From NCBI RefSeq assembly GCF_002970915.1, contig NZ_CP027190.1:1612001-1676000 (forward strand): a DNA stretch of 64,000 nt, read 5' to 3'. Below the pieces are notes generated by a model. That model had not been told where the DNA came from and ran no database searches. It saw only the letters and a program-made list of their open reading frames with translations. This document shows, piece by piece, positions 1-64,000 of the stretch (positions are counted from its first letter, which is position 1; each line of letters opens with the position of its first letter). The DNA is from Lactobacillus sp. CBA3605. GTDB taxonomy: Bacteria; Bacillota; Bacilli; Lactobacillales; Lactobacillaceae. The translations under genes were made by a program, and so were the position numbers.

Positions 1-1
1 G

Positions 2-190
2 GGTGATCCCGAAAATGATGACGATGATAAAGCCGTCACAGTAATCTTCGGGATTGCTGGCTTAAATGGTGAACACTTGAACCTCTTATCACAGATTGCC
101 ATCTACTGTAGTGACGTGGCGAACGTGGCGAAGTTAGCTGATGCCCAATCTGAAGATGAAATTATTAATCTATTAAAGGAAGTTGATTAG
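2..190 (+). CDS. mtlF: PTS mannitol-specific EIIA component, C-terminal part
   Basis: Only the last 62 codons are in the window, and the reading frame is open from base 2 to the TAG at 188-190. The fragment contains [18 protein letters not shown] and a tail rich in acidic residues, which fits the C-terminal half of the fructose/mannitol EIIA fold. In such proteins EIIA carries the phosphate from HPr to the membrane EIICB during mannitol uptake. The next gene, mtlD, starts one base after this stop, so the two are translationally coupled parts of one mannitol operon. The phosphorylated His lies upstream of the window and cannot be checked. Confidence 0.85.
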
Positions 191-191
191 C

Positions 192-1346
192 ATGTTAGAC
201 GTACATTTTGGTGCCGGTAATATTGGTCGGGGTTTCATTGGTGAAACCTTAGCGGACAATGGATTTAAGATTACTTTCGTGGATGTTAACGAAACGTTGA
301 TTGATGAATTAAACAAACGACATGGTTATACGATTGAATTGGCGGCAGAAGGCCAAGAACATATCGAAGTTCATGACGTTAAAGGGATTAATAACGGTAA
401 AGATCCACAAGCCGTTGCCGCCGAAATCGCGCAAGCGGACTTAGTCACGACTGCGATTGGGCCTAAGATTCTGAAGTTCATCGCACCATTGATTGCGGAT
501 GGGATTAAGTTACGTCAAGCTAATGCTGATACCACGCCTTTAGATGTGATTGCTTGTGAAAATATGATTGGTGGGAGTCAATCTTTGAAGCAATCCGTTT
601 ATGAAGCTTTGGATGATAGCGAAAAAGCATGGGCAGACCAATATATTGGCTTCCCTAATGCCGCTGTTGACCGGATTGTACCGTTACAAAAACATGATGA
701 TCCGTTATTTGTTTCAGTCGAACCATTCAAAGAATGGGTCATTGACAAGTCGCAAATGAAGAACCCCAAGATTCAATTAAAAGGGGTCGATTATGCAGAT
801 GACTTGGAACCTTATATCGAACGGAAGCTCTTCTCTGTTAATACCGGGCATGCAACCGTGGCTTATACCGGTAATATGAAAGGGTACAAGACGATTGGCG
901 AAGCGGTTAAAGATGACAGTGTCGTTGCCCAAGCGCAACGCGTCTTAGGCGAGACTGGGGACTTACTCATTCAAAAGTGGGGCTTTGATCCTGAAGTGCA
1001 TCACGCTTATCAAGCTAAAATTTTGAGTCGCTTTGAAAATCCTTATATTTCCGATGATATCGAACGGGTTGGTCGGACGCCCATTCGGAAGTTGGGTTTT
1101 GACGAACGTTTCATTCGCCCAATTCGTGAATTGAAGGAACGTGGCCGTGATTACAGTGCCTTAGTGGACACTGCTGGTATGATGTTCTTCTTTGATTACC
1201 CGAATGATGCCGAAAGCGTCAAGTTACAACAATTATTGAAGGATGAACCAATTGAAACAGTCATTAAAACAGCGACTGGTTTGAAAGATGCCGCTTTGAT
1301 TGATGAAATCAAGGCTGCGTATGAAAAGCATTTAGCTGAAAAATAA
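192..1346 (+). CDS. mtlD: Mannitol-1-phosphate 5-dehydrogenase
   Basis: The 384-residue protein reduces NAD+ while oxidising mannitol 1-phosphate to fructose 6-phosphate in the cytoplasm, feeding PTS-imported mannitol into glycolysis. The N-terminus has the dinucleotide-binding glycine motif [12 protein letters not shown], and the conserved long-chain polyol dehydrogenase segments ACENMIGGS and [11 protein letters not shown] follow. Length is normal for the family. I chose the ATG at 192 rather than the TTG nine bases upstream because it is coupled to the preceding EIIA stop and gives the usual [10 protein letters not shown] start. A strong hairpin terminator follows, so this is the operon's last gene. 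Confidence 0.97.
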
Positions 1347-1355
1347 AGTTAACTT

Positions 1356-1399
1356 AAAGGACTGATTGCCAACCGCTAGGGCAATCGGTCCTTTTTTTT
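1356..1399 (+). terminator. Rho-independent terminator of the mannitol operon
   Basis: The arms AAAGGACTGATTGCC and GGCAATCGGTCCTTT flank a short loop and run into eight T residues. It lies directly after the mtlD stop. Confidence 0.92.
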
Positions 1400-1563
1400 C
1401 GAGTCACGGGGTTACTAATTTAGATTAATGATTATCCGCTTGAATTCATTAAAAAATTCAGGTTGGCAAGCGCAATTAGCATACAAAAAATGTAAGCGAT
1501 GGCATAATTGAATTAATAAAAACTGATTGTATCAGTCATTGAAGACGGAGGAATTGACAAGTA

Positions 1564-4500
1564 ATGATTAGTAATGAAACGTTCCTAAGTATGCATGAAA
1601 TTGCTGAAATGTTAGACGGAAAGTGGGTGCTGCCACCGGCTGATGACCAAGCGTTGGTCGAGCACTATGCAATTTATTCTGGTGAGCTAATACATAAGGA
1701 CAATGCCAATTTATGGTTCGCAATGGATGTCCCAACTTGGCAACGAGGGACTAGTAATACTGGGGTATATGCCACCACTTTTGCTGATTCACATGCCAAA
1801 GTTAGTCAATATCAACAGTACTTGCAGATGGCAGTTGTCCAACATCCGGTGGCTGACACGACCGTGCCACAGCTACAGGTCGCAGACCCTTATGTAGCGA
1901 TGGTCACACTCTTTAAATGGGTCAATCAACATAATCCTAGTCGTAACGTGGGCATTACGGGTACTGTTGGAAAAAGTACGATGAAGGAATTAGTTGCAAC
2001 CTTGTTATCATGCACGACCACGGCGAATAAAACGCCACTGAACCATAATTCACGGACGTCATCGCGGATTACGGTTCTGAATAATTCTAAAGCTGATTAC
2101 AATGTTTTAGAGATTGCATTGGCATCGTTATGGTATGGCCGCCAAAAAGTAGGCATTGTGGAAGATGTTAAGCTAGATTTGGCTATCTTAACCCAGGTGG
2201 GAGTCGGCCAACGTGGTTATGATGAACACAAAATGGCCGATTTTAAAACACGGATTGCCTATGGTTTAAAGCCGGGTCAACCCTTTTTGGTTAATGGGGA
2301 TATTGCCAATATTGATGAAGTAGTAACGGATGCGCAACGGTATACGAAAAATATCGTGACGTATGGAACCACTGCGGCCTGTAATTTTGTTGGGCAAGTC
2401 AATGCTACAGGACAACTGACCGTGACTTATCAAGGTAAAGTAGTGGCGACGTTAACAGTGGCTGGTTTTGACCAAGGTCTCATCAGTAATATTATTGGTG
2501 CTTTAGCAGCTCATCAATTGTTAATAGGAAATTTGGCGTCGGCTGATTTAACAACTTTTGCCACCAGTTGTCAGGCTTTGGCTGTCAAAGCTTTGCAACA
2601 GACGACGGTTCAGGATCATCAGGTCACTATTATTGATGATACGCATAATGCCGAGTTACTCTCGATGACGAACTTTATGCGGTATGCCCAAAGTTATCCA
2701 GTTTCAGCGCAGACGCAAAAGATTTTTATTGTTGGGCGGATTATTAATTTAGAATCGCAAGCTCGCCAAGTTTATCAGCAACTAGTGACGGAATTTAATC
2801 AAAGTCAGTTTGATACGGTCTATACGTTTGGTCCAGAGATTGATCAAGTTGCAGCCGAATTTAAGCCAGCGCTTTATGGCGGACATTTTGAGACAATTGA
2901 GTTACTGATTCAAGCGATTACGAAGCGTTTATCCACGGATACGGTTATTTTTATCAAGGGATCGAGTCGTAATTCTAAAATCAATCGTATTAGTCGGCAA
3001 TTTGTAAGACAGGCGCCACACTATGTTGACGGTGCTGATCAAGTCGCAATTGCTGAGATTGCGCCAAGTTCAACGGCATATACCACTAATGGTGTCGGAC
3101 GATTATTAGTTATTTTAAGTTGTTTAGAACGCTTAACGTATCGCAAGTTAAAACTGACAGATTTAGTTAAAATTACGCAAGATTTAAATCACGATCGTAG
3201 TGTGAATAAGGTTGGACTAACAGTGGGCGAATCACATACGCTGTTAGAATTGATAAGTCTAGCGATTGTTGCGCCAGCACCGGATGTCATTATTAACTTG
3301 GCCGAATCAATCTTTGGCGGTAATCGAGCGGCAATTCAAGGCTTACAACAGCGGGCCAAGCAATTGGGATTATCGGCCCAAGCGGTAGTTAACATTACCG
3401 GTCGGCCAACCCGTCATCCGCAACGGACTTATTTAAGTGATGTGGAAAAGATTGGGGCTGCCTTAGTTAAATTACCCAATGAATTTTTGAGCTTATTAAG
3501 TTTACAGTGGGCACAATTAGCGAATAGTCATAAGAGTTATCAGAAGCGGTCGCAGTTATTAAAAACTGGGAAAAGCTATGGTTCGGTTTTCTTTGGACCT
3601 AAAGAAAGTAACGGTTTGATCTTTTTCAATACACCAACGGGTAAGCGGGCTATTGCATTTATTAATGCGCCGCATATTAGTTATATTGATACTAAGTTGG
3701 AACAACTGATTGACGGTGGCTTGCCAGCGACGGCTGTTAAAGCACCTGTGAATACGGTTAAGTTGAAACAACCGATTGTTAATTTATTGAGTGACACTTA
3801 CTTTGGTGAAATGTATACGCGAGACCGGCAACGGCGCCAGATTGATGATGGTCTACAAAAATATGGCTATGGGCATTCATTTGAAAAAATTGGGTCGTTC
3901 TTTTCAGCCACAGCTTATAATATTTTTAATTTTGAAGCGGTCTTTGCTAATGGGCCGAGTGCGCTTACGGGGATTAAGCCATTTGTCTTAGATGCTAAGG
4001 CTAAGCCAACGATTGCTGAATTAAAGCGGCGCCACTTTAATCTAGCGATGATGGGGAATAATCATGCGAAAGATGCGGGCGCAGAAGCATTGACGGCTAG
4101 TATTACGGCCTTTCATCAAGCTGACATTGCTACGGTAGGTGCTGGTGTTGATCAGACTGATAGCCGTCGTTTCGTTGAATTTGACTATCACGGGCAAAAA
4201 ATTGCCTTGTTCAATGGTTATTGGTATCGCAATCCAGCCTATAATTTATTTGATTTTTATGCGAAGACAAACGTGGCTGGTGTTAATTGTTTAGATACGT
4301 TGGTGTGGGAAGATGTGCGCACCTATAAGCAACAAAATCCGGATGCCAAGGTAATTGTTAGTGCTCATTGGGGTAATGATTTCCAAGGAAAAATTATGCC
4401 AGTCCAGCAAGCAACGGCCGAAAAACTCGTGAGTGCCGGAGCAGATTTGATTATTGGGCATGGTCCCCATATCTTACAGCCAATTAAGTATGTGGGTAAG

Positions 4501-4773
4501 GCACCAGTAATCTACAGTATCGGCAACGGTGTATTCAATAATAATGGGGAGTTTGTTAAGCGTGGGTGCTTAGCCTACGGTGCGACAGTTCGGCTTGATT
4601 TGGACAAGCAACGTCTCTATCTATGTCCATTTTATGCCAATAATCGTGAAACTTTCTGGCAACCGGCCTTTGTGAATGATGAAGATTTTAAAGAAGCAGC
4701 GGGTGTGTTTGGTACTGAATACGCAACGACTAAATTGGATGGCGATTTGAATGCGGTTGTGATTCCGTTGTAG
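1564..4773 (+). CDS. Three-part fusion: Mur ligase-like, degenerate S11 (PBP-like) domain, CapA-like domain
   Basis: This 1069-residue protein reads as three modules. Residues about 20-490 resemble MurF/CapB ligases, with a P-loop GITGTVGKST near 130-139 and a C-terminal Mur domain. Residues about 495-735 align by eye with D-alanyl-D-alanine carboxypeptidases (family S11): helix-rich start, a stretch like AKQLGLSAQAVVNITGRP, and KTG at 667-669. The SxxK position reads TTNG and the SxN position APA, so it looks catalytically dead. Residues about 738-1069 are a PGA_cap/CapA metallophosphatase-like domain with LLSDTYFGE, MGNNHAKDAG, SAHWGND and GHGPHILQP. CapB plus CapA make and export poly-gamma-glutamate in bacilli; here the product is unknown. 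No signal peptide is visible. RBS GGAGG lies 12 bases before ATG. Confidence 0.8.
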   Translation: MISNETFLSMHEIAEMLDGKWVLPPADDQALVEHYAIYSGELIHKDNANLWFAMDVPTWQRGTSNTGVYATTFADSHAKVSQYQQYLQMAVVQHPVADTTVPQLQVADPYVAMVTLFKWVNQHNPSRNVGITGTVGKSTMKELVATLLSCTTTANKTPLNHNSRTSSRITVLNNSKADYNVLEIALASLWYGRQKVGIVEDVKLDLAILTQVGVGQRGYDEHKMADFKTRIAYGLKPGQPFLVNGDIANIDEVVTDAQRYTKNIVTYGTTAACNFVGQVNATGQLTVTYQGKVVATLTVAGFDQGLISNIIGALAAHQLLIGNLASADLTTFATSCQALAVKALQQTTVQDHQVTIIDDTHNAELLSMTNFMRYAQSYPVSAQTQKIFIVGRIINLESQARQVYQQLVTEFNQSQFDTVYTFGPEIDQVAAEFKPALYGGHFETIELLIQAITKRLSTDTVIFIKGSSRNSKINRISRQFVRQAPHYVDGADQVAIAEIAPSSTAYTTNGVGRLLVILSCLERLTYRKLKLTDLVKITQDLNHDRSVNKVGLTVGESHTLLELISLAIVAPAPDVIINLAESIFGGNRAAIQGLQQRAKQLGLSAQAVVNITGRPTRHPQRTYLSDVEKIGAALVKLPNEFLSLLSLQWAQLANSHKSYQKRSQLLKTGKSYGSVFFGPKESNGLIFFNTPTGKRAIAFINAPHISYIDTKLEQLIDGGLPATAVKAPVNTVKLKQPIVNLLSDTYFGEMYTRDRQRRQIDDGLQKYGYGHSFEKIGSFFSATAYNIFNFEAVFANGPSALTGIKPFVLDAKAKPTIAELKRRHFNLAMMGNNHAKDAGAEALTASITAFHQADIATVGAGVDQTDSRRFVEFDYHGQKIALFNGYWYRNPAYNLFDFYAKTNVAGVNCLDTLVWEDVRTYKQQNPDAKVIVSAHWGNDFQGKIMPVQQATAEKLVSAGADLIIGHGPHILQPIKYVGKAPVIYSIGNGVFNNNGEFVKRGCLAYGATVRLDLDKQRLYLCPFYANNRETFWQPAFVNDEDFKEAAGVFGTEYATTKLDGDLNAVVIPL

Positions 4774-4831
4774 ATGGTGCTAATTAATATTAGTTTAAAA
4801 GGTCACCAATAAAAAGGGGAGTGAAATTAAT

Positions 4832-6121
4832 ATGAAAAAGAATAGTCTGAGGGTTGTTTTAGGAACCATACTGAGTGTAATAATTGTTATCGGTACTTTT
4901 ATAAGTCTAAACATTAACGGTCAAGCTGATACAGGTCGAGACGTAACGGTTAATAATTTTACAATTGGTGTTTATTATGATGATGCTGACCAAGCTGCCT
5001 CAATTCCGGATAGTGAATATACCATTACGTATGCCGATGCTGATGGTAAATCAGTTAAGGTAGCCGAGGGCGAGACTGATAGTGAGGGCGCAATCAAGAA
5101 TGTCACACTACCTGATATTCCCACGGATGTTTCAACAATTAAGTTTAACTATACGTTAGGAAATTCGTCTCGGGGATATATATTACGGTCAACTGGCAAA
5201 AAATGTCAGTTTACGTATATTAAGGCAATTCCGAATAATAATCAGATTAATTATGTTGGCAATTCAAAATTTGGTCAAGCCGGGAACGAAGCCTCTTATC
5301 AAACCAACTATATTTCAACTCGAATTAATAACTACTATGTACAAGCTATTCAGGAGTTGACTAGTGCAATTGATATGGCACATAAACAATTTACTGGTAT
5401 TTCTACCTTTGAATTAGCGCCAATTAATATTACCTATGAACGGGGCTATCATCTGAATGAAAGTAATGCTTTTTACCGTAATGGTCATGATGGGAGTGGA
5501 ACGCCAGATATTGTCTTAGCTGATCGAACTAATCTCAGTTCATTTACATCTCGGTATTTAATGGCTAATGTTATGCATGAGTGGACTCATTGGAATTTAT
5601 ATCGAACAGCAGGTTTGCCAAGTGGTTCGTACACCTCGCATTATAGTTATAATACGGACTTTAAGATTAGCTACAAAGAAGGGTTGGCCCTATTTGCTGG
5701 TGACATGTTTGCCTATGATTATGACATGAATGCGACTGATACTGAAGTTCAGACTGATAATGCTAATAACATTAATCGTTTGTATGGCAAATCAACCAAT
5801 AAGACTGTTGAGCAAGTGTTATATGATTTGTTAGATGTTAAGTCAACTGGTGAAGACGAAGACTTTTATATTACGGAGCGTTATTTAGACGATGATTTAA
5901 CTGAAAAACAAATTGATAAAATTAATTTTGGCGTTATCTATGCTGAAATGATGCAATCAAAAGTAATGACGTTGAGTGATTATTTACAATACATCCAAAA
6001 TAAGTATGTCTTAACTAATTCCGATAAAGCGAAATTTGAAAAAGTATTATCTGTGAATGGATTATCATCAACTGGTGAGTTCACATTAGATGCTGACGGA
6101 AATGCCTTAACTAGTCATTAG
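4832..6121 (+). CDS. Secreted zincin-like protein with HEWTH motif
   Basis: The 429-residue product begins with a Sec signal peptide (MKKNSLRVVLGT..., hydrophobic core to about residue 30, likely cut near GQA-DT). A beta-rich region with Ig-like or carrier-like character covers about 35-145. The C-terminal part has a zinc-binding HEWTH at 249-253 and a Glu in YKEGLALFAG at 283, thirty residues on, as in gluzincins. Both metal-site elements are intact, so it is probably an active extracellular metallopeptidase, although overall similarity to a named family is not obvious to me. It follows the Mur/CapA fusion by 58 bases on the same strand, so co-transcription is possible; substrate unknown. 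Confidence 0.65.
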   Translation: MKKNSLRVVLGTILSVIIVIGTFISLNINGQADTGRDVTVNNFTIGVYYDDADQAASIPDSEYTITYADADGKSVKVAEGETDSEGAIKNVTLPDIPTDVSTIKFNYTLGNSSRGYILRSTGKKCQFTYIKAIPNNNQINYVGNSKFGQAGNEASYQTNYISTRINNYYVQAIQELTSAIDMAHKQFTGISTFELAPINITYERGYHLNESNAFYRNGHDGSGTPDIVLADRTNLSSFTSRYLMANVMHEWTHWNLYRTAGLPSGSYTSHYSYNTDFKISYKEGLALFAGDMFAYDYDMNATDTEVQTDNANNINRLYGKSTNKTVEQVLYDLLDVKSTGEDEDFYITERYLDDDLTEKQIDKINFGVIYAEMMQSKVMTLSDYLQYIQNKYVLTNSDKAKFEKVLSVNGLSSTGEFTLDADGNALTSH

Positions 6122-6158
6122 ATTTGAAACTTCAATTGAGAAAGTTAGTTCCTAAACG

Positions 6159-6167
6159 TGCTATGAT
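6159..6167 (+). promoter_or_regulatory. Extended -10 promoter for trxA
   Basis: TGCTATGAT is an extended -10 element 34 bases before the trxA start codon. The nearest -35-like hexamer (TTGAGA at 6136) is 20 bases away, so recognition probably rests on the TGn extension. Confidence 0.45.
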
Positions 6168-6200
6168 AATGAGTAAATGAATTTGAAGTGAGGGACTAAG

Positions 6201-6533
6201 ATGATTGAACCAATCAATGGTGATCAGTTTGCGACTGTTGCTGCTGGTACTGACTTAACGGTCGTTGATTTTTGGGCGGATTGGTGTGGGCCATGTAAGA
6301 TGCAGACGCCAGCACTAGAAGCATTAGATGAAGAATACGATGGCAAAATTAAGTTTGCATCATTAGATGTTGACCAAAACAAAGCACTAGCAGAAGAGTT
6401 GCAAATCATGAGTATTCCAGCTTTGGTTGTTTTCAAAAATGGCCAACCAGCCGAAAAAGTCGTGGGTTTTCATCCGCAAGGGGCTTTAAAAAAATATTTA
6501 GATCAAAAGCTCGCAGAAGTAACGGCGGGATAA
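6201..6533 (+). CDS. trxA: Thioredoxin
   Basis: A 110-residue single-domain thioredoxin. The active-site motif WADWCGPCK lies near residues 28-36, and the cis-proline loop SIPALVVFKNG is present, so both cysteines and the fold-defining proline are intact. It reduces disulfides in cytoplasmic proteins using thioredoxin reductase (not in this window). A GAGG ribosome binding site precedes the ATG. The gene has its own extended -10 promoter and terminator, so it looks monocistronic. Lactobacilli usually carry several trx paralogues, so this may not be the main housekeeping copy. Confidence 0.96.
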   Translation: MIEPINGDQFATVAAGTDLTVVDFWADWCGPCKMQTPALEALDEEYDGKIKFASLDVDQNKALAEELQIMSIPALVVFKNGQPAEKVVGFHPQGALKKYLDQKLAEVTAG

Positions 6534-6546
6534 TGAGTTTAACAGG

Positions 6547-6590
6547 AAACGCTAGCCGCTAATCGGATGTGATTAGTGGCTAGCGTTTTT
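6547..6590 (+). terminator. Terminator between trxA and the convergent ATPase gene
   Basis: AACGCTAGCCGCTAATC pairs with GATTAGTGGCTAGCGTT around a six-base loop and is followed by T5. The reverse strand also has an A/T flank, so it may serve both convergent genes. Confidence 0.88.
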
Positions 6591-6612
6591 AGGTATACTG
6601 ACAAAAGGCAGG

Positions 6613-7806
6613 CTATTCTGATAGTAACCAATCAACGATATTAATAATCGGGATTCCATCAATTTCTTGAAGGTCGGGATAGTGTCGCTGTGTGATTAGA
6701 ATTTTTTGATAGTTGTCCTGAATGTGCAATAAGTTATCAGTTTCGTGGGAATTCTTAGGGATTTCGTAAGTGACTTGGATATAGATGATTTGGTCAACTT
6801 TACGGGCGACAAAATCTACTTCCGCTGTATCCAATTTACCGACATCAACAGTGTAGCCACGTCGGATTAGCTCAAGATAAACAATACTTTCTAATTGACC
6901 TGAATAGTTCCCGGGTCGGCGTCCAACGGCATTTCTTCTTAATCCAGGGTCCACAATAAAATACTTACCGGCTGATCTCAAATAAGAGCGGCCTCGAATA
7001 TCATATTGTCGACTTTGATAAAATAAAAAGGCGTCTTCTAGCAACTGTAGATAACGTTCAATCGTATGATTGGTAATTTTAATTCCTTCATTGGTTAAGG
7101 TGCCCGCTACTTTTGCCGGTCGTACAAGCTGGCCAATATTATCTGCCAAAAAGCCAACCAAGCCACGTAATGATTCGGGATCACGGACGTTGGCCCGCAT
7201 TGAAACATCATTTAAAATAATCGTATCAAAAATGCCAGATAAGATGGTGTCTTTAATAGCGGGATTGGCTAAAACTACGGATGGAAAGCCGCCATACTGT
7301 TCATATTCTAAAAATGCTTGATCGATATTAGGTGTGTTAGGATTAATATCCTTAGCGGCTAAGAATTCTCGAAATGAAAATGGATAAATTGGTATTTCAA
7401 CATAGCGACCGCTTAATAAGGTCGCTAATTCGCCGGATAACATTTTTGCGTTGGAACCGGTGATAATGATGTCGCAGTCGTAACTGACGCGCACCCCATT
7501 AATCACACTTTGCCAACCGGTAACCATTTGAATTTCATCAAACATCAGGTAGAGATGTCGTTCTTTAGTTAGTTTTGGTTTTAACAAGGTCATTAATTGA
7601 GATTGGTTGCGGATATTTAAGAGCTCGAACTCTTCAAAGTTATAATATAAAATTGACTGCTCAGAGATGCCCTGTGTTTTTAGATAATCACGATAGAGCA
7701 TCAGCAGGACAGATTTACCAGATCGACGTACGCCGGTAATAACTTTGATGGCATCAATATCTTTTAATTGAATTAACTTATTTAGGTAAGCATCACGCTG
7801 AATCAT
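6613..7806 (-). CDS. AAA+ ATPase with DUF4143-type C-terminal domain
   Basis: The 397-residue protein has a Walker A GVRRSGKS near residues 25-32, a Walker B LYLMFDEIQ near 86-94, and a sensor-like IITGSNAKML. The C-terminal DUF4143 region includes AEVDFVAR...YIQVTYEI, reminiscent of a PD-(D/E)XK nuclease core with Gln instead of Lys. Members of this ATP-binding family are common in bacteria and have no settled role; toxin-antitoxin or mobile-element links have been suggested. The ATG has a GAGG box five bases upstream. The promoter is overlapped by the first of three palindromes (separate entry), so the gene is probably autoregulated or tightly repressed. Confidence 0.8.
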   Translation of the reverse strand: MIQRDAYLNKLIQLKDIDAIKVITGVRRSGKSVLLMLYRDYLKTQGISEQSILYYNFEEFELLNIRNQSQLMTLLKPKLTKERHLYLMFDEIQMVTGWQSVINGVRVSYDCDIIITGSNAKMLSGELATLLSGRYVEIPIYPFSFREFLAAKDINPNTPNIDQAFLEYEQYGGFPSVVLANPAIKDTILSGIFDTIILNDVSMRANVRDPESLRGLVGFLADNIGQLVRPAKVAGTLTNEGIKITNHTIERYLQLLEDAFLFYQSRQYDIRGRSYLRSAGKYFIVDPGLRRNAVGRRPGNYSGQLESIVYLELIRRGYTVDVGKLDTAEVDFVARKVDQIIYIQVTYEIPKNSHETDNLLHIQDNYQKILITQRHYPDLQEIDGIPIINIVDWLLSE

Positions 7807-7833
7807 GTTGGCCTCTTTTCAACAAAATATTAA

Positions 7834-7839
7834 ATTATA
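7834..7839 (-). promoter_or_regulatory. -10 box of the ATPase gene
   Basis: On the minus strand TATAAT lies 28 bases before the ATG at 7806. The expected spacer and -35 region is occupied by the palindrome at 7843-7858, so a protein bound there would block polymerase. Confidence 0.55.
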
Positions 7840-7842
7840 AAA

Positions 7843-7937
7843 TGGAAGTATACTTCCATTTTAGCGTAAAAACTATTTTTTTGGAAGTGTACTTCCATTT
7901 TTTTGTGAATGACAGTGTTTTTGGAAACACGTTGCCA
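7843..7937. repeat. Three palindromes at 39-40 bp spacing (operator array)
   Basis: TGGAAGTATACTTCCA (7843-7858) is a perfect 16-bp palindrome. TGGAAGTGTACTTCCA (7882-7897) differs by one base, and TGGAAACACGTTGCCA (7922-7937) is a degenerate third copy. Start-to-start distances are 39 and 40 bp. The array lies immediately upstream of the ATPase gene, with quality falling away from the promoter. It looks like a cooperative operator set. Confidence 0.7.
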
Positions 7938-7958
7938 TTTTTAATTAGGCCAGTCAGA

Positions 7959-8000
7959 AACGCCGCTCAACAAGGAAAATTGTTGAACGGCGTTTTTTTT
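7959..8000. terminator. Hairpin terminator between hypothetical gene and operator array
   Basis: AACGCCGCTCAAC pairs with GTTGAACGGCGTT and is followed by T8 on the plus strand. On the minus strand it lies just after the stop of the 8015-8395 gene and ends in a weaker T-run, so it probably insulates the ATPase promoter region in both directions. Confidence 0.75.
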
Positions 8001-8014
8001 GTTCGGATAGTAAC

Positions 8015-8395
8015 CTATAGATGAGTGTAAATGGCTTCAATCAGATCATCGCTATTAACAATTAATTGACGATCTAACGAAATCAAATAAGTGGGATGCA
8101 TGGGATTGACCATGTTATGAAAGGCATCTTTGATGACGCAGCCAGTCATAACCAGCGTTTCGGTTTGAACTTGAATGATGATGTTAAAGGTCTGATGATT
8201 ACTGGTTACAACGACATTAGCATCAAGTAAGTGTGTTAAGTTAAGTCCTAACGTGGCGGTTGAATTGGTCAGCCCCATGGCCCCCGTGTTAGTGATTAAC
8301 TTTAAACACTGGTCAACACGTTCTAAGGCTGTATACATTGAAACTTTTGGGACTGTCCGTGTTTTACGTAAAAAAGGTCCGACAACTAAATTCAT
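8015..8395 (-). CDS. Hypothetical protein, 126 residues
   Basis: I do not recognise this protein. It is soluble, with no signal peptide or membrane segment. It has beta-rich stretches (NVVVTSNHQTFNIIIQVQTETLVMTGCVI) and an N-terminus MNLVVGPFLRKTRTVPKVSMYTALERVDQCLKL. The ATG is supported by a purine-rich GGGGGAA box about seven bases upstream on the minus strand. It stands alone, followed by a hairpin. Confidence 0.6.
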   Translation of the reverse strand: MNLVVGPFLRKTRTVPKVSMYTALERVDQCLKLITNTGAMGLTNSTATLGLNLTHLLDANVVVTSNHQTFNIIIQVQTETLVMTGCVIKDAFHNMVNPMHPTYLISLDRQLIVNSDDLIEAIYTHL

Positions 8396-8551
8396 AAGAA
8401 TTCCCCCAAATCCTTAATTGATAGTTTAATCATAAGGCCTTTTAAGCGAAGGTTCTATAATTTCGACATGTAAGGGTCGTTAGTTGGGTATCTTTATAAG
8501 ATATCTTAGTAAGGCTTACAAACAGCGGTTTTGTCAGGTTGTTTCGGCTAA

Positions 8552-8600
8552 TAAAAAATCGACAGGCATTCTCAAAAAACAGAATGACTACCGATTTCAT
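8552..8600 (-). terminator. Terminator of ndk
   Basis: Read on the minus strand, ATCGGTAGTCATTCT pairs imperfectly with AGAATGCCTGTCGAT and runs into T6. It lies downstream of ndk. Its stem resembles the hairpins at 28914 and 30876. Confidence 0.8.
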
Positions 8601-8639
8601 GTAAACTAGTTGATTTTTTAACTTTCTAGCTAGGTGACC

Positions 8640-9107
8640 TTATTTTTTAGCCAGTTTTTCGATTTTTTTACGTGATTTAACAGCTAATTCTGGAAACCAA
8701 ATGGCAATTTCATGGTGGGCATTTTCACGACTGTCGGAGGTGTGAATGATGTTGCGCAGAATGCCATCAGGATATTCATGTGCAAAGTCGCCTCGAATGG
8801 TGCCGGGTTGGGCATCATTTGGCCGGGTCTTACCCGCAAGATTATGCACTGACTTGACGACACCAGTGCCGCTAACGATGATGGCGACTAGGGGGCCTTC
8901 TGTCATATAAGTTTCAATCTCGGCAAAGTAAGGTTTCTCAACTTTTTCACAATAATGTTGCCGTAATTGTTCAGGTGTCGCAGTGATGACTTTCAGTGCG
9001 GTGATTTGATAGCTCTTACGTTCAAACCGAGAAATAATATCACCAATGTGACCTTCGAGGACACCATCTGGTTTTACCAGTACTAAAGTTTTTTCAGAAT
9101 TTGCCAT
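8640..9107 (-). CDS. ndk: Nucleoside diphosphate kinase
   Basis: A 155-residue NDK that equilibrates NTP and NDP pools through a phosphohistidine. TLVLVKPDGV, the RPNDAQPGTIRGDF segment and the active-site block NIIHTSDSRENAHHEI are all present; the catalytic His is in NIIHTSDS, where most family members have HGSDS. I start at the ATG at 9107, nine bases after AGGAGG; the TTG six bases upstream is too close to the RBS. A perfect cre box lies just upstream, which suggests carbon catabolite control by CcpA. It is monocistronic, with its own terminator. Confidence 0.96.
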   Translation of the reverse strand: MANSEKTLVLVKPDGVLEGHIGDIISRFERKSYQITALKVITATPEQLRQHYCEKVEKPYFAEIETYMTEGPLVAIIVSGTGVVKSVHNLAGKTRPNDAQPGTIRGDFAHEYPDGILRNIIHTSDSRENAHHEIAIWFPELAVKSRKKIEKLAKK

Positions 9108-9129
9108 AATCAAGGACCTCCTAAAGTTT

Positions 9130-9145
9130 TAGAAAACGCTTTCAA
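9130..9145 (-). promoter_or_regulatory. cre box upstream of ndk
   Basis: On the minus strand TTGAAAGCGTTTTCTA fits WTGNAANCGNWNNCWW at every fixed position. It sits 22 bases before the ndk start codon, next to the RBS, so CcpA binding would block transcription. Confidence 0.65.
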
Positions 9146-9310
9146 TGTTGATTAACTTAAATTGTAGATGAACCAAGGGCGGACGTCAACTAAGGACAGG
9201 CTAAATCATGAAATAAGTTATAATTAGGCTGAATTAATCAGCTTAATCGTATTCCTAAAATGATTTTACCGGTATAATGAAAGTAGCTCAAAAACAAAGG
9301 ATTGATGTGC

Positions 9311-10663
9311 ATGCCACCACTTGATTTAACGCATATTCGCCAGCATCATACGGTTGCCGAATTGATTGCGCTTGGAAAGGCGCGCCGATTGGTTACAACT
9401 TTTGACCAATTAGGGACGTTTATCCCCGTAAAACGGGATGCGGCTGCTTATTTGAAGCGGGTCCGTAAAATGTTAGTGCCAGAATTATTACCATTGCGGC
9501 GGGAACGAATGTCGGCTTCTAGTTTTGCCTTCTTTCGGGGATCTGTCGAATTGATGGATTATGATTTAGATTATCAAAAATCAACTGAAATTTCGGCCGT
9601 GGTTTGCGGTGACGCCCATATTGGTAATTTTGGATTTTATGCGTCACCGGAACGACGTTTAGTTTTTGATTTGAATGATTTTGATGAAGCCAGTGTCCAT
9701 CCTTGGGAATGGGATTTGCGGCGGTTATTGGTCAGTATCATTCTGGCGGCCAAGGATTCTGATTTCAAACCTAAAAAAATTGAAAAATTAGTTCGCGAAG
9801 CCAGTGCCAGCTATCGTGATGGGATTAAACGGATGTTTAACCAAACGACACTGGAACGCTTTTATCGGGATAATGAAGCACAATCCGTCTTGAACTTTGG
9901 TGGTGAACCGGAAGATACGGTGGACTTTATTGCGGAGTTAGCTAAAAAGGCTGCTCGCCGAAATTCAGAACAGGTTGTCCGAAAGTTTACAATTACGAAC
10001 AGTCGTGGTGAGCGCCAATTCAAAGACAACGCCCCCCGTTCAGTTCACATTGATAAAAAAACGTATCGTGGATTGAAGCAGGGTATCTTAGATTATTTAC
10101 AGACGGTGCGCACGGATGTGGCGTTACTCTTGTCACAATATGAAGTCACGGATATTATTCGGCATAGTGTTGGGGTGGGGAGCTTTGGTTCTTTATGTTA
10201 CCTCGTATTATTGACGAGTACCGATGGCAGTCACATGGTCTTACAGATCAAAGAAGCCCTACCAACTCGGAAAATCGGTAGTCAAACGACCGGGCCTAAG
10301 TTAACGGCGGCTTTGGAATTGACAGAAGGGCAACGGATTGTGAGTGCGCAACGAATTCTGCAATCAACTTCGGATGTCTTTTTAGGGTATTTTCAGATGG
10401 CGGATAAGAGTTTTTACGTCCGTCAATTCCGCGATATGAAAGAGTCAATTGATATTCCAGCGTTGTCATGGGGCCAATTTAGCGCCTATGCAAATACGTG
10501 TGCGATGATTTTAGCCCAAGCACATGCGCAAAGCCCAACTGCCGCAATGATTCGCGGGTATGTCGGGAGCTCAGATAAATTTGATGAAGCGATGGGCAAC
10601 TGGGCCGAGGCGTATGTTGACCAAGTTGAAAGTGATTATCAAACTTATTTACAGTTAGATTAA
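9311..10663 (+). CDS. DUF2252 family protein (kinase-fold-like)
   Basis: The 450-residue protein matches the DUF2252 family: RMSASSFAFFRGS, VCGDAHIGNFGFYASPERRLVFDLNDFDEASVHPWEWDLRR (shown only in part by its GDAHIGNFG core) and FYVRQFRDMK. The GDxHxxNFG and FDxNDFD pattern looks like the catalytic and metal-binding loops of aminoglycoside-phosphotransferase-type kinases, but no activity is established. It is cytoplasmic with no membrane segments. AAAGGA lies nine bases before the ATG at 9311; GTG/TTG/ATG triplets further up are too close. A TATAAT at 9273-9278 may be the -10 box. It is monocistronic, with a clear terminator. Confidence 0.85.
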   Translation: MPPLDLTHIRQHHTVAELIALGKARRLVTTFDQLGTFIPVKRDAAAYLKRVRKMLVPELLPLRRERMSASSFAFFRGSVELMDYDLDYQKSTEISAVVCGDAHIGNFGFYASPERRLVFDLNDFDEASVHPWEWDLRRLLVSIILAAKDSDFKPKKIEKLVREASASYRDGIKRMFNQTTLERFYRDNEAQSVLNFGGEPEDTVDFIAELAKKAARRNSEQVVRKFTITNSRGERQFKDNAPRSVHIDKKTYRGLKQGILDYLQTVRTDVALLLSQYEVTDIIRHSVGVGSFGSLCYLVLLTSTDGSHMVLQIKEALPTRKIGSQTTGPKLTAALELTEGQRIVSAQRILQSTSDVFLGYFQMADKSFYVRQFRDMKESIDIPALSWGQFSAYANTCAMILAQAHAQSPTAAMIRGYVGSSDKFDEAMGNWAEAYVDQVESDYQTYLQLD

Positions 10664-10676
10664 CTGAATTAAATTC

Positions 10677-10710
10677 AAAAAAGACCAGATGCGACGGCAT
10701 TTGGTCTTTT
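10677..10710 (+). terminator. Terminator of the DUF2252 gene
   Basis: AAAAGACCAGATGC and GGCATTTGGTCTTTT form a hairpin with a very short loop, ending in a T-run. Confidence 0.88.
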
Positions 10711-10790
10711 AGGTGTGTGGAATTTTGGTCCCTAAGATTAGTTTCAGATGTTATATATATTTTATGGTATGATACGAAAAAAGAAGAGAG

Positions 10791-11084
10791 TGTGCTGAAA
10801 CAATTAAAACATGAATTAATCTTACAGTAGCAATAGTGGCTTTCGGCAGCCTTTTCTATTTTCGGCGGCAAGGAAAGTTGTTAAAGTCAATGGCGCGACC
10901 TGGTGAAGTTCAATCTTTTGGGTTGTTATCTATGTTCTGGCATTGGTACGGATTTCATCGCCGCTTACCAAACGATGCAGTGGCTATTCAATCAAGAGTT
11001 CCTAGCTATCGCATTTTTATCAAATTAGGCGAGGAAACATGTTCTTTTAAGGACGTGATGAATCGCTTTTGGGTTTGTAAGTAG
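10791..11084 (+). pseudogene. Possible frameshifted remnant of a small membrane protein gene
   Basis: A short frame from GTG 10791 encodes VLKQLKHELIL and stops at 10828-10830. The neighbouring frame continues with a hydrophobic TVAIVAFGSLFYFRRQGK and stays open to 11084 without a usable start codon. Joined by one shifted base this would be a membrane-anchored protein of about 95 residues. I do not recognise the family. Further in-frame scraps up to 11204 lack starts. Adjacent transposon-derived DNA fits a decayed region. Confidence 0.3.
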
Positions 11085-11299
11085 CGTATATTTAATAGAA
11101 ATTGTTTCAAAATGCGTATTTAGTATTGAATAGATGGAAATTGGTCAGGATGATTATAGCTACTTATTAGTTAATGTACCGCCAAAGTTATCGGCGAAAA
11201 ACTAATCGTCACTGGTAATCACCTAGTAATGATGTCGAAAATATTAGTATTACTAGCCAACAAGCATTGATGACCAACAAATAAAAGAGGTATCTTTAG
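11085..11299. other. Non-coding stretch upstream of tnpB
   Basis: There is no credible gene here. The sequence is AT-rich, with one 23-codon open frame at 11134-11205 that has no RBS. The left end of the IS element must lie somewhere in this stretch, but I could not fix it. AGAGG at 11286-11290 is the only RBS-like site before tnpB. Confidence 0.4.
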
Positions 11300-12439
11300 A
11301 TGACACTGCGGGCGATTAAAACAAGGATCTATCCCCAAATTGACCAACAAGAAAAAATCATTAACAACTTTGGCTGCTGTCGTTTCGTTTGGAACCAACT
11401 ATTAAGTATGCAGATTGAACGCCATAATAACGGTGGCGCCTACGTCAACGAATTTGGCATGAATTATCTGATCAAGTGTCTCAAACAGGAATACCCTTTC
11501 TTAAAGCAAGCGGAATCAACCAGTCTTTTACATGTTAGTCGTGATTTACATCACGCTTTTCAGAAATTGTTCAAGGAACACAGCGGTTTTCCGAAGTTCA
11601 AATCACGAAAATTTCCCAAACAGAGTTATCAGTCTAGTGCCGTCAATCACAACGTTACTCAAATCAATCAACACCATATCAAAATCCCAAAATTAGGCTG
11701 TATTGCCTTTAAATCTGGCCGACAACTCACTGGTAAGATTAAGAACGTGACAATTCGTCTATCTGCTACCGACAAATACTACGCCATTGTGTTAGTCGAT
11801 AATGATGTGCAAGAACTGCCGAAAGTTAAGCAATCAGTGGGGATTGATATGGGGGTAGCGGATTTAATGATTACTAGTGATGGTGTCAAATATCCCACCA
11901 TTCGCTTTGATAAAGCCTTATCGCAAAAGAAACATTATTGGGAAAAACGGCTAGCCCGACGTCGGTTACAAGCCTTGAAAGAAATTGCTTGGGATAAACA
12001 CAATCAAGTATTAGAACCCCGTGAATTAACCGATTTCAGTAATTATCGTAAGGCACGTACAATGGTTGCCAAATATAACGAGAAAATCGCTAACCGGCGA
12101 AATAACTATTTACATCAACTCACTAAGAAACTAGTAACGCTGTACGATGTGATTAAAATAGAAGATTTGAAAACCAAAAATCTTCTCAGAAATCATAAGC
12201 TCGCTCGCGCAATTGCCAATCAGGCTTGGCGTGAACTACGCACCCAGCTTGAATATAAATGTGCTTGGTATGGTAAGCAACTGGTCACTGTAAACCCTCG
12301 AAAAACCAGCCAAATTTGTGCTAATTGTGGTTACGATGACGGTAAGCATGGGCTGGCTATACGGCAATGGACATGCCCTAGTTGTGGTGTTAACCACGAT
12401 CGAGACATTAATGCCGCCAAGAATATACTAAGCGCTTAA
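11300..12439 (+). CDS. tnpB: TnpB, RNA-guided nuclease of an IS605/IS1341-type element
   Basis: A full-length 379-residue TnpB. RuvC-I carries GIDMGVADL with Asp183, RuvC-II carries IKIEDLKTKNLL with Glu288, and RuvC-III carries NHDRDINAAKN (Asp367/369). A zinc finger with CANC and CPSC lies between the last two. All catalytic positions are present, so it may be active. Homologues such as the ISDra2 protein use an RNA from the element's right end to cut DNA next to a TAM. No tnpA lies nearby, so the element cannot move by itself. AGAGG lies 10 bases upstream of the ATG. Confidence 0.95.
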   Translation: MTLRAIKTRIYPQIDQQEKIINNFGCCRFVWNQLLSMQIERHNNGGAYVNEFGMNYLIKCLKQEYPFLKQAESTSLLHVSRDLHHAFQKLFKEHSGFPKFKSRKFPKQSYQSSAVNHNVTQINQHHIKIPKLGCIAFKSGRQLTGKIKNVTIRLSATDKYYAIVLVDNDVQELPKVKQSVGIDMGVADLMITSDGVKYPTIRFDKALSQKKHYWEKRLARRRLQALKEIAWDKHNQVLEPRELTDFSNYRKARTMVAKYNEKIANRRNNYLHQLTKKLVTLYDVIKIEDLKTKNLLRNHKLARAIANQAWRELRTQLEYKCAWYGKQLVTVNPRKTSQICANCGYDDGKHGLAIRQWTCPSCGVNHDRDINAAKNILSA

Positions 12440-12563
12440 CCAGACTAGCTAGGCTCGGAACGAGCCGTGATAAATAGCTGTAACCGCTGTGCATAGTGCT
12501 AGGCGCTATTGCGTAAGTTAGCAGTGTTCTCAGAAGCTTGGTCATTCATGGTCGAGTAGTTCA
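12440..12563 (+). ncRNA. Putative omega RNA scaffold from the element's right end
   Basis: Downstream of tnpB, overlapping its 3' end in known cases, lies a GC-richer segment with small hairpins: GGCTCGGAACGAGCC at 12450-12464 and ATAGTG...CGCTAT at 12495-12511 (with one G-U pair). The segment ends in CGAGTAGTTCAC. In TnpB systems the scaffold ends at the element boundary and the next 16-20 bases of host DNA form the guide, here starting about 12564 (CATATATTCCAGGG). Inferred by analogy; not tested. Confidence 0.55.
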
Positions 12564-12587
12564 CCATATATTCCAGGGATTATCATA

Positions 12588-12749
12588 ATGCCTAAACAAA
12601 TCTATAATTATTGGTCGCAACAGCCCAATCCTAATCAAAAAATCATTATACCAACGGTTGCGGACTACCAATTTGCTAACAAGCTTAGACTAAAAGAAGC
12701 CATTGCGTTTGCATTCTTCGCATTAGCAATCTTGTTGATTAGAACATAG
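12588..12749 (+). CDS. Small protein with C-terminal membrane segment, 53 residues
   Basis: An ATG frame of 53 codons with an AGGG box about eight bases upstream. The product has a polar N-terminus (MPKQIYNYWSQQPNPNQ) and a hydrophobic end (EAIAFAFFALAILLIRT). It begins 24 bases beyond the transposon right end, so it may be an intact small gene or the surviving end of a disrupted one. It is not recognised. Confidence 0.4.
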   Translation: MPKQIYNYWSQQPNPNQKIIIPTVADYQFANKLRLKEAIAFAFFALAILLIRT

Positions 12750-12790
12750 GCTTTCTTATTTTATTAAGCATTGTTATGTGGCGTTTTCAA

Positions 12791-12867
12791 ATAAAACAAA
12801 AATAAAGTGATCCTCAATTAGGACAAATATTGTCCAATCCTTGAGGGTCACTTTATTTTTGTTTTAT
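12791..12867. terminator. Long near-perfect inverted repeat, bidirectional terminator
   Basis: The 27-base arms at 12791-12817 and 12841-12867 match at 26 positions. Each outer end carries a run of A/T, so both strands end in U-rich RNA. The 23-base centre holds a second hairpin, GGACAA-ATA-TTGTCC. It lies downstream of map on the minus strand and of the small gene on the plus strand. Confidence 0.75.
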
Positions 12868-12899
12868 CGAGGTTTGAAATTTGGTCACATCAAACCAGT

Positions 12900-13688
12900 T
12901 TATTTTAATAAATAGGCCGCATCCGCTACATGATTGAATGAGGATAAAATCTTAGGCCCATCATCGGTAATAACGAGGGTATGTTCATATTGGCAACTTA
13001 AACTGCCATCCATTGTCCGGACGGTCCAGCCATCGTCAGCCGTTTCGCCAGAACGCCAGTCGCCGATGTTCACCATTGGTTCAATGGTAATCGTCATCCC
13101 AGCCTTGAGCCGTGTCCCGTGACCAGCTTCACCATAATGAGGGACGTCTGGTTTTTCATGCATCGTTGGTCCGATGCCATGGCCGATGTATTCGCGAACC
13201 ACGCCGTAACCCATTTGGTTTTCAGCGTAATCTTGAATTGCCCAGCCAATATCACCGATACGGTTGCCAACAACGGCTTGGTCAATCCCACGGTAAAGTG
13301 CTTCATAGGTGACAGCCATCAGTTTTTTGACTTCTGGTGAAGCTGTACCGGCAACGAAAGCGTGGCAAGAGTCACTTAAGTAACCATGGTAGTTAATGAC
13401 GGTGTCGATTTTTAACAAATCGCCGTCTTTAACTAAGATGTCTTTGCTAGGGCAACCATGACAAATCATGTCATTAACGCTGACACAAGTTGAGTATTTG
13501 TAGCCTTCAAAGTTAAGTTCACCCGGAGTGGCGTCGTGATCAGTAATGTAATCATAAGCAAAATGATCCACATCCCAAGTTGTGATGCCAGGCTTAATGT
13601 AATCTTCTAAGGCATGAAACAAGCCGACCATGATGTTGCCAGCTGCTTGCATGCCCTTAATCTCGCGATCTGATTTAAGAGTTATCAT
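12900..13688 (-). CDS. map: Type I methionine aminopeptidase
   Basis: The 262-residue enzyme removes the initiator methionine from nascent proteins using two metal ions. The expected ligands are visible: two Asp in KIDTVINYHGYLSDSCHAF, His in GHGIGPTMHE, Glu in IEPMV and Glu in CQYEHT. The start is the ATG at 13688 with TTTGGAGGAAAC directly upstream; the longer frame to 13820 runs back through the promoter (TTGTCG-17-TATACT) and is not coding. At 262 residues it matches the usual length. Extra copies of map occur in some lactobacilli, so this may not be the only one. Confidence 0.95.
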   Translation of the reverse strand: MITLKSDREIKGMQAAGNIMVGLFHALEDYIKPGITTWDVDHFAYDYITDHDATPGELNFEGYKYSTCVSVNDMICHGCPSKDILVKDGDLLKIDTVINYHGYLSDSCHAFVAGTASPEVKKLMAVTYEALYRGIDQAVVGNRIGDIGWAIQDYAENQMGYGVVREYIGHGIGPTMHEKPDVPHYGEAGHGTRLKAGMTITIEPMVNIGDWRSGETADDGWTVRTMDGSLSCQYEHTLVITDDGPKILSSFNHVADAAYLLK

Positions 13689-13740
13689 GTTTCCTCCAAA
13701 AAAATTAAATGAATTTATAAGTAAAATTGGTTCCCTTGTT

Positions 13741-13769
13741 AGTATACTGCAACCAGCCATATCCGACAA
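13741..13769 (-). promoter_or_regulatory. Promoter of map
   Basis: On the minus strand TTGTCG (13769-13764) and TATACT (13746-13741) are separated by 17 bases. This puts the transcript start about 45 bases before the ATG at 13688. Confidence 0.6.
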
Positions 13770-13931
13770 AATGCATTGTTTGTGGCATGACGTGACGAGT
13801 CGGCGTAATAAAAAAATCATAAAAAATTTACTCGGCCGTCGATATTGAACTGGCGGGCAAGTAAGCGGATTGGTTGTTTACAATTGAATCGACATTTCAA
13901 AATAAAGGCTGGTCATCCCAAAAGTTAATGA

Positions 13932-14003
13932 TACAATATATAGTGTTGTTTCAAACGAGGCCACTACATATTGTAGTGGCTACCGAATAGTTGGCCAACT
14001 ATT
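13932..14003 (+). promoter_or_regulatory. pnuC promoter and structured leader
   Basis: A -10-like TACAAT at 13932-13937 with a weak TGGTCA upstream is followed by a hairpin GCCACTACA-TAT-TGTAGTGGC (13960-13980). A perfect 18-bp palindrome AATAGTTGGCCAACTATT follows at 13986-14003. Neither hairpin has a T-run, so an operator or a leader structure that senses a ligand is more likely than termination. I cannot match it to a known riboswitch. Confidence 0.45.
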
Positions 14004-14046
14004 AGCATACAGCGGTATATTTAGCGATGGAAAGAGGAACTTTATT

Positions 14047-14823
14047 TTGAGTAATTATTTTAAATTTTTGTCCCACCAATTAAAAGGTTGGCCACAACAG
14101 AACTACTATCTATTTTATTTTAGCCTGGGTTGCCAAGTGATGACCTTGGTAAGTGCGCCCATCACAATCCTATCTATTCTAACATTTATTGGGACGACCT
14201 TGGGCGTTTTATGTGTCTTAGCAATCAATGCGGCGAAATCAGTCAACGGTTTGTTGGGCGTTATATCAGCGATTTGCTTCGTAGTTGTTGGTTTTTCAGC
14301 AAAAAACTATTTAAGTATTGGGGAACAGCTTGCTTACGTCGTGACTTTAGATATTCCAGTGTTACTCAGTGCGAGCTGGAACGTCAACATGGTCTCAAAA
14401 ATCCGAAAATTTACTGGCCGGACTTGGGTCGTAGCCATTGTGGCAACCTTAGTGGTATATGGGGTATCTGGTTACTTAATCGGCGCCTTAACGGATGATC
14501 CACGGCCGTGGGTTGATGCGATTAGTTTCGCCATTTGCTTAACTGCAGGTGTGATTTGCTACTTACGTTACAATAATCAATATTTCTGGTGGATCGCATC
14601 GGGGTTAGCACAAATGGTCCTTTGGTTCATCTCGTTCCGACAAGGTTCTGCAACCTTAGCAATGTTCATTAATAGTTCCGTTTACTTAATGAATGACGTC
14701 TTAGCGTTTACCGTTTCGCCTTGGTATAACAAGCATGAACGGGCTCGCTTGATTGCCGAAGAAAAGGCCGCTGCCAGTGAATCAGCGGATGATGCCGCAA
14801 CGGACTTTAGTTTAAATCATTAA
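14047..14823 (+). CDS. pnuC: PnuC family nicotinamide riboside/mononucleotide transporter
   Basis: The 258-residue membrane protein has seven or eight hydrophobic segments. The PnuC pattern includes LAINAAKSVNGLLGVISAI, SWNVNM and a C-terminal segment with YFWWIASGLAQMVLWF. PnuC proteins import vitamin B3 precursors for NAD synthesis by facilitated diffusion, trapped by an intracellular kinase. Translation starts at TTG 14047, with GAGG nine bases upstream; no in-frame ATG lies near. The upstream leader has two strong palindromes, so expression is probably regulated. It is monocistronic, with a strong terminator. Confidence 0.88.
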   Translation: MSNYFKFLSHQLKGWPQQNYYLFYFSLGCQVMTLVSAPITILSILTFIGTTLGVLCVLAINAAKSVNGLLGVISAICFVVVGFSAKNYLSIGEQLAYVVTLDIPVLLSASWNVNMVSKIRKFTGRTWVVAIVATLVVYGVSGYLIGALTDDPRPWVDAISFAICLTAGVICYLRYNNQYFWWIASGLAQMVLWFISFRQGSATLAMFINSSVYLMNDVLAFTVSPWYNKHERARLIAEEKAAASESADDAATDFSLNH

Positions 14824-14843
14824 TCAGAATAGGTAACACGATT

Positions 14844-14882
14844 AAAAAACGATTGCGATGATTGACGTCGCAATCGTTTTTT
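14844..14882 (+). terminator. Terminator of pnuC
   Basis: AAAAAACGATTGCGA and TCGCAATCGTTTTTT form a perfect 15-bp stem with a nine-base loop. Confidence 0.92.
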
Positions 14883-14887
14883 GATGA

Positions 14888-14910
14888 CTTGTCTAGCTAG
14901 TATAGACAAG
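14888..14910. promoter_or_regulatory. Upstream TreR operator
   Basis: CTTGTCTA and TAGACAAG are exact inverted arms separated by seven bases. It lies 47 bases upstream of the -35 box of the trehalose promoter and shares the ACTTGTCTA core with the second operator. Confidence 0.7.
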
Positions 14911-14956
14911 CGTAGATGCTGTGAAACCCATGATTAAAAGTGAAAAGCACTGCTAT

Positions 14957-14985
14957 TTGACAACTTGTCTAAACAAGTTTATAGT
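14957..14985 (+). promoter_or_regulatory. Promoter of the treR-treA-treB operon with operator in the spacer
   Basis: TTGACA (14957-14962), a 17-base spacer and TATAGT (14980-14985) form a near-consensus sigma-A promoter. The palindrome AACTTGTCTAAACAAGTT (14962-14979) fills the spacer, so bound TreR would exclude polymerase. Confidence 0.85.
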
Positions 14986-14990
14986 CATCC

Positions 14991-15006
14991 TTGAAAGCGA
15001 TTGCTT
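14991..15006 (+). promoter_or_regulatory. cre box of the trehalose operon
   Basis: TTGAAAGCGATTGCTT matches WTGNAANCGNWNNCWW at every fixed position. It lies just after the predicted transcription start, a typical roadblock position for CcpA repression. Confidence 0.75.
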
Positions 15007-15028
15007 AATCAATTGGAGGGTCAATCAG

Positions 15029-15757
15029 ATGCGAAATAAATCAGCGTTAGTTTATGATGACTTAATGCAAAAAATTGATCGCGAGGTTTACAAACTGGGC
15101 ACTTATCTGCCTAGTGAATATCAAATCTGCGAACTTTACGGTATCTCACGAGAAACTGGGCGCAAGGCTTTGGCAATGTTAGCTGAGGATGGTTATATCC
15201 AGAAGATTCGTGGGAAGGGGTCGATGGTGATTGAGCATCGACAGTATGAATTTCCAGTTTCTGGGATTGTCAGTTATAAAGAGTTAGCGCAACAGCTACA
15301 CGTGAATACTGAAAATGACGTCTATTACTTTGAACCACATGTGAGTTTACCAGTTCAAAAGTTTACGTCGTTAAGGGTTGAGATGGCTGCCGAACCAGTG
15401 ACTGCGATTAAGCGGATTCGGGTTATTGATGGGGAACCAGATATTATCGACAAGGATTATATTTTACAAGCGGTGGTGCCAGAGTTACCGAAAAGTGCAG
15501 CTGAAGATTCATTGTATGCCTACTTTGAGGATCAATTGGGGTTAGAGATTGCCTATGCCACCAAGGAGATTACGATGGAACCGGCGAACGCCGAAGATCG
15601 CGAGCGCCTCAATTTAGCAGCTGGGTCGTATATGGCAGTAGTTCGAAGTGTCACTAGTCTAGCGGATGCGACGCCATTCCAATATACCGAATCACGGCAT
15701 CGTGCGGATAAGTTTCGGTTTCGTGACTTTGCCCGCCGGACTAAGAAGTCAAACTAG
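15029..15757 (+). CDS. treR: Trehalose operon repressor, GntR family
   Basis: A 242-residue regulator with a winged helix at the N-terminus (residues about 5-70; YLPSEYQICELYGISRETGRKAL is the recognition region) and a UTRA ligand-binding domain. TreR relatives are released from DNA by trehalose 6-phosphate. The ATG at 15029, seven bases after GGAGGG, is preferred over the longer frame from 14921, which would begin upstream of the promoter. Two inverted repeats upstream fit autoregulation, and treA begins 15 bases after the stop. Confidence 0.93.
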   Translation: MRNKSALVYDDLMQKIDREVYKLGTYLPSEYQICELYGISRETGRKALAMLAEDGYIQKIRGKGSMVIEHRQYEFPVSGIVSYKELAQQLHVNTENDVYYFEPHVSLPVQKFTSLRVEMAAEPVTAIKRIRVIDGEPDIIDKDYILQAVVPELPKSAAEDSLYAYFEDQLGLEIAYATKEITMEPANAEDRERLNLAAGSYMAVVRSVTSLADATPFQYTESRHRADKFRFRDFARRTKKSN

Positions 15758-15772
15758 AAAGGAGCCGGCGTT

Positions 15773-17416
15773 ATGAAGTTATCACAACAAGTCATTTATC
15801 AACTTTATCCAAAATCATTTTACGATAGTGATGGTGATGGAATTGGTGATTTGCAAGGGATTATTGCCAAGATTCCTTACTTAGCCAAACTGAATATTGA
15901 TATGATTTGGTTCAATCCGTTCTTCGTATCACCGCAAAATGATAACGGTTATGATATTGCGGATTATTATCAAATTGATCCAACTTTTGGCACGATGGCT
16001 GATTTTGACGAATTGGTCGCGAAGCTCAAGGCAGTTGGGATTGAGGTTATGCTCGATATGGTCTTCAATCATACGTCAACGGCGCATCCTTGGTTTCAAA
16101 AGGCGTTAGCCGGCGATCCCAACTATCAAAAATTTTATTATTTGCGGCCAGCCAAAGCCAATGGTCAATTACCAACGAATTGGGAATCGAAGTTTGGCGG
16201 GCCGGCCTGGGCACCGTTAGGGACGACTGATTTATATTATTTACATCTATACGACCCCACACAAGCGGATTTGGATTGGCATAATCCCGCCGTGCGTGCG
16301 GCTTGTAGCGCAGTCGTTAACTTTTGGCGTCAAAAGGGTGTTAAAGGCTTTCGTTTTGATGTTTTCAATGTGACTGGCAAAGCCACCACCTTAGTTGATG
16401 CGCCCGCTGGTGTTGCCAGCAAGACGCTTTATACGGATCAACCGGTGGTGCATGATTATTTACGAGAACTGAATCAAGCCAGCTATGGTCAAGATGCGGC
16501 TAGCATTACTGTCGGTGAGATGTCATCGACCACGATTGAAAACAGTATCGGGTATACGGCGCCGGCTAATCAGGAACTGTCGATGGTGTTTAATTTCCAT
16601 CATTTAAAGACCGATTATGTCGATGGTCGCAAATGGTCAAAAATGCCCTTTAACTTTCCCCGCTTGAAACAACTTTTAGATGACTGGGCCAAGGGAATGG
16701 CTGCCGGTGGCGGTTGGCAAGCACTATTTTGGAATAACCACGATCAACCGCGGGCCATTAATCGGTTTGGTGATGCTGGCAAGTACCGTATTAAGTCGGC
16801 CGAGATGTTAGCCACCGTTATTCATTTGATGCGGGGCACGCCGTTCATTTATATGGGTGAAGAAATCGGGATGACCGATCCGGATTATCAGTCGATGACT
16901 GACTATGTGGATGTTGAAGCTGAAAATGCTTATCACACCTTGATTCAACAAGGGTATCGTCCTGAAGATGCTTTCACCATTGTCAAAGCCAAAGCGCGGG
17001 ATAATTCACGGACACCGATGCAATGGGATGCGAGTGCAACTGCCGGCTTTACGACTGGCACGCCCTGGCTTCAGCCAACTAATCAGGCTGAGATTAATGT
17101 TGATGAGGAATTAACCCATGGCGAAATTTTCAATTATTATCAACAGTTGATTCACTTGCGGAAGACCATGCCAATTGTTGCGGATGGGGATTATCAGCCG
17201 TGGCGCTTAGATGATGATCAAGTCTTTGGTTATTGGCGGCAATTAGGGACGCAACGGTTACTAGTCTTAAATAACTTCTACGGCACGGCGACGACGGTAC
17301 CCCTCCCCGCTGAAATGGTCACGGCCAAAGTCTTGCTCTCTAATTATACGCAAGTTCATGTGCAACCTAACTTAGTTTTGAAACCTTACCAATCAGTTGT
17401 CTTAATGCAAGCATAA
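15773..17416 (+). CDS. treA: Trehalose-6-phosphate hydrolase (GH13)
   Basis: The 547-residue enzyme splits trehalose 6-phosphate into glucose and glucose 6-phosphate. The GH13 triad is visible: Asp196 in GFRFDVFNV, Glu249 in VGEMSS and Asp324 in NNHDQPR. The early motif IYQLYPKSFYDSDGDGIGDL is typical of the TreA/oligo-1,6-glucosidase group. AAAGGAG lies upstream of the ATG, and the gene sits between treR and the EII gene with short gaps, so it is the second gene of the operon. Length is normal. Confidence 0.95.
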   Translation: MKLSQQVIYQLYPKSFYDSDGDGIGDLQGIIAKIPYLAKLNIDMIWFNPFFVSPQNDNGYDIADYYQIDPTFGTMADFDELVAKLKAVGIEVMLDMVFNHTSTAHPWFQKALAGDPNYQKFYYLRPAKANGQLPTNWESKFGGPAWAPLGTTDLYYLHLYDPTQADLDWHNPAVRAACSAVVNFWRQKGVKGFRFDVFNVTGKATTLVDAPAGVASKTLYTDQPVVHDYLRELNQASYGQDAASITVGEMSSTTIENSIGYTAPANQELSMVFNFHHLKTDYVDGRKWSKMPFNFPRLKQLLDDWAKGMAAGGGWQALFWNNHDQPRAINRFGDAGKYRIKSAEMLATVIHLMRGTPFIYMGEEIGMTDPDYQSMTDYVDVEAENAYHTLIQQGYRPEDAFTIVKAKARDNSRTPMQWDASATAGFTTGTPWLQPTNQAEINVDEELTHGEIFNYYQQLIHLRKTMPIVADGDYQPWRLDDDQVFGYWRQLGTQRLLVLNNFYGTATTVPLPAEMVTAKVLLSNYTQVHVQPNLVLKPYQSVVLMQA

Positions 17417-17432
17417 AAAGGAGGCCATTTTT

Positions 17433-19436
17433 ATGGTGAAGAAAATGCAAACGGTTACAGTTTTGACCCCTGTTAATGGAACGGTTATCCCGTTAAAATC
17501 AGTGAAAGATCCGGTTTTTTCAGCCGGCATGTTGGGACTTGGATTTGGCGTGCAGCCTAGTGATGGGCAAATCGTCGCACCAGTCAGTGGGAAAGTAACG
17601 ATGGTCGCTGAAACCAAGCACGCAATTGGCTTCAGTACACCAGCTGATAACTTAGAAGTGTTGGTACATTTAGGGATTGATACGGTGGACTTAAAAGGTG
17701 CACCGTTTACCTTAACGGTCAAAGTTGGTGACGAGGTGAGAGCCGGCGACGTGATTGCGACCATGGATTTAGCAGCTATCGAACAAGCCAATAAGCAGAC
17801 GACCGTGATTCTAGCGGTGACTAATTCTAGTGATAAGTTGGACTCGTTAGATATTGCGACTGGGACTGCTACGGCAGGTCAAACGGTTGCTACGGGACGA
17901 CTAAATGCTAATACATTTAATGCCAAGCGGCAGGGCCGCTTACCACAAGAAGGTAAGTATGATGAACTAGCAGCGGCAATCGTTGCTAATGTCGGTGGCG
18001 TTGAGAATATTAAGAGTTTGATTCACTGTATTACGCGGCTGCGCTTCTATCTTAAGGATGAACAGCAAGCTAATGATGAGGTCATTGCGAATTTAAAAGG
18101 CGTTATCGACGTTGCGAAAGCCGGCGGTCAATATCAAGTGATTATTGGGCCAGCTGTAACGGATGTCTATGATGCCGTAATTAAGTTAATCGGACCCGAA
18201 TTATCCAATGATGCGGAAACGGCTAAAGCGGTCGCCGAAACCAATGCCGCTGCCAATCGGCCAACCACGTTGTGGGGTCAGATCAAGTATGCCTTTAGTA
18301 GTCTAATTGGGGTGATTACGGGGTCGATGATTCCGGTGATTGGATTATTGGCTGCTTCTGGGATTCTAAAAGGGGTGCTGGCATTACTGACGACCTTTAA
18401 TATTGTTGATCCAAAGGCCTCGACGTATATCATTATTAATGCCATGGGTGATTCGGTGTTTTACTTCTTACCGATTTTTGTCGGCTTCACCGCTGCGAAA
18501 AAGTTAGGGTCTGATCCAGTCATTATGGGGATTATTGGTGGCGTCTTAACCTATCCGACCTTGGTTTCAATTGCGGGTGGTGGCAAGACGTTGGGGACTT
18601 TCCTCGGTATGAGTGTGAATGCGAGTTTCTTTGGCTTACCGGTGCATATGGCGTCGTATACGTATTCTATTTTTCCAATGATTGCGGGGGCTTGGCTGGC
18701 TAGCAAGCTTGAACCGTGGTTAAAACGGGTAATTCCAGTGGTTTTACGGATGATTTTTGTGCCATTATTCGAAGTTGTCATTATTTCTGGCGTTATTATT
18801 TTATTCCTCGGGCCAATCATTACTGTGATTTCAACGGGCTTAGCCAATGCCATTGTGGCCATTTATAACTTAAGTCCAGCAATTTCTGGGTTGATTATTG
18901 GTGGGTTCTATCAAGTTCTCGTGATTTTTGGATTACATTGGGCCTTGATTCCAATCGTCGCTAACGATATTGCGTCGACGGGGCATAGTTATTTAAATGC
19001 CATCATTTCTGCAACCATGGTTGCTCAAGGTGGGGCCGTGCTGGCGATTGCGATGAAGTCTAAATTAGCTAATATCAAAGAGTTAGCTTGGCCGGCAACC
19101 ATCTCAGCCTTTTCTGGTGTGACAGAACCAGCGATGTACGGGATTAACTTAAAGTATGGTCGCGCCTTTGTCACCGCCAGTATCGGGGCTGCCGTTGGGG
19201 GCTTCTTGACCGGACTGCTACACGTTAATATGTGGGGCTTTAGTGGGTCGTTAATTGGATTTACTTCTTTTGTGAATCCGAAGGGGTTGGACTTTAGCTT
19301 CTGGGGTTATTGGATTGCGACGCTTGCCACAATTGTGGTGTCATTTACCTTAACTTGGTTCTTCGGCTTTAAGGATGAAGATGTCGCAACCGTTAAGACG
19401 GCGCCTAAGAAACGTCATTTAGGTGAAACGGCCTAA
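17433..19436 (+). CDS. treB: PTS trehalose transporter EIIABC
   Basis: A 667-residue permease with order A-B-C. EIIA (crr type) spans about 1-155 with His79 in VLVHLGIDT; EIIB spans about 165-245 with Cys199 in LIHCITRLRF; EIIC (about 275-650) has roughly ten membrane segments. Its domains pass phosphate from HPr to trehalose during uptake. A covalently attached EIIA at the front means no separate EIIA is needed. AAAAGGAGG precedes the ATG by eight bases. Specificity for trehalose is inferred from the flanking treR and treA. Confidence 0.93.
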   Translation: MVKKMQTVTVLTPVNGTVIPLKSVKDPVFSAGMLGLGFGVQPSDGQIVAPVSGKVTMVAETKHAIGFSTPADNLEVLVHLGIDTVDLKGAPFTLTVKVGDEVRAGDVIATMDLAAIEQANKQTTVILAVTNSSDKLDSLDIATGTATAGQTVATGRLNANTFNAKRQGRLPQEGKYDELAAAIVANVGGVENIKSLIHCITRLRFYLKDEQQANDEVIANLKGVIDVAKAGGQYQVIIGPAVTDVYDAVIKLIGPELSNDAETAKAVAETNAAANRPTTLWGQIKYAFSSLIGVITGSMIPVIGLLAASGILKGVLALLTTFNIVDPKASTYIIINAMGDSVFYFLPIFVGFTAAKKLGSDPVIMGIIGGVLTYPTLVSIAGGGKTLGTFLGMSVNASFFGLPVHMASYTYSIFPMIAGAWLASKLEPWLKRVIPVVLRMIFVPLFEVVIISGVIILFLGPIITVISTGLANAIVAIYNLSPAISGLIIGGFYQVLVIFGLHWALIPIVANDIASTGHSYLNAIISATMVAQGGAVLAIAMKSKLANIKELAWPATISAFSGVTEPAMYGINLKYGRAFVTASIGAAVGGFLTGLLHVNMWGFSGSLIGFTSFVNPKGLDFSFWGYWIATLATIVVSFTLTWFFGFKDEDVATVKTAPKKRHLGETA

Positions 19437-19458
19437 TTTTAAAAATTTATATGTGACG

Positions 19459-19508
19459 CAAAAACGGCATGAATTCGTTTATTTTCTCGAATTCATGCCG
19501 TTTTTTTA
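19459..19508. terminator. Bidirectional terminator after the trehalose operon
   Basis: AAAAACGGCATGAATTCG pairs with CGAATTCATGCCGTTTTT. Both strands end in T-runs, and the stop codon of the opposite gene (19506-19508) overlaps it. Confidence 0.93.
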
Positions 19509-20285
19509 ATTAAGCTGATTCACATGCGCTTGTTGGTGCATCGCTTCAACATAAATCCGTACAAAGTCGGTGCCATACGTGGTCGCCAAGTGTTGTTCAA
19601 GATTCGGCGTTGGTGGCAAGACTTGCAGTAAAGGCCGAATCCATTGATTAGTTGGGAGCAAGCGTAATAAGCAGTGGCTCGTGAATTGGGAGAATAATAA
19701 ATTGCGCCCAAAGAGCTGTCCTAAGCGAGCTTGAAAGCCGGGTTGATTGACTGGAATGAGTTGCAAACGACTGTTGTTCATATCCCCTAATAATAATTTT
19801 GTGTGCGGAAAGTCAGTGTGTAAGTCCAACTGTTGATTCTTATAGGCTTTAGCAATCACCGGTGATAGTTGAACTAACCAGATGAGTTGATGTTGCTCTA
19901 GGTGCAGCAGTAGTCGTAACGTGACGACATCCGTTGGCGTTAGGGCATAACTATAATGGTTTAAGTTGGTGGGGGTCAGGTGAGTATGTAAAGTCTGTTG
20001 CAACGCCAAAAAATCACCGGCTTGCCAAGTTAGCGCTAATTGATCGTGATTTGTTAACCATAGCGGATGGTCGGCTAATCGTAACGTTAAAAAACGGGCG
20101 GCTTGTGGTGCTGGTTGATCCAACATTAATAACCAGTAGGAACTGGCACTAGACCGCGCAAAGTTCCGCGCTAGGATATGAACAGTAGGAGGGAGTGCCG
20201 TCTGAACAGCTAGCTGGAGTTGACGCCGATGACTGGCGGTATTAATGAATGGTTGTGAAATTTGAGTTGTTCGCCATTTTGCCAA
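19506..20285 (-). CDS. Hypothetical protein, about 259 residues
   Basis: I do not recognise this protein. It is rich in Leu, Gln and Thr, has no signal peptide and no clear motif. The start is uncertain: no ATG is near, and AGGAGA on the minus strand lies eight bases before TTG 20285 and five before GTG 20288; I prefer TTG. It is transcribed away from the GH65 phosphorylase gene and shares a short divergent promoter region with it. It could be a regulator or an accessory protein, but nothing in the sequence proves either. Confidence 0.55.
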   Translation of the reverse strand: MAKWRTTQISQPFINTASHRRQLQLAVQTALPPTVHILARNFARSSASSYWLLMLDQPAPQAARFLTLRLADHPLWLTNHDQLALTWQAGDFLALQQTLHTHLTPTNLNHYSYALTPTDVVTLRLLLHLEQHQLIWLVQLSPVIAKAYKNQQLDLHTDFPHTKLLLGDMNNSRLQLIPVNQPGFQARLGQLFGRNLLFSQFTSHCLLRLLPTNQWIRPLLQVLPPTPNLEQHLATTYGTDFVRIYVEAMHQQAHVNQLN

Positions 20286-20383
20286 CACGCATCTCTCCTG
20301 ACTAAATAAACTACCCTGAGTATAGGTCAAAGTACTGCGGACCACACAAATAAGGTTCAAATTTTAAAAGACTGATGACTTTC

Positions 20384-20413
20384 GGCGGTAATTCGGGGTG
20401 ACCGCGGTATAAT
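20384..20413 (+). promoter_or_regulatory. Promoter region of the GH65 gene
   Basis: TATAAT at 20408-20413 has no good -35 box. An inverted repeat GCGGT...ACCGC (20385-20405) occupies the -35 area, which suggests an activator or repressor site. Confidence 0.4.
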
Positions 20414-20484
20414 AGAAAGTGAGAGCTGATTATTTGATAACCAGTTTTAGACGGTTAACAGGTAAGAGTTTGAGGAGGCCCAAA

Positions 20485-22638
20485 ATGGATTTATGGACAA
20501 TTGAAGCCGATCAACCAACCCGTGAATTGGCAACCCAATTCACGGTTAGTAATGGGTTGATTGGGGTTAAAGATTTAACTGAAATACCACAGTTACAAAC
20601 CGGACAACCGACTGATACGGTTGTTTATGTGAATGGGTTTTATGATGATGCCCCGATTCAATACGGTAAAGCCCAATTTGGTTTTCCAAAACAAAATCAA
20701 ACCATGTTGCCACTACCAGCGCCCACGCGTTTTGACCTATGGTTGGACGATGTGCCAGTGGATTTACAACAAGGGCGACTCGTGGCACAACATTATCAGT
20801 TATCCATGCAAACCGGGCAATTTACCCATACGATTACTTGGGAAGAACAGGCGACCGGTCGACAACTAGCCATTACCTTAACGCGTTTTGCAAGCTTGGA
20901 TACTGCAGGGCTATTAACCCAACAGCTCCGAGTGCAAGCGCTTAATTTTGAACACGGTCGTTTGCGGGTGATTTCTGGGCGACATGCGCAGGCACAAGCT
21001 GAGGCGACTGATCAGAGTATTGAACCAGCAGTGACGCAATTAACGCCAGCCTTACGTGGGTTAACCTATACGGCGCCACACAGTAAACAAATTGTGACCT
21101 TAGTGACCCACTATGATCAACCTGGACAGTGGGTTGCTGATGGAAATTGGTTGAGTGAATTTGAATTAACCACGCAACCAATCAGCTTAACCAAAACCGG
21201 GTGGTTCCAATTAGGCGCCCTCACGGCCTTATCAACAACGGCGACTACCCAGTTGACGACGAGCTTTGCAGAATTAGCACAGGCACAAACGGCGGTGTTA
21301 ACAAAGCTTTGGGCCACGTGTGATATTCAAATTAGTGGGGATTCAACGTCACAATTAGGCCTCCGTTTTTCACAATTTGGGTTATTACAGTCGTCGGGAA
21401 CGTATCAAGGTTGTCAAGGCACTGCTGCAAAGGAATTAACCGAGAGTGGCTATAATGGGCATTACTTTTGGAATACTGAAATCTATGAAGCCCCTTTCTT
21501 TTATTGGAACCAGCCGCAGTTAGCCCGGCGGTTATTATTAGGCCATTACCAGCAATTGGTGCAGGCACAGTCCCACGCACAAGCATTAGGCCTGAATGGC
21601 GCCTTGTTCTCCTGGCAAACGATTAATGATGAAACGGCGTCAGCCTACTGTCCAGCTAGTACGGCGGCTATTCATATTAATGCGGATATTGCCTATTTGG
21701 TGATTCGCTATTATCAGGTTACGCATGATGCGACCTTTATGCGGGACTATGGTCAGGAATTATTAGTTGAAACCAGTCGTTTTTATTTAAGTTATGGCAA
21801 TTTTGATCAGGAAAAAGGATTTGTTTTGAATACGGTGACGGGACCGGATGAATATACGGCGTTAATTAATAATAATGCTTATACGAATTATCTGGTTCAA
21901 TTTGAACTGCGTTATTTAACGGACCACTTCACGCAAAAAGATATCGGCCGCTTTAAAGTTTCACAACGCGAATGGGATCATTTTAAAGCTGCAGCGGATC
22001 AGATGTACTTTGAAACCCATGGCGATTTGATTGCGCAAGATGATAGTTTCTTGTCGAAGGAACGCTTAGATTTGAAACGCATTCCTAAGGATCAATTTCC
22101 ACTTTCGCGACACTACCATCCCTTGATGTTATACCGGTTACAAGTTTTGCAGCAGGCAGATTTACTATTAGCAATGGTATTGTTACCAGAACAGTTCAGC
22201 ATGGCACAAGTAAAGACTAACTATGATTATTACGAACCGTTGACAGCACCTGATTCATCACTTTCGCCAGCAATCCATGCGATTGCGGCGGCACGTTTTG
22301 GTGATGATACTGACGCGAGTGCCTTCTTGCAACGGACCATTAATACGGACCTAGAAAATGAACAGGGTAATCCGGTGGCTGGCCTGCATTCAGCGGCCAT
22401 GGGTGGTAGTTGGCTAACCTTTGCTTGGGGGCTGATGGGCTTAACCGTTGATGATGATGTGGCTACTTTACGACCACAGTTACCTGCCAACTGGACCAGT
22501 TGTACGTTTAAGTTACGTTATCGCGGGATTATCTATACGATTGAAGTGACGGCGACAGCTTTAGTCGTGACGGGCGCGCAAGGTGATGAAGTGACTATCG
22601 ATGCGGATCAACGGCTGATTCGTATCTTAGCAGTGTAA
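20485..22638 (+). CDS. GH65 family glycoside phosphorylase (maltose/trehalose-type)
   Basis: The 717-residue protein has the GH65 layout: N-terminal beta sandwich, then an alpha-barrel with GHYFWNTEIYEAPFFYWNQP, the catalytic-acid motif TGPDEYTALINNNAYTN (Glu456) and DSSLSPAIHAIAA. Such enzymes use phosphate to break maltose, trehalose, trehalose 6-P, kojibiose or nigerose, releasing beta-glucose 1-P. Substrate cannot be read here; proximity to the trehalose operon hints at an alpha-glucobiose. FWNTE has Asn where most members have Asp. AGGAGG lies six bases before ATG 20485; the longer frame begins upstream of the promoter -10 region's downstream leader and is not preferred. No pgmB is adjacent. 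Confidence 0.85.
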   Translation: MDLWTIEADQPTRELATQFTVSNGLIGVKDLTEIPQLQTGQPTDTVVYVNGFYDDAPIQYGKAQFGFPKQNQTMLPLPAPTRFDLWLDDVPVDLQQGRLVAQHYQLSMQTGQFTHTITWEEQATGRQLAITLTRFASLDTAGLLTQQLRVQALNFEHGRLRVISGRHAQAQAEATDQSIEPAVTQLTPALRGLTYTAPHSKQIVTLVTHYDQPGQWVADGNWLSEFELTTQPISLTKTGWFQLGALTALSTTATTQLTTSFAELAQAQTAVLTKLWATCDIQISGDSTSQLGLRFSQFGLLQSSGTYQGCQGTAAKELTESGYNGHYFWNTEIYEAPFFYWNQPQLARRLLLGHYQQLVQAQSHAQALGLNGALFSWQTINDETASAYCPASTAAIHINADIAYLVIRYYQVTHDATFMRDYGQELLVETSRFYLSYGNFDQEKGFVLNTVTGPDEYTALINNNAYTNYLVQFELRYLTDHFTQKDIGRFKVSQREWDHFKAAADQMYFETHGDLIAQDDSFLSKERLDLKRIPKDQFPLSRHYHPLMLYRLQVLQQADLLLAMVLLPEQFSMAQVKTNYDYYEPLTAPDSSLSPAIHAIAAARFGDDTDASAFLQRTINTDLENEQGNPVAGLHSAAMGGSWLTFAWGLMGLTVDDDVATLRPQLPANWTSCTFKLRYRGIIYTIEVTATALVVTGAQGDEVTIDADQRLIRILAV

Positions 22639-22657
22639 GCTTAGAAATGAAGTAAAT

Positions 22658-22701
22658 AATGGTCCAATCAATGACTAAAACCCATTGATTGGACCATTTT
22701 T
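22658..22701. terminator. Bidirectional terminator between GH65 and lysR genes
   Basis: AATGGTCCAATCAATG pairs perfectly with CATTGATTGGACCATT. It is followed by T5 on the plus strand and lies between convergent genes. Confidence 0.92.
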
Positions 22702-22715
22702 GATACTAAATTTTC

Positions 22716-23603
22716 CTATTTTGGGATAGCAGTAGGCCAGTGTTGTTGGATGTCCCTAATTAAGGGGATTAAGCGGCTCTTTTGGGACAGTGAATAGTTG
22801 GCATAGATTGGCATCTGAGCACTATCGTCGCTAATTGGTACGGAAACTCGATCAGTGTCTGCTTTAACACTTTTATCATATAAAGCGTCACTCTGTGAAA
22901 GGCTAGTGGTAAAGAATGGAAAACGAGAATATTTAGTGATTTCAGTAAAAGAATCACGATCGTCTTGATACATAAATTTTGCATTTGCAATCTGTTCTTC
23001 GATTATTTTATGCCATGAGCCAATGGCACGCATGACGATAAAGCTTAGGCCTTTTAATTCGTCGAAAGTTACGGTTGCTTGGTTGGCTAGGTACGTAAAC
23101 TGGTCTAGATTAACTTGTAGTCGTTCTTCACCAATGTATTGAGATTCGATGTCGGTCGCAAAAATCTCTTGATTGGAAAATAGGATTGAATATTGATTGC
23201 TATTCAGTACTGTTTCAATCTCTTCTGTGGGGATAAGTTTATCGACAAGTTGAATTTTTTCGTTAAGGGTGTTCTGTAACTGATTCAATAAAATTAGTGG
23301 ACCAGGGACGGTGGCGGCAAGGATTGTTGTGTGTTGGCTATGGTAGTAGTTCTGAACTCTGGAAACCATGGCGGTACTTTCTTGTAATAGCTTGGTTGCC
23401 TCTTTAGCGGCTAGTTCACCAGTAGGTGTGAGTTTGATTCGATTTGCTTGGCGAACAAATAATTGCACACCAAAATCATCCTCTAGTTTTTGCATGCCAC
23501 GCGTGACCGATGGTTGGGTCACGTTCAATTGGGCCGCCGTTTGGGTCAGTGTTCCGGTCTGAGCAAAGACGGTGAGTTCTTCTAATAAATAATTTTCAAT
23601 CAT
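22716..23603 (-). CDS. LysR family transcriptional regulator
   Basis: A 295-residue regulator with an N-terminal helix-turn-helix (LTQTAAQLNVTQPSVTRGMQKLEDDFG, residues about 18-43) and a LysR substrate-binding domain. It is divergent from an aldo/keto reductase gene; the 120-base gap holds a 45-bp box that recurs before the glucose dehydrogenase operon. The likely role is activation of both operons in response to a small effector. The ATG at 23603 has GGAGC about eight bases upstream on the minus strand. Confidence 0.9.
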   Translation of the reverse strand: MIENYLLEELTVFAQTGTLTQTAAQLNVTQPSVTRGMQKLEDDFGVQLFVRQANRIKLTPTGELAAKEATKLLQESTAMVSRVQNYYHSQHTTILAATVPGPLILLNQLQNTLNEKIQLVDKLIPTEEIETVLNSNQYSILFSNQEIFATDIESQYIGEERLQVNLDQFTYLANQATVTFDELKGLSFIVMRAIGSWHKIIEEQIANAKFMYQDDRDSFTEITKYSRFPFFTTSLSQSDALYDKSVKADTDRVSVPISDDSAQMPIYANYSLSQKSRLIPLIRDIQQHWPTAIPK

Positions 23604-23619
23604 TTCATCAGCTCCTAAG

Positions 23620-23664
23620 CATGCGTTAAACGTATATTAGCATGTTTATCTGGTAATTTTCAAA
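23620..23664. promoter_or_regulatory. LysR-type box, copy 1
   Basis: The box begins with a near palindrome ATGCGTT-A-AACGTAT and ends in CTGGTAATTTTCAAA. It shares 41 of 45 bases with copy 2 at 25601-25645. A TTTTCA (23657-23662), 17 bases and TATGAT (23680-23685) place the promoter of the aldo/keto reductase gene immediately downstream, so the palindrome lies at about -70 to -55. Confidence 0.75.
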
Positions 23665-23722
23665 TATTCAGTTGCGACCTATGATAGAGTCATTCAATTA
23701 GAGAAATAGGTGGCGTAAGCGC

Positions 23723-24616
23723 ATGGTTGAGCAATTGGTAGAATTAAATAATGGGGTTGAAATGCCACAAATTGGTTTCGGTGTTTTTCAAATTATTGAT
23801 GAACAAAAATGTGAGTCTGCAGTAACTCAGGCCTTGCAAGTAGGTTATCGCTTAATTGATACTGCTACGGCTTACCAAAATGAAGTTGCGGTTGGGCGGG
23901 CCATTAAAAAAAGTGGTATTGATCGCCAAGCACTGTTTATTACGTCTAAACTATGGGTTGCTGATGCCTCATATGAACGAGCTAAGGCGGGGATTGACGC
24001 ATCACTTAACCGACTGGGCTTAGATTATTTAGATTTATATTTATTACATCAACCTTATGGCGATGTTATTGGTGCATGGCGGGCATTGGAAGAGGCCTAT
24101 CAGGCGGGGAAAATCCGCGCTATCGGAGTCTCAAACTTTTATGCCGATCAATTAAAAAATTTAGAGTTAACAACGGCTATCAGGCCTGCAATTAACCAGA
24201 TAGAGATTAATCCCTGGTATCAGCAAACCGATGCTGTTCAGTTTTTACACTCAGAAGGCATTCAGACTGAGGCATGGGCACCATTCGCAGAGGGAAAACA
24301 AGATATTTTCACCAATCAGAAGCTGGTTGCGATTGGTGAACGGTATGGGAAGTCAGTTAGTCAGGTGATTTTACGCTGGCTATTGCAACGTCAAATTGTG
24401 GTTATTTCTAAAACAAGTCATCGAGACCGGATGGAAACAAATCATAATAGTTGTGACTTTGAACTGGATGATCAGGATATGCAGCAAATTACCACGCTTG
24501 ATCAACATTATAGCCAATTTTTTAATCACCGTGATCCAGTCACTATCGATCAGATTTTTGGCACAAGTATTCAAAAGAATCGGGCGGCTAACTGGAAAGA
24601 TAGTCTACCATCGTAA
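23723..24616 (+). CDS. Aldo/keto reductase (AKR5-like), copy 1
   Basis: A 297-residue NADPH-dependent reductase with the AKR tetrad regions: Asp and Tyr in LIDTATAYQNE, Lys in TSKLWV and His in LLHQPYGD. EAWAPFAEGK and the C-terminal ILRWLLQRQIVVISKT segment are shared with the second AKR at 27999-28850, so the two are paralogues. Substrate is unknown; 2,5-diketogluconate reductase-like members act on sugar-derived ketones and methylglyoxal. It is the first gene after the LysR box and is followed by the GlcU-like carrier, probably in one operon. Confidence 0.9.
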   Translation: MVEQLVELNNGVEMPQIGFGVFQIIDEQKCESAVTQALQVGYRLIDTATAYQNEVAVGRAIKKSGIDRQALFITSKLWVADASYERAKAGIDASLNRLGLDYLDLYLLHQPYGDVIGAWRALEEAYQAGKIRAIGVSNFYADQLKNLELTTAIRPAINQIEINPWYQQTDAVQFLHSEGIQTEAWAPFAEGKQDIFTNQKLVAIGERYGKSVSQVILRWLLQRQIVVISKTSHRDRMETNHNSCDFELDDQDMQQITTLDQHYSQFFNHRDPVTIDQIFGTSIQKNRAANWKDSLPS

Positions 24617-24661
24617 GAACTTAGTTTTACTAAAAAAATTAAAAGAATGAGGGATAGAATT

Positions 24662-25516
24662 ATGACTGTTATTTGGATGTTATTGCCTGCAGTTGCGTGG
24701 GGCATCTTACCATTGATTGTGAGTCAATTAGGTGGTCGACCAATCAATCAGATTTTCGGCACAACTATTGGGACGTTATTAGCCAGCATCGTTGTTCAAA
24801 TTATATTACAACCAGCTATTAATCTAACGGCATTTTTAATGGCAGCTGCGGCAGGTGCGTTCTGGATTGTGGGGCAGTTGGGACAATATACAGGCTATGC
24901 CAATATAGGTGTTTCTAAGACGATGCCAATTTCAACCGGTTTACAGCTGGTTGGCACAGCATTAGTAGGTGTCTTTTTGTTTGGTGAATGGCACACGATA
25001 ACTGCTAGGGTGTTTGGTGGTATTGGAATCGGGTTGTTAGTCCTCGGAGTGATCATGACCGCTATTCAGGATCATCAAGGAGAAACCAGTGGCAAGCAAA
25101 TACAGACAGTTGTCATGTTAGTGCTAACGACGATTGGGTTCATTGTTTTTAATGCAATTCCTAGAGCGCTATCAGCATCGGGGATTGCCATTTTCTTACC
25201 TGAATCGATTGGAATGGTTGTAGCTGTAATTGTTTATATGTTATTTCGTGGTCAAGTGAAAATTGTGAGACAACGGACGAGTTGGCTGAATGTTATTGGT
25301 GGCCTTGTTTTTTCGATCGCCTCACTGAGCTATATTGTATCGGTGAGTCAAAATGGGGTTAATGCAGCATTTGTTGTGTCTCAATTATCAGTAGTGATTT
25401 CCACGTTAGGCGGATTGTTATTTTTACATGAACGAAAATCACGGCATGAATTGGTGTTAACGCTAAGTGGTTTAGGACTGATTGTGGTGGGCGCAATTGT
25501 GACCACGTTGATCTAA
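24662..25516 (+). CDS. GRP-family sugar carrier (GlcU/RbsU-like)
   Basis: The 284-residue protein has ten predicted membrane segments and the GRP-family features LLPAVAWGILPLIVSQLGG at the start, GAFWIVGQLGQYTGY and LHERKSRHEL near the end. Family members import glucose or ribose by proton symport. In Bacillus, glcU is in an operon with glucose 1-dehydrogenase, and the same pairing appears here, which supports glucose. GAGGG lies before ATG 24662; the ATG 15 bases upstream has no RBS. It probably belongs to the AKR-led operon. Confidence 0.85.
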   Translation: MTVIWMLLPAVAWGILPLIVSQLGGRPINQIFGTTIGTLLASIVVQIILQPAINLTAFLMAAAAGAFWIVGQLGQYTGYANIGVSKTMPISTGLQLVGTALVGVFLFGEWHTITARVFGGIGIGLLVLGVIMTAIQDHQGETSGKQIQTVVMLVLTTIGFIVFNAIPRALSASGIAIFLPESIGMVVAVIVYMLFRGQVKIVRQRTSWLNVIGGLVFSIASLSYIVSVSQNGVNAAFVVSQLSVVISTLGGLLFLHERKSRHELVLTLSGLGLIVVGAIVTTLI

Positions 25517-25528
25517 GTGAGGTATAGC

Positions 25529-25601
25529 GGTGGACTTGTTGCTAACTAATCCTGTTGTTTAGTTAGTTGAAGTCCTGACTAATCGGGTAGTTTGGTCCAC
25601 C
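25529..25601 (+). other. Hairpin cluster between glcU-like and gdh genes
   Basis: GGACTT and CTAACTAA pair with TTAGTTAG and AAGTCC to give a 43-base hairpin (25532-25574), inside the outer arms GGTGGAC (25529) and GTCCACC (25595). It lacks a T-run, so it is either a weak terminator or part of the leader/operator region next to the LysR box. Confidence 0.45.
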
Positions 25602-25645
25602 ATGCGTTGAACGTATGGTAGCATGATTATCTGGTAATTTTCAAA
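25601..25645. promoter_or_regulatory. LysR-type box, copy 2
   Basis: The box carries ATGCGTT-G-AACGTAT followed by the same CTGGTAATTTTCAAA end as copy 1. TTTTCA (25638-25643), 17 bases and TAATAT (25661-25666) form the downstream promoter with the same geometry as copy 1. Confidence 0.75.
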
Positions 25646-25737
25646 GCCCAATTTTGGTTTTAATATATAGATATTCAATCAGAACGGTGCACGAACAAAA
25701 CGGCACATTAATTCAACTGGTTAAGGAGTGAATGATA

Positions 25738-26523
25738 ATGTATGAAGATTTAAAGGGTAAGGTAGCTGTTATTACAGGTGGTTCCAAAGGAATTGGCTCA
25801 GCAATCTCAAAACGTTTTGGCAAGGAAAAAATGAATGTCGTGATTAACTATAATAGTGATCCGGTCGGTGCACAAAAAACGGCTGATGAGGTTAAGGTCG
25901 CTGGTGGACAGGCTGTCATCGTTCAAGCTAATATCGCGACTGAAAAAGGTGCTAATGACTTATTAAGCGCAGCGATAGATAACTTTGGTGATCTGGATGT
26001 GTGGGTTAATAATGCGGGCATGGAAATTAAGTCGCCAACGCATGAACTCACACTTGATGATTGGAATAAGGTAACGGCTATTGATCAGACTGGGGTGTTC
26101 TTAGGTTCAAGAACGGCATTAGCTTACTTTAAAGCGCATAATAAGCCAGGAAATATTATTAACATGTCATCTGTTCATGAACGGATTCCATGGCCGACGT
26201 TTGCGAGTTATGCAGCCGCAAAAGGGAGCGTCAAGTTGTTTTCACAAACAATTGCGATGGAATATGCTCAGGACAACATTCGAGTCAATGCAATTGGACC
26301 TGGTGCAATTAATACACCGATCAACGCTAAGAAATTTGCTGACCCTGAACAATATGCGCAAACGGCTGATATGGTACCAATGAATCGTATTGGAACGCCG
26401 GAAGAAGTTGCTGCCGGAGCGGCCTGGTTAGCCTCCGCTGAGTCTAGTTATGTTACCGGTATTACGTTATTTATTGATGGTGGGATGACTTTGTATCCTG
26501 CTTTCAAGGATGGTCAGGGTTAA
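25738..26523 (+). CDS. gdh: Glucose 1-dehydrogenase (SDR family)
   Basis: A 261-residue short-chain dehydrogenase that closely resembles Bacillus glucose dehydrogenase throughout: MYEDLKGKVAVITGGSKGIG (Rossmann), NNAG, NMSSVHERIPWPTFASYAAAKGS with the catalytic Ser-Tyr-Lys, GPGAINTPINA and a C-terminal FIDGGMTLYPAF. It oxidises glucose to gluconolactone with NAD(P)+. The second ATG (25738) has AAGGAG nine bases upstream, whereas the first ATG is only three away. It has its own promoter under the second LysR box, and the anchored flavodoxin gene follows by 12 bases. Confidence 0.93.
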   Translation: MYEDLKGKVAVITGGSKGIGSAISKRFGKEKMNVVINYNSDPVGAQKTADEVKVAGGQAVIVQANIATEKGANDLLSAAIDNFGDLDVWVNNAGMEIKSPTHELTLDDWNKVTAIDQTGVFLGSRTALAYFKAHNKPGNIINMSSVHERIPWPTFASYAAAKGSVKLFSQTIAMEYAQDNIRVNAIGPGAINTPINAKKFADPEQYAQTADMVPMNRIGTPEEVAAGAAWLASAESSYVTGITLFIDGGMTLYPAFKDGQG

Positions 26524-26535
26524 TAAGGATTACTA

Positions 26536-27285
26536 ATGCGAGTTCAGCGACGAATCAGGCTTGGAATAATGAGTATTATTTTAATGGGAGCGGTGTTTAT
26601 GATGTATTTGAATAAGCCTACTGGAGAGCGACCGGCGCGTTCGACAACTGAGAAAATTGCGGGTCAACCAATAGCGGCTTATCAATTAGGAAAATCAGCT
26701 AGTGGTTGGCGAAATGGTTATGGAACTCAATCTGACAATCAAGATACCAACAGTAAAAATCAACCAACACGTCGATTAACCAAAGCTGCAAAAAGTATTG
26801 TGATTTATTTTTCGAGGTCTGGTAGCACTGAACTACTGGCTAGTAAGATTGCTAAGCAGACTGATGCTGATTTATTAGAGATCGTGGTCAGCAAGCCATA
26901 TCCAGGAAATTATCAAAAGACGCTAGCGCGTGCAAATTCAGAACGTGAGTCACAAGACTTTCCCGAATTGCATATGCAGGTCCCTAGCTTGAAGCAATAC
27001 GATACTGTTTATCTGGGATATCCAATATGGGCCATGACCTTATCACATCCAATGACGGCTTTCCTGATAAAAAATGGTAACCAATTAACTGATAAGAAAA
27101 TAGCCCCTTTTATGACTGAGGGGGGGTATGGTCAAGGTGATAGTGTTGATCGAATTAAGTCAATTTTAAAATCAGATGGTGCAAGCGAAAATCAATTTGT
27201 ATCGGCGCTAGTTGTTGATGGGAATAAAGTTAATCAAGCAGATAAAAGCATCAATGTTTGGGTTGCAAAGACGCAAACAAATTAG
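26536..27285 (+). CDS. Flavodoxin-like protein with N-terminal membrane anchor
   Basis: The 249-residue protein starts with a basic stretch and a hydrophobic helix (IRLGIMSIILMGAVFMMYL), then a polar linker to about residue 85. A flavodoxin_4-type domain follows with the FMN phosphate loop YFSRSGSTELLA, YLGYPIWAMTLSHPM and GGYGQGDS. The basic-then-hydrophobic start predicts that the flavin domain is outside the membrane, unusual for flavodoxins. It probably accepts electrons in the redox operon of glucose dehydrogenase. No lipobox is visible. Confidence 0.75.
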   Translation: MRVQRRIRLGIMSIILMGAVFMMYLNKPTGERPARSTTEKIAGQPIAAYQLGKSASGWRNGYGTQSDNQDTNSKNQPTRRLTKAAKSIVIYFSRSGSTELLASKIAKQTDADLLEIVVSKPYPGNYQKTLARANSERESQDFPELHMQVPSLKQYDTVYLGYPIWAMTLSHPMTAFLIKNGNQLTDKKIAPFMTEGGYGQGDSVDRIKSILKSDGASENQFVSALVVDGNKVNQADKSINVWVAKTQTN

Positions 27286-27334
27286 TAGTGATTTAGCATA
27301 GTCGAATGATTTAAAAAAGTTAGGGGTAATGATG

Positions 27335-27973
27335 ATGAAAGTTATGATTTTAGGGGCCGCCGGTCAGATTGGTCGAATGGTTACGCAAAATCTGTTAAAG
27401 CAGACAGATGATGACTTGGTTTTATATGGTCGAAATGTGACGTCACGGTTGAGCAACTTGAAGAGCTCCCGGGTAACACTTGTAGATGGTACCTTTCAAG
27501 AAGTGGCGACAATTAAAGCAAACTTAACGGATGTAGATGCTGTTTACTTAAGTTTTGTCGCTAATGATGATGTCATTGGTCCTTTAGTGAAAACTTTGGC
27601 AGCAGCTGGCATTAAGCGATTTATTGCAGCCAATATTCCAGATCTCTATCAAGAAGTGAGTGGTAACTTTCAATCCTGGTATCGGGAACATACAGGGATT
27701 ATTTGGCAGACACCATACAAAAAGGCCGCAGATATTATCGAAAGTAGTCAGTTAGATTACATTATTTTACGAATTACTTGGCTGTACAATCAAGAAGGAA
27801 ATACAGCAGTTCATGTGACGAAGAAAGGTGAACCTTTTACTGAAGCGCAGGTCACAAGACAGGCGGTTGCTCAATTTGTCACGGATTTATTGACAGGGCA
27901 GGCGGATTACCATCGTGAGAGCTTGGGTCTGGGTGAGCCAGGAACGGACTTTGAAAAGCCTAGTTTTTACTAA
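27335..27973 (+). CDS. NAD(P)-binding NmrA/SDR-like protein
   Basis: A 212-residue atypical short-chain dehydrogenase with GAAGQIGRM at its N-terminus binding the dinucleotide. The middle has FIAANIPDLYQE and the family tyrosine segment SSQLDYIILRITWLYN. Members reduce flavins, quinones or act as redox sensors; no activity is assigned here. Three ATGs lie in tandem; the third (27335) is eight bases from AGGGG. It sits between the flavodoxin and the second AKR, all in one direction, so co-transcription with gdh is likely. Confidence 0.8.
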   Translation: MKVMILGAAGQIGRMVTQNLLKQTDDDLVLYGRNVTSRLSNLKSSRVTLVDGTFQEVATIKANLTDVDAVYLSFVANDDVIGPLVKTLAAAGIKRFIAANIPDLYQEVSGNFQSWYREHTGIIWQTPYKKAADIIESSQLDYIILRITWLYNQEGNTAVHVTKKGEPFTEAQVTRQAVAQFVTDLLTGQADYHRESLGLGEPGTDFEKPSFY

Positions 27974-27998
27974 GAATTAATAAGGAGGAATTATAATT

Positions 27999-28850
27999 AT
28001 GGCAAACGTACCAATGATTAAATTAAACAATGGTGTTGAGATTCCAGCAGTTGGGTTTGGTGTTTTTCAAATTGAAAATGGTGGGACCAAACAAGCGGTT
28101 TTAGATGCAATTGATGCAGGTTACCGGTTAATTGACACAGCGCAAATGTATGGCAATGAAGCCGAAGTTGGTGAAGCTATCAAAGCGTCAGCTGTTGCTC
28201 GTGAAGAACTCTTTGTGACAACCAAAGTGTGGATTAGCTCGACCGGTTATGATGCTACAATGAAGGCTTTCGACGCGTCATTAGCTAAATTGCAACTAGA
28301 TTATCTAGACATGTACCTGATTCACCAGCCTTATGGTGACGTGTACGGCTCATGGCGTGCAATGGAGGACTTGAAAAAGGCTGGTAAGGTTCGGGCTATT
28401 GGCATTTCTAACTTTAAGGCTGACCGGTTTGTTGATCTTGATATTCACAACGAAGTCACGCCACAATTGAATCAAATTGAAATCAATCCGTGGAATCAGC
28501 AAAAGGATGAAATGGATTGGTTGAATAAGGAAGGCATTCAACCAGAAGCTTGGGCACCATTTGCTGAAGGCAAGCATCACTTGTTTACTAATGAAACATT
28601 AGTAACAATTGCCCAGACTCACAATAAAGGTGTTGGTCAAGTCGTACTACGCTGGCTCTATCAGCGAGGTGTCGTGTCATTGGCAAAATCAGTTCATAAA
28701 AGCCGGATGGTAGAGAATATCAATATTTTCGATTTCAAACTATCAGATGCTGAGATGGTTCAGATTGCAAACCTTGATATGAAGGAATCAGCTTTCTTCG
28801 ATCACCGTGATCCAAAAATGGTGGCATCTCTCGGTGGTCGCCAAAATTAA
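27999..28850 (+). CDS. Aldo/keto reductase (AKR5-like), copy 2
   Basis: A 283-residue aldo/keto reductase paralogous to the 23723 gene: LIDTAQMYGNE (Asp, Tyr), TTKVWIS (Lys), LIHQPYGD (His), EAWAPFAEGK and FDHRDPKM. It has an ideal AAGGAGG site before ATG 27999. It is the last gene of the gdh operon, and a hairpin follows. The paired AKRs at both ends of the cluster suggest reductive handling of an aldehyde or ketose with cofactor supplied by glucose dehydrogenase. Confidence 0.9.
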   Translation: MANVPMIKLNNGVEIPAVGFGVFQIENGGTKQAVLDAIDAGYRLIDTAQMYGNEAEVGEAIKASAVAREELFVTTKVWISSTGYDATMKAFDASLAKLQLDYLDMYLIHQPYGDVYGSWRAMEDLKKAGKVRAIGISNFKADRFVDLDIHNEVTPQLNQIEINPWNQQKDEMDWLNKEGIQPEAWAPFAEGKHHLFTNETLVTIAQTHNKGVGQVVLRWLYQRGVVSLAKSVHKSRMVENINIFDFKLSDAEMVQIANLDMKESAFFDHRDPKMVASLGGRQN

Positions 28851-29206
28851 ATTGAATAATAGTTAACATCGCAGAGCGTCGTCAAAGCTCGGCTAGTTTG
28901 CGAAGATTAACTTAAAATCGGCGGTCATTCTAGGTTAAGGAATGACTGCCGATTTTGGTTTAAGCAGAACAAACTGACTTTGGGTGCAAGCATTGGCACC
29001 TTTAAAGTGATCATTATTGTTGGCTGAGTTTCGGCTTTTATTGGCAATTGCACAACTGTCGAATGGCCATTTTAAGCTAATATTCTTAAAACGAATATCA
29101 CTTAGTCAAAAGTCGAGTTGTTCGTTAGCGCCGAAACGCTTAACATAAGTAAGGTGAGCAGATTGAAATTCGATATAAAAAAGAGTTAGTAAGTGAGGTC
29201 ATAGAG
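28851..29206. other. Intergenic region between the redox island and lpdB
   Basis: Apart from the hairpin at 28914-28957 the 356 bases have no open frame with an RBS. The 250 bases upstream of lpdB are AT-rich and probably contain its inducible promoter, but I see no convincing -35/-10 pair. Confidence 0.5.
28914..28957 (+). terminator. Terminator after the aldo/keto reductase
   Basis: AAAATCGGCGGTCATTC pairs with GAATGACTGCCGATTTT (one mismatch). Confidence 0.8.
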
Positions 29207-29770
29207 ATGAAGCGGATTGTGATTGGAATTACCGGGGCGTCCGGAACGATTTATGCGGTTGATTTGTTAGAAAAGTTACATCAAGATCCAACGGTGGAAG
29301 TCCATTTGGTAATGAGTACCTGGGCTAAGAAAAATTTAGCCTTAGAAACGGACTACACCTTAAAGCAATTAAAGGCGTTAGCCGATTACACGTATAACAT
29401 TAACGATCAAGGTGCCACGATTGCGAGTGGGTCGTTCTTAAATGATGGCATGGTCATTGTGCCGGCTAGCATGAAGACGGTCGCAGGGATTGCGACTGGT
29501 TTTGGTGACAACTTGATTTCACGAGCGGCGGACGTCATGATTAAGGAGCAACGTAAGTTAGTGATTGTTCCACGTGAAACACCGTTGAGCGTGATTCACT
29601 TAGAAAACTTAACCAAATTAGCCCAATTAGGCGCGCAGATTATTCCACCGATTCCAGCTTTTTATAATCAGCCGAAAACCATTCAGGATTTAGTTAATCA
29701 TCAGACGATGAAAATCTTGGATGCCTTCCAAATTGCTAATAAGAATGATCACCGTTGGGAGGGCGCTTAG
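29207..29770 (+). CDS. lpdB: UbiX-family flavin prenyltransferase, gallate decarboxylase-associated
   Basis: A 187-residue UbiX/PadA-type protein: GITGASGTIYAVDLL at the start, IASGSFLNDGMVIVPASMKTVAGIA in the middle and PRETPLSVIHLENL near the end. These enzymes make prenylated FMN, the cofactor of UbiD-type decarboxylases. In L. plantarum lpdB and lpdD lie together and away from lpdC, the catalytic gallate decarboxylase. The same layout is seen here: no ubiD-type gene follows. GTGAGG precedes the ATG. It is translationally coupled to lpdD. Confidence 0.93.
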   Translation: MKRIVIGITGASGTIYAVDLLEKLHQDPTVEVHLVMSTWAKKNLALETDYTLKQLKALADYTYNINDQGATIASGSFLNDGMVIVPASMKTVAGIATGFGDNLISRAADVMIKEQRKLVIVPRETPLSVIHLENLTKLAQLGAQIIPPIPAFYNQPKTIQDLVNHQTMKILDAFQIANKNDHRWEGA

Positions 29771-29772
29771 TA

Positions 29773-30165
29773 ATGCCAAATTTTACGACGACACAAGCAG
29801 GTTACCAGATGACGGCAACCTTGCAAGTGATTGGATTTGATTTATTGGTCGTAGTGACGGGTGGAACGAATCCTCATATTGGCGATGTCACCACGCTAAC
29901 GGCGACAACGAGCCCACAAACGGTTAAATTTCCAAGTCATGATGGCCGTTTTCATAAAGATAATTTCATTTCAGAACGCTTAGCACAACAGTTACAGCCC
30001 TATCTAACGGGGAGCTGTACGATTACTGCTGGGATTCACGTTAATCAGATTACGAAGGCGCAGATTGCGGCGGCCACGCCGATGACCCTAGACTTAGGCC
30101 AACAAATTATTGCTTGGTTACAAGCTAATCCGATTCAAGCTGTTAAGCCTGAATATTATCGTTAA
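29773..30165 (+). CDS. lpdD: LpdD-type protein (prenylated flavin chaperone family)
   Basis: A 130-residue protein of the LpdD/BsdD-like family: VVVTGGTNPHIGDVT, FPSHDGRFHKDN and a C-terminal ending IQAVKPEYYR. Family members are thought to hand the prenylated flavin to the decarboxylase. ATG 29773 has GGAGGG nine bases upstream, overlapping the end of lpdB; the TTG 18 bases earlier is not needed. A hairpin ends the two-gene operon. Confidence 0.88.
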   Translation: MPNFTTTQAGYQMTATLQVIGFDLLVVVTGGTNPHIGDVTTLTATTSPQTVKFPSHDGRFHKDNFISERLAQQLQPYLTGSCTITAGIHVNQITKAQIAAATPMTLDLGQQIIAWLQANPIQAVKPEYYR

Positions 30166-30176
30166 CCAGTTGATTC

Positions 30177-30223
30177 ACAAAACGCTAGTCAACCATCATC
30201 TTGATGGGGGACTAGCGTTTTGT
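30177..30223. terminator. Bidirectional terminator between lpdD and flavodoxin gene
   Basis: ACAAAACGCTAGT and ACTAGCGTTTTGT are exact inverted arms; an inner CCATC/GATGG stem extends the hairpin. It separates convergent genes. Confidence 0.9.
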
Positions 30224-30234
30224 CATTCTTAGGT

Positions 30235-30723
30235 TTATTTTAGCTCGCTAAGCAATGTTTGCCACCAAGTTGTGAGTGGCTGTGCTGCAGTTTGAAGGGC
30301 ACTTGCCGTCAAACCAATGCCTGGAACTACCGTTGCTGTTGGTAATAGGCTGGCAAAGTCGGCCTCGTAGTTTCCGGGCGTTCCGGCATCAGTATAAAAG
30401 GGTGCAACTGTGCCTGAATAGGTTGTGAGTTGTTGTAGAAATGTGCGGACCGGGGTAGCAACTTTTGCCGACCACACGGGTCCACCGACTAAAATGATGG
30501 CATATTGGTTTAACTCAGGCCATGAATTGGTTAGTTCAGGTAAGTGTCCACTAGCTAGTTGCTGATTAGCAACATCGGCAGTGGCGAACATATCGCTAGG
30601 AAAAGTGTCTGGCGCAACAGTGAGTTCAATCCGGGTTGCCGCTGTGAGTTGTTGCAATTGAGCCGCCATTGCGGCTGTTGTTTGCGACCATGAATAATCA
30701 ACAATCAATACTTTTTTTGACAT
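30235..30723 (-). CDS. Flavodoxin-like protein
   Basis: A 162-residue cytoplasmic protein of flavodoxin fold. The N-terminal VLIVDYSWSQTTAAMA is the FMN phosphate loop position, and IILVGGPVWSAKVATPVRTF and FYTDAGTPGNYEADF are the later flavin-contacting loops. It may be an electron carrier or an FMN-dependent quinone reductase. AAGGAG lies eight bases before ATG 30723. It is monocistronic. Confidence 0.8.
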   Translation of the reverse strand: MSKKVLIVDYSWSQTTAAMAAQLQQLTAATRIELTVAPDTFPSDMFATADVANQQLASGHLPELTNSWPELNQYAIILVGGPVWSAKVATPVRTFLQQLTTYSGTVAPFYTDAGTPGNYEADFASLLPTATVVPGIGLTASALQTAAQPLTTWWQTLLSELK

Positions 30724-30875
30724 ATTGAGCACTCCTTTATCACTTGATTGCCTCTAGCATACAGGGTTACAGTAAGTTGAAGGCAAGGCTTTTTGCTAAA
30801 ATAATCTCGATTATTTAGCAGCAGTCAGTAAGGCGGTCATCATGGACGCCAAAAGTCAGGATGGATCGGTTAATG

Positions 30876-30917
30876 AAAAAACGGCAGTCATGCTCAAACA
30901 CAGCGTGACTGCCGATT
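30876..30917 (-). terminator. Terminator of the Rrf2 gene
   Basis: On the minus strand GGCAGTCACGC pairs with GCATGACTGCC and runs into T6. Confidence 0.82.
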
Positions 30918-30957
30918 CAGATTAATGTGTGCAAACAGCTGGATTGTCGGCTCATTT

Positions 30958-31398
30958 TTAATGTTGCGCGTCTTTCTTAGCTTGATCGACTAAAATACTA
31001 TCGACCACGTCTTGCATGCTCACTTTTGCGAGTCGTGCTTCCGCTGCTGTCTGCGCATCTTGATAATATTGTTGGAGCACATTTTGAATATTGCCACCGA
31101 CGATACATTCAGGATTGGTCTTTGGGTCAACAGCAAACAGGGCCTTATCACCTTCAATGGCATAAAAAATAGTCAAAAGTGAGATGTCACTTAGGGGTTT
31201 GGCTAAAGCGGGCTGGGCCGTTCCCGGCGTCGTGGTAATCAAGCCGGCCCGGCGTAACTTACTCATCAGTCGGCGAACGACCACGGGACTGGTCTCGATA
31301 CTACTGGCAATCAAGTCACTGGTTAACTTGGCTTGGTCATAGATTTTGATAAATGCTAGCAGGTGAATCGAATCACTAAAACGAGTTGACACACGCAT
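30958..31398 (-). CDS. Rrf2 family transcriptional regulator
   Basis: A 146-residue Rrf2-type protein. The N-terminal winged helix has LTSDLIASSIETSPVVVRRLMSKLRRAGLI, and the wing is followed by GTAQPALAKPLSDISLLTIF. Only one Cys (NPECIVGG) is present in the region where IscR/NsrR members bind an Fe-S cluster with three, so it probably senses something else, like the YwnA group. AGGAGG lies upstream of ATG 31398. It has a TTGCTT-17-TATAAT promoter and is divergent from a TetR gene. Confidence 0.88.
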   Translation of the reverse strand: MRVSTRFSDSIHLLAFIKIYDQAKLTSDLIASSIETSPVVVRRLMSKLRRAGLITTTPGTAQPALAKPLSDISLLTIFYAIEGDKALFAVDPKTNPECIVGGNIQNVLQQYYQDAQTAAEARLAKVSMQDVVDSILVDQAKKDAQH

Positions 31399-31433
31399 CT
31401 ATAGTTCCTCCTGTAACTTAATTAATTACCGTG

Positions 31434-31462
31434 ATTATAAACTAAGCAGATTATTAAAGCAA
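31434..31462 (-). promoter_or_regulatory. Promoter of the Rrf2 gene
   Basis: Minus-strand TTGCTT (31462-31457) and TATAAT (31439-31434) are separated by 17 bases. Confidence 0.65.
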
Positions 31463-31500
31463 TTATCAAGTGAGTATCAACTTATCATGTAACTTTTTAA

Positions 31501-31512
31501 CGATAATTATCG
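31501..31512. promoter_or_regulatory. Palindrome between Rrf2 and TetR genes
   Basis: CGATAATTATCG is a perfect 12-bp palindrome 72 bases before the tetR start. It is a candidate operator for either divergent regulator; TATGAT (31532-31537) lies downstream as a possible -10. Confidence 0.45.
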
Positions 31513-31583
31513 CTTATTAGGATAAAATCGGTTATGATGATGGTACTAAATTGAGCAGTTACTGCAAAAGGAGCCAAATCAAC

Positions 31584-32276
31584 ATGAGTGAGCTTGAAAC
31601 TATCCAGGCATATTATGCCGCTTCATTGAGTAAGGATGGTCAAATTACGAAAACCCAACAAAAAATACTCGCAGCGGCTTTAGCGTTATTTGCTGACAAA
31701 GGGTATGAAGAAGTCGGGACCCGTGAAATTGCCGACCGTGCTGGCGTGGCTGAAGGCACTCTTTTTCATAATTTTACGAATAAAAATGGGATTCTCGCCG
31801 CCATTATACAGCCAATTGTGAAGCAGGTCTTACCGGCCATGTTGAATGCTTTAGATCAAGCGGTACTAGACAGTGAAAAACAAACGCTAGATGCCTTTGT
31901 ACTGGCATTAGTGTCTGACCGAGTTGCTTTTATTGAACAGAATCGCGCGTCGCTAGCGGTGGTTTTATCGCAATTTTTTAATAATGCGGCTGATCGTGCT
32001 GCCGTCATGGGCATGGTATCACCGGCGATTCTAACGCAAGCCAATCAAGTGATGGATCAATTAAAAGCTACCGGTGAATTGGTCGATTGGCCAAACCATA
32101 TGATCTTACAGTTGTTGTTTTCAACGTTAGGCGGGTACATGGTGGAAGAGGTCTTATATCCAACCTTGAATCGGATGGCAACCGCCGCTAAGATTACGTA
32201 CCTCAGCGATTTCTTAGTAAACGGATTGAGTCCGCGACGGATGCCTTTACATGTTGATGAGCCGGGGTTTGATTGA
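31584..32276 (+). CDS. TetR family transcriptional regulator
   Basis: A 230-residue TetR-type repressor. The DNA-binding domain occupies about residues 20-70 (KILAAALALFADKGYEEVGTREIADRAGVAEGTLFHNF), and an effector domain of three or four hydrophobic helices follows. AAAAGGAG lies upstream of ATG 31584; an earlier in-frame TTG lacks an RBS. The adjacent Nramp transporter gene has a short GAGCGCTC palindrome after its promoter, a possible target. Confidence 0.88.
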   Translation: MSELETIQAYYAASLSKDGQITKTQQKILAAALALFADKGYEEVGTREIADRAGVAEGTLFHNFTNKNGILAAIIQPIVKQVLPAMLNALDQAVLDSEKQTLDAFVLALVSDRVAFIEQNRASLAVVLSQFFNNAADRAAVMGMVSPAILTQANQVMDQLKATGELVDWPNHMILQLLFSTLGGYMVEEVLYPTLNRMATAAKITYLSDFLVNGLSPRRMPLHVDEPGFD

Positions 32277-32309
32277 GTTTAGGAACGCCAAAAAAATAAG
32301 TGAAAACAG

Positions 32310-32337
32310 TTGACTAATTTTTCAATGATGATATACT
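32310..32337 (+). promoter_or_regulatory. Promoter of the mntH gene
   Basis: TTGACT (32310-32315), 16 bases and TATACT (32332-32337). The expected start is followed by the palindrome GAGCGCTC at 32356-32363 inside GCGAGCGCTCAATT, a candidate TetR-type operator in the leader. A further imperfect hairpin GTTGAGGA...TCCACAAC lies at 32389-32415. Confidence 0.6.
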
Positions 32338-32450
32338 ACTTATTGGAATTAAAGCGAGCGCTCAATTGAATAGTAACGGGTGTTAGCTGTTGAGGATCAC
32401 ACAGTAGTCCACAACCTGAATTCTAAACCAATAGAAGAGAGGGTTTCATA

Positions 32451-33845
32451 ATGAAACTAGCAAAAACGAAGGACCGTTCAGCGATGGTGGCCACCAAAGG
32501 TAGTACGGGGGTTCATTCAACTGGGACCGATAGTAAGAGCTTGGACGAAGTGAATGGGAGTGTTCGGGTCCCGAAAAATGCCAACTTTTGGCGCACATTA
32601 GTTGCATATACGGGCCCGGGCGCACTGGTAGCAGTTGGTTACATGGATCCAGGGAACTGGATTACATCAATTGCTGGGGGTTCACAATATAAGTACGCAT
32701 TGCTATCCGTTATCTTGTTATCAAGTTTAATTGCCATGTTATTGCAAGCAATGGCAGCACGGTTAGGAATTGTCACCGGAAAAGATCTAGCTCAATTGAC
32801 ACGTGAACGAACGTCAAAAGGGATGGGAATCTTCCTCTGGGTTATTACTGAATTAGCGATTATGGCAACGGATGTGGCCGAAATCATTGGTTCTGGGATT
32901 GCCTTAAAGTTGTTATTCGGCTTCCCCCTAATTGTGGGGATCCTGATAACAACGGCTGACGTTTTAATCTTGTTGTTGTTGATGAAGCTTGGTTTCCGAA
33001 AGATTGAAGCAATTGTTGCAACCTTGGTTGCCGTTATCTTATTTGTTTTCTTATATGAAGTTATTATTTCACAACCAAACGTACCAGAAATGTTCAAAGG
33101 TTATGTGCCAACCACACAAATTGTCAGCAATCAGTCAATGTTGTACTTGGCATTAGGGATTGTTGGAGCGACGGTTATGCCGCATAATTTGTACCTTGGT
33201 TCGTCAATTTCGCAAACACGTGCAGTTGACCGTAGCGATGAAAAAGAAGTTGCCAAGGCGGTTAAGTTCACCACGATTGATTCTAATATTCAGTTATCAG
33301 TTGCGTTTGTTGTGAACAGTTTGCTCTTAATCTTAGGGGCAGCCTTATTCTTCGGAACTAAGGGTGACTTGGGTCGTTTCGTGGATTTATACAATGCCTT
33401 GGGTGATAGTAAGGTTGTTGGCGCAATTGCCAGTCCAGTATTGAGTATGTTGTTCGCAGTTGCGTTACTGGCTTCTGGACAAAGTTCAACCATTACGGGG
33501 ACGTTATCTGGTCAGATTATTATGGAAGGGTTCATCCGGCTAAAGATGCCATTATGGGCACAACGGTTGTTAACTCGGCTCATCTCAGTAACGCCCGTCT
33601 TAGTATTTGCCATTTATTATCATGGCAATGAAGCCAAGATTGAAAGTCTATTGACCTTCTCACAAGTCTTCTTGAGTATTGCCTTGCCATTTGCGATGAT
33701 TCCACTCGTGATGTTTACGAGTGATAAGCAATTGATGGGGAATTTCAAGAGCCGTACTTGGGTTAAGTGGACAGCTTGGGTCATTACGGCCGTATTAATT
33801 ATTTTGAATATTTACTTGATTCTGCAAACAATCGGTTTAGTTTAG
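32451..33845 (+). CDS. mntH: Nramp family divalent metal (Mn2+/Fe2+) transporter
   Basis: A 464-residue proton-coupled metal transporter with eleven membrane segments. The metal-binding motif GYMDPGNW in helix 1 and [11 protein letters not shown] in helix 6 are intact, including the Asp, Asn and Met-type positions. The N-terminal 45 residues are polar. It imports Mn2+, which lactobacilli use heavily. GAGAGGG lies upstream of ATG 32451. It has its own promoter and terminator. Which metal regulator controls it is unclear; I see no DtxR/MntR gene here. Confidence 0.94.
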
Positions 33846-33881
33846 ACAGTTTTCTTGCCGATAACGATGATAAATTAAAGC

Positions 33882-33915
33882 AGCGAGCTTGGGATAAGTC
33901 CCCAGCTCGTTTTTT
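33882..33915 (+). terminator. Terminator of mntH
   Basis: GCGAGCTTGGG pairs with CCCAGCTCG and is followed by T6. Confidence 0.85.
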
Positions 33916-33931
33916 AGTGACCAAAATTTGA

Positions 33932-34549
33932 TTAACCGGCAGAGGCCAAAGTAAATGGTGTCAAGTTGAGGAGCGTCGCTAGCAGTGGTCGGATGCCCGT
34001 TTCGAAGTCATAAATATTAATTACCGGGGAGCTGGGACTGCTGGCCGCTTGCTTTAAATCAGCTAGAGAGTAAGGATGCCCATCCGCTAGAATCAGAGCG
34101 GGGGCCGTGGTGGTTGCTAGTTTGGGGGCTAAGTCATGGACGAAGTACGCAAAGTCGGGGGCCGTGTTCAATAACAAGGGTAAGCGACTAATTTCTGTTG
34201 GATTAAGTTGCTGGGCTAATTGTTGCATTTGGGTGGCCGGGTAAACCATGGCTGCGTAACGCTTCGGCGCCAATTGTGGTAAAGCCGCCGTTGGGGGCGT
34301 CAGCCGCACCGTTAAGTCCAATTGCCAGCTTGCGAGTAGTAAGGCCGGCAAAGTTGTTAAGTTAAGGAGACTGATGAGAATTGTTTGTCCGGGGGTCACG
34401 GCCTGCTGTTGTAAGCTGGTCCGGCACAGGGTGGCATCCTCGAGTAGGTCGGCGCCAGTATACCAGATGCCTTGGGCGGGATTTTTAATGATTGGGCGCT
34501 GATAGTTTTGACGTAATTGTTGTTCGATCGCAGTGGTTAAAGTCGACAT
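33932..34549 (-). CDS. Stand-alone N-terminal fragment-like AMP-binding domain
   Basis: The 205-residue protein resembles the first third of an acyl-AMP ligase. VTPGQTILISLLNLTTLPALLLASWQLDLTVRL aligns with the GDxVxxxxxNsxexxxxxlgxxxxGxvxvPlnp stretch (shown in part), but it ends before the ATP-binding STGxTGxPK motif. It cannot adenylate by itself. It has a proper RBS (AAGGAGC) and looks like a maintained gene rather than a fresh truncation. Function unknown. It is probably co-transcribed with the two genes upstream on the minus strand. Confidence 0.55.
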   Translation of the reverse strand: MSTLTTAIEQQLRQNYQRPIIKNPAQGIWYTGADLLEDATLCRTSLQQQAVTPGQTILISLLNLTTLPALLLASWQLDLTVRLTPPTAALPQLAPKRYAAMVYPATQMQQLAQQLNPTEISRLPLLLNTAPDFAYFVHDLAPKLATTTAPALILADGHPYSLADLKQAASSPSSPVINIYDFETGIRPLLATLLNLTPFTLASAG

Positions 34550-34579
34550 CTGGCAAGGCTCCTTTCATATTTGGTGGGT

Positions 34580-34885
34580 TTAATCAGCGGCTGGTTGATA
34601 TTTGAGCTTGTCGAGACTTTGACTACTGGCATCAATTGTTGCCAGTACTTGGTTTTGGATGGTCTTATTGACTAATTTTGTTGCTTTTGGTGTCAGGTCG
34701 GGAGCAATGGGATGTTTAGTTGCTGGCATTGCCAAGTTAGTCTCATGATTGACTTTTTTAGTCAGGGTTGTTGTCGTTTGAGCAGTGGTGGTTGGGGTCG
34801 TGTCTGCCATGGCAGTAGCGGTGGTTGCGAAGAGGGTCCCGGCGGCCATTAAGGTGATGGTGAGCTTTTTAAATGTATTTTTCAT
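34580..34885 (-). CDS. Small secreted protein, 101 residues
   Basis: The sequence begins with a classical signal peptide (MKNTFKKLTITLMAAGTLFATTATAMA, cleavage likely before DTT). The mature part of about 74 residues is Thr-rich then basic, without Cys or a wall anchor (no LPxTG). AAAAGGAG precedes the ATG. It is not recognised; an exported protein of the cell envelope region is all that can be said. Confidence 0.6.
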   Translation of the reverse strand: MKNTFKKLTITLMAAGTLFATTATAMADTTPTTTAQTTTTLTKKVNHETNLAMPATKHPIAPDLTPKATKLVNKTIQNQVLATIDASSQSLDKLKYQPAAD

Positions 34886-34925
34886 TAGTTTCGAACTCCT
34901 TTTAGTTGTTAGTGTTATTTTTATG

Positions 34926-35174
34926 TTAGACGACTGGCATCAGCCAATCATTTGAAAGTAGTTGGTGGAAGTGACGGCCAAGCGGCACCCATAATTCGGA
35001 CTTGCAAATGTTGCGTGCCGTTTCCCAAAAGAGCGGATCACTGAGTTGCTCGTCACTTAACTTAACCTTGATGTACTCGCCTTGTTCACTTTTGGCGATG
35101 ATGAGCGGGTAGAAGACTTTGACTAAATGCACCGCAGTAATGTTTTTAATTTTTGGGTCGGTATCTAATAACAT
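34926..35174 (-). CDS. Hypothetical protein, paralogue of 43675-43944
   Basis: An 82-residue soluble protein that clearly matches the gene at 43675-43944: MLLDTDPKIKNITA versus MLLDNNPRIKNIMA, KVFYPLII versus KVFYPQII, and WVPLGRHFHQLLSNDWLMP versus WVPIGRKFHQLLADDWLLP. AAGGAG lies seven bases before ATG. No known domain is visible. Conservation of the aromatic and charged pattern between the copies shows that it is a real gene family. Confidence 0.7.
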   Translation of the reverse strand: MLLDTDPKIKNITAVHLVKVFYPLIIAKSEQGEYIKVKLSDEQLSDPLFWETARNICKSELWVPLGRHFHQLLSNDWLMPVV

Positions 35175-35310
35175 ATGGACAACTCCTTAGTTGCTGGCTT
35201 GACTTGAATGACTTTAGTTTACCGGGAACTGGTCTAACTAACTATCGAGTTTTAGTAAGCTTTAAATAAGAATTTCTTAGAAAAGCATTTAGAATAGTAT
35301 TTTTGGCAGC

Positions 35311-35340
35311 AAAAAAGCGTTTGGTAGCGGCCAAACGCTT
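35311..35340 (-). terminator. Terminator of the two-component operon
   Basis: On the minus strand AAGCGTTTGGCC pairs with the matching arm and is followed by T6, just downstream of the histidine kinase stop. Confidence 0.85.
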
Positions 35341-35351
35341 AGTTAAAGCTA

Positions 35352-36734
35352 TCAGTTTATTTTCCAGCTTACTGTGAAAATCGTCCCTTGGGGCTGATTA
35401 TCAGTGACCGTGATAGTCGCTTGGTTTAAAGTGACGAGTTGTTGCACAATTGCTAAGCCTAGGCCACTGCCTTCAATCGTTTGCGACCGTGCTTGGTCGA
35501 CGCGATAGAATCGTTGGAAAATGGCAGCTTTTTGGTCGTCAGGGACGCCTTCACCTAAATCAGCGACGGCCAGCTGAGTTTGTTCAGCGGTCTGAGTTAA
35601 GCTTAACGTAATCGGCTGGTCAGCTGGTGAATACTTATGCGCATTATCTAAGAGGGCGACCACAATTTGTTGTAACATTTCGGCATTACCGGCGACATGA
35701 ATATTGGGAGCAATGGCTAATTTTAACGGTTGTGACCAAGACGGCTGATAATGATCAGCGAGTTGTAACAAGAGGTCCGATAAGTTTTGGTCCGTCAAGG
35801 TTAACTTGGCTCGGTCGGCCCGAGATAAATGTAAGAGATTCTCAATCAAATGCTGCATTCGCAAGGACTCTTCATCGATAAAGTGTAACGATTCCGGAAT
35901 GACTTCCGGATGAGCCGTGCCCCGGCGACGAATGAGACTGAGATTACCCCGAATAGCCGCAATCGGGGTCCGTAATTCATGAGAAGCATCTGAAATAAAT
36001 TGCCGTTCGTGTTGCAGGCGGTGATTCTGGGTCACTAAAAGTTCATTAAAAGCTTGGCCTAAATCGTTGATTTCACGTGGACTGGTCGGAACTTTTAAGG
36101 TTGGTTGATCGGCTTCAGGATTATTTGACGTATATTTCGTTTCATGAACGAGCGCAATCGTCGGTGCACTTAACCGGGCAGCCAAACGGTGGGCCCACCA
36201 AGTGCCAATGGCTAGCGTCAAGAGGGTAACTGCAATGATTAACGCAATCAAAATGAGTAAGCTATGCATTAAGCGCTGCAAGCTGACGCCTAGTTGATAC
36301 GTATTGTGACCGTCTTTTTGTGTATACAATAGAACGAAACCGAATTTTTGGACGTAAATTAATGGTCCAACTAGGTGTGTTTGCCGGTTAGCGAAAAAGC
36401 TTTTGGATGACGGTGACGTTAAGATGGTGCGGCGATTCTTCGTCGTGGTCGTTAACGTGGCTTTTTGCGTCGTGACCCGAATAAAGGCGGGTTGCTTCGT
36501 GTTGCGAGTGGTCGAATTATTCCACTGGATAAAGCTCGGGACGTCTTTAATATTGGCTCGTTTGAGACTGCTCATCAGGTCATGGGCCTCATGCGTCGTA
36601 TTAATGGTCTGCTGGCCCCCAACTAAGACTAAGATAATCAAGCTAATCATCAGGGTGATGGTCAATACCAGCCGTTTGATGGCCCGGTTAATCAGTTGTT
36701 CATAGGTGAGGGTGGTGTCAGTTGTTTTTTGCAT
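35352..36734 (-). CDS. Sensor histidine kinase
   Basis: A 460-residue membrane kinase. Two membrane helices (about residues 21-42 and 155-178) bracket an extracytoplasmic domain; a HAMP linker leads to the H-box SDASHELRTPIAAIRGNL. N-box LDNAHKYSP, DLGEGVPDD and GSGLGLAIVQQL are present, so the catalytic core is intact. It overlaps the upstream response regulator gene by 17 bases, so the pair is translationally coupled. The signal is unknown; the extracytoplasmic domain has no recognised fold. Confidence 0.93.
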   Translation of the reverse strand: MQKTTDTTLTYEQLINRAIKRLVLTITLMISLIILVLVGGQQTINTTHEAHDLMSSLKRANIKDVPSFIQWNNSTTRNTKQPAFIRVTTQKATLTTTTKNRRTILTSPSSKSFFANRQTHLVGPLIYVQKFGFVLLYTQKDGHNTYQLGVSLQRLMHSLLILIALIIAVTLLTLAIGTWWAHRLAARLSAPTIALVHETKYTSNNPEADQPTLKVPTSPREINDLGQAFNELLVTQNHRLQHERQFISDASHELRTPIAAIRGNLSLIRRRGTAHPEVIPESLHFIDEESLRMQHLIENLLHLSRADRAKLTLTDQNLSDLLLQLADHYQPSWSQPLKLAIAPNIHVAGNAEMLQQIVVALLDNAHKYSPADQPITLSLTQTAEQTQLAVADLGEGVPDDQKAAIFQRFYRVDQARSQTIEGSGLGLAIVQQLVTLNQATITVTDNQPQGTIFTVSWKIN

Positions 36735-37428
36735 TGGCTAACGGCTCCCTTAGTTTATAGCCAACCCCGCGGACCGTTTTAATTAAGGGTTCTGTAGCGG
36801 TTGGACTGATAATTTTATTGCGTAAATAACCAACGTAGACATCAACCACGTTTTGTTGGCCTAAAAAGTCGGCCCCCCAGACTTGGTCGAGTAAGTCATC
36901 ACGGGTGAAGACTTGTTCGGGATGGGCTAAGAAAAATTGTAACAGGTCGTATTCGCGATGGGTAAGTTGGACATCGTCACCGGCGTTGGTTACCCGATGT
37001 GCTTTGGTATCTAAAATCAGGTCATCAAGTTGATAGACTTGATTGGGTTCAGCTTGGTTTTCGGCGCGGCGCTGAATGACCCGGACCCGAGCTAAGAGTT
37101 CTTCAATTTCGAAGGGCTTCGTCATATAATCATCGGCCCCGTTGTCTAAGCCAGCGACTTTATCGCCGATATAATCCCGCGCAGTCATGATGATGACTGG
37201 GACTTGGTCGTGTTTACGGATCCGCCGGAGAACTTCCATACCGTCTAGCTTGGGGAGCATCCAGTCTAATAAGATGAGTAAGAGTTCATTTTGATGGGCT
37301 TCATAAGTCGCCATTGCCGCCAAGCCATCGTCAGCGACTAGCACGTTGAAATCTTCAAATTGTAGTTCTTTGGTTAGGTAACCGGAGAGGCTGTGTTCAT
37401 CTTCCACGATTAGAATTGTATTTTTCAT
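36718..37428 (-). CDS. OmpR-family response regulator
   Basis: A 236-residue response regulator with receiver domain (phosphorylated Asp in LILLDWMLPKLDG, Lys in MTKPFEIEELLAR) and a C-terminal winged helix (QLTHREYDLLQFFLAHPEQVFTRDDLL ... RGVGYKL). It pairs with the downstream kinase. AAGGAG lies upstream of ATG 37428. The small secreted protein and paralogue gene downstream may be targets, but no operator repeat is evident. Confidence 0.93.
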   Translation of the reverse strand: MKNTILIVEDEHSLSGYLTKELQFEDFNVLVADDGLAAMATYEAHQNELLLILLDWMLPKLDGMEVLRRIRKHDQVPVIIMTARDYIGDKVAGLDNGADDYMTKPFEIEELLARVRVIQRRAENQAEPNQVYQLDDLILDTKAHRVTNAGDDVQLTHREYDLLQFFLAHPEQVFTRDDLLDQVWGADFLGQQNVVDVYVGYLRNKIISPTATEPLIKTVRGVGYKLREPLANAKNN

Positions 37429-37589
37429 CAGTTAACAAAACTCCTTTGATGATGATTGATTAGTTTAATTATAACGGATATCTGGCGATAGTCGACTGAA
37501 TTGGTAACTGAACTTATCATCTAAATGTAAGCGCCTTAGTGACTTATGGTAAACTTGAGTTAGTAATAAAATAGAAAAGGAGTGGCAAA

Positions 37590-37877
37590 ATGGGACTTTT
37601 TGGCGATGCAATGCAAGCTTTATATCATAGTGGCCATTATCGGTATGCCATCATTATTAAAAAAACGGCGCCGGCAATCGATCCGAAAACGGTGCCAGCG
37701 ATTATGGCGTTAGGTCAATTAAACCGAACTCCTAATTTTAAAACCTGGGAATTCGATTCACCATTTAAGGTGGCCGAGTTTACCCAAAAGTTGACGGCGG
37801 CAATTGCGACCTGCCCACTTGAAATGACGGATGTCACGATTAAGCCGGAAATGGATGGCCGCTGGGGCGATCGGTAA
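37590..37877 (+). CDS. Hypothetical protein, 95 residues
   Basis: A small soluble protein with an alpha/beta pattern (YRYAIIIKKTAPAIDPKTVPAIMALG; FKVAEFTQKLTAAIATC). AAAAGGAG precedes the ATG by seven bases, so it is expressed. It is not recognised. It lies alone between the response regulator and an RpiR gene. Confidence 0.6.
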   Translation: MGLFGDAMQALYHSGHYRYAIIIKKTAPAIDPKTVPAIMALGQLNRTPNFKTWEFDSPFKVAEFTQKLTAAIATCPLEMTDVTIKPEMDGRWGDR

Positions 37878-37960
37878 TAATTGGAATTTGTTCCTACAAG
37901 TTCTGGTTGTAACTATGAATTATATAATATACCAATTAATAAAAGCTTGAGGTGGAAAAG

Positions 37961-38692
37961 ATGTTTTCATATGATCAAGTTCAGCAGTTGAATCGCTTAG
38001 AGATTGAGATTTATAAGTATATTATGGGTCATCCGGTAGAAGTGAGTACCATGACGATCCGACAATTAGCGAATCAAAGTCATGTCTCGGCGACCACCAT
38101 CTTGCGGTTTTTAAAGCGGATGGGTTATGACGGCTACGCTGAATTCAAATTTACCTTGCGCGAACAGTTGAAGCAAGATGCTGAACAACCTTTAGCTAAA
38201 ACGGTTGTGCCGATGCGGGCCTTTTTTGACCGCCTGAATATTCCAGCGGTCACGACGAAATTAAAACAAGCGACGACCTTGATTCAACATGCCCAAACGG
38301 TGGTTCTCATTGGCGCGGGGACGAGCAAAGGCTTGGCGAGTTATGGCACGCACTTACTAGCTAACTTTGGCGTGTATGCTTTACAAATTGTGGAGACGAT
38401 GCAACCGTTGCCTGTTCAACATCGTGATTTGTCGCAAACGGTGTTATTGCTCTTATCCGTTTCTGGAGAATCCGAAGCGGTCATTCAACAAGGGTTATAT
38501 TATCAGCAAAGTGGGGCGCATTTAGTTGTCATCACCGCTAGTAGTCATTCCACCGCAGCTGGAATTGGCGAGGTGGTCTTAACCTATGATATTCCGGAAG
38601 TGCAGGCGGTCAGTGGTGGCAGCACTTTGTCACAGTTACCAGTCGTTTATTTTTTAGAACAATTGGCGATGGGCGTCCAACCCTTGGAATAG
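37961..38692 (+). CDS. MurR/RpiR family regulator
   Basis: A 243-residue regulator with an N-terminal helix-turn-helix (TIRQLANQSHVSATTILRFLKRMGY) and a C-terminal SIS sugar-phosphate-binding domain (VVLIGAGTSKGLASYGTHLL; VLLLLSVSGESEAVIQQGL). ATG 37961 is chosen because GAGGTGG lies about six bases upstream; the GTG at 37952 is inside the RBS. TATAAT at 37923-37928 is a likely -10 box. It is followed by a PTS EIIC gene that it probably controls. Confidence 0.88.
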   Translation: MFSYDQVQQLNRLEIEIYKYIMGHPVEVSTMTIRQLANQSHVSATTILRFLKRMGYDGYAEFKFTLREQLKQDAEQPLAKTVVPMRAFFDRLNIPAVTTKLKQATTLIQHAQTVVLIGAGTSKGLASYGTHLLANFGVYALQIVETMQPLPVQHRDLSQTVLLLLSVSGESEAVIQQGLYYQQSGAHLVVITASSHSTAAGIGEVVLTYDIPEVQAVSGGSTLSQLPVVYFLEQLAMGVQPLE

Positions 38693-39003
38693 ACCGATGT
38701 GCCAAGTTGATATGGAACATGTTTCACAAATGGAACAAATTCCTTTATTGGAAACAGGACACTGTTTGTTTTGAAAGGGTATACATTCAGTCATCGATTG
38801 GTATAATGGATGTTGTGGAAAGCGCATTCAACGTTTCCACTGAATAAGTGTCGCGTTGTTGTGAAACATAGTGTTATTTATCGGTTAGCAGGGCTTACTG
38901 GCAAGCGGCCGTTGTTGGTAGGTAGGTTTTAGGTGAATTGGTTTGGCGATATCCAAGCTGGTCACACCCAAGTGGTTTTTAAATTATTCTAGGGGGTCAC
39001 GAC
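38693..39003. promoter_or_regulatory. Regulatory region of the PTS EIIC gene
   Basis: The 311-base gap has no gene. TGGTATAAT (38799-38807) is an extended -10 promoter. Upstream, TGGAAC/TGGAAAC-type direct repeats (about 38711, 38729 and 38748) surround GGAACAAATTCC. Downstream, GTGGAAA...TTTCCAC arms (38815-38840) form an inverted repeat after the start site that carries a cre-like half (TGGAAACGTT on the minus strand) with two mismatches. These are candidate sites for the RpiR protein and CcpA. Confidence 0.5.
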
Positions 39004-40326
39004 ATGAGCGAAAATAATAAATCAAGTTTCGTTAATGATCGACTTGTCCCATTATTTGGTAAGATTGCTGGTTCTCGTCACTTAATCGCGTTACGTGATG
39101 GGATGACACTAGCCGTACCAATGATTATTATCGGGTCGGTCTTCATGATTATCGCGCAGTTTCCAATCAAAGGGTATCAAACATTCATGTTGAATACCTT
39201 TGGTAAGAACTGGGCAACGATTGTTCAATATCCAACTAACGCCTCGTTCCATGTGATGGGGTTGATTGCCGTTATCGGGATTGCTTATAACTTGGCAAAG
39301 AGTTACAAAGTTGATCCAATTTCAGCGGCAATTGTTTCGATGAGTGCTTTCTTATTAACGATTCCATTCACCAGCGATAAAGCTGGGGCTTTATGGGTAC
39401 CATTGACCCAACTTGATTCAGCCGGTTTGTTTACAGCTCTTATTATTGGTCTATTTATTACCGATCTTTATGTCTTTATGGTGCACCGCAATTGGACGAT
39501 TAAAATGCCCGATAGTGTACCGCCGGCTGTTAGTAACTCGTTTGCGGCGTTAGTACCAGGGGCCATCATCTTGGTTCTAATCTGGTTATTACGCTTACTT
39601 GTGGAAGCAACGCCAATGCAAAGTATTCCAAATGTCATTTCTTTCGTTTTGGCAAAACCATTGGGCTTACTAAGCAACACCTTACCTGGTGCGATGGTCG
39701 CTGAATTCGTCGTTTGTATCCTTTGGATCTTTGGGATTCATGGTGCCAACGTGGTCAGTGGTGTCATGCAACCAATCTGGTTGGCTGCGATGTCACAAAA
39801 TGCGCATGCGTTACAAGCTGGTAAAGCTTTGCCAAACGTCGTTACCCAACAATTCTTCGATAACTTCGTCCACATGGGTGGTTCTGGTGCGACCTTAGGG
39901 TTAGCTTTCATGATTGCCTTTGTCTCGAAGAGTGCTGAATTTAAGACGTTAGGTAAATTGATTATTGGTCCGGCGATCTTTAATATCAATGAACCAATCG
40001 TCTTCGGGTTACCAATCGTTATGAACTATCGGATGGCAATTCCATTTATCGTGGCACCATTAGCTAACGTTGTGACCACTTACGTCACGATGTCGACTGG
40101 CTTGGTTGCTAAGACGATGGGGGTCATGGTTCCTTGGACCACGCCGCCAATTATTTCTGGTTACTTAGCAACGGGTCACATTTCTGGGGTGGTTTTACAA
40201 ATTGCTAATATCATCATGGATGGTGCGATTTACTACTTCTTCTTTAAGGCCTTAGATCGTGATAAGATTAAAGAAGAAAAAACGTTTGCTGAAAAACAAG
40301 CGGCTGGCGAAACTGTCAAAGCTTAA
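39004..40326 (+). CDS. PTS cellobiose-family transporter EIIC
   Basis: A 440-residue EIIC of the lactose/cellobiose (Lac) family with ten or so membrane segments. It carries the substrate-loop features GIHGANVVSGVMQPIW and FINEPIVFGLPIV (ending in NINEPIVFGLP in this protein). It imports a beta-glucoside or chitobiose-type sugar while EIIB and EIIA phosphorylate it. No celA, celB or lic partner lies next to it, so EIIA/EIIB must come from elsewhere. AGGGGG precedes the ATG. The RpiR gene upstream is the probable regulator. Confidence 0.9.
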   Translation: MSENNKSSFVNDRLVPLFGKIAGSRHLIALRDGMTLAVPMIIIGSVFMIIAQFPIKGYQTFMLNTFGKNWATIVQYPTNASFHVMGLIAVIGIAYNLAKSYKVDPISAAIVSMSAFLLTIPFTSDKAGALWVPLTQLDSAGLFTALIIGLFITDLYVFMVHRNWTIKMPDSVPPAVSNSFAALVPGAIILVLIWLLRLLVEATPMQSIPNVISFVLAKPLGLLSNTLPGAMVAEFVVCILWIFGIHGANVVSGVMQPIWLAAMSQNAHALQAGKALPNVVTQQFFDNFVHMGGSGATLGLAFMIAFVSKSAEFKTLGKLIIGPAIFNINEPIVFGLPIVMNYRMAIPFIVAPLANVVTTYVTMSTGLVAKTMGVMVPWTTPPIISGYLATGHISGVVLQIANIIMDGAIYYFFFKALDRDKIKEEKTFAEKQAAGETVKA

Positions 40327-40337
40327 TATGAGTAAAT

Positions 40338-40372
40338 AACGAGCTTGAGGAAATCCTCAGGCTCGTTTTTTT
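40338..40372 (+). terminator. Terminator of the EIIC gene
   Basis: AACGAGCTTGAGG pairs with CCTCAGGCTCGTT and is followed by T7. Confidence 0.9.
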
Positions 40373-40682
40373 AACTCGTATGAAATTGCGGATGCAGTAA
40401 CTTGGGATGCTGATGGTCGTGACCCTGATATTGAATAAGCCAGTAGTCGTTTTGTGGGAGCGCATGGCGTGCGATAACGTGCGTGATGACGAAACGAACC
40501 ATATCAGCATTTGCGTTAGTCCAAAGTCGCCAAGTCGGCAAATTAGCGGCGTAAACGCGTTCCCAAGTCCCCATATTTTGCTCATCGGGGGTTAGATTGA
40601 TCAATAAGTCAGTATAACGATTGCCAGTTAATTCCAGTAAGTAGCAATAATTATATTGATGGCTTGCAGCGGTGACGACCAT
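40371..40682 (-). CDS. Hypothetical protein, 103 residues
   Basis: A small soluble protein, Tyr- and Trp-rich (HQYNYCYLLELTGNRYTDLLINLT; WERVYAANLPTWRLW). ATG 40682 has AAGGAGC about seven bases upstream on the minus strand, which supports this frame over the overlapping alternatives. Its end runs into the EIIC terminator. It is not recognised. Confidence 0.55.
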   Translation of the reverse strand: MVVTAASHQYNYCYLLELTGNRYTDLLINLTPDEQNMGTWERVYAANLPTWRLWTNANADMVRFVITHVIARHALPQNDYWLIQYQGHDHQHPKLLHPQFHTS

Positions 40683-40848
40683 GATAGTCAGCTCCTTTGT
40701 CGTGGTAGGACGGCGCTAATTACGTCAGCCCTTAAATTAACTTTCCAATATATAGTACAACCGCTTGACTAATAATCCTAGCTTTTTACAAAAGTGTTAT
40801 TGAAATGTAACAAACATAGTTGCAATTAAAAAAATAAAGCGCAATTGC

Positions 40849-40879
40849 TTGACCTGAAACGCGTTTCACCAGTTATAGT
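40849..40879 (+). promoter_or_regulatory. Promoter overlapped by a 14-bp perfect palindrome
   Basis: TTGACC (40849-40854) and TATAGT (40874-40879) or TTATAG flank a spacer of 18-19 bases. TGAAACGCGTTTCA (40855-40868) fills the spacer. It resembles a cre box but its centre is GCGC-shifted, so another repressor is possible. Confidence 0.55.
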
Positions 40880-40916
40880 AGCCTCAAAAGTAAATCTCAA
40901 GTGGGAGGGTTAATTC

Positions 40917-41177
40917 ATGGAAACGGGTATTTTGAAGCAAATTGATTTGAAGACGACGGCGGAACAGTATTTTTTTGTAGCGGCAAGTCAGCAGGCAGAA
41001 TGGATTCAAATTCGGTCGCTTCAAGCTTTTAAACCCTTTGAACTGACCTTTCGCGTGAGCGATTTGCGTGTCAGTCACCACCAAGTCGTGACGGCAACGA
41101 CGCACAAAAAGTATGAATTTAATGACGATACGGGCGGCTTAATAACCCAATTAATGAATTGGCAACACCAGTGTTAA
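40917..41177 (+). CDS. Hypothetical protein, 86 residues
   Basis: A soluble protein with no known domain (METGILKQIDLKTTAEQYFFVAASQQAEW...). GGGAGGG lies about six bases before the ATG, and the promoter with palindromic operator lies just upstream, so it looks like a regulated monocistronic gene. A terminator follows. Confidence 0.6.
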   Translation: METGILKQIDLKTTAEQYFFVAASQQAEWIQIRSLQAFKPFELTFRVSDLRVSHHQVVTATTHKKYEFNDDTGGLITQLMNWQHQC

Positions 41178-41217
41178 TGGTGTTCGGCTATTAAGATAAA
41201 GCAAGCAGGACCAAAAG

Positions 41218-41265
41218 AATAGACACTGCAAGAATTAGTTGTGAAAATTCTTGCAGTGTCTATTT
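41218..41265. terminator. Bidirectional terminator between the hypothetical and LCP genes
   Basis: AATAGACACTGCAAGAATT pairs with AATTCTTGCAGTGTCTATT, an exact 19-base stem, between convergent genes. Confidence 0.9.
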
Positions 41266-41281
41266 AGGTTAGGCTGTATTT

Positions 41282-42304
41282 TTAGTTGGTACTATCGGTA
41301 TAAGTGATACGGTCCAAACCATTGGTGTCATAATTTAAATTGTTAATGCCATCATAGGTTGGATTTAACGCATTTAACTTGGTTTCCATGTTCGACAACT
41401 TAGCCTTTTTAAGCCCTAATTGTTGGCGAATCGCATCGGAAGTTGCTTGTAAGGTCTTCGTGCTGGCAATTTGATAAGAACTGGTATTAATCCAAGCGGG
41501 GGTGCCGACTAGTTGCGTAGACTGAATATTCTTCGTATTTTCATGATCATGCGTGGCTAAGCCGACTAATTCTTTGAAGCTCAGGTCGGTCTTTAAGTTG
41601 CCTTTAAGTGAACTTAATAACTCGCTGTAATGAGTGAGGGTCGCCGTTTTAGCGAGTTTAGCTAGGACAGCCTTCATGACTTGCTGCTGCCGTAGCTGGC
41701 GCCCATAATCGCCCCGGGGATCTTGGTGCCGCATCCGGGTATAAGCCAAGGCCTCTTTGCCGTTGAGGTGATGGGTCCCTTTAGTGACGGTAATATTGTC
41801 AAAGGTGACATCCATGGGACTGGTAATCGTGACCCCGCCAACGGCATTCACAATTTGTTTCAAGCCGCCCATGTTAATCGTGGCATAGTAGTTAATGGGA
41901 ATGTTGAGCAATCGACTGACACTAGCTTTCGCCATATCGGAACCGCCGATATTATAAGCGGCGTTCAGTTTTTGAACATTAGTTTGTGAGTCGCCCACCA
42001 TTTCGGCTAAGGTGTCACGTGGAATACTGGTAATGACCGTCTTTTTAGTCTTGGGATTAATGGTCACGACCATGATCGTATCAGAATTCCCTTTATCAAT
42101 CCGGCCATCGGCACCAGTATCGGTTCCCAATAATAAAATACTGAGTGGCTTGCTGGTATCAACGTTTTTGGCCGTTTTACCGGAATTAATCGATGATTGA
42201 TAGGCCGCTAAAGTTTGATGAACGAATAGGCCGCCAGCGATTAAAACGATTAGGGCAACGATGCCCACTGCGATTAGTACCGGTCGTAATTTAAAATGTG
42301 CCAT
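41282..42304 (-). CDS. LytR-CpsA-Psr (LCP) family wall polymer ligase
   Basis: The 340-residue protein has a short cytoplasmic start, one membrane helix (VLIAVGIVALIVLIAGGLFV) and an extracytoplasmic LCP domain. Conserved residues include the Arg/Asp pattern in LGTDTGADGRIDKGNSDTIM, ITSIPRDTLAEM and LAYTRMRHQDPRGDYGRQLRQQ. LCP enzymes transfer teichoic acids or capsular glycans to peptidoglycan. I start at ATG 42304; a purine box (GAGGGGAAG) is 14 bases upstream, and an ATG at 42379 would add a basic segment without an RBS. Confidence 0.9.
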   Translation of the reverse strand: MAHFKLRPVLIAVGIVALIVLIAGGLFVHQTLAAYQSSINSGKTAKNVDTSKPLSILLLGTDTGADGRIDKGNSDTIMVVTINPKTKKTVITSIPRDTLAEMVGDSQTNVQKLNAAYNIGGSDMAKASVSRLLNIPINYYATINMGGLKQIVNAVGGVTITSPMDVTFDNITVTKGTHHLNGKEALAYTRMRHQDPRGDYGRQLRQQQVMKAVLAKLAKTATLTHYSELLSSLKGNLKTDLSFKELVGLATHDHENTKNIQSTQLVGTPAWINTSSYQIASTKTLQATSDAIRQQLGLKKAKLSNMETKLNALNPTYDGINNLNYDTNGLDRITYTDSTN

Positions 42305-42532
42305 AAGTTGTTTGTAACTTCCCCTCTGTTTTTTGGTGCAACGTTCCCCGCGTTTTTTTAAAACTATAGTAGCTAGCATACTGGTTTTACTGTGAACTGG
42401 AAAATACTTAATTTAAGTGTACGTAATTTAAAAAATAGATACCATTGAACCGTCTTAGATAGGTAACTGTGCAAATAGTCTGTCTGGAAAAGGCCGGGTC
42501 GTTTAATGAAAGGTTAAATTAGCGGAATAAGA

Positions 42533-42561
42533 TTGCGTCACGTGAAGATAATGCTTATGAT
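42533..42561 (+). promoter_or_regulatory. Promoter of the small gene before the alarmone synthetase
   Basis: TTGCGT (42533-42538), 17 bases and TATGAT (42556-42561). Confidence 0.55.
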
Positions 42562-42597
42562 ATAAGGGTAGATTTGAAAGATAAGGAGGCGCTTGTT

Positions 42598-42885
42598 ATG
42601 GCAACAAAAGAATCCAAAATTCGCCTTGAATTTGATGCGGAGGTCTTGCGTAATGAGATTTTTGACATCGAAGATTTTGCCAGTTTTCAACGTTTTTGGC
42701 ACCGATTTGAACATTTTATAGAGGATCGAGTGGTGCTAGGTCATCTGAATGTTTTAGAAGGTCATGGGCTAATTCCGAGTGATTTTAAAGATGTTGAGGG
42801 GCAGTTAAGTTATCATGCCGGCCGTGAACAGTACACGATTGACTATCATCAAATTGTGAGAGAATGGTTAGTCACGATTCAATAA
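42598..42885 (+). CDS. Hypothetical protein, 95 residues
   Basis: An acidic soluble protein (KIRLEFDAEVLRNEIFDIEDFASFQRFWHRFEHFIED). AAGGAGG lies nine bases before ATG 42598, so the longer frame is not used. It is 43 bases upstream of the alarmone synthetase gene and is probably its operon partner. It is not recognised. Confidence 0.6.
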   Translation: MATKESKIRLEFDAEVLRNEIFDIEDFASFQRFWHRFEHFIEDRVVLGHLNVLEGHGLIPSDFKDVEGQLSYHAGREQYTIDYHQIVREWLVTIQ

Positions 42886-42928
42886 GATGTTGGCTAGGTC
42901 AAGTTAATCATTGGAGCGATAAAACAAC

Positions 42929-43606
42929 GTGAGTAAAGCAAATCCTCAATCGGATGCGGCCAATCAATTATTACCCGCCGCGCCTGAATTATTACAAGCA
43001 GTCGATCAATTGAAGGCGTATTCGTTGCGGTATGAAGTCGCAATGAAGCTTGTTTTAGATAAGTTAGACTATATTAGTCGTGAATATGAACTGCGCTATG
43101 GCTATGCTTTAATTGATAGTGAACAGTCCCGCATCAAGTCGCCGGAAAGTATCATCGGTAAGGTCAAACGTAAGCAGTTGCCTTTGACGCTGGCGACGGT
43201 ATTTGATAATTTACACGATATTGCTGGGATTCGGTTAATCGTCCGCTTTTTGAGTGACATTAAAACCGTCGAAGACTTATTGGCGACCCAAGCAGATATT
43301 AAAGTATTACGCGTCAAGGATTATGTGCATCATCCGAAGGCGAACGGTTATCAAAGTTTGCATTTGATTTTGGGTGTCCCGGTGTATACGGTTGATGGTC
43401 CGAATATTATTGAAGTTGAATTACAGATTCGGACAATTGCGATGAATTTCTGGGCGTCGTTAGAACATGAACTGAACTATAAAAAGAATGTTCCCGAACA
43501 AGCGACCTTACAACGAGCCTTGACTAAAAAGGCGCGGTTAATTACCCGTTTAGATCAAGAAATGGATGATATTAAGACCCGCATGTATGACCAAGATCCT
43601 AAGTAA
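42929..43606 (+). CDS. Small alarmone synthetase (RelP/RelQ type)
   Basis: A 225-residue GTP pyrophosphokinase lacking the HD hydrolase and regulatory domains of long Rel. The synthetase domain is intact: RIKSPESIIGKVKRK (substrate binding), IAGIRLIVRFLSDI, HPKANGYQSLHLIL and EVELQIRTIAMNFWASLEHELNYK with the catalytic Glu. It makes ppGpp/pppGpp from ATP and GDP/GTP. Translation starts at GTG 42929; GGAG lies 12 bases upstream. I cannot decide between RelP and RelQ from sequence alone. Confidence 0.92.
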   Translation: MSKANPQSDAANQLLPAAPELLQAVDQLKAYSLRYEVAMKLVLDKLDYISREYELRYGYALIDSEQSRIKSPESIIGKVKRKQLPLTLATVFDNLHDIAGIRLIVRFLSDIKTVEDLLATQADIKVLRVKDYVHHPKANGYQSLHLILGVPVYTVDGPNIIEVELQIRTIAMNFWASLEHELNYKKNVPEQATLQRALTKKARLITRLDQEMDDIKTRMYDQDPK

Positions 43607-43623
43607 CTAGTCTTAGTACCTTA

Positions 43624-43672
43624 AAAACGCCGGCCAATTGGGTTAAACCAGTTAGCCGGCGCTTTATTTTAT
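43624..43672. terminator. Bidirectional terminator after the alarmone synthetase
   Basis: AACGCCGGCCAAT and the arm ending AGCCGGCGCTTT form an interrupted hairpin; both strands end in T-rich runs. It separates convergent genes. Confidence 0.8.
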
Positions 43673-43674
43673 TT

Positions 43675-43944
43675 TTAATTGAGTAGACCCAGTTCATCGC
43701 GTTGCGGTAACAGCCAGTCGTCGGCGAGTAATTGGTGGAACTTACGACCGATGGGGACCCACAGTTGGGCGTGCCAAATATCTTGGACACTTTCCCAAAA
43801 GATGGTGTCTTGGCGCTGCTGATCACTGATGTTGACGGGGAGATAGTGACCGGTTTCCGTTTGGACAATAATTTGAGGATAGAATACTTTCACAATTTTG
43901 GCCGCCATGATATTTTTAATACGTGGGTTATTATCTAGTAGCAT
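43675..43944 (-). CDS. Hypothetical protein, paralogue of 34926-35174
   Basis: An 89-residue soluble protein matching the gene at 34926 along its whole length, with a seven-residue C-terminal extension (ending ELGLLN). The start at ATG 43944 mirrors the MLLD start of the paralogue; an upstream ATG at 43953 would add MHN. The RBS is weak (GTGAG). It is unlinked to a recognised pathway. Confidence 0.65.
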   Translation of the reverse strand: MLLDNNPRIKNIMAAKIVKVFYPQIIVQTETGHYLPVNISDQQRQDTIFWESVQDIWHAQLWVPIGRKFHQLLADDWLLPQRDELGLLN

Positions 43945-44092
43945 ATTGTGCATCTCACTTTCCAGCTGACTTCATTAATCACACTATGATAATCATACTG
44001 ATAAAATGTGGTCATTTTGCTGGGGTTAAATGATCTTTTCGTTATGAATTGCTTTAGTTCCGGTAAGGAAAGTTGTGAATTGGTAAAGCTAG

Positions 44093-44677
44093 TTAAGGTT
44101 CGGTAGGCAAATCCGTAATATCTTTCAAAGGTTTGCCACGATACCACCAATCGTTAATGAAGCTAGCGAGTTGTTCGGGAGTCTCTTGTAAACCGGTCTT
44201 CAACCAATAACGCACAACACCCACGATACCATTTAAGTAGTATTCAAACATATACTGACCCTCACGAATACTGGTGGCGCCAACTTTTGCCCGGTCGTGT
44301 TCGAGAATTTCGCGCTTAGTCGTGGCAATGAAATGCATCAAAAAGTCTTGGTCAGTGGTCAAAATGAAGGAGGTTACGGCATGCCGCTTTTTTACGATTT
44401 CGAAAATCCCCGTTAGAATCGCACGTAAGGAATTCGGATGCGTATGTTCATTGATCACAGCGAGTAATTCTTTGGTGGCGTCTTGTTCCATTGTATGCAT
44501 GCAGTCTTTGACGTCTTCGTAGTGGGCGTAAAAAGTCCCACGATTAATGTCAGCGACCTTGCAAACGGCGGTCACGGTAATTTCGTTAATCGTTTGTTTT
44601 TGTAGTAGTTCAATTAAGCTATCTTGGATTAAACGGTCGGTCATTTGGGACCGCCGATTGTTTTTTGTTCCAACCAT
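44093..44677 (-). CDS. TetR family regulator of the MMPL exporter
   Basis: A 194-residue TetR-type repressor with an N-terminal helix-turn-helix (ITVTAVCKVADINRGTFYAHYEDVKD) and a TetR C-terminal domain of the YPO/AcrR-like helical type. GGAG lies before ATG 44677. It is divergent from a 1377-residue MMPL transporter gene; the shared 180-base gap carries a strong inverted repeat, so it probably represses that exporter. Confidence 0.88.
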   Translation of the reverse strand: MVGTKNNRRSQMTDRLIQDSLIELLQKQTINEITVTAVCKVADINRGTFYAHYEDVKDCMHTMEQDATKELLAVINEHTHPNSLRAILTGIFEIVKKRHAVTSFILTTDQDFLMHFIATTKREILEHDRAKVGATSIREGQYMFEYYLNGIVGVVRYWLKTGLQETPEQLASFINDWWYRGKPLKDITDLPTEP

Positions 44678-44746
44678 TTTAAAATCACTCCATTATATGG
44701 ACAGTTCACTATTAATTGTTTATTTAATGACATATTTATGAAAATT

Positions 44747-44778
44747 GTTGGTTGAAATTTATATTGTTTTCAACTAAC
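44747..44778. promoter_or_regulatory. TetR operator before the MMPL gene
   Basis: GTTGGTTGAAA and TTTCAACTAAC are inverted arms (10 of 11 matching) around ten bases. TTGTTT (44764-44769), 16 bases and TATTAT (44786-44791) place the promoter across the right arm. Confidence 0.65.
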
Positions 44779-44857
44779 ATGTTGTTATTATTTAAACACA
44801 TTGTTGATTAAATGTCACGATGTCGTTTTAGAATCTGATTTAGGGAAGGGATACAGA

Positions 44858-47800
44858 TTGAAAGGGAGTCATAGACGCTTTATAATCCAGGCACTCATTT
44901 GGGTCGTAGTAATGGTGGCGGCCATTGTTATGCTCCCAAATGTCAGCCAACTGGTTCGCGATAAGGGCCAGACACAGTTGCCGAGTTCGGCTAAGAGTCA
45001 AGTTGCACAAGTTATCCAAGATCATTGGGGACGTAATCAGAATAATACCCGCCAAGTGGTGGTGGTCTTTAGTAATGGTGATAAGCCATTAACAGCTAAC
45101 CAGAAGCAAGAAATCGCTGGGACGATTCAACGCTTTAAGGTTCAAAAGTCGAAGTATCATGTGAAGTCAATGACGGCTGCGAGTGACAACTCAGCGGCTA
45201 AGAAACAATTGATTTCTAAAGATAAATCGACCGAGTTGTTACAATTAATGGTCGGTAAGACGCAGACTGTTGAGAATATGACTGCTAACATCACGGCTGG
45301 GGCGAAGACCAGTGGGGTGAAAACCTACATCACTGGGAGTGATATCTTAGACGATGACTTCACGCAAGAGACTGAAGCCGGGATTCAAAAGACCGAAATT
45401 ATTACCGTCATCTTTATTTTCATTGTGTTGACGTTAGTCTTCCGGTCACCGATTACCCCACTTGTTTCATTGCTATCAGTCGGGGTATCCTTCATTATTT
45501 CGTTGAGTATCGTGATGAATTTGGTTAATAAATTTGATTTTCCACTGTCAAACTTTACCGAAGTCTTTATGGTCGTGGTGCTCTTTGGGATTGGGACCGA
45601 CTACAATATTTTGCTGTTCGATCAATTCAAAGAAGAACTCAGTCATGGCGATAGTCCTGTTGCCGCGACTGGGCGAGCAGTAAAGATTGCTGGACGGACC
45701 ATTCTCTATAGTGGCTCATCGGTATTAATTGGGTTTACATCGCTAGGTTTAGCGAACTTCTCAATTTATCGGTCAGCCGTTGGGGTTGCTATTGCGGTGG
45801 CGGTCTTGTTGTTAGTCTTACTAACCTTGAACCCATTCTTCATGGCAATCTTAGGGCCAAGACTATTCTGGCCGACTAAGAAGTTTGCCGGCGGTAGTAC
45901 AAGTAAAATGTGGCATGGCATTTCGGCCAGTTCAGTGCGTTATCCAATTATCGCGTTGGTCGTGGTCCTAGGCGTGTCGTTGCCATTCATTTTGACGTAT
46001 AATAATCAATTAAATTACGATACCTTAGCTGAATTGAAAGATACGATTCCAGCTAAGCAAGGGTTTAAAGTGGTTCAAACGCATTTCTCGAAAGGGACGG
46101 CGGAACCATCAACCCTATATATCAAGAGTGATCATGCGTTAAATAATGAAAAAGATTTAAAAGTGATTGATTCATTAACAAAACAACTGCAAAAAGTTGA
46201 CGGGGTTAAGACCGTGGCTTCAGCGACCCAACCAGGTGGCTCAGAAATCAGTGCGTTATACGTTAAGAGTCAATTAGGAACAGTAACAAGTGGGATGAAA
46301 TCGGCAAGTAAGGGCCTCACTAAGATTAGTAGTGGCTTAGATAGTGCCGATAGTCAGCTCAAAGGGTCCAACATGTCATCTGGTGTCAGCGACGCTAAAG
46401 AGCTTGCTACCGGGGCTAAAACGGTCGCTGACGGCGTGGTCACTTATGCTAATGGTGTTTACACGGTTAATAACGGGTTAGACCAGTTGAACAGTAAGAC
46501 TGGTACGTTATCTAGTGGTGTCAACCAATTAGCAAGTGGCTCAAAGCAAGTTAGTACCGGGTTGAATACGTTAAGTAGTAAGACCGGGACGCTTGCCAGT
46601 GCCACGAGTCAGTTATCAACGGGGGCCAATAGTTTAAAGACCGGGGTCGTGACTTACACGAACGGCGTTTATACGGTTAATAAGGGCTTAAGTACGTTAA
46701 ATAGTAAGACTGGTACGTTGAGTTCGAGTGTCAATCAACTATTTAGTGGGACCCAATCGTTGTCAACTGGGTTGGATAAGTTAAGTAGTAAAAATTCAAC
46801 GATTGCTAATGGGACAGCAAATCTAACATCTAGTGTGGCACAACTACAAACTGGTGCTAGCTCAATTTCTAATGGTTTGGCCCAAATGGATGAACAGATT
46901 AAAGCTGGGACGAGTACCGTTGATACGGCTAAATTAGCCCAATTAACAGCTGGCTTAGATGCGATTAATAAGCAGATGGAAGCTTTAATTCAATCCTCTG
47001 GTAGTATTGAATCAAGCGTCTCAACTTTGAATTCTGTTTCAGACTCAATGTCGAAATCTCAATCTGGGATTACAAAAGACATGACGACTATTCAAGCTGC
47101 TTTAGAAAGTGCTGCCAAGACGGACGCTGCGGGTACGACTAGTACCAGTGTCAACGCCAATTCAGTTGCTTCGGCAGCGATTGCGGCAGCCGGATCGTCG
47201 GCAACGGATTCAGAAAAAGCGGCCATTAGTGCTGCGGTTGCTTCCGAATTTGCAAATACTAGTTCATCGACGGCAACTACAAAAGCTGGTTCGACAACTA
47301 ATGCCACCGCTGGTTTACAAGCATTATCTGATTTACAAGAGCAATTAACCAGTATGGAAAAAGCAACGAAACAGTTGTCTGATTTAAGCAACCAGTTAAG
47401 CAGTTTGTCACAATTGTCTACGTTAGCTCAAAAGACAATTGACGTTAATAATAATTCTAAGACGGCAGTTAGTGGGCTTCAAACAGCAGTTGCCAGCATG
47501 CAAAAAATTGAAGTTGCGCTCAAAGGTACCAATACGCAACTTGGTTTAGTACCAGGTTCTAGTCAATTAACGACTGGACTGAGTCAACTACAATCTGGTA
47601 CAACGACGTTAGCTTCCAGCTTAGGTGAATACACGAACGGCGTTTCAAGCGCTGCTTCGGGTGCTAACCAAGTCAACAATGGGGTTGGGACGTTACAATC
47701 ATCAATTCCAACCTTAACGAGTGCCATCAGTGCTTTGGATGCTGGGACGAACAAGTTAGTTGCCAATTCCAGTGCCCTTAACAGTGGGGCTTCACAACTT

Positions 47801-48991
47801 GCAAGTGGTAATGGGCAATTAAATGCGCAAGTACCAACGCTTGTGAGTGGTGTTAACAAGTTATCTTCAGGCGCAAGCCAAGTTTCAACTGGGATGACGA
47901 GTTTACAAGGTCAAATTCCAACCTTAACGAGTGCAATCAGTGCATTAGACGCTGGGACCAATAAGTTAGTTGCTAATTCAGCAACCTTAGCGGACGGTGC
48001 TTCACAAGTTGCTGATGGGAACCAGACCATGTATACCACGTTACAAAGTCTAGTTAAGCAAATGGCAACCTTACAAAAGGGCTTAGGTACGGCGAGTGAT
48101 GGCACGAAGACAATCAACAAAGGGGTTGGGTCAGCGAATAGCTACCTAGTCGGTTTGAAGAAGTCGGATGCGGCCAAGACTTACTATGTACCAAAGAGTA
48201 CCTTGAAGGGTAAGACTTACAAGACTGCTTTGAAGGCTTACATGTCTGGTAATAACCATGCCACTAAGATGACGATTGTCTTAAATGATAATCCAAGTTC
48301 GAAGGCGGCGATGAATAAGGTTAATGCCATTCAAACGCAAGCAACTAATGCGTTGAAGGGGACTTCCTTATCAGGTTCAACGATTGCCATCGGTGGTCAG
48401 ACATCAACGACTAACGATACCCAATCAATTGCGTCGAGTGACTTCATTCGGACGGCTGCGATTATGTTGATTGGGATTCTGATTGCCTTAATGGTTATCA
48501 CTCGTTCAGTCTTGCAACCATTCTATATCTTAGGGACCTTGTTATTGGCTTACATTATGTCCTTAAGTATTACACGGATGCTCAGCAGTTGGTTCATGGG
48601 CCAAGATATGTTAACTTGGAACACCCCATTCTTCGGGTTTATCATGTTAATTGCCCTTGGGGTTGATTACAGTATCTTCTTGATGATGAAGTATCGTGAA
48701 TTTGATAATACTTCGGCAACGCCAAGCACTCGGATTGTACGGGCCTCGGCTGTTATTGGCGCGGTTGTCTTATCCGCAGCGCTAATCTTGAGTGGGACCT
48801 TCGCGGCCTTGATGCCATCTGGGGTCTTAACCTTGATTCAAGTTGCAATGGTCGTTATCATTGGGCTGATTATCTTAGTCTTTGCGATTCCAGCGGTTAT
48901 TCCAAGCTTGATTCGGTTAACGTATCCGTTGACTGATAAGATGACGGATGATGCCGAAGCTGGCGAGCAAACTAAGCGTAACCGACACTAA
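44858..48991 (+). CDS. MMPL-type transporter with long repeat-rich extracellular region
   Basis: A 1377-residue RND/MMPL-family protein. One membrane helix near residues 8-26, a cluster of five or six at about 181-340, another near 365-382, and the final cluster at about 1195-1355. The outer region (about 385-1190) is Ser/Thr/Asn-rich, with heptad-like segments and internal 70-residue repeats (unit pairs at 46445/46655 and 47705/47915). It resembles exporters of lipids or wall components in Gram-positive bacteria. I start at TTG 44858, seven bases after GGAAGGG; the longer frame from 44801 lacks an RBS. Confidence 0.85.
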   Translation: MKGSHRRFIIQALIWVVVMVAAIVMLPNVSQLVRDKGQTQLPSSAKSQVAQVIQDHWGRNQNNTRQVVVVFSNGDKPLTANQKQEIAGTIQRFKVQKSKYHVKSMTAASDNSAAKKQLISKDKSTELLQLMVGKTQTVENMTANITAGAKTSGVKTYITGSDILDDDFTQETEAGIQKTEIITVIFIFIVLTLVFRSPITPLVSLLSVGVSFIISLSIVMNLVNKFDFPLSNFTEVFMVVVLFGIGTDYNILLFDQFKEELSHGDSPVAATGRAVKIAGRTILYSGSSVLIGFTSLGLANFSIYRSAVGVAIAVAVLLLVLLTLNPFFMAILGPRLFWPTKKFAGGSTSKMWHGISASSVRYPIIALVVVLGVSLPFILTYNNQLNYDTLAELKDTIPAKQGFKVVQTHFSKGTAEPSTLYIKSDHALNNEKDLKVIDSLTKQLQKVDGVKTVASATQPGGSEISALYVKSQLGTVTSGMKSASKGLTKISSGLDSADSQLKGSNMSSGVSDAKELATGAKTVADGVVTYANGVYTVNNGLDQLNSKTGTLSSGVNQLASGSKQVSTGLNTLSSKTGTLASATSQLSTGANSLKTGVVTYTNGVYTVNKGLSTLNSKTGTLSSSVNQLFSGTQSLSTGLDKLSSKNSTIANGTANLTSSVAQLQTGASSISNGLAQMDEQIKAGTSTVDTAKLAQLTAGLDAINKQMEALIQSSGSIESSVSTLNSVSDSMSKSQSGITKDMTTIQAALESAAKTDAAGTTSTSVNANSVASAAIAAAGSSATDSEKAAISAAVASEFANTSSSTATTKAGSTTNATAGLQALSDLQEQLTSMEKATKQLSDLSNQLSSLSQLSTLAQKTIDVNNNSKTAVSGLQTAVASMQKIEVALKGTNTQLGLVPGSSQLTTGLSQLQSGTTTLASSLGEYTNGVSSAASGANQVNNGVGTLQSSIPTLTSAISALDAGTNKLVANSSALNSGASQLASGNGQLNAQVPTLVSGVNKLSSGASQVSTGMTSLQGQIPTLTSAISALDAGTNKLVANSATLADGASQVADGNQTMYTTLQSLVKQMATLQKGLGTASDGTKTINKGVGSANSYLVGLKKSDAAKTYYVPKSTLKGKTYKTALKAYMSGNNHATKMTIVLNDNPSSKAAMNKVNAIQTQATNALKGTSLSGSTIAIGGQTSTTNDTQSIASSDFIRTAAIMLIGILIALMVITRSVLQPFYILGTLLLAYIMSLSITRMLSSWFMGQDMLTWNTPFFGFIMLIALGVDYSIFLMMKYREFDNTSATPSTRIVRASAVIGAVVLSAALILSGTFAALMPSGVLTLIQVAMVVIIGLIILVFAIPAVIPSLIRLTYPLTDKMTDDAEAGEQTKRNRH
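46445..46860 (+). repeat. Tandem 210-bp coding repeats inside the MMPL gene
   Basis: The segment starting ACT TAT/TAC at 46442 and 46652 repeats after 210 bases and encodes YxNGVYTVNxGLxxLNSKTGTLSS-type units. A second pair at 47705 and 47915 has the same 210-base period. Each unit is 70 residues, ten heptads. Confidence 0.75.
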
Positions 48992-49033
48992 TTATTAAAG
49001 TTAATTTAGCAGGTATGTTACTGTTAAAGCACT

Positions 49034-49083
49034 GGCGACGCCGGTCGAAATTGAGCAATCAATTTTGGCGGGCGTCGTTTTTT
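49034..49083 (+). terminator. Terminator of the MMPL gene
   Basis: CGACGCC and GGCGTCG arms with an inner AAATTGA/TCAATTT stem, followed by T6. Confidence 0.8.
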
Positions 49084-49105
49084 GGTTGAAAATGGAGGTC
49101 AGTAA

Positions 49106-49675
49106 ATGACGAGATGTGACTGGGCGGATTCATCGCCAGCAATGCAGCATTATCATGATACCGAATGGGGGCAACCGGTTCATAATCAGCAACAATTGTT
49201 TGAACTGTTATGCCTCGAAACCTATCAGGCTGGACTGAGTTGGCAAACGGTGCTGAATAAACGGGCAGCTTTTAATGAAGACTTTTATAATTACGATATT
49301 GAGCGCGTGGCCGCTATGACCGCGGCTGATGTGGATCGGTTATTAACGGATGCACGCATTATTCGGCATCGCCAAAAACTCATGGCGACGATTAATAATG
49401 CACAAATTATTCGTGATTGGCCGTTAAAGCAGTCCTATTCGGCGTGGTTATGGCAGTTTGTCAATGACCAACCAATCAGGCAAGCCTGGACGACTAGTCG
49501 TGATTTACCGCCAACGACGACTTTAGCGATTGAAATTTCGAAGGCCATGAAAAAGTTAGGCTTTAAGTTTGTCGGGCCGACGACGATTTATGCCTACTTA
49601 CAAGGCGCTGGTTTGGTCAATGATCATTTGGCGAGCTGTGATTGGGCACCGGAACATCGAAAGACCAGTTACTGA
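49106..49675 (+). CDS. tag: DNA-3-methyladenine glycosylase I
   Basis: The 189-residue enzyme removes 3-methyladenine from alkylated DNA. It has the Tag pattern: RCDWADSSPAMQHYHDTEWGQPV, LLCLETYQAGLSWQTVLNKR and a C-terminal GPTTIYAYLQGAGLVNDHLASC. The Cys and His that bind zinc in Tag proteins (RCDW near the start; H and C in NDHLASCDW) are present. GGAGG lies before ATG 49106. It is monocistronic, with its own hairpin downstream. Confidence 0.93.
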   Translation: MTRCDWADSSPAMQHYHDTEWGQPVHNQQQLFELLCLETYQAGLSWQTVLNKRAAFNEDFYNYDIERVAAMTAADVDRLLTDARIIRHRQKLMATINNAQIIRDWPLKQSYSAWLWQFVNDQPIRQAWTTSRDLPPTTTLAIEISKAMKKLGFKFVGPTTIYAYLQGAGLVNDHLASCDWAPEHRKTSY

Positions 49676-49723
49676 TAACTGTGATGAACGTTATCTGCTA
49701 GCGTATTACGCTGTTTGGTTGAA

Positions 49724-49757
49724 GGCGCTAATTCTGTCAATGAATTAGCACCTTTTT
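49724..49757 (+). terminator. Terminator of tag
   Basis: GGCGCTAATTC pairs with GAATTAGCACC (one G-A mismatch) and is followed by T5. Confidence 0.85.
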
Positions 49758-49770
49758 CGATTGTAAACAA

Positions 49771-49825
49771 TTGAATTTCACACCAAATAGCGTTACAGTT
49801 AACTCATGAATGAAAACGCTAACAA
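49771..49825 (+). promoter_or_regulatory. pox promoter with cre box
   Basis: TTGAAT (49771-49776), 17 bases and TACAGT (49794-49799) form the promoter. ATGAAAACGCTAACAA (49810-49825) matches WTGNAANCGNWNNCWW at all fixed positions and covers the transcript start, so CcpA represses pox while glucose lasts. Confidence 0.8.
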
Positions 49826-49850
49826 TAATACTTAAAAGAAGGCAATAATC

Positions 49851-51608
49851 ATGGTTAAAACAGTTGAAGCATCAGTTGCAATGTTAAAAGTTTTGGAAGC
49901 ATGGGGCGTTAAGCAGATTTATGGGTACGCTGGTGGGTCGTTTAATTCGACGATGCATGCACTCGATGTTGAACAAGCCCGCTTGCACTATGTTCAAGTG
50001 CGCCATGAACAGGTCGGCGCCTTAGCGGCAGCAGCGGCAGCGAAGTTGAATGGTCAGATTGGGGTCGCTTTTGGGTCTGCGGGTCCAGGCGCTGTCAATC
50101 TTTTGAATGGCCTCTATGATGCTAAAGAAGATCATGTACCAGTGTTGGCTTTGGTGGGTCAAGTGGCCCATACCAACATGAATTATGATTATTTTCAAGA
50201 GTTTGCAGAAGAACCCATGTTTAGTGACGTGGCGGTCTTTAATCGGACTGTCATGACGGCTGAAAGCTTACCATATGTGGTCGATAAGGCGATTCGGACT
50301 GCCTACAAGGAAAAGGGCGTGGCGGTTGTCACGATTCCCAATGATTTTGGTTACGTGGAAATTCCTGATGTGGCCTACGATTCAGCGAGTGTACCAGCGA
50401 ATACGGTTACAGCGCCAGCCATTGCCGATGACCAGATTGAGCACGTACTCGCTTTAATCAAAGCGGCCAAGTATCCGGTCTTTCACGTGGGTCAAGGAAC
50501 TCGCGGTGCCAGTGAAGCCATGATGCAGTTGGCCGACCGGTTACAAGTTCCGATTATTATCACCGGCTTGGCTAAAGGTGTGATTCCAGATAGTTTTGCT
50601 GGGAACATGGGCAGTGCTTATCGTGCGGCCTCAAAAGCGGCGGATGAGTTAATGGCAATCACGGACTTAGTGGTTTCCGTTGGGGCCGATTACTCTTTTG
50701 CACAAATCATGTATACCACGCATACGTTTAAGTATGTCCAGATTGAACTGGATGCGGCTAAGTTTGGGCGGCATCATCACTTAGATTACGGGATTCATGG
50801 CGATGCGAAAGCCTTCATTAAACGCGCTTTGACGTTAGGTGAACCAGCGGCACCATCGCCGTATTATCAAGCTGCCCAAGCCGATATGGCTGACTGGCAA
50901 CGTTATCTGCAACGGCTTAGTGAACGGACCACTGATCCATTGGAATATGAACAAGTTTATCAAGAAATCAATCGTGTGGCAGCTGACGATGCCATCTTCT
51001 CAATGGATGTTGGGGACAATACGATTAATAGTTTCCGCTTCTTAAAGATGAATCCGAAACAAAAATTGTTAACTTCAGCGTTATTTGCAACGATGGGTGC
51101 CGGGGTACCAGGGGCGATTGCAGCGAAGTTAAGTTATCCAGAGCGTCAAGCGTTCAATATTGCAGGTGACGGAGCCTTTTCAATGGTCATGCAGGATTTA
51201 TTGACTGAAGTGAAGTATCATTTGCCAATCTTTAATATTGTGACATCGAATCAAACGTTGAACTTTATTAAGTCGGAACAAGAAGATGTTCCGCAGCCTT
51301 ATTATGGGATTGACTTAATTGGCGCCGATTTTGCCATGATTGCAGAAGGCATGGGTGTTAAGGGGATTAAAGTCGAACGATTTGACCAACTGCATGCGGC
51401 CTTTGAAACAGCGATGGCAGAACTTAAAGCCGGCCGTCCGGTGCTCATTGATGCCAAGATTACTGCTAAACGGGGCTTGCCAGTTGAAATCTTGGACGTT
51501 GATCCAGTAAAGACTTCGGCAGCGTCGGTAGCCGACTTTAAGCACACTTATGATGCTGAAGAATTACAACCACTGTCCGCTTATTTTAGTAAATTTGGGG
51601 TTAAATAA
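49851..51608 (+). CDS. pox: Pyruvate oxidase
   Basis: A 585-residue ThDP/FAD enzyme that converts pyruvate, phosphate and O2 into acetyl phosphate, CO2 and H2O2. The N-terminal ThDP-binding Glu region lies in LHYVQVRHEQVGALAAAAAAKL, and the ThDP/Mg motif GDGAFSMVMQDLLTEVKYHLPIFNIVTSNQ spans about residues 437-466. It is slightly shorter than the well-studied 603-residue L. plantarum PoxB, so it may be a paralogue. A cre box in the promoter fits growth-phase-dependent aerobic acetate production. The RBS AAGAAGG is eight bases before the ATG. Confidence 0.93.
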   Translation: MVKTVEASVAMLKVLEAWGVKQIYGYAGGSFNSTMHALDVEQARLHYVQVRHEQVGALAAAAAAKLNGQIGVAFGSAGPGAVNLLNGLYDAKEDHVPVLALVGQVAHTNMNYDYFQEFAEEPMFSDVAVFNRTVMTAESLPYVVDKAIRTAYKEKGVAVVTIPNDFGYVEIPDVAYDSASVPANTVTAPAIADDQIEHVLALIKAAKYPVFHVGQGTRGASEAMMQLADRLQVPIIITGLAKGVIPDSFAGNMGSAYRAASKAADELMAITDLVVSVGADYSFAQIMYTTHTFKYVQIELDAAKFGRHHHLDYGIHGDAKAFIKRALTLGEPAAPSPYYQAAQADMADWQRYLQRLSERTTDPLEYEQVYQEINRVAADDAIFSMDVGDNTINSFRFLKMNPKQKLLTSALFATMGAGVPGAIAAKLSYPERQAFNIAGDGAFSMVMQDLLTEVKYHLPIFNIVTSNQTLNFIKSEQEDVPQPYYGIDLIGADFAMIAEGMGVKGIKVERFDQLHAAFETAMAELKAGRPVLIDAKITAKRGLPVEILDVDPVKTSAASVADFKHTYDAEELQPLSAYFSKFGVK

Positions 51609-51627
51609 TTTTAATTACGTCGGATAG

Positions 51628-51673
51628 ACTGGTAACTATCAATCTTTAACGATTGATGGTTATCAGTTTTTTT
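51628..51673 (+). terminator. Terminator of pox
   Basis: ACTGGTAACTATCAATC pairs imperfectly with GATTGATGGTTATCAGT and is followed by T7. Confidence 0.88.
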
Positions 51674-51693
51674 GTCTTATTTAAGAAAAAAGC

Positions 51694-51755
51694 TTGCATT
51701 TACGTGCAAATGCACATATTATGGACTTACACGAATAAGTGCATTTGCACGTAAA
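51694..51755 (+). promoter_or_regulatory. MFS-marR promoter between two MarR operators
   Basis: TTGCAT (51694-51699), 17 bases and TATTAT (51717-51722). TTTACGTGCAAATGCAC (51699-51715) fills the spacer and its exact reverse complement GTGCATTTGCACGTAAA lies at 51739-51755. Each contains the near palindrome GTGCAAATGCAC, with centres 35 bp apart. Confidence 0.85.
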
Positions 51756-51772
51756 ACTAGGAGCAACTTTAA

Positions 51773-53125
51773 ATGACAAAAAAGCAACGCTTTATTTTGA
51801 CAATAACTTTATTAGTGGCCGTTTTTACCGCTTTATTGAATCAGACGGTGATGGTCACCGCATTACCGGTCATGATGCAACAATTTTCTATTAAACTAAC
51901 AACGGCTCAATGGTTAACGACGGGGTATGTCCTAGTCTTAGGAATCGCCACCCCGATTTCGGCATTATTATATGAAAGGTTCAGTACCCGCCATTTATTT
52001 ATCACCCTTATTATTAGTTTTATTGTGGCGACGTTAGTGGGGGCCAGTGGTGTTAACTTTGCGATGGTCCTGATTGCACGCCTATGTCAGGCCGCAATGG
52101 GTGGGATTTTAATGACCTTTAGTCAGATTGCATTGTTAGGATTATATTCACCACAACAACGTGGCACGATTTTGGGATTATTTTCAATGGTCGTTTCGGC
52201 GGGCCCGGCGATTGGTCCCACCTTTGCTGGTATCTTATTAGCCCATTTTACTTGGCATAGTTTATTTTGGGTCGTCTTAGTCGTGATGGTGCTGATTTTA
52301 GGGCTAGGCTGGCGATTTTTACCCGATTTGCAAGCTGGTCAACCAATTAAATTCGATTGGGTGGCCATTGGCCTATTGGTGACCGGAATGGGCTTACTGT
52401 TGATTGGAATTAGTACGTTACAAACGAATTGGCAATGGGGCCTGGGCTTATTATTAGTTGGTGTTTTTTTGACGGCAGGATTTGTACGCCAACAGTTAAG
52501 CACGACACAGCCTATTTTAAATTTACGATTATTCAAAAATGCAACGTTTACTCGGATGACGTTAGCGGTGATGTTAACGTTCGCAGTGATGATGGGTACC
52601 GAAACGTTGTTACCAGTTTTGTTAGAAACGCATCGGGGGTTAAGTAGTATGCAGACTGGACTGGTTATGTTACCCGGGGCACTAGCTAATGTTATTTTGG
52701 CGCCATTAGTCGGCCGCTGGTATGATCAGCATGGCCTTGAAAAAATCATGATGATTGGGTTAGCGTTAACCCTTGTTGCCAGTGGTTGGTTTTATTTCAT
52801 TACTGCTGAAACTCCGGTCGTTTTTATCATTTTAGCCTATGCATTACGGATGAGTGGGAGTGCCATGATTATCTCAGTCACGGTCGCCCAAGCCTTGGCG
52901 CCGTTAGCCGGGCGTGAGTTGAGCCATGGAACGGCCTTAAATAACGCGGTCCGTCAAATCGCAGGTTCGCTGGGGAATACTGTCCTTATCTGGGCGGTCA
53001 ATAGTCAAGCTAACTTTAATGGTGGTTTTCAGTTGGCTATGGGTGTCACGATTGTAGCAGCGCTGGGATTAGTTTGGTTAGGGATTAGCGAGATTCGAGC
53101 AATAAAAGCCGTTGCAAATCAATAA
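51773..53125 (+). CDS. MFS multidrug exporter, DHA2 family
   Basis: A 450-residue transporter with about 13-14 predicted membrane segments. TALPVMMQQFSIKLTTAQWLTTGYVL and the motif LYERFSTRHLF are typical of DHA2 proton antiporters of the LmrB/EmrB type. It probably expels toxic organic compounds. The marR gene 49 bases downstream is likely in the same transcript, controlled by the two operators upstream. AGGAG lies upstream of ATG 51773. Confidence 0.9.
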   Translation: MTKKQRFILTITLLVAVFTALLNQTVMVTALPVMMQQFSIKLTTAQWLTTGYVLVLGIATPISALLYERFSTRHLFITLIISFIVATLVGASGVNFAMVLIARLCQAAMGGILMTFSQIALLGLYSPQQRGTILGLFSMVVSAGPAIGPTFAGILLAHFTWHSLFWVVLVVMVLILGLGWRFLPDLQAGQPIKFDWVAIGLLVTGMGLLLIGISTLQTNWQWGLGLLLVGVFLTAGFVRQQLSTTQPILNLRLFKNATFTRMTLAVMLTFAVMMGTETLLPVLLETHRGLSSMQTGLVMLPGALANVILAPLVGRWYDQHGLEKIMMIGLALTLVASGWFYFITAETPVVFIILAYALRMSGSAMIISVTVAQALAPLAGRELSHGTALNNAVRQIAGSLGNTVLIWAVNSQANFNGGFQLAMGVTIVAALGLVWLGISEIRAIKAVANQ

Positions 53126-53174
53126 GCCCCCCGGTATGATAAAGACAATAAGTCTAGCAATCGAGGTAGTTGAA

Positions 53175-53600
53175 ATGGATTTTGAAAAAAATATTGCGAT
53201 TATTAATCGGGCCACCCGTCAACATTTGGCGCAACAACTCAAACCATATACGTTAACGGAGAGCAACTTTATGTTAGTCTTACGGGTCTGTGAACGGCCG
53301 GGTATTTCGCAAGAGGCATTGAATCAAGATATTTACCGGGAACATAGTATTGTGACGAAGATGGTCAAGCGCTTAATTACGCTGGGATGGTTACAACGTG
53401 TGACGGATCCACAAGATCGTCGCCGGACGCAGCTTTTTCCAACAACGCAAGCGCAAACGGCTTATCCTGAAATCAAAGCGCTACTTGCTGAAACCAATCA
53501 GTGGTTAGTGGCCGAGCTGACATCGACGGAGCAAGCGGCATTGGCACCAGCCTTGCAACGGCTGGCTAAAAGTAAGCGACCAGCTAAAACTGAATCATAA
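53175..53600 (+). CDS. MarR family regulator
   Basis: The 141-residue regulator has the winged-helix core GISQEALNQDIYREHSIVTKMVKRLITLGWLQRVTDPQDRRRTQLFPT, with the DxRxxxxxLT-type wing. MarR proteins lose DNA affinity on binding phenolic or lipophilic ligands. GAGG lies before ATG 53175; upstream ATG and TTG options lack an RBS. Position after the MFS gene and the twin operators before it indicate autorepression of the two-gene unit. Confidence 0.88.
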   Translation: MDFEKNIAIINRATRQHLAQQLKPYTLTESNFMLVLRVCERPGISQEALNQDIYREHSIVTKMVKRLITLGWLQRVTDPQDRRRTQLFPTTQAQTAYPEIKALLAETNQWLVAELTSTEQAALAPALQRLAKSKRPAKTES

Positions 53601-53609
53601 TTGAGGTTT

Positions 53610-53654
53610 AAACAGTTACGTTAGCCAGTGGGTGGCGCGCGTAACTGTTTTTTT
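53610..53654 (+). terminator. Terminator of the MFS-marR operon
   Basis: AAACAGTTACG pairs with CGTAACTGTTT, followed by T7. Confidence 0.85.
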
Positions 53655-53823
53655 GATGTAAGCCCATTTATTTGAGCATTAGACGTTACTTATCAAAAAA
53701 ATTCGTTGGGTAGCCGATGAATTGACTTAGGAATTTCACAGTTTAGATACTTTTGCCGGGTATGTTAGAACTTGTTCAGAAACAAGCAGTCTCAATACTT
53801 ATTTTTTAAGGAGGTTACAAGCC

Positions 53824-55305
53824 GTGAATTTCTTTAAACGCGCATGGCTTAATTTAACAGCGAAGAAGGGGCGTTCAGTCCTATTAATTCTGGTCACATC
53901 AGCTATTATGTTATTTGTATTGGCCGGTCTTTTGATACGAAATGCCGCTGATACGGCAACGAGTAACGCGAAGCAGAGTGTCGGGGCAACCGTCACCTTG
54001 TCTGCTAATCGCGACGCTGCTTTTAAGAAGATGCGGCGCGCATCAACGAGTAAAAAGAGTAAGCCGACTTTAACGACTTCGCCCGTTAAGTTAAGTGATG
54101 CCAAAAAGATTGCGAAGCTTAATAATATTGCCAGCTATTCGGCAACGGTTTCGACATCTGCAAATGCCAAAGGGTTTGATGCTATCTCGACGACTAGCAG
54201 CAGTCAAAGTGGTGGTATGAAAGGAATGGGTGGTGCAAGTACCACCAGTTCCGGCGATATTGCGATTTCTGGGGTAACATCAACCAGTGCAACTTCTGAT
54301 TTTGAAGATAGCACGAGCAAAATTACAAAAGGCCGCGGAATTACAACGGCCGATGAAGGCACGAATAATGTCGTCATTGAAAGTGAACTTGCCAAAGAGG
54401 ATAGCTTGAGTGTGGGTGATACCATTAAACTTAAGGCAACCACTGGGAGCAAGACGACTTATACGATGAAGATTGTTGGGGTCTATAAGGCTAGTTCTAG
54501 CACGACAACTGCCCAAGGTCCAGATGCAACTGATCCATCGAACAGTGTCTACACGTCATACACCTTTGCAAATACGGTCAAAGGTGCGAAATATAAGAAC
54601 ACAGCTGATTCGATTACGTTTAACGTCTCGGATCCAGCTAAAGTGAGTGCAGTTAAAACAGCAGGTAAACAATTAATCAATACCTCGAAATATTCGTTGA
54701 CGACGGATGATAGTAGCTATCAAACAGTTAAGTCTTCAATGAACAACGTGAAGTCCTTTGCAGATAAAATTGTCTGGTTAGTGGCGATTGCCGGGACCAT
54801 TATTTTGGCCTTAATCGTTATCTTGATGATTCGAGAACGCCGTTATGAGATTGGTGTCTTACTATCCTTAGGCGAAGCACGCTGGAAGATTGTGGCGCAG
54901 TTCTTTGTTGAAATGGTGATGGTCTTAGTTGTTTCGATTGTCATCGCCGGGATTGGCGGTAAGTTCGTAGGCAATCAATTAGGCCAACAACTGGTTTCTC
55001 AACAAACGACCACTGCGACAACGAGTTCTACTAGTACTCAGACGGGGCAACCTGGTGGGACTGGCGGTGGCGCACCTAGTGGTACCACTGGTGGCAGTAA
55101 GCCTAGCGGTAACATGGGTGGCAACCCAGGCAGTAGTACGACGAGTGCAACGGCCTCACAAAAACAAACTGAATTAGATATCAGTGTGACGATCATGGAC
55201 TTAGTTGAACTAGGTGGTTTTGGCTTAGCAATTATGTTCTTATCCATTATGTTGGCGTCTGGTGGCATTCTCCGGCTACAACCGAAGAAAGTCCTGATTG
55301 AATAG
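53824..55305 (+). CDS. ABC transporter permease of FtsX/MacB type
   Basis: The 493-residue protein has an N-terminal membrane helix (VLLILVTSAIMLFVLAGLLI), a Ser/Thr-rich extracellular domain to about residue 315, then three helices (about 318-340, 370-395, 462-485). IRERRYEIGVLLSLGE is the typical coupling segment. The loop between the last two helices has a Gly/Ser/Thr/Pro stretch of about 40 residues, unusual for the family. It pairs with the next gene. Translation starts at GTG 53824 with AGGAGG nine bases upstream. Confidence 0.88.
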   Translation: MNFFKRAWLNLTAKKGRSVLLILVTSAIMLFVLAGLLIRNAADTATSNAKQSVGATVTLSANRDAAFKKMRRASTSKKSKPTLTTSPVKLSDAKKIAKLNNIASYSATVSTSANAKGFDAISTTSSSQSGGMKGMGGASTTSSGDIAISGVTSTSATSDFEDSTSKITKGRGITTADEGTNNVVIESELAKEDSLSVGDTIKLKATTGSKTTYTMKIVGVYKASSSTTTAQGPDATDPSNSVYTSYTFANTVKGAKYKNTADSITFNVSDPAKVSAVKTAGKQLINTSKYSLTTDDSSYQTVKSSMNNVKSFADKIVWLVAIAGTIILALIVILMIRERRYEIGVLLSLGEARWKIVAQFFVEMVMVLVVSIVIAGIGGKFVGNQLGQQLVSQQTTTATTSSTSTQTGQPGGTGGGAPSGTTGGSKPSGNMGGNPGSSTTSATASQKQTELDISVTIMDLVELGGFGLAIMFLSIMLASGGILRLQPKKVLIE

Positions 55306-55318
55306 AGAGGAGTTACTC

Positions 55319-55978
55319 ATGTTAAAAGCAAATGATATTGGTTATTGGTATGATCGCCAAGCAAACAGCCTTTTCGAGCATGTGAATCTCGAATTCAAGG
55401 CGGGCAATTCTTATGCGATTGTTGGTCAGAGTGGTTCTGGTAAGACGACATTTTTATCATTATTAGCCGGGCTAGATAAACCTCGGGCCGGTCAAATCGA
55501 ATTAAACGGTGAACCGATTAATAAAATCGGTTTAACGGCCTATCGAAAATCGCATGTTGCAATCGTATTTCAAGCCTATAATCTGTTTACCTACATGTCA
55601 CCATTAAACAACTTGTTAACGGCGATGGCGATTACGGCTTCTAGTCATCGTGGTGACAAGCAGTATGCGGCGGATATGTTGCATAAGCTTGGTATTACTG
55701 ATGACCAAATGAAGAAAAATGTGCAGAAGTTATCTGGTGGGCAACAACAACGGGTCGCCATTGCGCGAACGATGGTCTGCGATGCCAAAGTGGTGGTAGC
55801 GGATGAACCAACCGGTAACTTAGATGAAGAAAACACGAAATATGTGATTGATCAATTTCAAAAGATTGCGCATGAACAACAAAAATGTGTGATTATTGTG
55901 ACGCATGAACCGGACGTGGCGCGCGCTTGCGACCATGCTTATCGGTTAGCCAGTCATGAGTTTACACTAGAGGCATAA
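55319..55978 (+). CDS. ABC transporter ATP-binding protein
   Basis: A 219-residue LolD/MacB-type ATPase: Walker A GQSGSGKTT near residues 36-44, Q-loop VFQAYNLF, signature LSGGQQQRVA, Walker B VVVADEP and H-loop VTHE. GAGGAG lies nine bases before ATG 55319, a few bases after the permease stop, so the two genes form an operon. Substrate unknown: MacB-type pairs export peptides or take part in envelope stress. Confidence 0.93.
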   Translation: MLKANDIGYWYDRQANSLFEHVNLEFKAGNSYAIVGQSGSGKTTFLSLLAGLDKPRAGQIELNGEPINKIGLTAYRKSHVAIVFQAYNLFTYMSPLNNLLTAMAITASSHRGDKQYAADMLHKLGITDDQMKKNVQKLSGGQQQRVAIARTMVCDAKVVVADEPTGNLDEENTKYVIDQFQKIAHEQQKCVIIVTHEPDVARACDHAYRLASHEFTLEA

Positions 55979-55995
55979 GTGTTTTGATAGTTCGG

Positions 55996-56031
55996 ACGGC
56001 CGTAGACATTACTTGTCGCGGCCGTTTTTTT
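55996..56031 (+). terminator. Terminator of the ABC operon
   Basis: ACGGCCG and CGGCCGT arms are followed by T7. Confidence 0.85.
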
Positions 56032-56061
56032 ATTGGTGGTAGCCGTAAGGACAGCAATAAT

Positions 56062-56155
56062 GTTACAAACCATTACGAAATCCTTAGTTTATTACAAGTG
56101 ACCCAGCAAACTGTAACCTGCCATTTATCCGCATGCAACATGTAGCCGGTATACT
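56062..56155 (+). promoter_or_regulatory. LysM-regulon promoter, copy 1
   Basis: GTTACA (56062), N4, ATTACG (56072), N13, ATTACA (56091-56096), then 53 bases to TATACT (56150-56155). GTAA also lies at position 17-20 of the 53-base gap. The -35 region is poor, so an activator is expected. The same layout occurs before the other two LysM genes. Confidence 0.75.
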
Positions 56156-56244
56156 AATTAGTGTTGATTGGTTAACGCCAGTCGAAACTTAATGACTGAT
56201 AACTTATAAAAAACAATTAGAAAATACAGGAGTGAATTAATTTA

Positions 56245-56805
56245 ATGAAGGTTAGAAATATTGTACTATCAACGGTGGCCACTTTAGGATTGTTTGCAGT
56301 TAGTAATACGGTAGCTAATGCCGATACGGTGACAGTTAAGTCTGGTGACACCGTTGCTAAAATTGCTAGTGATAACAACACAACGGTCAGTGCCATCAAG
56401 CAAGCCAATGGCTTAAGCAACGTTAACTTAATCTACGTTGGTGATCAACTTGAAGTTAATGGCACAACAACTTCAGCTACGACTAGTACGAGTTCAACCA
56501 CTGACACAACCAGCACAACGACTGCTAAGACTAGCGCTACGACCGCCACAACTAGTACAACTGCTACAACAACTACTAGTTCTAGCGACAGTGCCGCTAA
56601 AGCTTGGATTGCTAACAAAGAATCTGGTGGCTCATACACTGCTTCAAATGGCAATTACTATGGTAAATATCAATTAAGCAAGTCTTACTTGAATGGTGAC
56701 TATTCAGCCGCTAACCAAGAAAAAGTTGCAAATAGCTACGTTAGTTCCCGCTATGGGTCATGGAGTGCGGCTAAAGCACACTGGTTAGCTAACGGCTGGT
56801 ACTAA
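56245..56805 (+). CDS. Secreted LysM protein with transglycosylase-like C-terminus, copy 1
   Basis: A 186-residue exported protein. Signal peptide to about residue 27 (VANA-DT), one LysM domain (VTVKSGDTVAKIASDNN to DQLEVN, about 27-72), a Thr/Ser linker of about 45 residues, and a C-terminal domain with AWIANKESGGSY, NGNYYGKYQLSKSYL and a WY end. The Glu in KESGG matches the catalytic Glu of Rpf/transglycosylase-like proteins. It binds peptidoglycan and probably trims it. The RBS GGAG is 12 bases before the ATG, the same spacing as in both paralogues. Confidence 0.92.
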   Translation: MKVRNIVLSTVATLGLFAVSNTVANADTVTVKSGDTVAKIASDNNTTVSAIKQANGLSNVNLIYVGDQLEVNGTTTSATTSTSSTTDTTSTTTAKTSATTATTSTTATTTTSSSDSAAKAWIANKESGGSYTASNGNYYGKYQLSKSYLNGDYSAANQEKVANSYVSSRYGSWSAAKAHWLANGWY

Positions 56806-56820
56806 ACTTAAATTAAGTCT

Positions 56821-56854
56821 AAAAAAGGAAATTCCACATGGAATTTCCTTTTTT
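56821..56854 (+). terminator. Terminator of LysM gene copy 1
   Basis: AAAAAAGGAAATTCC and GGAATTTCCTTTTTT form a perfect 15-bp stem with a four-base loop. Confidence 0.93.
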
Positions 56855-56949
56855 AATGGGTTTAAAGCTTGGTTATTGACGAAATAGTTGCAGATTGGGG
56901 CACAATTGAGGTATTATGCAGCCGTAAAATAAAAGCAGGAGGTGTTAGC

Positions 56950-57291
56950 ATGGCGATAACTTTTGCTCATCAACTAACCAAAATTCGGCAGCAACAACAC
57001 TTGTCCCAAGCCCAACTGGCTCGTCAATTAACATTACCACGTTCGGTTATCACGCAATGGGAGCAGGGACAAACAACCCCAGAACTAGATCAATTAATTA
57101 AGTTAGCAGCGTTGTTACAGGTTAGTTTGGATGACTTGGTTTTAGGCGATTCGGCTAATCGTCGACTGTCGACGTTGCCTCAGCTGACGACCAATGGTAG
57201 TTGGGAATGGCTGGTTCGTTATTGGTGGTTAGGCCTGTCATTAGTGGGGCTAATCCTGTGGGTATTAATGAGCTTTTCACACGTACGCTGA
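56950..57291 (+). CDS. XRE-type regulator with C-terminal membrane helix
   Basis: A 113-residue protein. A Cro/CI helix-turn-helix occupies residues about 8-62 (LSQAQLARQLTLPRSVITQWEQGQTTPELDQL), and a single membrane helix (WWLGLSLVGLILWVLMSF) ends the chain. Such one-piece regulators may respond to envelope state. GGAGG lies eight bases before ATG 56950. It sits between two of the LysM genes; its targets are unknown, and it is a candidate regulator for them. Confidence 0.8.
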   Translation: MAITFAHQLTKIRQQQHLSQAQLARQLTLPRSVITQWEQGQTTPELDQLIKLAALLQVSLDDLVLGDSANRRLSTLPQLTTNGSWEWLVRYWWLGLSLVGLILWVLMSFSHVR

Positions 57292-57353
57292 GTCAACAAC
57301 CTTAACCGGCGTTCGATAAGCATTCAAAATCAAAGCCTAAAACTAAGGTAAAT

Positions 57354-57380
57354 AAAAAGACCATCATGACGATGGTCTTT
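57354..57380. terminator. Bidirectional terminator between XRE and LysM copy 2
   Basis: AAAGACCATC and GATGGTCTTT form a short stem with a five-base loop between convergent genes. Confidence 0.8.
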
Positions 57381-57398
57381 AAGCATTGAATTTAAATT

Positions 57399-58076
57399 TT
57401 AGTACCAACCGTTAGCTTGTGAATGAGCTTTAGCAGCAGCCCATGAGCCGTAACGGGAAGCAACATAACTGTTAGCAACTTTTTCTTGGTTAGCAGCTGA
57501 GTAATCACCATTTAAGTATGATTTGCTTAGTTGATATTTACCATAGTAGTTACCGTTAGTTGCGCTGTATGAACCACCGGATTCTTTGTTAGCAATCCAA
57601 GCCTTGGCTGAACCTTCACTGCCATTAGTTGTGGTAGTAGAGGTACTAGTCGTTGATGCAGCTGGTTTAGTTGTCGTTGTTGCAACTGAACTGCTAGTAG
57701 CGGCTGCTTTAGGTGCAGTGGTTACAGTCGTGTTGTTAGTTGTGTTAGCTGATGATGACACTGCTGCTTGGTAATGGTTACTTTGAGTCGTTGCAGCTGT
57801 GGTTGTAGTTGTATTAGCAACTGGCGTGGTCGTTGAAGTAGTGGTAGTCGTTGCAGTACCATTAACTTCAAGTTGGTCACCAACGAAAATTAAGTTAACG
57901 TTGCTTAAGTTGTTGGCGTTCTTGATTGCATCAACACTGGTGTTGTAAGTGTTCGCAATTTCGGCAACGGTGTCACCAGCTTTAACAGTAACGGTGGCGG
58001 CGTCAGCAGCGGTTGTCGTAGCAGCAAATAAAGCTAAAGCTGCGGCAGTTGATAATGCAAGGTTCTTGATTTTCAT
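57399..58076 (-). CDS. Secreted LysM protein with transglycosylase-like C-terminus, copy 2
   Basis: A 225-residue paralogue of copy 1 with the longest Thr/Ala/Ser linker of the three (about 95 residues). The order is signal peptide (ALALFAATTTAADA), LysM (TVKAGDTVAEIANTYN), linker, then AWIANKESGGSY...KAHSQANGWY. The linker is a likely site for glycosylation. I start at ATG 58076 because the GGAG-to-ATG spacing of 12 bases matches both paralogues; the ATG nine bases upstream would leave only three. Confidence 0.92.
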   Translation of the reverse strand: MKIKNLALSTAAALALFAATTTAADAATVTVKAGDTVAEIANTYNTSVDAIKNANNLSNVNLIFVGDQLEVNGTATTTTTSTTTPVANTTTTTAATTQSNHYQAAVSSSANTTNNTTVTTAPKAAATSSSVATTTTKPAASTTSTSTTTTNGSEGSAKAWIANKESGGSYSATNGNYYGKYQLSKSYLNGDYSAANQEKVANSYVASRYGSWAAAKAHSQANGWY

Positions 58077-58181
58077 ATTAGTCATACACTCCTATAAGTT
58101 TAAATGGGGTCGATTGTCTTATCTAAATATCTCGCGTTAGTCAATGGAAACTAATGTCGCCTTAACTAATTAACAATGACT

Positions 58182-58275
58182 AGTATACCGAGCGAGTATT
58201 GCAACACAATAAACAGGAGGTTACGTTTTAGGCCAGTTATTGTAATATAACGCGTTTTTTGTAATGAATTGTAAT
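58182..58275 (-). promoter_or_regulatory. LysM-regulon promoter, copy 2
   Basis: On the plus strand TGTAAT (58241), N13, TGTAAT (58260), N4, TGTAAT (58270-58275). On the minus strand 53 bases separate the near half-site from TATACT (58187-58182), with GTAAC at position 17-21 of the gap. Confidence 0.8.
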
Positions 58276-58436
58276 ATTTGGTGATGGTTTCTGGAAATAA
58301 ATGTGACGTTTTCATGAATATGACCAAATTAAGCGGCAATTAAGACTGAAAATGGCTGATTAATTGATTAAGGACTAAAACTAAAAGCAACGACGATAAT
58401 CATCTTTAGATTATAGGTAAGTTTAATTGACGATAT

Positions 58437-58473
58437 AAAGGCTCATCGCAACAAAAATGCGATGAGCCTTTTA
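58437..58473. terminator. Hairpin after the MFS gene
   Basis: AAAGGCTCATCGCA and TGCGATGAGCCTTTT form a perfect stem with a seven-base loop. It lies downstream of the minus-strand MFS gene. Confidence 0.8.
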
Positions 58474-58528
58474 AAATGTTTCGATGATAAGACTTAGTTA
58501 AACCGACGTATTTCATTTAAAGATTGAC

Positions 58529-59710
58529 TTAGCTGCGGACCTTAGTTTGCCGACGATTATCAATTAGGGTATAGAGACCGGTACCAACTGCGAGTATGAC
58601 GAAGCCCCAACCACACATAGTCAAAACGAAGGCCGGTTGGTCGTTGCCAAGTAGATTAGCGGCCCCGTTAACTAAGGTTGGTGATAAGAACGCTCCTAAG
58701 TTAATCCCCATTAACATAATGGATGTCGATAAGTTTTCAGAATGTGCGGGTGCAATTTGAGCAACTCGGAGGAATCCTTGGGGAAAGACCCAACCAAAGA
58801 AGCTACCAGCAATGATGACGCCGACAAACAGCAAAGCTACATTACTGGCAGTTGCGACAATGAGAAAGCCCAGGGCAATCCCGATTAGAGCTACCGGTAA
58901 TATATAGTTACCTAGGCGCTGGCTCAACTTGCCAAAGATGGCACTGGCAACCATTGAAGCGGCTCCCATAACGGCTAAAATAGTTGAAGCCATGGCAGGG
59001 GTCGTCAGTTGTTGGGTGGTGACAAAACTGGCTAATTTAATTGTCATCATCATAAACATCCCAAAAATAATTAGCATGAGTCCGGCGAGCGCTAAAACGT
59101 GACTATTAGTGGTTTGCTTAGGTCTGCTTGTTTTGACGGCTATCTTAGGTGTCGGAATTTTAACCAATAAACCAAATAATAGTAGTGGAATTAGGGCAAT
59201 TAAGTAGCCAGTAAAGACGGTCTTCCAACCAGCTAACACGAGCAAGCTAAGCAATAGGCCAAACCCAGCGTTGCCTAAATTTTGGGCGGTATTTTGATAA
59301 CCTAGCATATCCGCTAACTCTTGATCATGGTAGAAGTTGTACATTAGACTAACTGAGAAGGGATTAAATAAGCCAATCCCACAGCCCATGACAAAGCGAG
59401 CTAGGATAATAATGACGTAATTACTAATTAGGACCGGCACTAAACCGCCAATCAGATATAAAAACAACCCCAACATAATGGTTCGCTTAACTCCTAATTT
59501 TTGTGCAATCCAAGTTGAAAACATAATGAGCAATAAGACGCCTAGATTTGGCAAGGTGGCAATCATCTCAACTTGGGCCGTGGTCTGGTCAGTGAAGGTT
59601 TTAGCCATCAAGGGATTTGCAATTGCGATTGATGGGGCGGTCATTGCCAAGATGGACAGTGACAGTAAAGCGAGTTTGAAAGGCCAGCTGTGCGTGTTTT
59701 GTTTAGGCAT
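58529..59710 (-). CDS. MFS transporter, 12 TM
   Basis: A 393-residue major facilitator with 12 predicted helices. The loop after helix 2 (WIAQKLGVKRTIMLGLFLY) is the family A motif region. It may import or export the substrate of the adjacent FAD reductase. The FAD gene stop (59716-59718) lies just before its ATG at 59710; GGAGG ten bases upstream lies inside the FAD gene end, so the two are translationally coupled. Confidence 0.88.
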   Translation of the reverse strand: MPKQNTHSWPFKLALLSLSILAMTAPSIAIANPLMAKTFTDQTTAQVEMIATLPNLGVLLLIMFSTWIAQKLGVKRTIMLGLFLYLIGGLVPVLISNYVIIILARFVMGCGIGLFNPFSVSLMYNFYHDQELADMLGYQNTAQNLGNAGFGLLLSLLVLAGWKTVFTGYLIALIPLLLFGLLVKIPTPKIAVKTSRPKQTTNSHVLALAGLMLIIFGMFMMMTIKLASFVTTQQLTTPAMASTILAVMGAASMVASAIFGKLSQRLGNYILPVALIGIALGFLIVATASNVALLFVGVIIAGSFFGWVFPQGFLRVAQIAPAHSENLSTSIMLMGINLGAFLSPTLVNGAANLLGNDQPAFVLTMCGWGFVILAVGTGLYTLIDNRRQTKVRS

Positions 59711-59715
59711 GTTTG

Positions 59716-61221
59716 TCACGCCTCCTCAGTGGTATTTTGCGCAATGAATTTGGCTGCGCTAGTGCCAGCTAGGCGGCCGGAGGTCCAAGCAAATCCCGAT
59801 GCTAGTCCTTCATAGGCAGGATAGCTATGGCCTTCGTAATACCCACCGGCATTGGCACCTCCGGTAAATAACCCAGGAATTGGTCGGAATTGTTGATCTA
59901 AAACGCGTAAGTTTTCATCGACGCGAACACCACCAACCGTGCCTAAGTAAGCGACTTGCGCTGTAAAGGCATAGAAAGGTCCTACATTAACTGGATAAAC
60001 TAGTGAAGCGGCAGATTTACTAAAGGTGGAATCAGTTTTTGTTGTTACCGCTTGATTATAAGTTTTAACTGCCGCAATTAAAGTCGCTGGGACCATCCCA
60101 ACTTTTGTGGCTAGTTCGGTGATTGTGGCGCCTTTAAAGGCTGTGCCAGCTGCGACTGAAGCGTTGGCTAAAGCAGTGAAATCACCGGGTTCCGTATCTG
60201 CACCGGGTCCAGCTTGCGAGACTTCTAATGCACCACCATTTTTGGTGAAGTTATCTAGTGTTGCTTGGTCCACGACGAAGTAATATTGGCCCCCAACCGA
60301 CCAGCCAGCGTTGGCCCAGTTGACCGTATCATAGACAACATCTTCATTGGTAAAGCGTTGTCCGGTCCGATTGACCCAGAATAAGGGCGTTAATAGGAGT
60401 TGCGTTAAAGCGGTGTGTGAAAAGCCCGCCAGATGTTCGGCTGAAGTTTTTTGAGTGACCGTTGATTTAGCTAGTTGGGCCGCATGGATTAATGCGGTTC
60501 CGTCAATATCTTCGGCACCAGCTTTGACCATTGCTTGTAGCCCTTCGCCCATATTGGGGACGCCTAAAGTCCGTAAAGCTGTGGTATGCATTGTACGAGC
60601 AACTTTCTTACGATCACCACCAAAGCCACCAGTTGCGATGACAGTTGCTTGGGCATCAACATTGAAGGTCATCCCAGCGGCATCCGTTGCCGAAACGCCA
60701 ATGATTTTACCATCGGCAGTTTGACGTAGGTCAGTTAAGGTGACACCAAATTTGAATTGAACGCTTTCATTTTCAAGCTTGGCTTGAATCCGCGCATAAC
60801 TTTCAGGTTTGTTTTGATACATATGGTAAGCGCCACCTTGATAGGGGTTATCACGATGGGCAAATTGGGTCGTTTTAGCGTTATCGTTTAATTGAATTGC
60901 CATGCCAAGATTTTCTAACCAAGTTAACGTATCGGCGGCCGTATCCACGATATGATGGATTAACGGGCCATTAGCAAGATTATGATTATAAGTGGTTAAC
61001 TGATTGACGGCTTCGGCTTTTGATAACTGAAGGCCTTTGGCACGTTGTTCTTTAGAGTCAATTGCAAAAAAGCCACTAGAAATCTTGGTGTTACCACCAA
61101 TTTGGGCCTGCTTTTCTAAGACTAGGACCTGAAGACCTTGTTCAGCGGCTGCATGGGCGGCTGCCAGCCCGGTCCCACCGGCACCAGCGACGATGACATC
61201 GGTTTTAATAGTTGTTGTCAT
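59716..61221 (-). CDS. FAD-dependent fumarate-reductase-like flavoprotein
   Basis: The 501-residue protein has an N-terminal FAD-binding AGAGGTGLAAAHAAAEQG, then GGNTKISSGFFA, ATGGFGGDRKK and a C-terminal GGANAGGYYEGHSYPAYEGLASGFAWTSG, placing it in the FAD-binding_2 (fumarate reductase/ketosteroid dehydrogenase-like) group. There is no heme-binding CxxCH, FMN-binding domain or signal peptide. Members in lactobacilli reduce hydroxycinnamates, urocanate or similar enoates; the substrate is unknown. It forms an operon with the MFS gene, divergent from an AraC regulator. Confidence 0.85.
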   Translation of the reverse strand: MTTTIKTDVIVAGAGGTGLAAAHAAAEQGLQVLVLEKQAQIGGNTKISSGFFAIDSKEQRAKGLQLSKAEAVNQLTTYNHNLANGPLIHHIVDTAADTLTWLENLGMAIQLNDNAKTTQFAHRDNPYQGGAYHMYQNKPESYARIQAKLENESVQFKFGVTLTDLRQTADGKIIGVSATDAAGMTFNVDAQATVIATGGFGGDRKKVARTMHTTALRTLGVPNMGEGLQAMVKAGAEDIDGTALIHAAQLAKSTVTQKTSAEHLAGFSHTALTQLLLTPLFWVNRTGQRFTNEDVVYDTVNWANAGWSVGGQYYFVVDQATLDNFTKNGGALEVSQAGPGADTEPGDFTALANASVAAGTAFKGATITELATKVGMVPATLIAAVKTYNQAVTTKTDSTFSKSAASLVYPVNVGPFYAFTAQVAYLGTVGGVRVDENLRVLDQQFRPIPGLFTGGANAGGYYEGHSYPAYEGLASGFAWTSGRLAGTSAAKFIAQNTTEEA

Positions 61222-61339
61222 AATGAATCACTCCTAATTGAATTTGATTCCATTATAAAGTGAATAAATGTACAATATAACTAAGTGAAGTATCTTTTTT
61301 CTGATGAAAATATATCTTTTAAAATTGAGGAGAGCGCTG

Positions 61340-62218
61340 ATGAGTCGAAATTATCAAAGTAAGCAACCGATTAAAATACCCGGAATATACAATCATACCG
61401 GGGTTAAAAAGGTAACGCCAGCGTCTCAGCAAACAGTGTTATTGATCATTGAAAGTTTAACAGCCAGTGTATGTGAAATTGACCAACAAGTGTTGCCGTT
61501 AAATCCGCAAGATATTATTTTAGTCCAGCAAGCCACGCAAATTAAGGTGAGCGCACAACAGGATTTGGTTAAATGTCGGACATTTACGGCTAGCGTGACG
61601 TTTCCTAATCCACTAAATATGACTGTGGTCGGTGATAATCCATTAATTCACGATTTAATGAATGATGCGAGCACAGCCAGTCAATATGTGGTCTTTCATC
61701 ATTTGAAAAATCGATTAAGTCATACTTATTGTAATTTATTAGCGCAAATGGATCAGCAGGATGCGGATCGCTACTTAAATTTTGAACGAAACCAAGTCTT
61801 TAGCTTATTATTAACTGAACTGTTACGACAACATCGCGAGACGGTCTCGTTAGTGGATTCTCAGTTTCCGGTTCAAGCGATTCGGCATGCCGGTCGGGAG
61901 ACGCAATCGGGCGCTATTTTTACTTATCTATCGCGCCAGATTGCGACGGTGACCTTAACCAAAGCTGCTGCTCATTTTGGTTATCAGCCGAATTACTTTT
62001 CGCGGCTCTGTCGCACGCTATTTGATGACTCTTTTTCGGCAGTAAAAACTCGGATTCGAATGGAAATGGCTGGTCGAATGCTAAGTTTGACGACGAAGGG
62101 GATTACGGAAATCAGTTTTGAACTGGGGTATAAGAATGTGACGAGTTTTTACCAAGCTTTTTCGCAGGCTCAAGGGATGACACCGACTCAATTTCGACAA
62201 ACTGGTCGTGAAAATTAA
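61340..62218 (+). CDS. AraC family regulator
   Basis: A 292-residue regulator with a C-terminal double helix-turn-helix (TLTKAAAHFGYQPNYFSRLCRTLF and ITEISFELGYKNVTSFYQAFSQAQGMTPTQFR). The N-terminal half has a cupin-like effector region. It is divergent from the FAD reductase-MFS pair and likely activates it in the presence of substrate. GAGGAGA lies six bases before ATG 61340; the ATG at 61304 lacks an RBS. Confidence 0.88.
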   Translation: MSRNYQSKQPIKIPGIYNHTGVKKVTPASQQTVLLIIESLTASVCEIDQQVLPLNPQDIILVQQATQIKVSAQQDLVKCRTFTASVTFPNPLNMTVVGDNPLIHDLMNDASTASQYVVFHHLKNRLSHTYCNLLAQMDQQDADRYLNFERNQVFSLLLTELLRQHRETVSLVDSQFPVQAIRHAGRETQSGAIFTYLSRQIATVTLTKAAAHFGYQPNYFSRLCRTLFDDSFSAVKTRIRMEMAGRMLSLTTKGITEISFELGYKNVTSFYQAFSQAQGMTPTQFRQTGREN

Positions 62219-62223
62219 CAGAT

Positions 62224-62272
62224 AAAAAGCACATTACCAATCCAAGTTGAACTTGGACCGGTAATGTGCTTT
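62224..62272. terminator. Bidirectional terminator between araC and LysM copy 3
   Basis: AAAGCACATTACC pairs with GGTAATGTGCTTT; an inner TCCAAGTT/AACTTGGA stem continues it. It separates convergent genes. Confidence 0.92.
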
Positions 62273-62293
62273 GCTAAAAGTTGAATTTAAGCT

Positions 62294-62905
62294 TTAGTAC
62301 CAACCAGTTGAGAGCCAATGTGACTTAGCTTGCGACCATGAGCCGTATCGTGAACTAACGTAGCTATTAGCAACGCGTTCTTGGTTAGCAGCTGAGTAGT
62401 CACCATTTAAGTAAGAAGCACTTAGTTGGTATTTACCAATGTATTGGCCATTACGGGCACCGTATGAACCGCCAGATTCTTTGTTAGCAATCCAAGCTTT
62501 AGCAGAACTATCAGAAGAACTCGTGTTACTGCTGGTGTTAGTCGCAGTTGTCGTGGTGCTCTGAGTAGTTGCGGCTGGGGTGCTAGTGCTATGTGTAGTC
62601 GTTGTACTTTGACTAGGTGTAGCAGTTGTTGTTGATTGGGTCTGAGTCGTAGTACTTGCGGCTGGTGTAGTGGTAGCAGTCGTCGTATCGTTAACTTCAA
62701 GCTTTTGACCAACGAAGATCAAGTTAACGTTGGTTAATTGGTTTGCTTTTTCGATGGCGGCAACGGTCGTATCATTGTCGTTAGCAATTGCTGAGACGGT
62801 GTCGCCAGCTTTAACCGTTACGGTTGCGGCTTGAGCGGTGGCGCCAATAGCAAAAAGACCTGATGCGGCTGCTGCAGTAGATAATAAAACATTCTTAATT
62901 TTCAT
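62294..62905 (-). CDS. Secreted LysM protein with transglycosylase-like C-terminus, copy 3
   Basis: A 203-residue paralogue with signal peptide, LysM domain (TVKAGDTVSAIANDND), a Thr/Ser/Gln linker of about 70 residues, and the C-terminal AWIANKESGGSYGARNGQYIGKYQL domain ending WLSTGWY. GGAG is 12 bases before ATG 62905. It is controlled by the third copy of the conserved promoter. The three proteins differ mainly in linker length, which probably sets how far the enzymatic domain reaches from the LysM anchor. Confidence 0.92.
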   Translation of the reverse strand: MKIKNVLLSTAAAASGLFAIGATAQAATVTVKAGDTVSAIANDNDTTVAAIEKANQLTNVNLIFVGQKLEVNDTTTATTTPAASTTTQTQSTTTATPSQSTTTTHSTSTPAATTQSTTTTATNTSSNTSSSDSSAKAWIANKESGGSYGARNGQYIGKYQLSASYLNGDYSAANQERVANSYVSSRYGSWSQAKSHWLSTGWY

Positions 62906-62984
62906 AAGTAATGGTCACTCCTATTTTTTTAGTCCGAATTTTTGCTTGGCCCCGAAACACATCCCAAGCACTTTATTAACTCAT

Positions 62985-63078
62985 AGTATAGCCGTCAATT
63001 GTAACAAACGAATAGCAATCATTTTACGAATTGGCCGTGTGTTTGTAATATAAGCCGTTTTTTGTAATCTTTTGTAAT
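62985..63078 (-). promoter_or_regulatory. LysM-regulon promoter, copy 3
   Basis: On the plus strand TGTAAT (63044), N13, TGTAAT (63063), N4, TGTAAT (63073-63078). On the minus strand a 53-base gap leads to TATACT (62990-62985), with GTAA at position 17-20 of the gap. Confidence 0.8.
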
Positions 63079-63109
63079 ATTAAGGGCTAATCGTGCAATT
63101 AATTTTAGA

Positions 63110-63484
63110 TTAATCAGCTTTCAGCTTGATTAACCAACGTTTTTTTTCAGCTTTACCATTTAATAAGTCGGGATGAGTTAAAACGGCTTGATTGAGTGAT
63201 TTTAAGTGACCACTGACGGGAAGGGTTAATGTTTTGGTTGCTTTAGTGCCAATAATGGTTACTAAGTCATCACCAGCTGCCAAGTGTTGACCAACAGCGG
63301 CATAGGTGACAGCGGTAATGGTCCCCAATTCAGCTTGACCAGCTGCAGTTAAGCCAAGGACTAGCCGTTGCCGTGATTTTAACTGTAACCACAGGTCGCC
63401 ATAAGCCATCAGTTCGTGGCGTTCTTGGTAATCAGTTTTGTACCATAAGTAGACGGTCTTCCAAACGGGTAAATGTTCTGGCAT
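63110..63484 (-). CDS. GcvH-like lipoyl carrier protein
   Basis: A 124-residue protein that aligns with glycine cleavage H proteins: VLGLTAAGQAELG matches the conserved VGIT...LG segment, VGQHLAAGDDL matches VGATVSAGDD, and PVSGHLKSLNQAVLTHPDLLN matches the conserved C-terminal half. Lys in IGTKATK sits at the lipoylated position. ATG 63484 has GGAGG seven bases upstream. No gcvP, gcvT or lipoate ligase is adjacent, so its carrier role is probably outside glycine cleavage, as for GcvH-like proteins in other Firmicutes. Confidence 0.8.
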   Translation of the reverse strand: MPEHLPVWKTVYLWYKTDYQERHELMAYGDLWLQLKSRQRLVLGLTAAGQAELGTITAVTYAAVGQHLAAGDDLVTIIGTKATKTLTLPVSGHLKSLNQAVLTHPDLLNGKAEKKRWLIKLKAD

Positions 63485-63529
63485 GGTGTAACCTCCGATT
63501 TCTAATACGTTTAAGTATAACATGCTTGC

Positions 63530-64000
63530 CTAGTCAGCCAATAAGCGGTTCATCAGTTGCAGATGATGCATTAACATTAATTTTTTGATTGGTCCCAGAC
63601 CGGGAAACTTAGGTTGGTGCGCATAGGCCACTAATTCAGCTAAGGCCGGAGTTGCATTAAGGCCAGTTAAATGTGTTGGCGCCCACGTAATCAACTTAGT
63701 GAGGGCCTCAAAAAACTTTTGCTTTTGACCGCCACGCTGCTCATTACTATCAGAAACAAAATGGTGAATTCGTAAGCAACCAGTCGGCGTCACATAAATC
63801 ACGTGGATGGCAATCGCACGAGCGGGAAAGCCTTTATCGAAGTAAACGCTGCCGACTATCGAATAATCACCAAAGGCTTGATAGCCCAAGGGTAATTGAT
63901 GCCAATTGGCAGGGGCGAAATAGTCATCGGTTAGCTGGGCATAGTCGGCGACATGGGGCCAAAAGGTGAGCGAATCAGTTAACAAAATTGACCGTGAGCC
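63530..64000 (-). CDS. Hypothetical protein, N-terminus beyond the window
   Basis: An open frame of at least 156 codons reading toward the left, with no stop up to the right edge, so the start probably lies outside. The visible part is soluble, with His-rich segments (ARAIAIHVIYVTPTGCLRIHHF) and C-terminal LGPIKKLMLMHHLQLMNRLLAD. It is not recognised. It lies 46 bases upstream of the GcvH-like gene and probably shares its transcript. Confidence 0.5.
   Translation of the reverse strand, partial: GSRSILLTDSLTFWPHVADYAQLTDDYFAPANWHQLPLGYQAFGDYSIVGSVYFDKGFPARAIAIHVIYVTPTGCLRIHHFVSDSNEQRGGQKQKFFEALTKLITWAPTHLTGLNATPALAELVAYAHQPKFPGLGPIKKLMLMHHLQLMNRLLAD

Follow-up and report, generated by a model that had tools for sequence, protein, structure and literature searches.

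Three Apf genes with a common promoter layout

In the analysed stretch of 64,000 nucleotides from Lactobacillus sp. CBA3605 (the window), three genes of the Apf (aggregation-promoting factor) family NF052398 are preceded by the same arrangement of promoter elements (Table 1). The Apf genes that carry this promoter are paralogues of one another. Above the cut-off, Pfam recognised only LysM in the three window proteins, and their C terminus corresponds to the NCBIfam Apf C-terminal domain. The initial annotation had described them as LysM/transglycosylase paralogues; the LysM part of this description stands, whereas the proteins have no match to the lytic-transglycosylase family PF06737, to which L. 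plantarum Lp_0302, Lp_3014, and Lp_3015 are assigned in the accessible part of PMC3533731. Neither the distal triple nor the promoter core was found at two further LysM genes of this genome (C1:1263408 and C1:414040-414603).

Table 1. Promoter elements and genes in the window; offsets in brackets are counted from the T of TATACT
Feature	Position	Strand	Basis
Gene 1 distal array, GTTACA-N4-ATTACG-N13-ATTACA	56062..56096	+	sequence reading
Gene 1 proximal 11-bp array, TGTAAC (-38), ATTTAT (-27, weak), TGCAACA (-16)	56112..56140	+	
Gene 1 -10 box, TATACT	56150..56155	+	
Gene 1, Apf family (LysM + Apf C-terminal domain), 186 aa	56245..56805	+	
Gene 2 distal array, ATTACA-N4-ATTACA-N13-ATTACA	58241..58275	-	
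Gene 2 proximal array, CGTAAC (-38), GTTTAT (-27, weak), TGCAATA (-16)	58197..58225	-	
Gene 2 -10 box, TATACT	58182..58187	-	
Gene 2, Apf family, 228 aa	57399..58085	-	
Gene 3 distal array, ATTACA-N4-ATTACA-N13-ATTACA	63044..63078	-	
Gene 3 proximal array, CGTAAA (-38), TGCTAT (-27), TGTTACA (-16)	63000..63028	-	
Gene 3 -10 box, TATACT	62985..62990	-	
Gene 3, Apf family, 203 aa	62294..62905	-	

The three distal arrays lie at the positions and in the orientation initially annotated, each followed after 53 nt by TATACT, and GTAA is present at positions 17-20 of all three gaps. A search of the window allowing three mismatches to ATTACAN4ATTACAN13ATTACA returned 3 matches where 0.14 were expected; none of 100 shuffles reached 3. 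The claim of identical spacing holds for the window, but the gap is 52 nt at C1:911385 and 52-54 nt across the family. The intervening sequence was said to differ, which is the case for the 53-nt gap (24-26 of 53 positions identical) but not for the N13 spacer of genes 2 and 3 (11 of 13 identical). The -35 region had been called poor, and the best TTGACA match upstream of TATACT indeed scored 3.0 of 6 versus 2.99 in shuffled sequence. Because no -35 element better than shuffled sequence is present, the unaided promoter should be weak. An RNA leader was considered for the window promoters and rejected; the motif precedes the -10 box, and Rfam gave no match at the gathering score at 50000-64000.

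Occurrence of the distal array in the genome and in relatives

In the 2.55-Mb genome, the distal pattern with up to three mismatches yielded 9 matches versus 5 for the reversed control. Five of these have at most two mismatches, namely the three window sites, C1:911385, and C1:2104157, and the remaining four have three. The two sites outside the window also precede Apf-type genes, and the strict form RTTACR-N4-RTTACR-N13-RTTACR occurs five times in the source genome, every time before an Apf paralogue. The pair RTTACRN4RTTACR alone gave 12 matches, including the 5 known sites, and 2 in the control.

In a draw of 397 genomes of the family, the strict triple was found at 99 sites in 40 genomes, and never in the reversed control. 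An Apf-model match lies downstream of all 99 sites, counted in any forward frame of the downstream stretch (mostly about 1.1-1.5 kb), intact or not. An earlier count gave 95 of 100 contexts, the other five running off the fetched stretch, and in 8 of 100 contexts only the LysM half is Apf-like. Thus, the strict sites do not fall at random positions, and the expected specificity for cell-wall genes was borne out. TATACT follows 52-54 bp past the strict site in 98 of the 99 places (53 nt in 69, 52 in 24, and 54 in 5), the single exception carrying TACACT; in these places, conservation of the distal TTAC columns follows from the search pattern, and that of TATACT from the anchoring. GTAA-N33-TATACT is present in 91 of the 99, four have N34, and four lack one of the two elements. 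The pattern is present in all 21 genomes of the source genus, which is taken from its relatives to be Lactiplantibacillus, and likewise at all 28 loci named Lactiplantibacillus (at most two mismatches, with TATACT at 53). In a class-wide draw of 398 genomes, matches were confined to the source genome (5 sites) and one other (2 sites). The Apf surface-protein genes of Lactiplantibacillus and some related lactobacilli share one rigid promoter.

A proximal array with an 11-bp period

Between the distal triplet and the -10 box lies a second array, of which the annotated GTAA is the outer part. Its TGTWAH-like half-sites are on the coding strand, start 38, 27, and 16 nt before TATACT with an 11-bp period, and occupy the place of the -35 element. 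This register was first spotted by eye at the C1:950351 promoter, and the scan of all offsets came afterwards. For the scan, 22 representatives with less than 70% identity over -60..-1 were picked greedily from those 94 contexts, out of 100, that combine an Apf match with TATACT at 52-54. Among 105 forward TGTWAH offsets (mean 2.68, sd 0.69), the top three were -16 (5.23 of 6), -38 (4.95), and -27 (4.32). Of 261 offset triples, the best was the one with spacing 11 from -38 (14.5), followed by 11.05. The -16 half-site is nearly as good in reverse (offset -15, 5.0 of 6), and single promoters are often one or two letters off TGTWAH.

The WalR/VicR (YycF) box is given as TGTWAH-N5-TGTWAH in B. subtilis and S. 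aureus and as TGTWAHA-N4-TGTWAHA in S. mutans, in the accessible text of PMC4168254. The seventh-position A is found at the -16 half-site in 91% of the 22 representatives, and at distal half-sites 1, 2, and 3 in 21, 11, and 19 of them. The distal triplet had been proposed to be a variant WalR box, its N4 pair one base narrower than the Bacillus N5 form, or the site of another factor. The N4/N13 half-sites are indeed WalR-like, but the triplet is only the distal, reverse-oriented part, and the canonical 11-bp array lies between it and the -10 box. By half-site form and 11-bp period, a WalR-like factor is thus supported as a candidate. Core columns have an identity of 0.82 versus 0.37 for other promoter columns, a contrast that is overstated because the core columns were preselected as conserved, and that is sharpened by the choice of representatives as well. 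The proposal that the layout is selected is supported, the geometry being kept in promoters whose remaining columns have diverged.

The promoter core at other loci

The promoter core is also found upstream of a sixth Apf-domain gene, which lacks LysM, and of a conserved ncRNA-like locus, and occurs without the distal triplet at C1:1069875 and C1:950351. The strict tandem triple TGTWAHN5TGTWAHN5TGTYAH gave 19 matches in the 21 genus genomes versus 3 in the control. Fifteen of these fall at one ncRNA-like locus; of the other four, three lie upstream of a secreted protein and one upstream of a GH25 muramidase. At the ncRNA-like locus TATACT is found at +49 in 15 of 15 cases, and the transcript predicted there would measure ~200-250 nt. 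An Rfam search of this locus gave no match at the gathering score or at E<=1, and a conserved fold is not claimed, since the alifold score of 14 aligned downstream stretches was weak (-15.2).

Loose searches with the core revealed no wider regulon in the genome (22 matches versus 24 in the control; with a loose -10 and up to two mismatches, 33 versus 36). The plain WalR box TGTWAHN5TGTWAH is not enriched, and is useless alone because it gave 27 matches against 26 in the control. Its matches include sites before a GH25-like gene and a LysM+NlpC/P60 gene (Pfam) and, by eye, before murA- and PstS-like genes.

Candidate regulators

The survey was limited to OmpR-type regulators, and the seven encoded by the source genome were traced as reciprocal orthologues in 12 motif-positive genomes. 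Only WalR and a CovR/LisR-like regulator (C1:2436571; orthologues 82-100% identical) were found in all 12, and a VanR-like regulator in 11. The PhoP-like regulator is disfavoured, with orthologues in 10 of 12 and none in genomes G163 and G254. Of 75 regulator sequences 74 were read, L328, one of four from G254, being left out; absence in G254 alone is therefore unsafe, and G163 carries the PhoP absence. Three others are likewise disfavoured (6, 2, and 2 of 12). The WalR protein (L227) scored 437.1 bits to NF040534 (cut-off 340), and a C-terminal stretch of 23 residues is identical in the solved chains 2d1v (yycF) and 2hwv (VicR). We take this stretch to hold the recognition helix, and 2d1v to be the B. 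subtilis protein. For the CovR/LisR-like regulator no NCBIfam model exceeded its cut-off among the 25 matches listed, and the name is our own reading.

WalR as the probable regulator

As judged from sequence, the Apf genes and the one ncRNA-like locus probably form a small regulon controlled by WalR (YycF/VicR) through a composite operator. Its proximal part would be the three tandem TGTWAH(A)-like half-sites at -38, -27, and -16, 11 bp apart. In PhoB-type class II promoters, tandem 11-bp boxes replace the -35 element. Since the proximal half-sites fill the -35 place, WalR~P would be positioned next to RNA polymerase at a TATACT that has no -35 partner, in the manner of PhoB-type activators, and transcription would start from this box. 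The distal part, with its half-sites in reverse orientation at spacings of 10 and 19 bp, may load more WalR and raise occupancy, and the two arrays would co-operate in activation. The half-sites and the seventh base fit the WalR/VicR consensus. Counting against WalR, the distal 10-bp spacing is non-canonical (N4 and N13, no N5), and the CovR/LisR-like regulator is equally widespread, with the VanR-like one close behind. PMC4168254 reports that binding at yocH was lost once the B. subtilis spacer was lengthened by one base.

It is unlikely that another OmpR-family protein, chiefly the CovR/LisR-like regulator, reads the array. Presence in 12 of 12 genomes speaks for this regulator, and low-pH induction of similarly annotated genes would suit an acid-responsive system. 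Against it, the CovR consensus ATTARA does not contain the C found in TTAC, and half-sites and seventh base fit WalR/VicR. In the window the half-sites carry TTAC rather than TTAR, but the pattern that retrieved the 99 family places demanded this C. A division of labour, in which WalR binds the proximal array while the distal N4/N13 array belongs to a different protein, would account for the opposite orientation, the spacing of 10/19 versus 11, and the occurrence of the core without the distal triplet; it appears improbable, as the distal half-sites match TGTWAHA too, two of the three including its seventh A.

Position could also matter in the opposite sense. According to PMC10746227, repression in S. 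aureus is associated with WalR sites located between the -35 and -10 elements or downstream of them, and activation with sites upstream of the -35. The proximal array could then be a repressor site, with polymerase kept off by WalR or another factor when demand is low, while the distal array activates, but we regard this as very unlikely, there being no -35 above the shuffled level to cover. Common descent, in which paralogues and orthologues simply retained an ancestral promoter and its spacing without selection, is disfavoured and seems extremely improbable. The genes are paralogues, with the similar N13 of genes 2 and 3, yet the layout is kept where other columns share only 0.37 identity (a contrast sharpened by the selection of columns and representatives), and a locus other than an Apf gene has this core in front of it as well.

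Taking the WalR reading further, it is conceivable, as a tentative proposal, that Lactiplantibacillus WalR uses a looped or wrapped operator composed of the reverse distal and the -35-replacing proximal array, and that a promoter of this type drives a conserved small RNA, not described before, as the post-transcriptional arm of the essential WalRK system in lactobacilli. If WalR control is correct, it would provide a precise WalR operator and target set for a genus that includes L. plantarum, none having been found in the literature search, and would connect surface proteins induced by acid with a named regulator, possibly with a WalR-controlled RNA. The search, mostly at the level of listings, turned up nothing on a regulator of apf or on this operator. 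With its rigid two-array geometry, the promoter also lends itself to the study of activation without a -35 element.

Comparison with known systems

In L. plantarum, genes annotated as extracellular transglycosylases co-vary and rise at low pH, as far as the accessible parts of PMC10886434 and PMC7645587 go. The acid-responsive module IM-1 comprises lp_0302, lp_0304, lp_2809, lp_2810, lp_2845, lp_3014, and lp_3050 in the available text of PMC10886434. The co-variation of such genes, some with LysM, and of a GH25 gene resembles the present set by annotation. Unlike the WalR reading, the module is attributed there to Fur/LexA, and WalR is absent from the accessible text. The window genes belong to the same family (NF052398) as Apf genes.

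The geometry of the proximal array resembles that of PhoB/PhoP-type class II promoters, whereas the targets here are Apf genes and the PhoP-like regulator is not found throughout the motif-positive genomes. WalR/VicR systems are alike in the half-site, the seventh A, the proximal 11-bp period, the cell-wall targets, and the C-terminal stretch of the regulator. The promoters differ from the known WalR/VicR box in that three tandem half-sites reach to 9-10 nt before the -10 box, that an extra, reversed distal array has 10- and 19-bp spacing, and that the geometry is nearly fixed at every target found.

The window promoters and their paralogues

The initial annotation described three genes with an identically oriented triple half-site exactly 53 nt before a TATACT -10 box, and re-reading of the sequence bore out position, orientation, gap and -10 box alike. 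With up to three mismatches, the pattern ATTACA-N4-ATTACA-N13-ATTACA of this distal array was matched three times in the window against 0.14 expected. Scanning the whole 2.55 Mb genome at up to two mismatches gave five matches, the three window sites and two more, each with a paralogue downstream; up to three mismatches gave nine, versus five for a reversed-pattern control. NF052398, the model of the aggregation-promoting-factor (Apf) family, matches all three proteins of the window at 214-246 bits (cut-off 170). LysM is their sole Pfam domain above cut-off, and the other four paralogues are 64-73% identical to gene 1. The five-paralogue alignment found 11 matches in the genome: pieces of the five Apf genes, a sixth gene that has just the C-terminal domain, and two further LysM genes, each of a different type. 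In the genome searches, the LysM + NlpC/P60 gene and the further LysM gene of the table had neither the distal triple nor the core (proximal half-sites plus TATACT).

Features in the window (plain coordinates; the window spans G000:C1:1612001-1676000) and elsewhere on contig C1 of the source genome, G000
Feature	Position	Strand	Description
Gene 1	56245..56805	+	Apf paralogue
Small HTH_3 protein	56950-57291	+	Between genes 1 and 2; hydrophobic C-terminal stretch
Gene 2	57399..58085	-	Apf paralogue
Gene 3	62294..62905	-	Apf paralogue
GcvH relative	63110-63523	-	Beside third promoter; GCV_H Pfam match, 55 bits (cut-off 22); under NCBIfam gcvH cut-offs
Sixth gene	C1:1069875		Apf C-terminal domain, no LysM; core match
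ncRNA-like locus (L244)	G000:C1:950180-950450	-	About 200-250 nt, terminator-like end
LysM + NlpC/P60 gene	C1:1263408
LysM gene	C1:414040-414603
GH25-like gene	C1:109157
Site before PstS-like gene (L222)	G000:C1:1929931

Distribution of the distal array

The strict pattern RTTACR-N4-RTTACR-N13-RTTACR was sought in 397 family genomes drawn evenly from a larger group. It was present in 40, comprising all 21 of the own genus, which we infer to be Lactiplantibacillus, plus 19 spread over four further genera. With the pattern reversed, none of the 397 matched. This genome-wide check placed the matches at other than random positions, as all 99 strict places precede an Apf-model hit (worst E 1.4e-38). 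TATACT follows at 53 nt in 69, 52 nt in 24 and 54 nt in 5, one place has TACACT instead, and GTAA-N33-TATACT is kept in 91. A class-level draw of 398 genomes, with only 3 from the own family, returned the five own sites and a second genome with two matches, while the control gave 0. The original observation is confirmed and extends beyond the window.

A site in another motif-bearing genus is the same as that of L. cacaonum, which makes Liquorilactobacillus the probable identity of that genus; a further one might, at a guess from similar variants, be Ligilactobacillus. Among the 78 named loci retained from 346 matching stretches, the layout stands at up to two mismatches, with TATACT at 53, in all 28 named Lactiplantibacillus, and some loci of Ligilactobacillus and Liquorilactobacillus have it in variant form. 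Upstream regions are rearranged at the Levilactobacillus and Lentilactobacillus loci inspected; the few read by eye retain half-sites near -38 and -16, ahead of a possible -10.

A plasmid-borne apf with the same promoter (L133, L193, L120, L179) matches 117 PLSDB records (113 Lactiplantibacillus, 3 Lactobacillus, 1 Furfurilactobacillus), 111 covering at least 80% of the query, and G002 and G372, which belong to two further genera, have the identical site. The gene-2 type site (ATTACAATTCATTACA) recurs in eight contexts (L110, L112, L151, L161, L169, L170, L171, L181) with the LysM half kept downstream and a different C-terminus (ending approximately YNAQGM.AWAL), so that domains have been exchanged while the promoter is conserved. 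Four loci, perhaps of Ligilactobacillus (L121, L122, L123, L125), carry an extra inverted TGTAAC/TGTAAT half-site inside the N13 gap.

A proximal array in place of the -35 element

TGTWAH was scored at each offset upstream of TATACT in 22 diverged Apf promoters (<70% mutual identity, TATACT at 52-54 nt). The best of 105 offsets were -16, -38 and -27, and among 261 spaced triples a period of 11 from -38 won. The -16 half-site is near-palindromic and scores well in both orientations; genes 1 and 2 have a poor -27 half-site. Identity between representatives is 0.82 in core columns (picked as conserved), 0.37 in non-core columns and 0.36 in the first 40 nt past the -10. The poor -35 regions of the initial annotation held up, a TTGACA-like -35 being no better than shuffled sequence in the 22 promoters, and an extended -10 TG was found in 0 of 22. 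The earlier suggestion of a variant WalR box is refined here to a putative composite operator of WalR type, whose proximal array has an 11-bp period. Activation through contact with polymerase is suggested by the poor -35 boxes and by the proximal array that occupies their position.

The core outside the Apf paralogues

A genome search for GTAA-N17-TGNNAC-N10-TATACT at up to one mismatch gave seven matches: the five Apf promoters, the sixth gene and C1:950351 (minus strand). At up to two mismatches the 22 matches were not above the control (24). At C1:950351, four half-sites (TGTAAT, TGTAAT, TGTCAC, TGCAAC) at exact 11-bp steps precede TATACT, followed by a stretch of about 200 nt with a terminator-like hairpin at its end; an ORF identified by eye as SufC-like lies some 0.5 kb downstream. 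This copy of the ncRNA-like locus had no Rfam match.

The strict tandem pattern TGTWAHN5TGTWAHN5TGTYAH was run on the 21 genus genomes and gave 19 matches in 16 of them versus 3 for the control. Fifteen are the ncRNA-like locus (L366-L368, L371-L382), all with TATACT at +49 and 14 with a conserved downstream block, L368 being assigned from its promoter alone. Of the remaining four, one precedes a GH25 muramidase (Pfam) and three a secreted protein (Big_6 domain in the one of three tested). The own GH25-like gene has a similar run, TGTAAA-N5-TGTAAA-N5-TGATAC-N5-TGTTGC, and a poor -10. Separately, TTTACA-N5-TTTACA and another TTTACA stand before a PstS-like gene (by eye) at L222, as expected for PhoP.

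Candidate regulator and mode of control

The genome encodes seven OmpR-family regulators. In 12 motif-positive genomes (two of the own genus, five each from two others), reciprocal best matches were found in all 12 for WalR and also for a CovR/LisR-like protein, in 11 for a VanR-like and 10 for a PhoP-like protein, and in 6, 2 and 2 for the remaining three. Solved YycF and VicR domains agree with the C-terminal domain of WalR across the stretch carrying the recognition helix. This match, the orthologue spread and the fit to the VicR consensus together make WalR the best candidate regulator of the apf-type promoters, as far as sequence can point to one.

Published L. plantarum expression data concern lp_ genes annotated much like the present paralogues, to which they may correspond. 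In L. plantarum at pH 5, lp_0302, lp_0304 and lp_3014 are up (table values 3.20, 1.60 and 2.51); the entry for lp_3050 is 1.99, but its adjusted p is 0.21 (PMC7645587). An ICA module containing all four, annotated Fur/LexA, rises as pH falls (PMC10886434). For L. brevis, a single induced-gene table lists GH25 lysins alongside aggregation promoting factors (PMC8419935). Among the papers listed for apf and its regulation, L. plantarum transglycosylases and Lactobacillus WalR/WalK/YycF, no description of this operator came up, an absence that is not proof.

In S. aureus, WalR sites upstream of the -35 accompany activation, and repression accompanies those that lie between the -35 and -10 or downstream of them (PMC10746227). 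The distal array agrees with this activation rule, whereas the proximal array goes against it unless it stands in for the -35. The S. mutans VicR consensus, TGTWAHA-N4-TGTWAHA (PMC4168254), fits both arrays at half-site level. The proximal array shares the 11-bp period of the WalR/VicR box, and differs as three tandem half-sites ending 9-10 nt before the -10.
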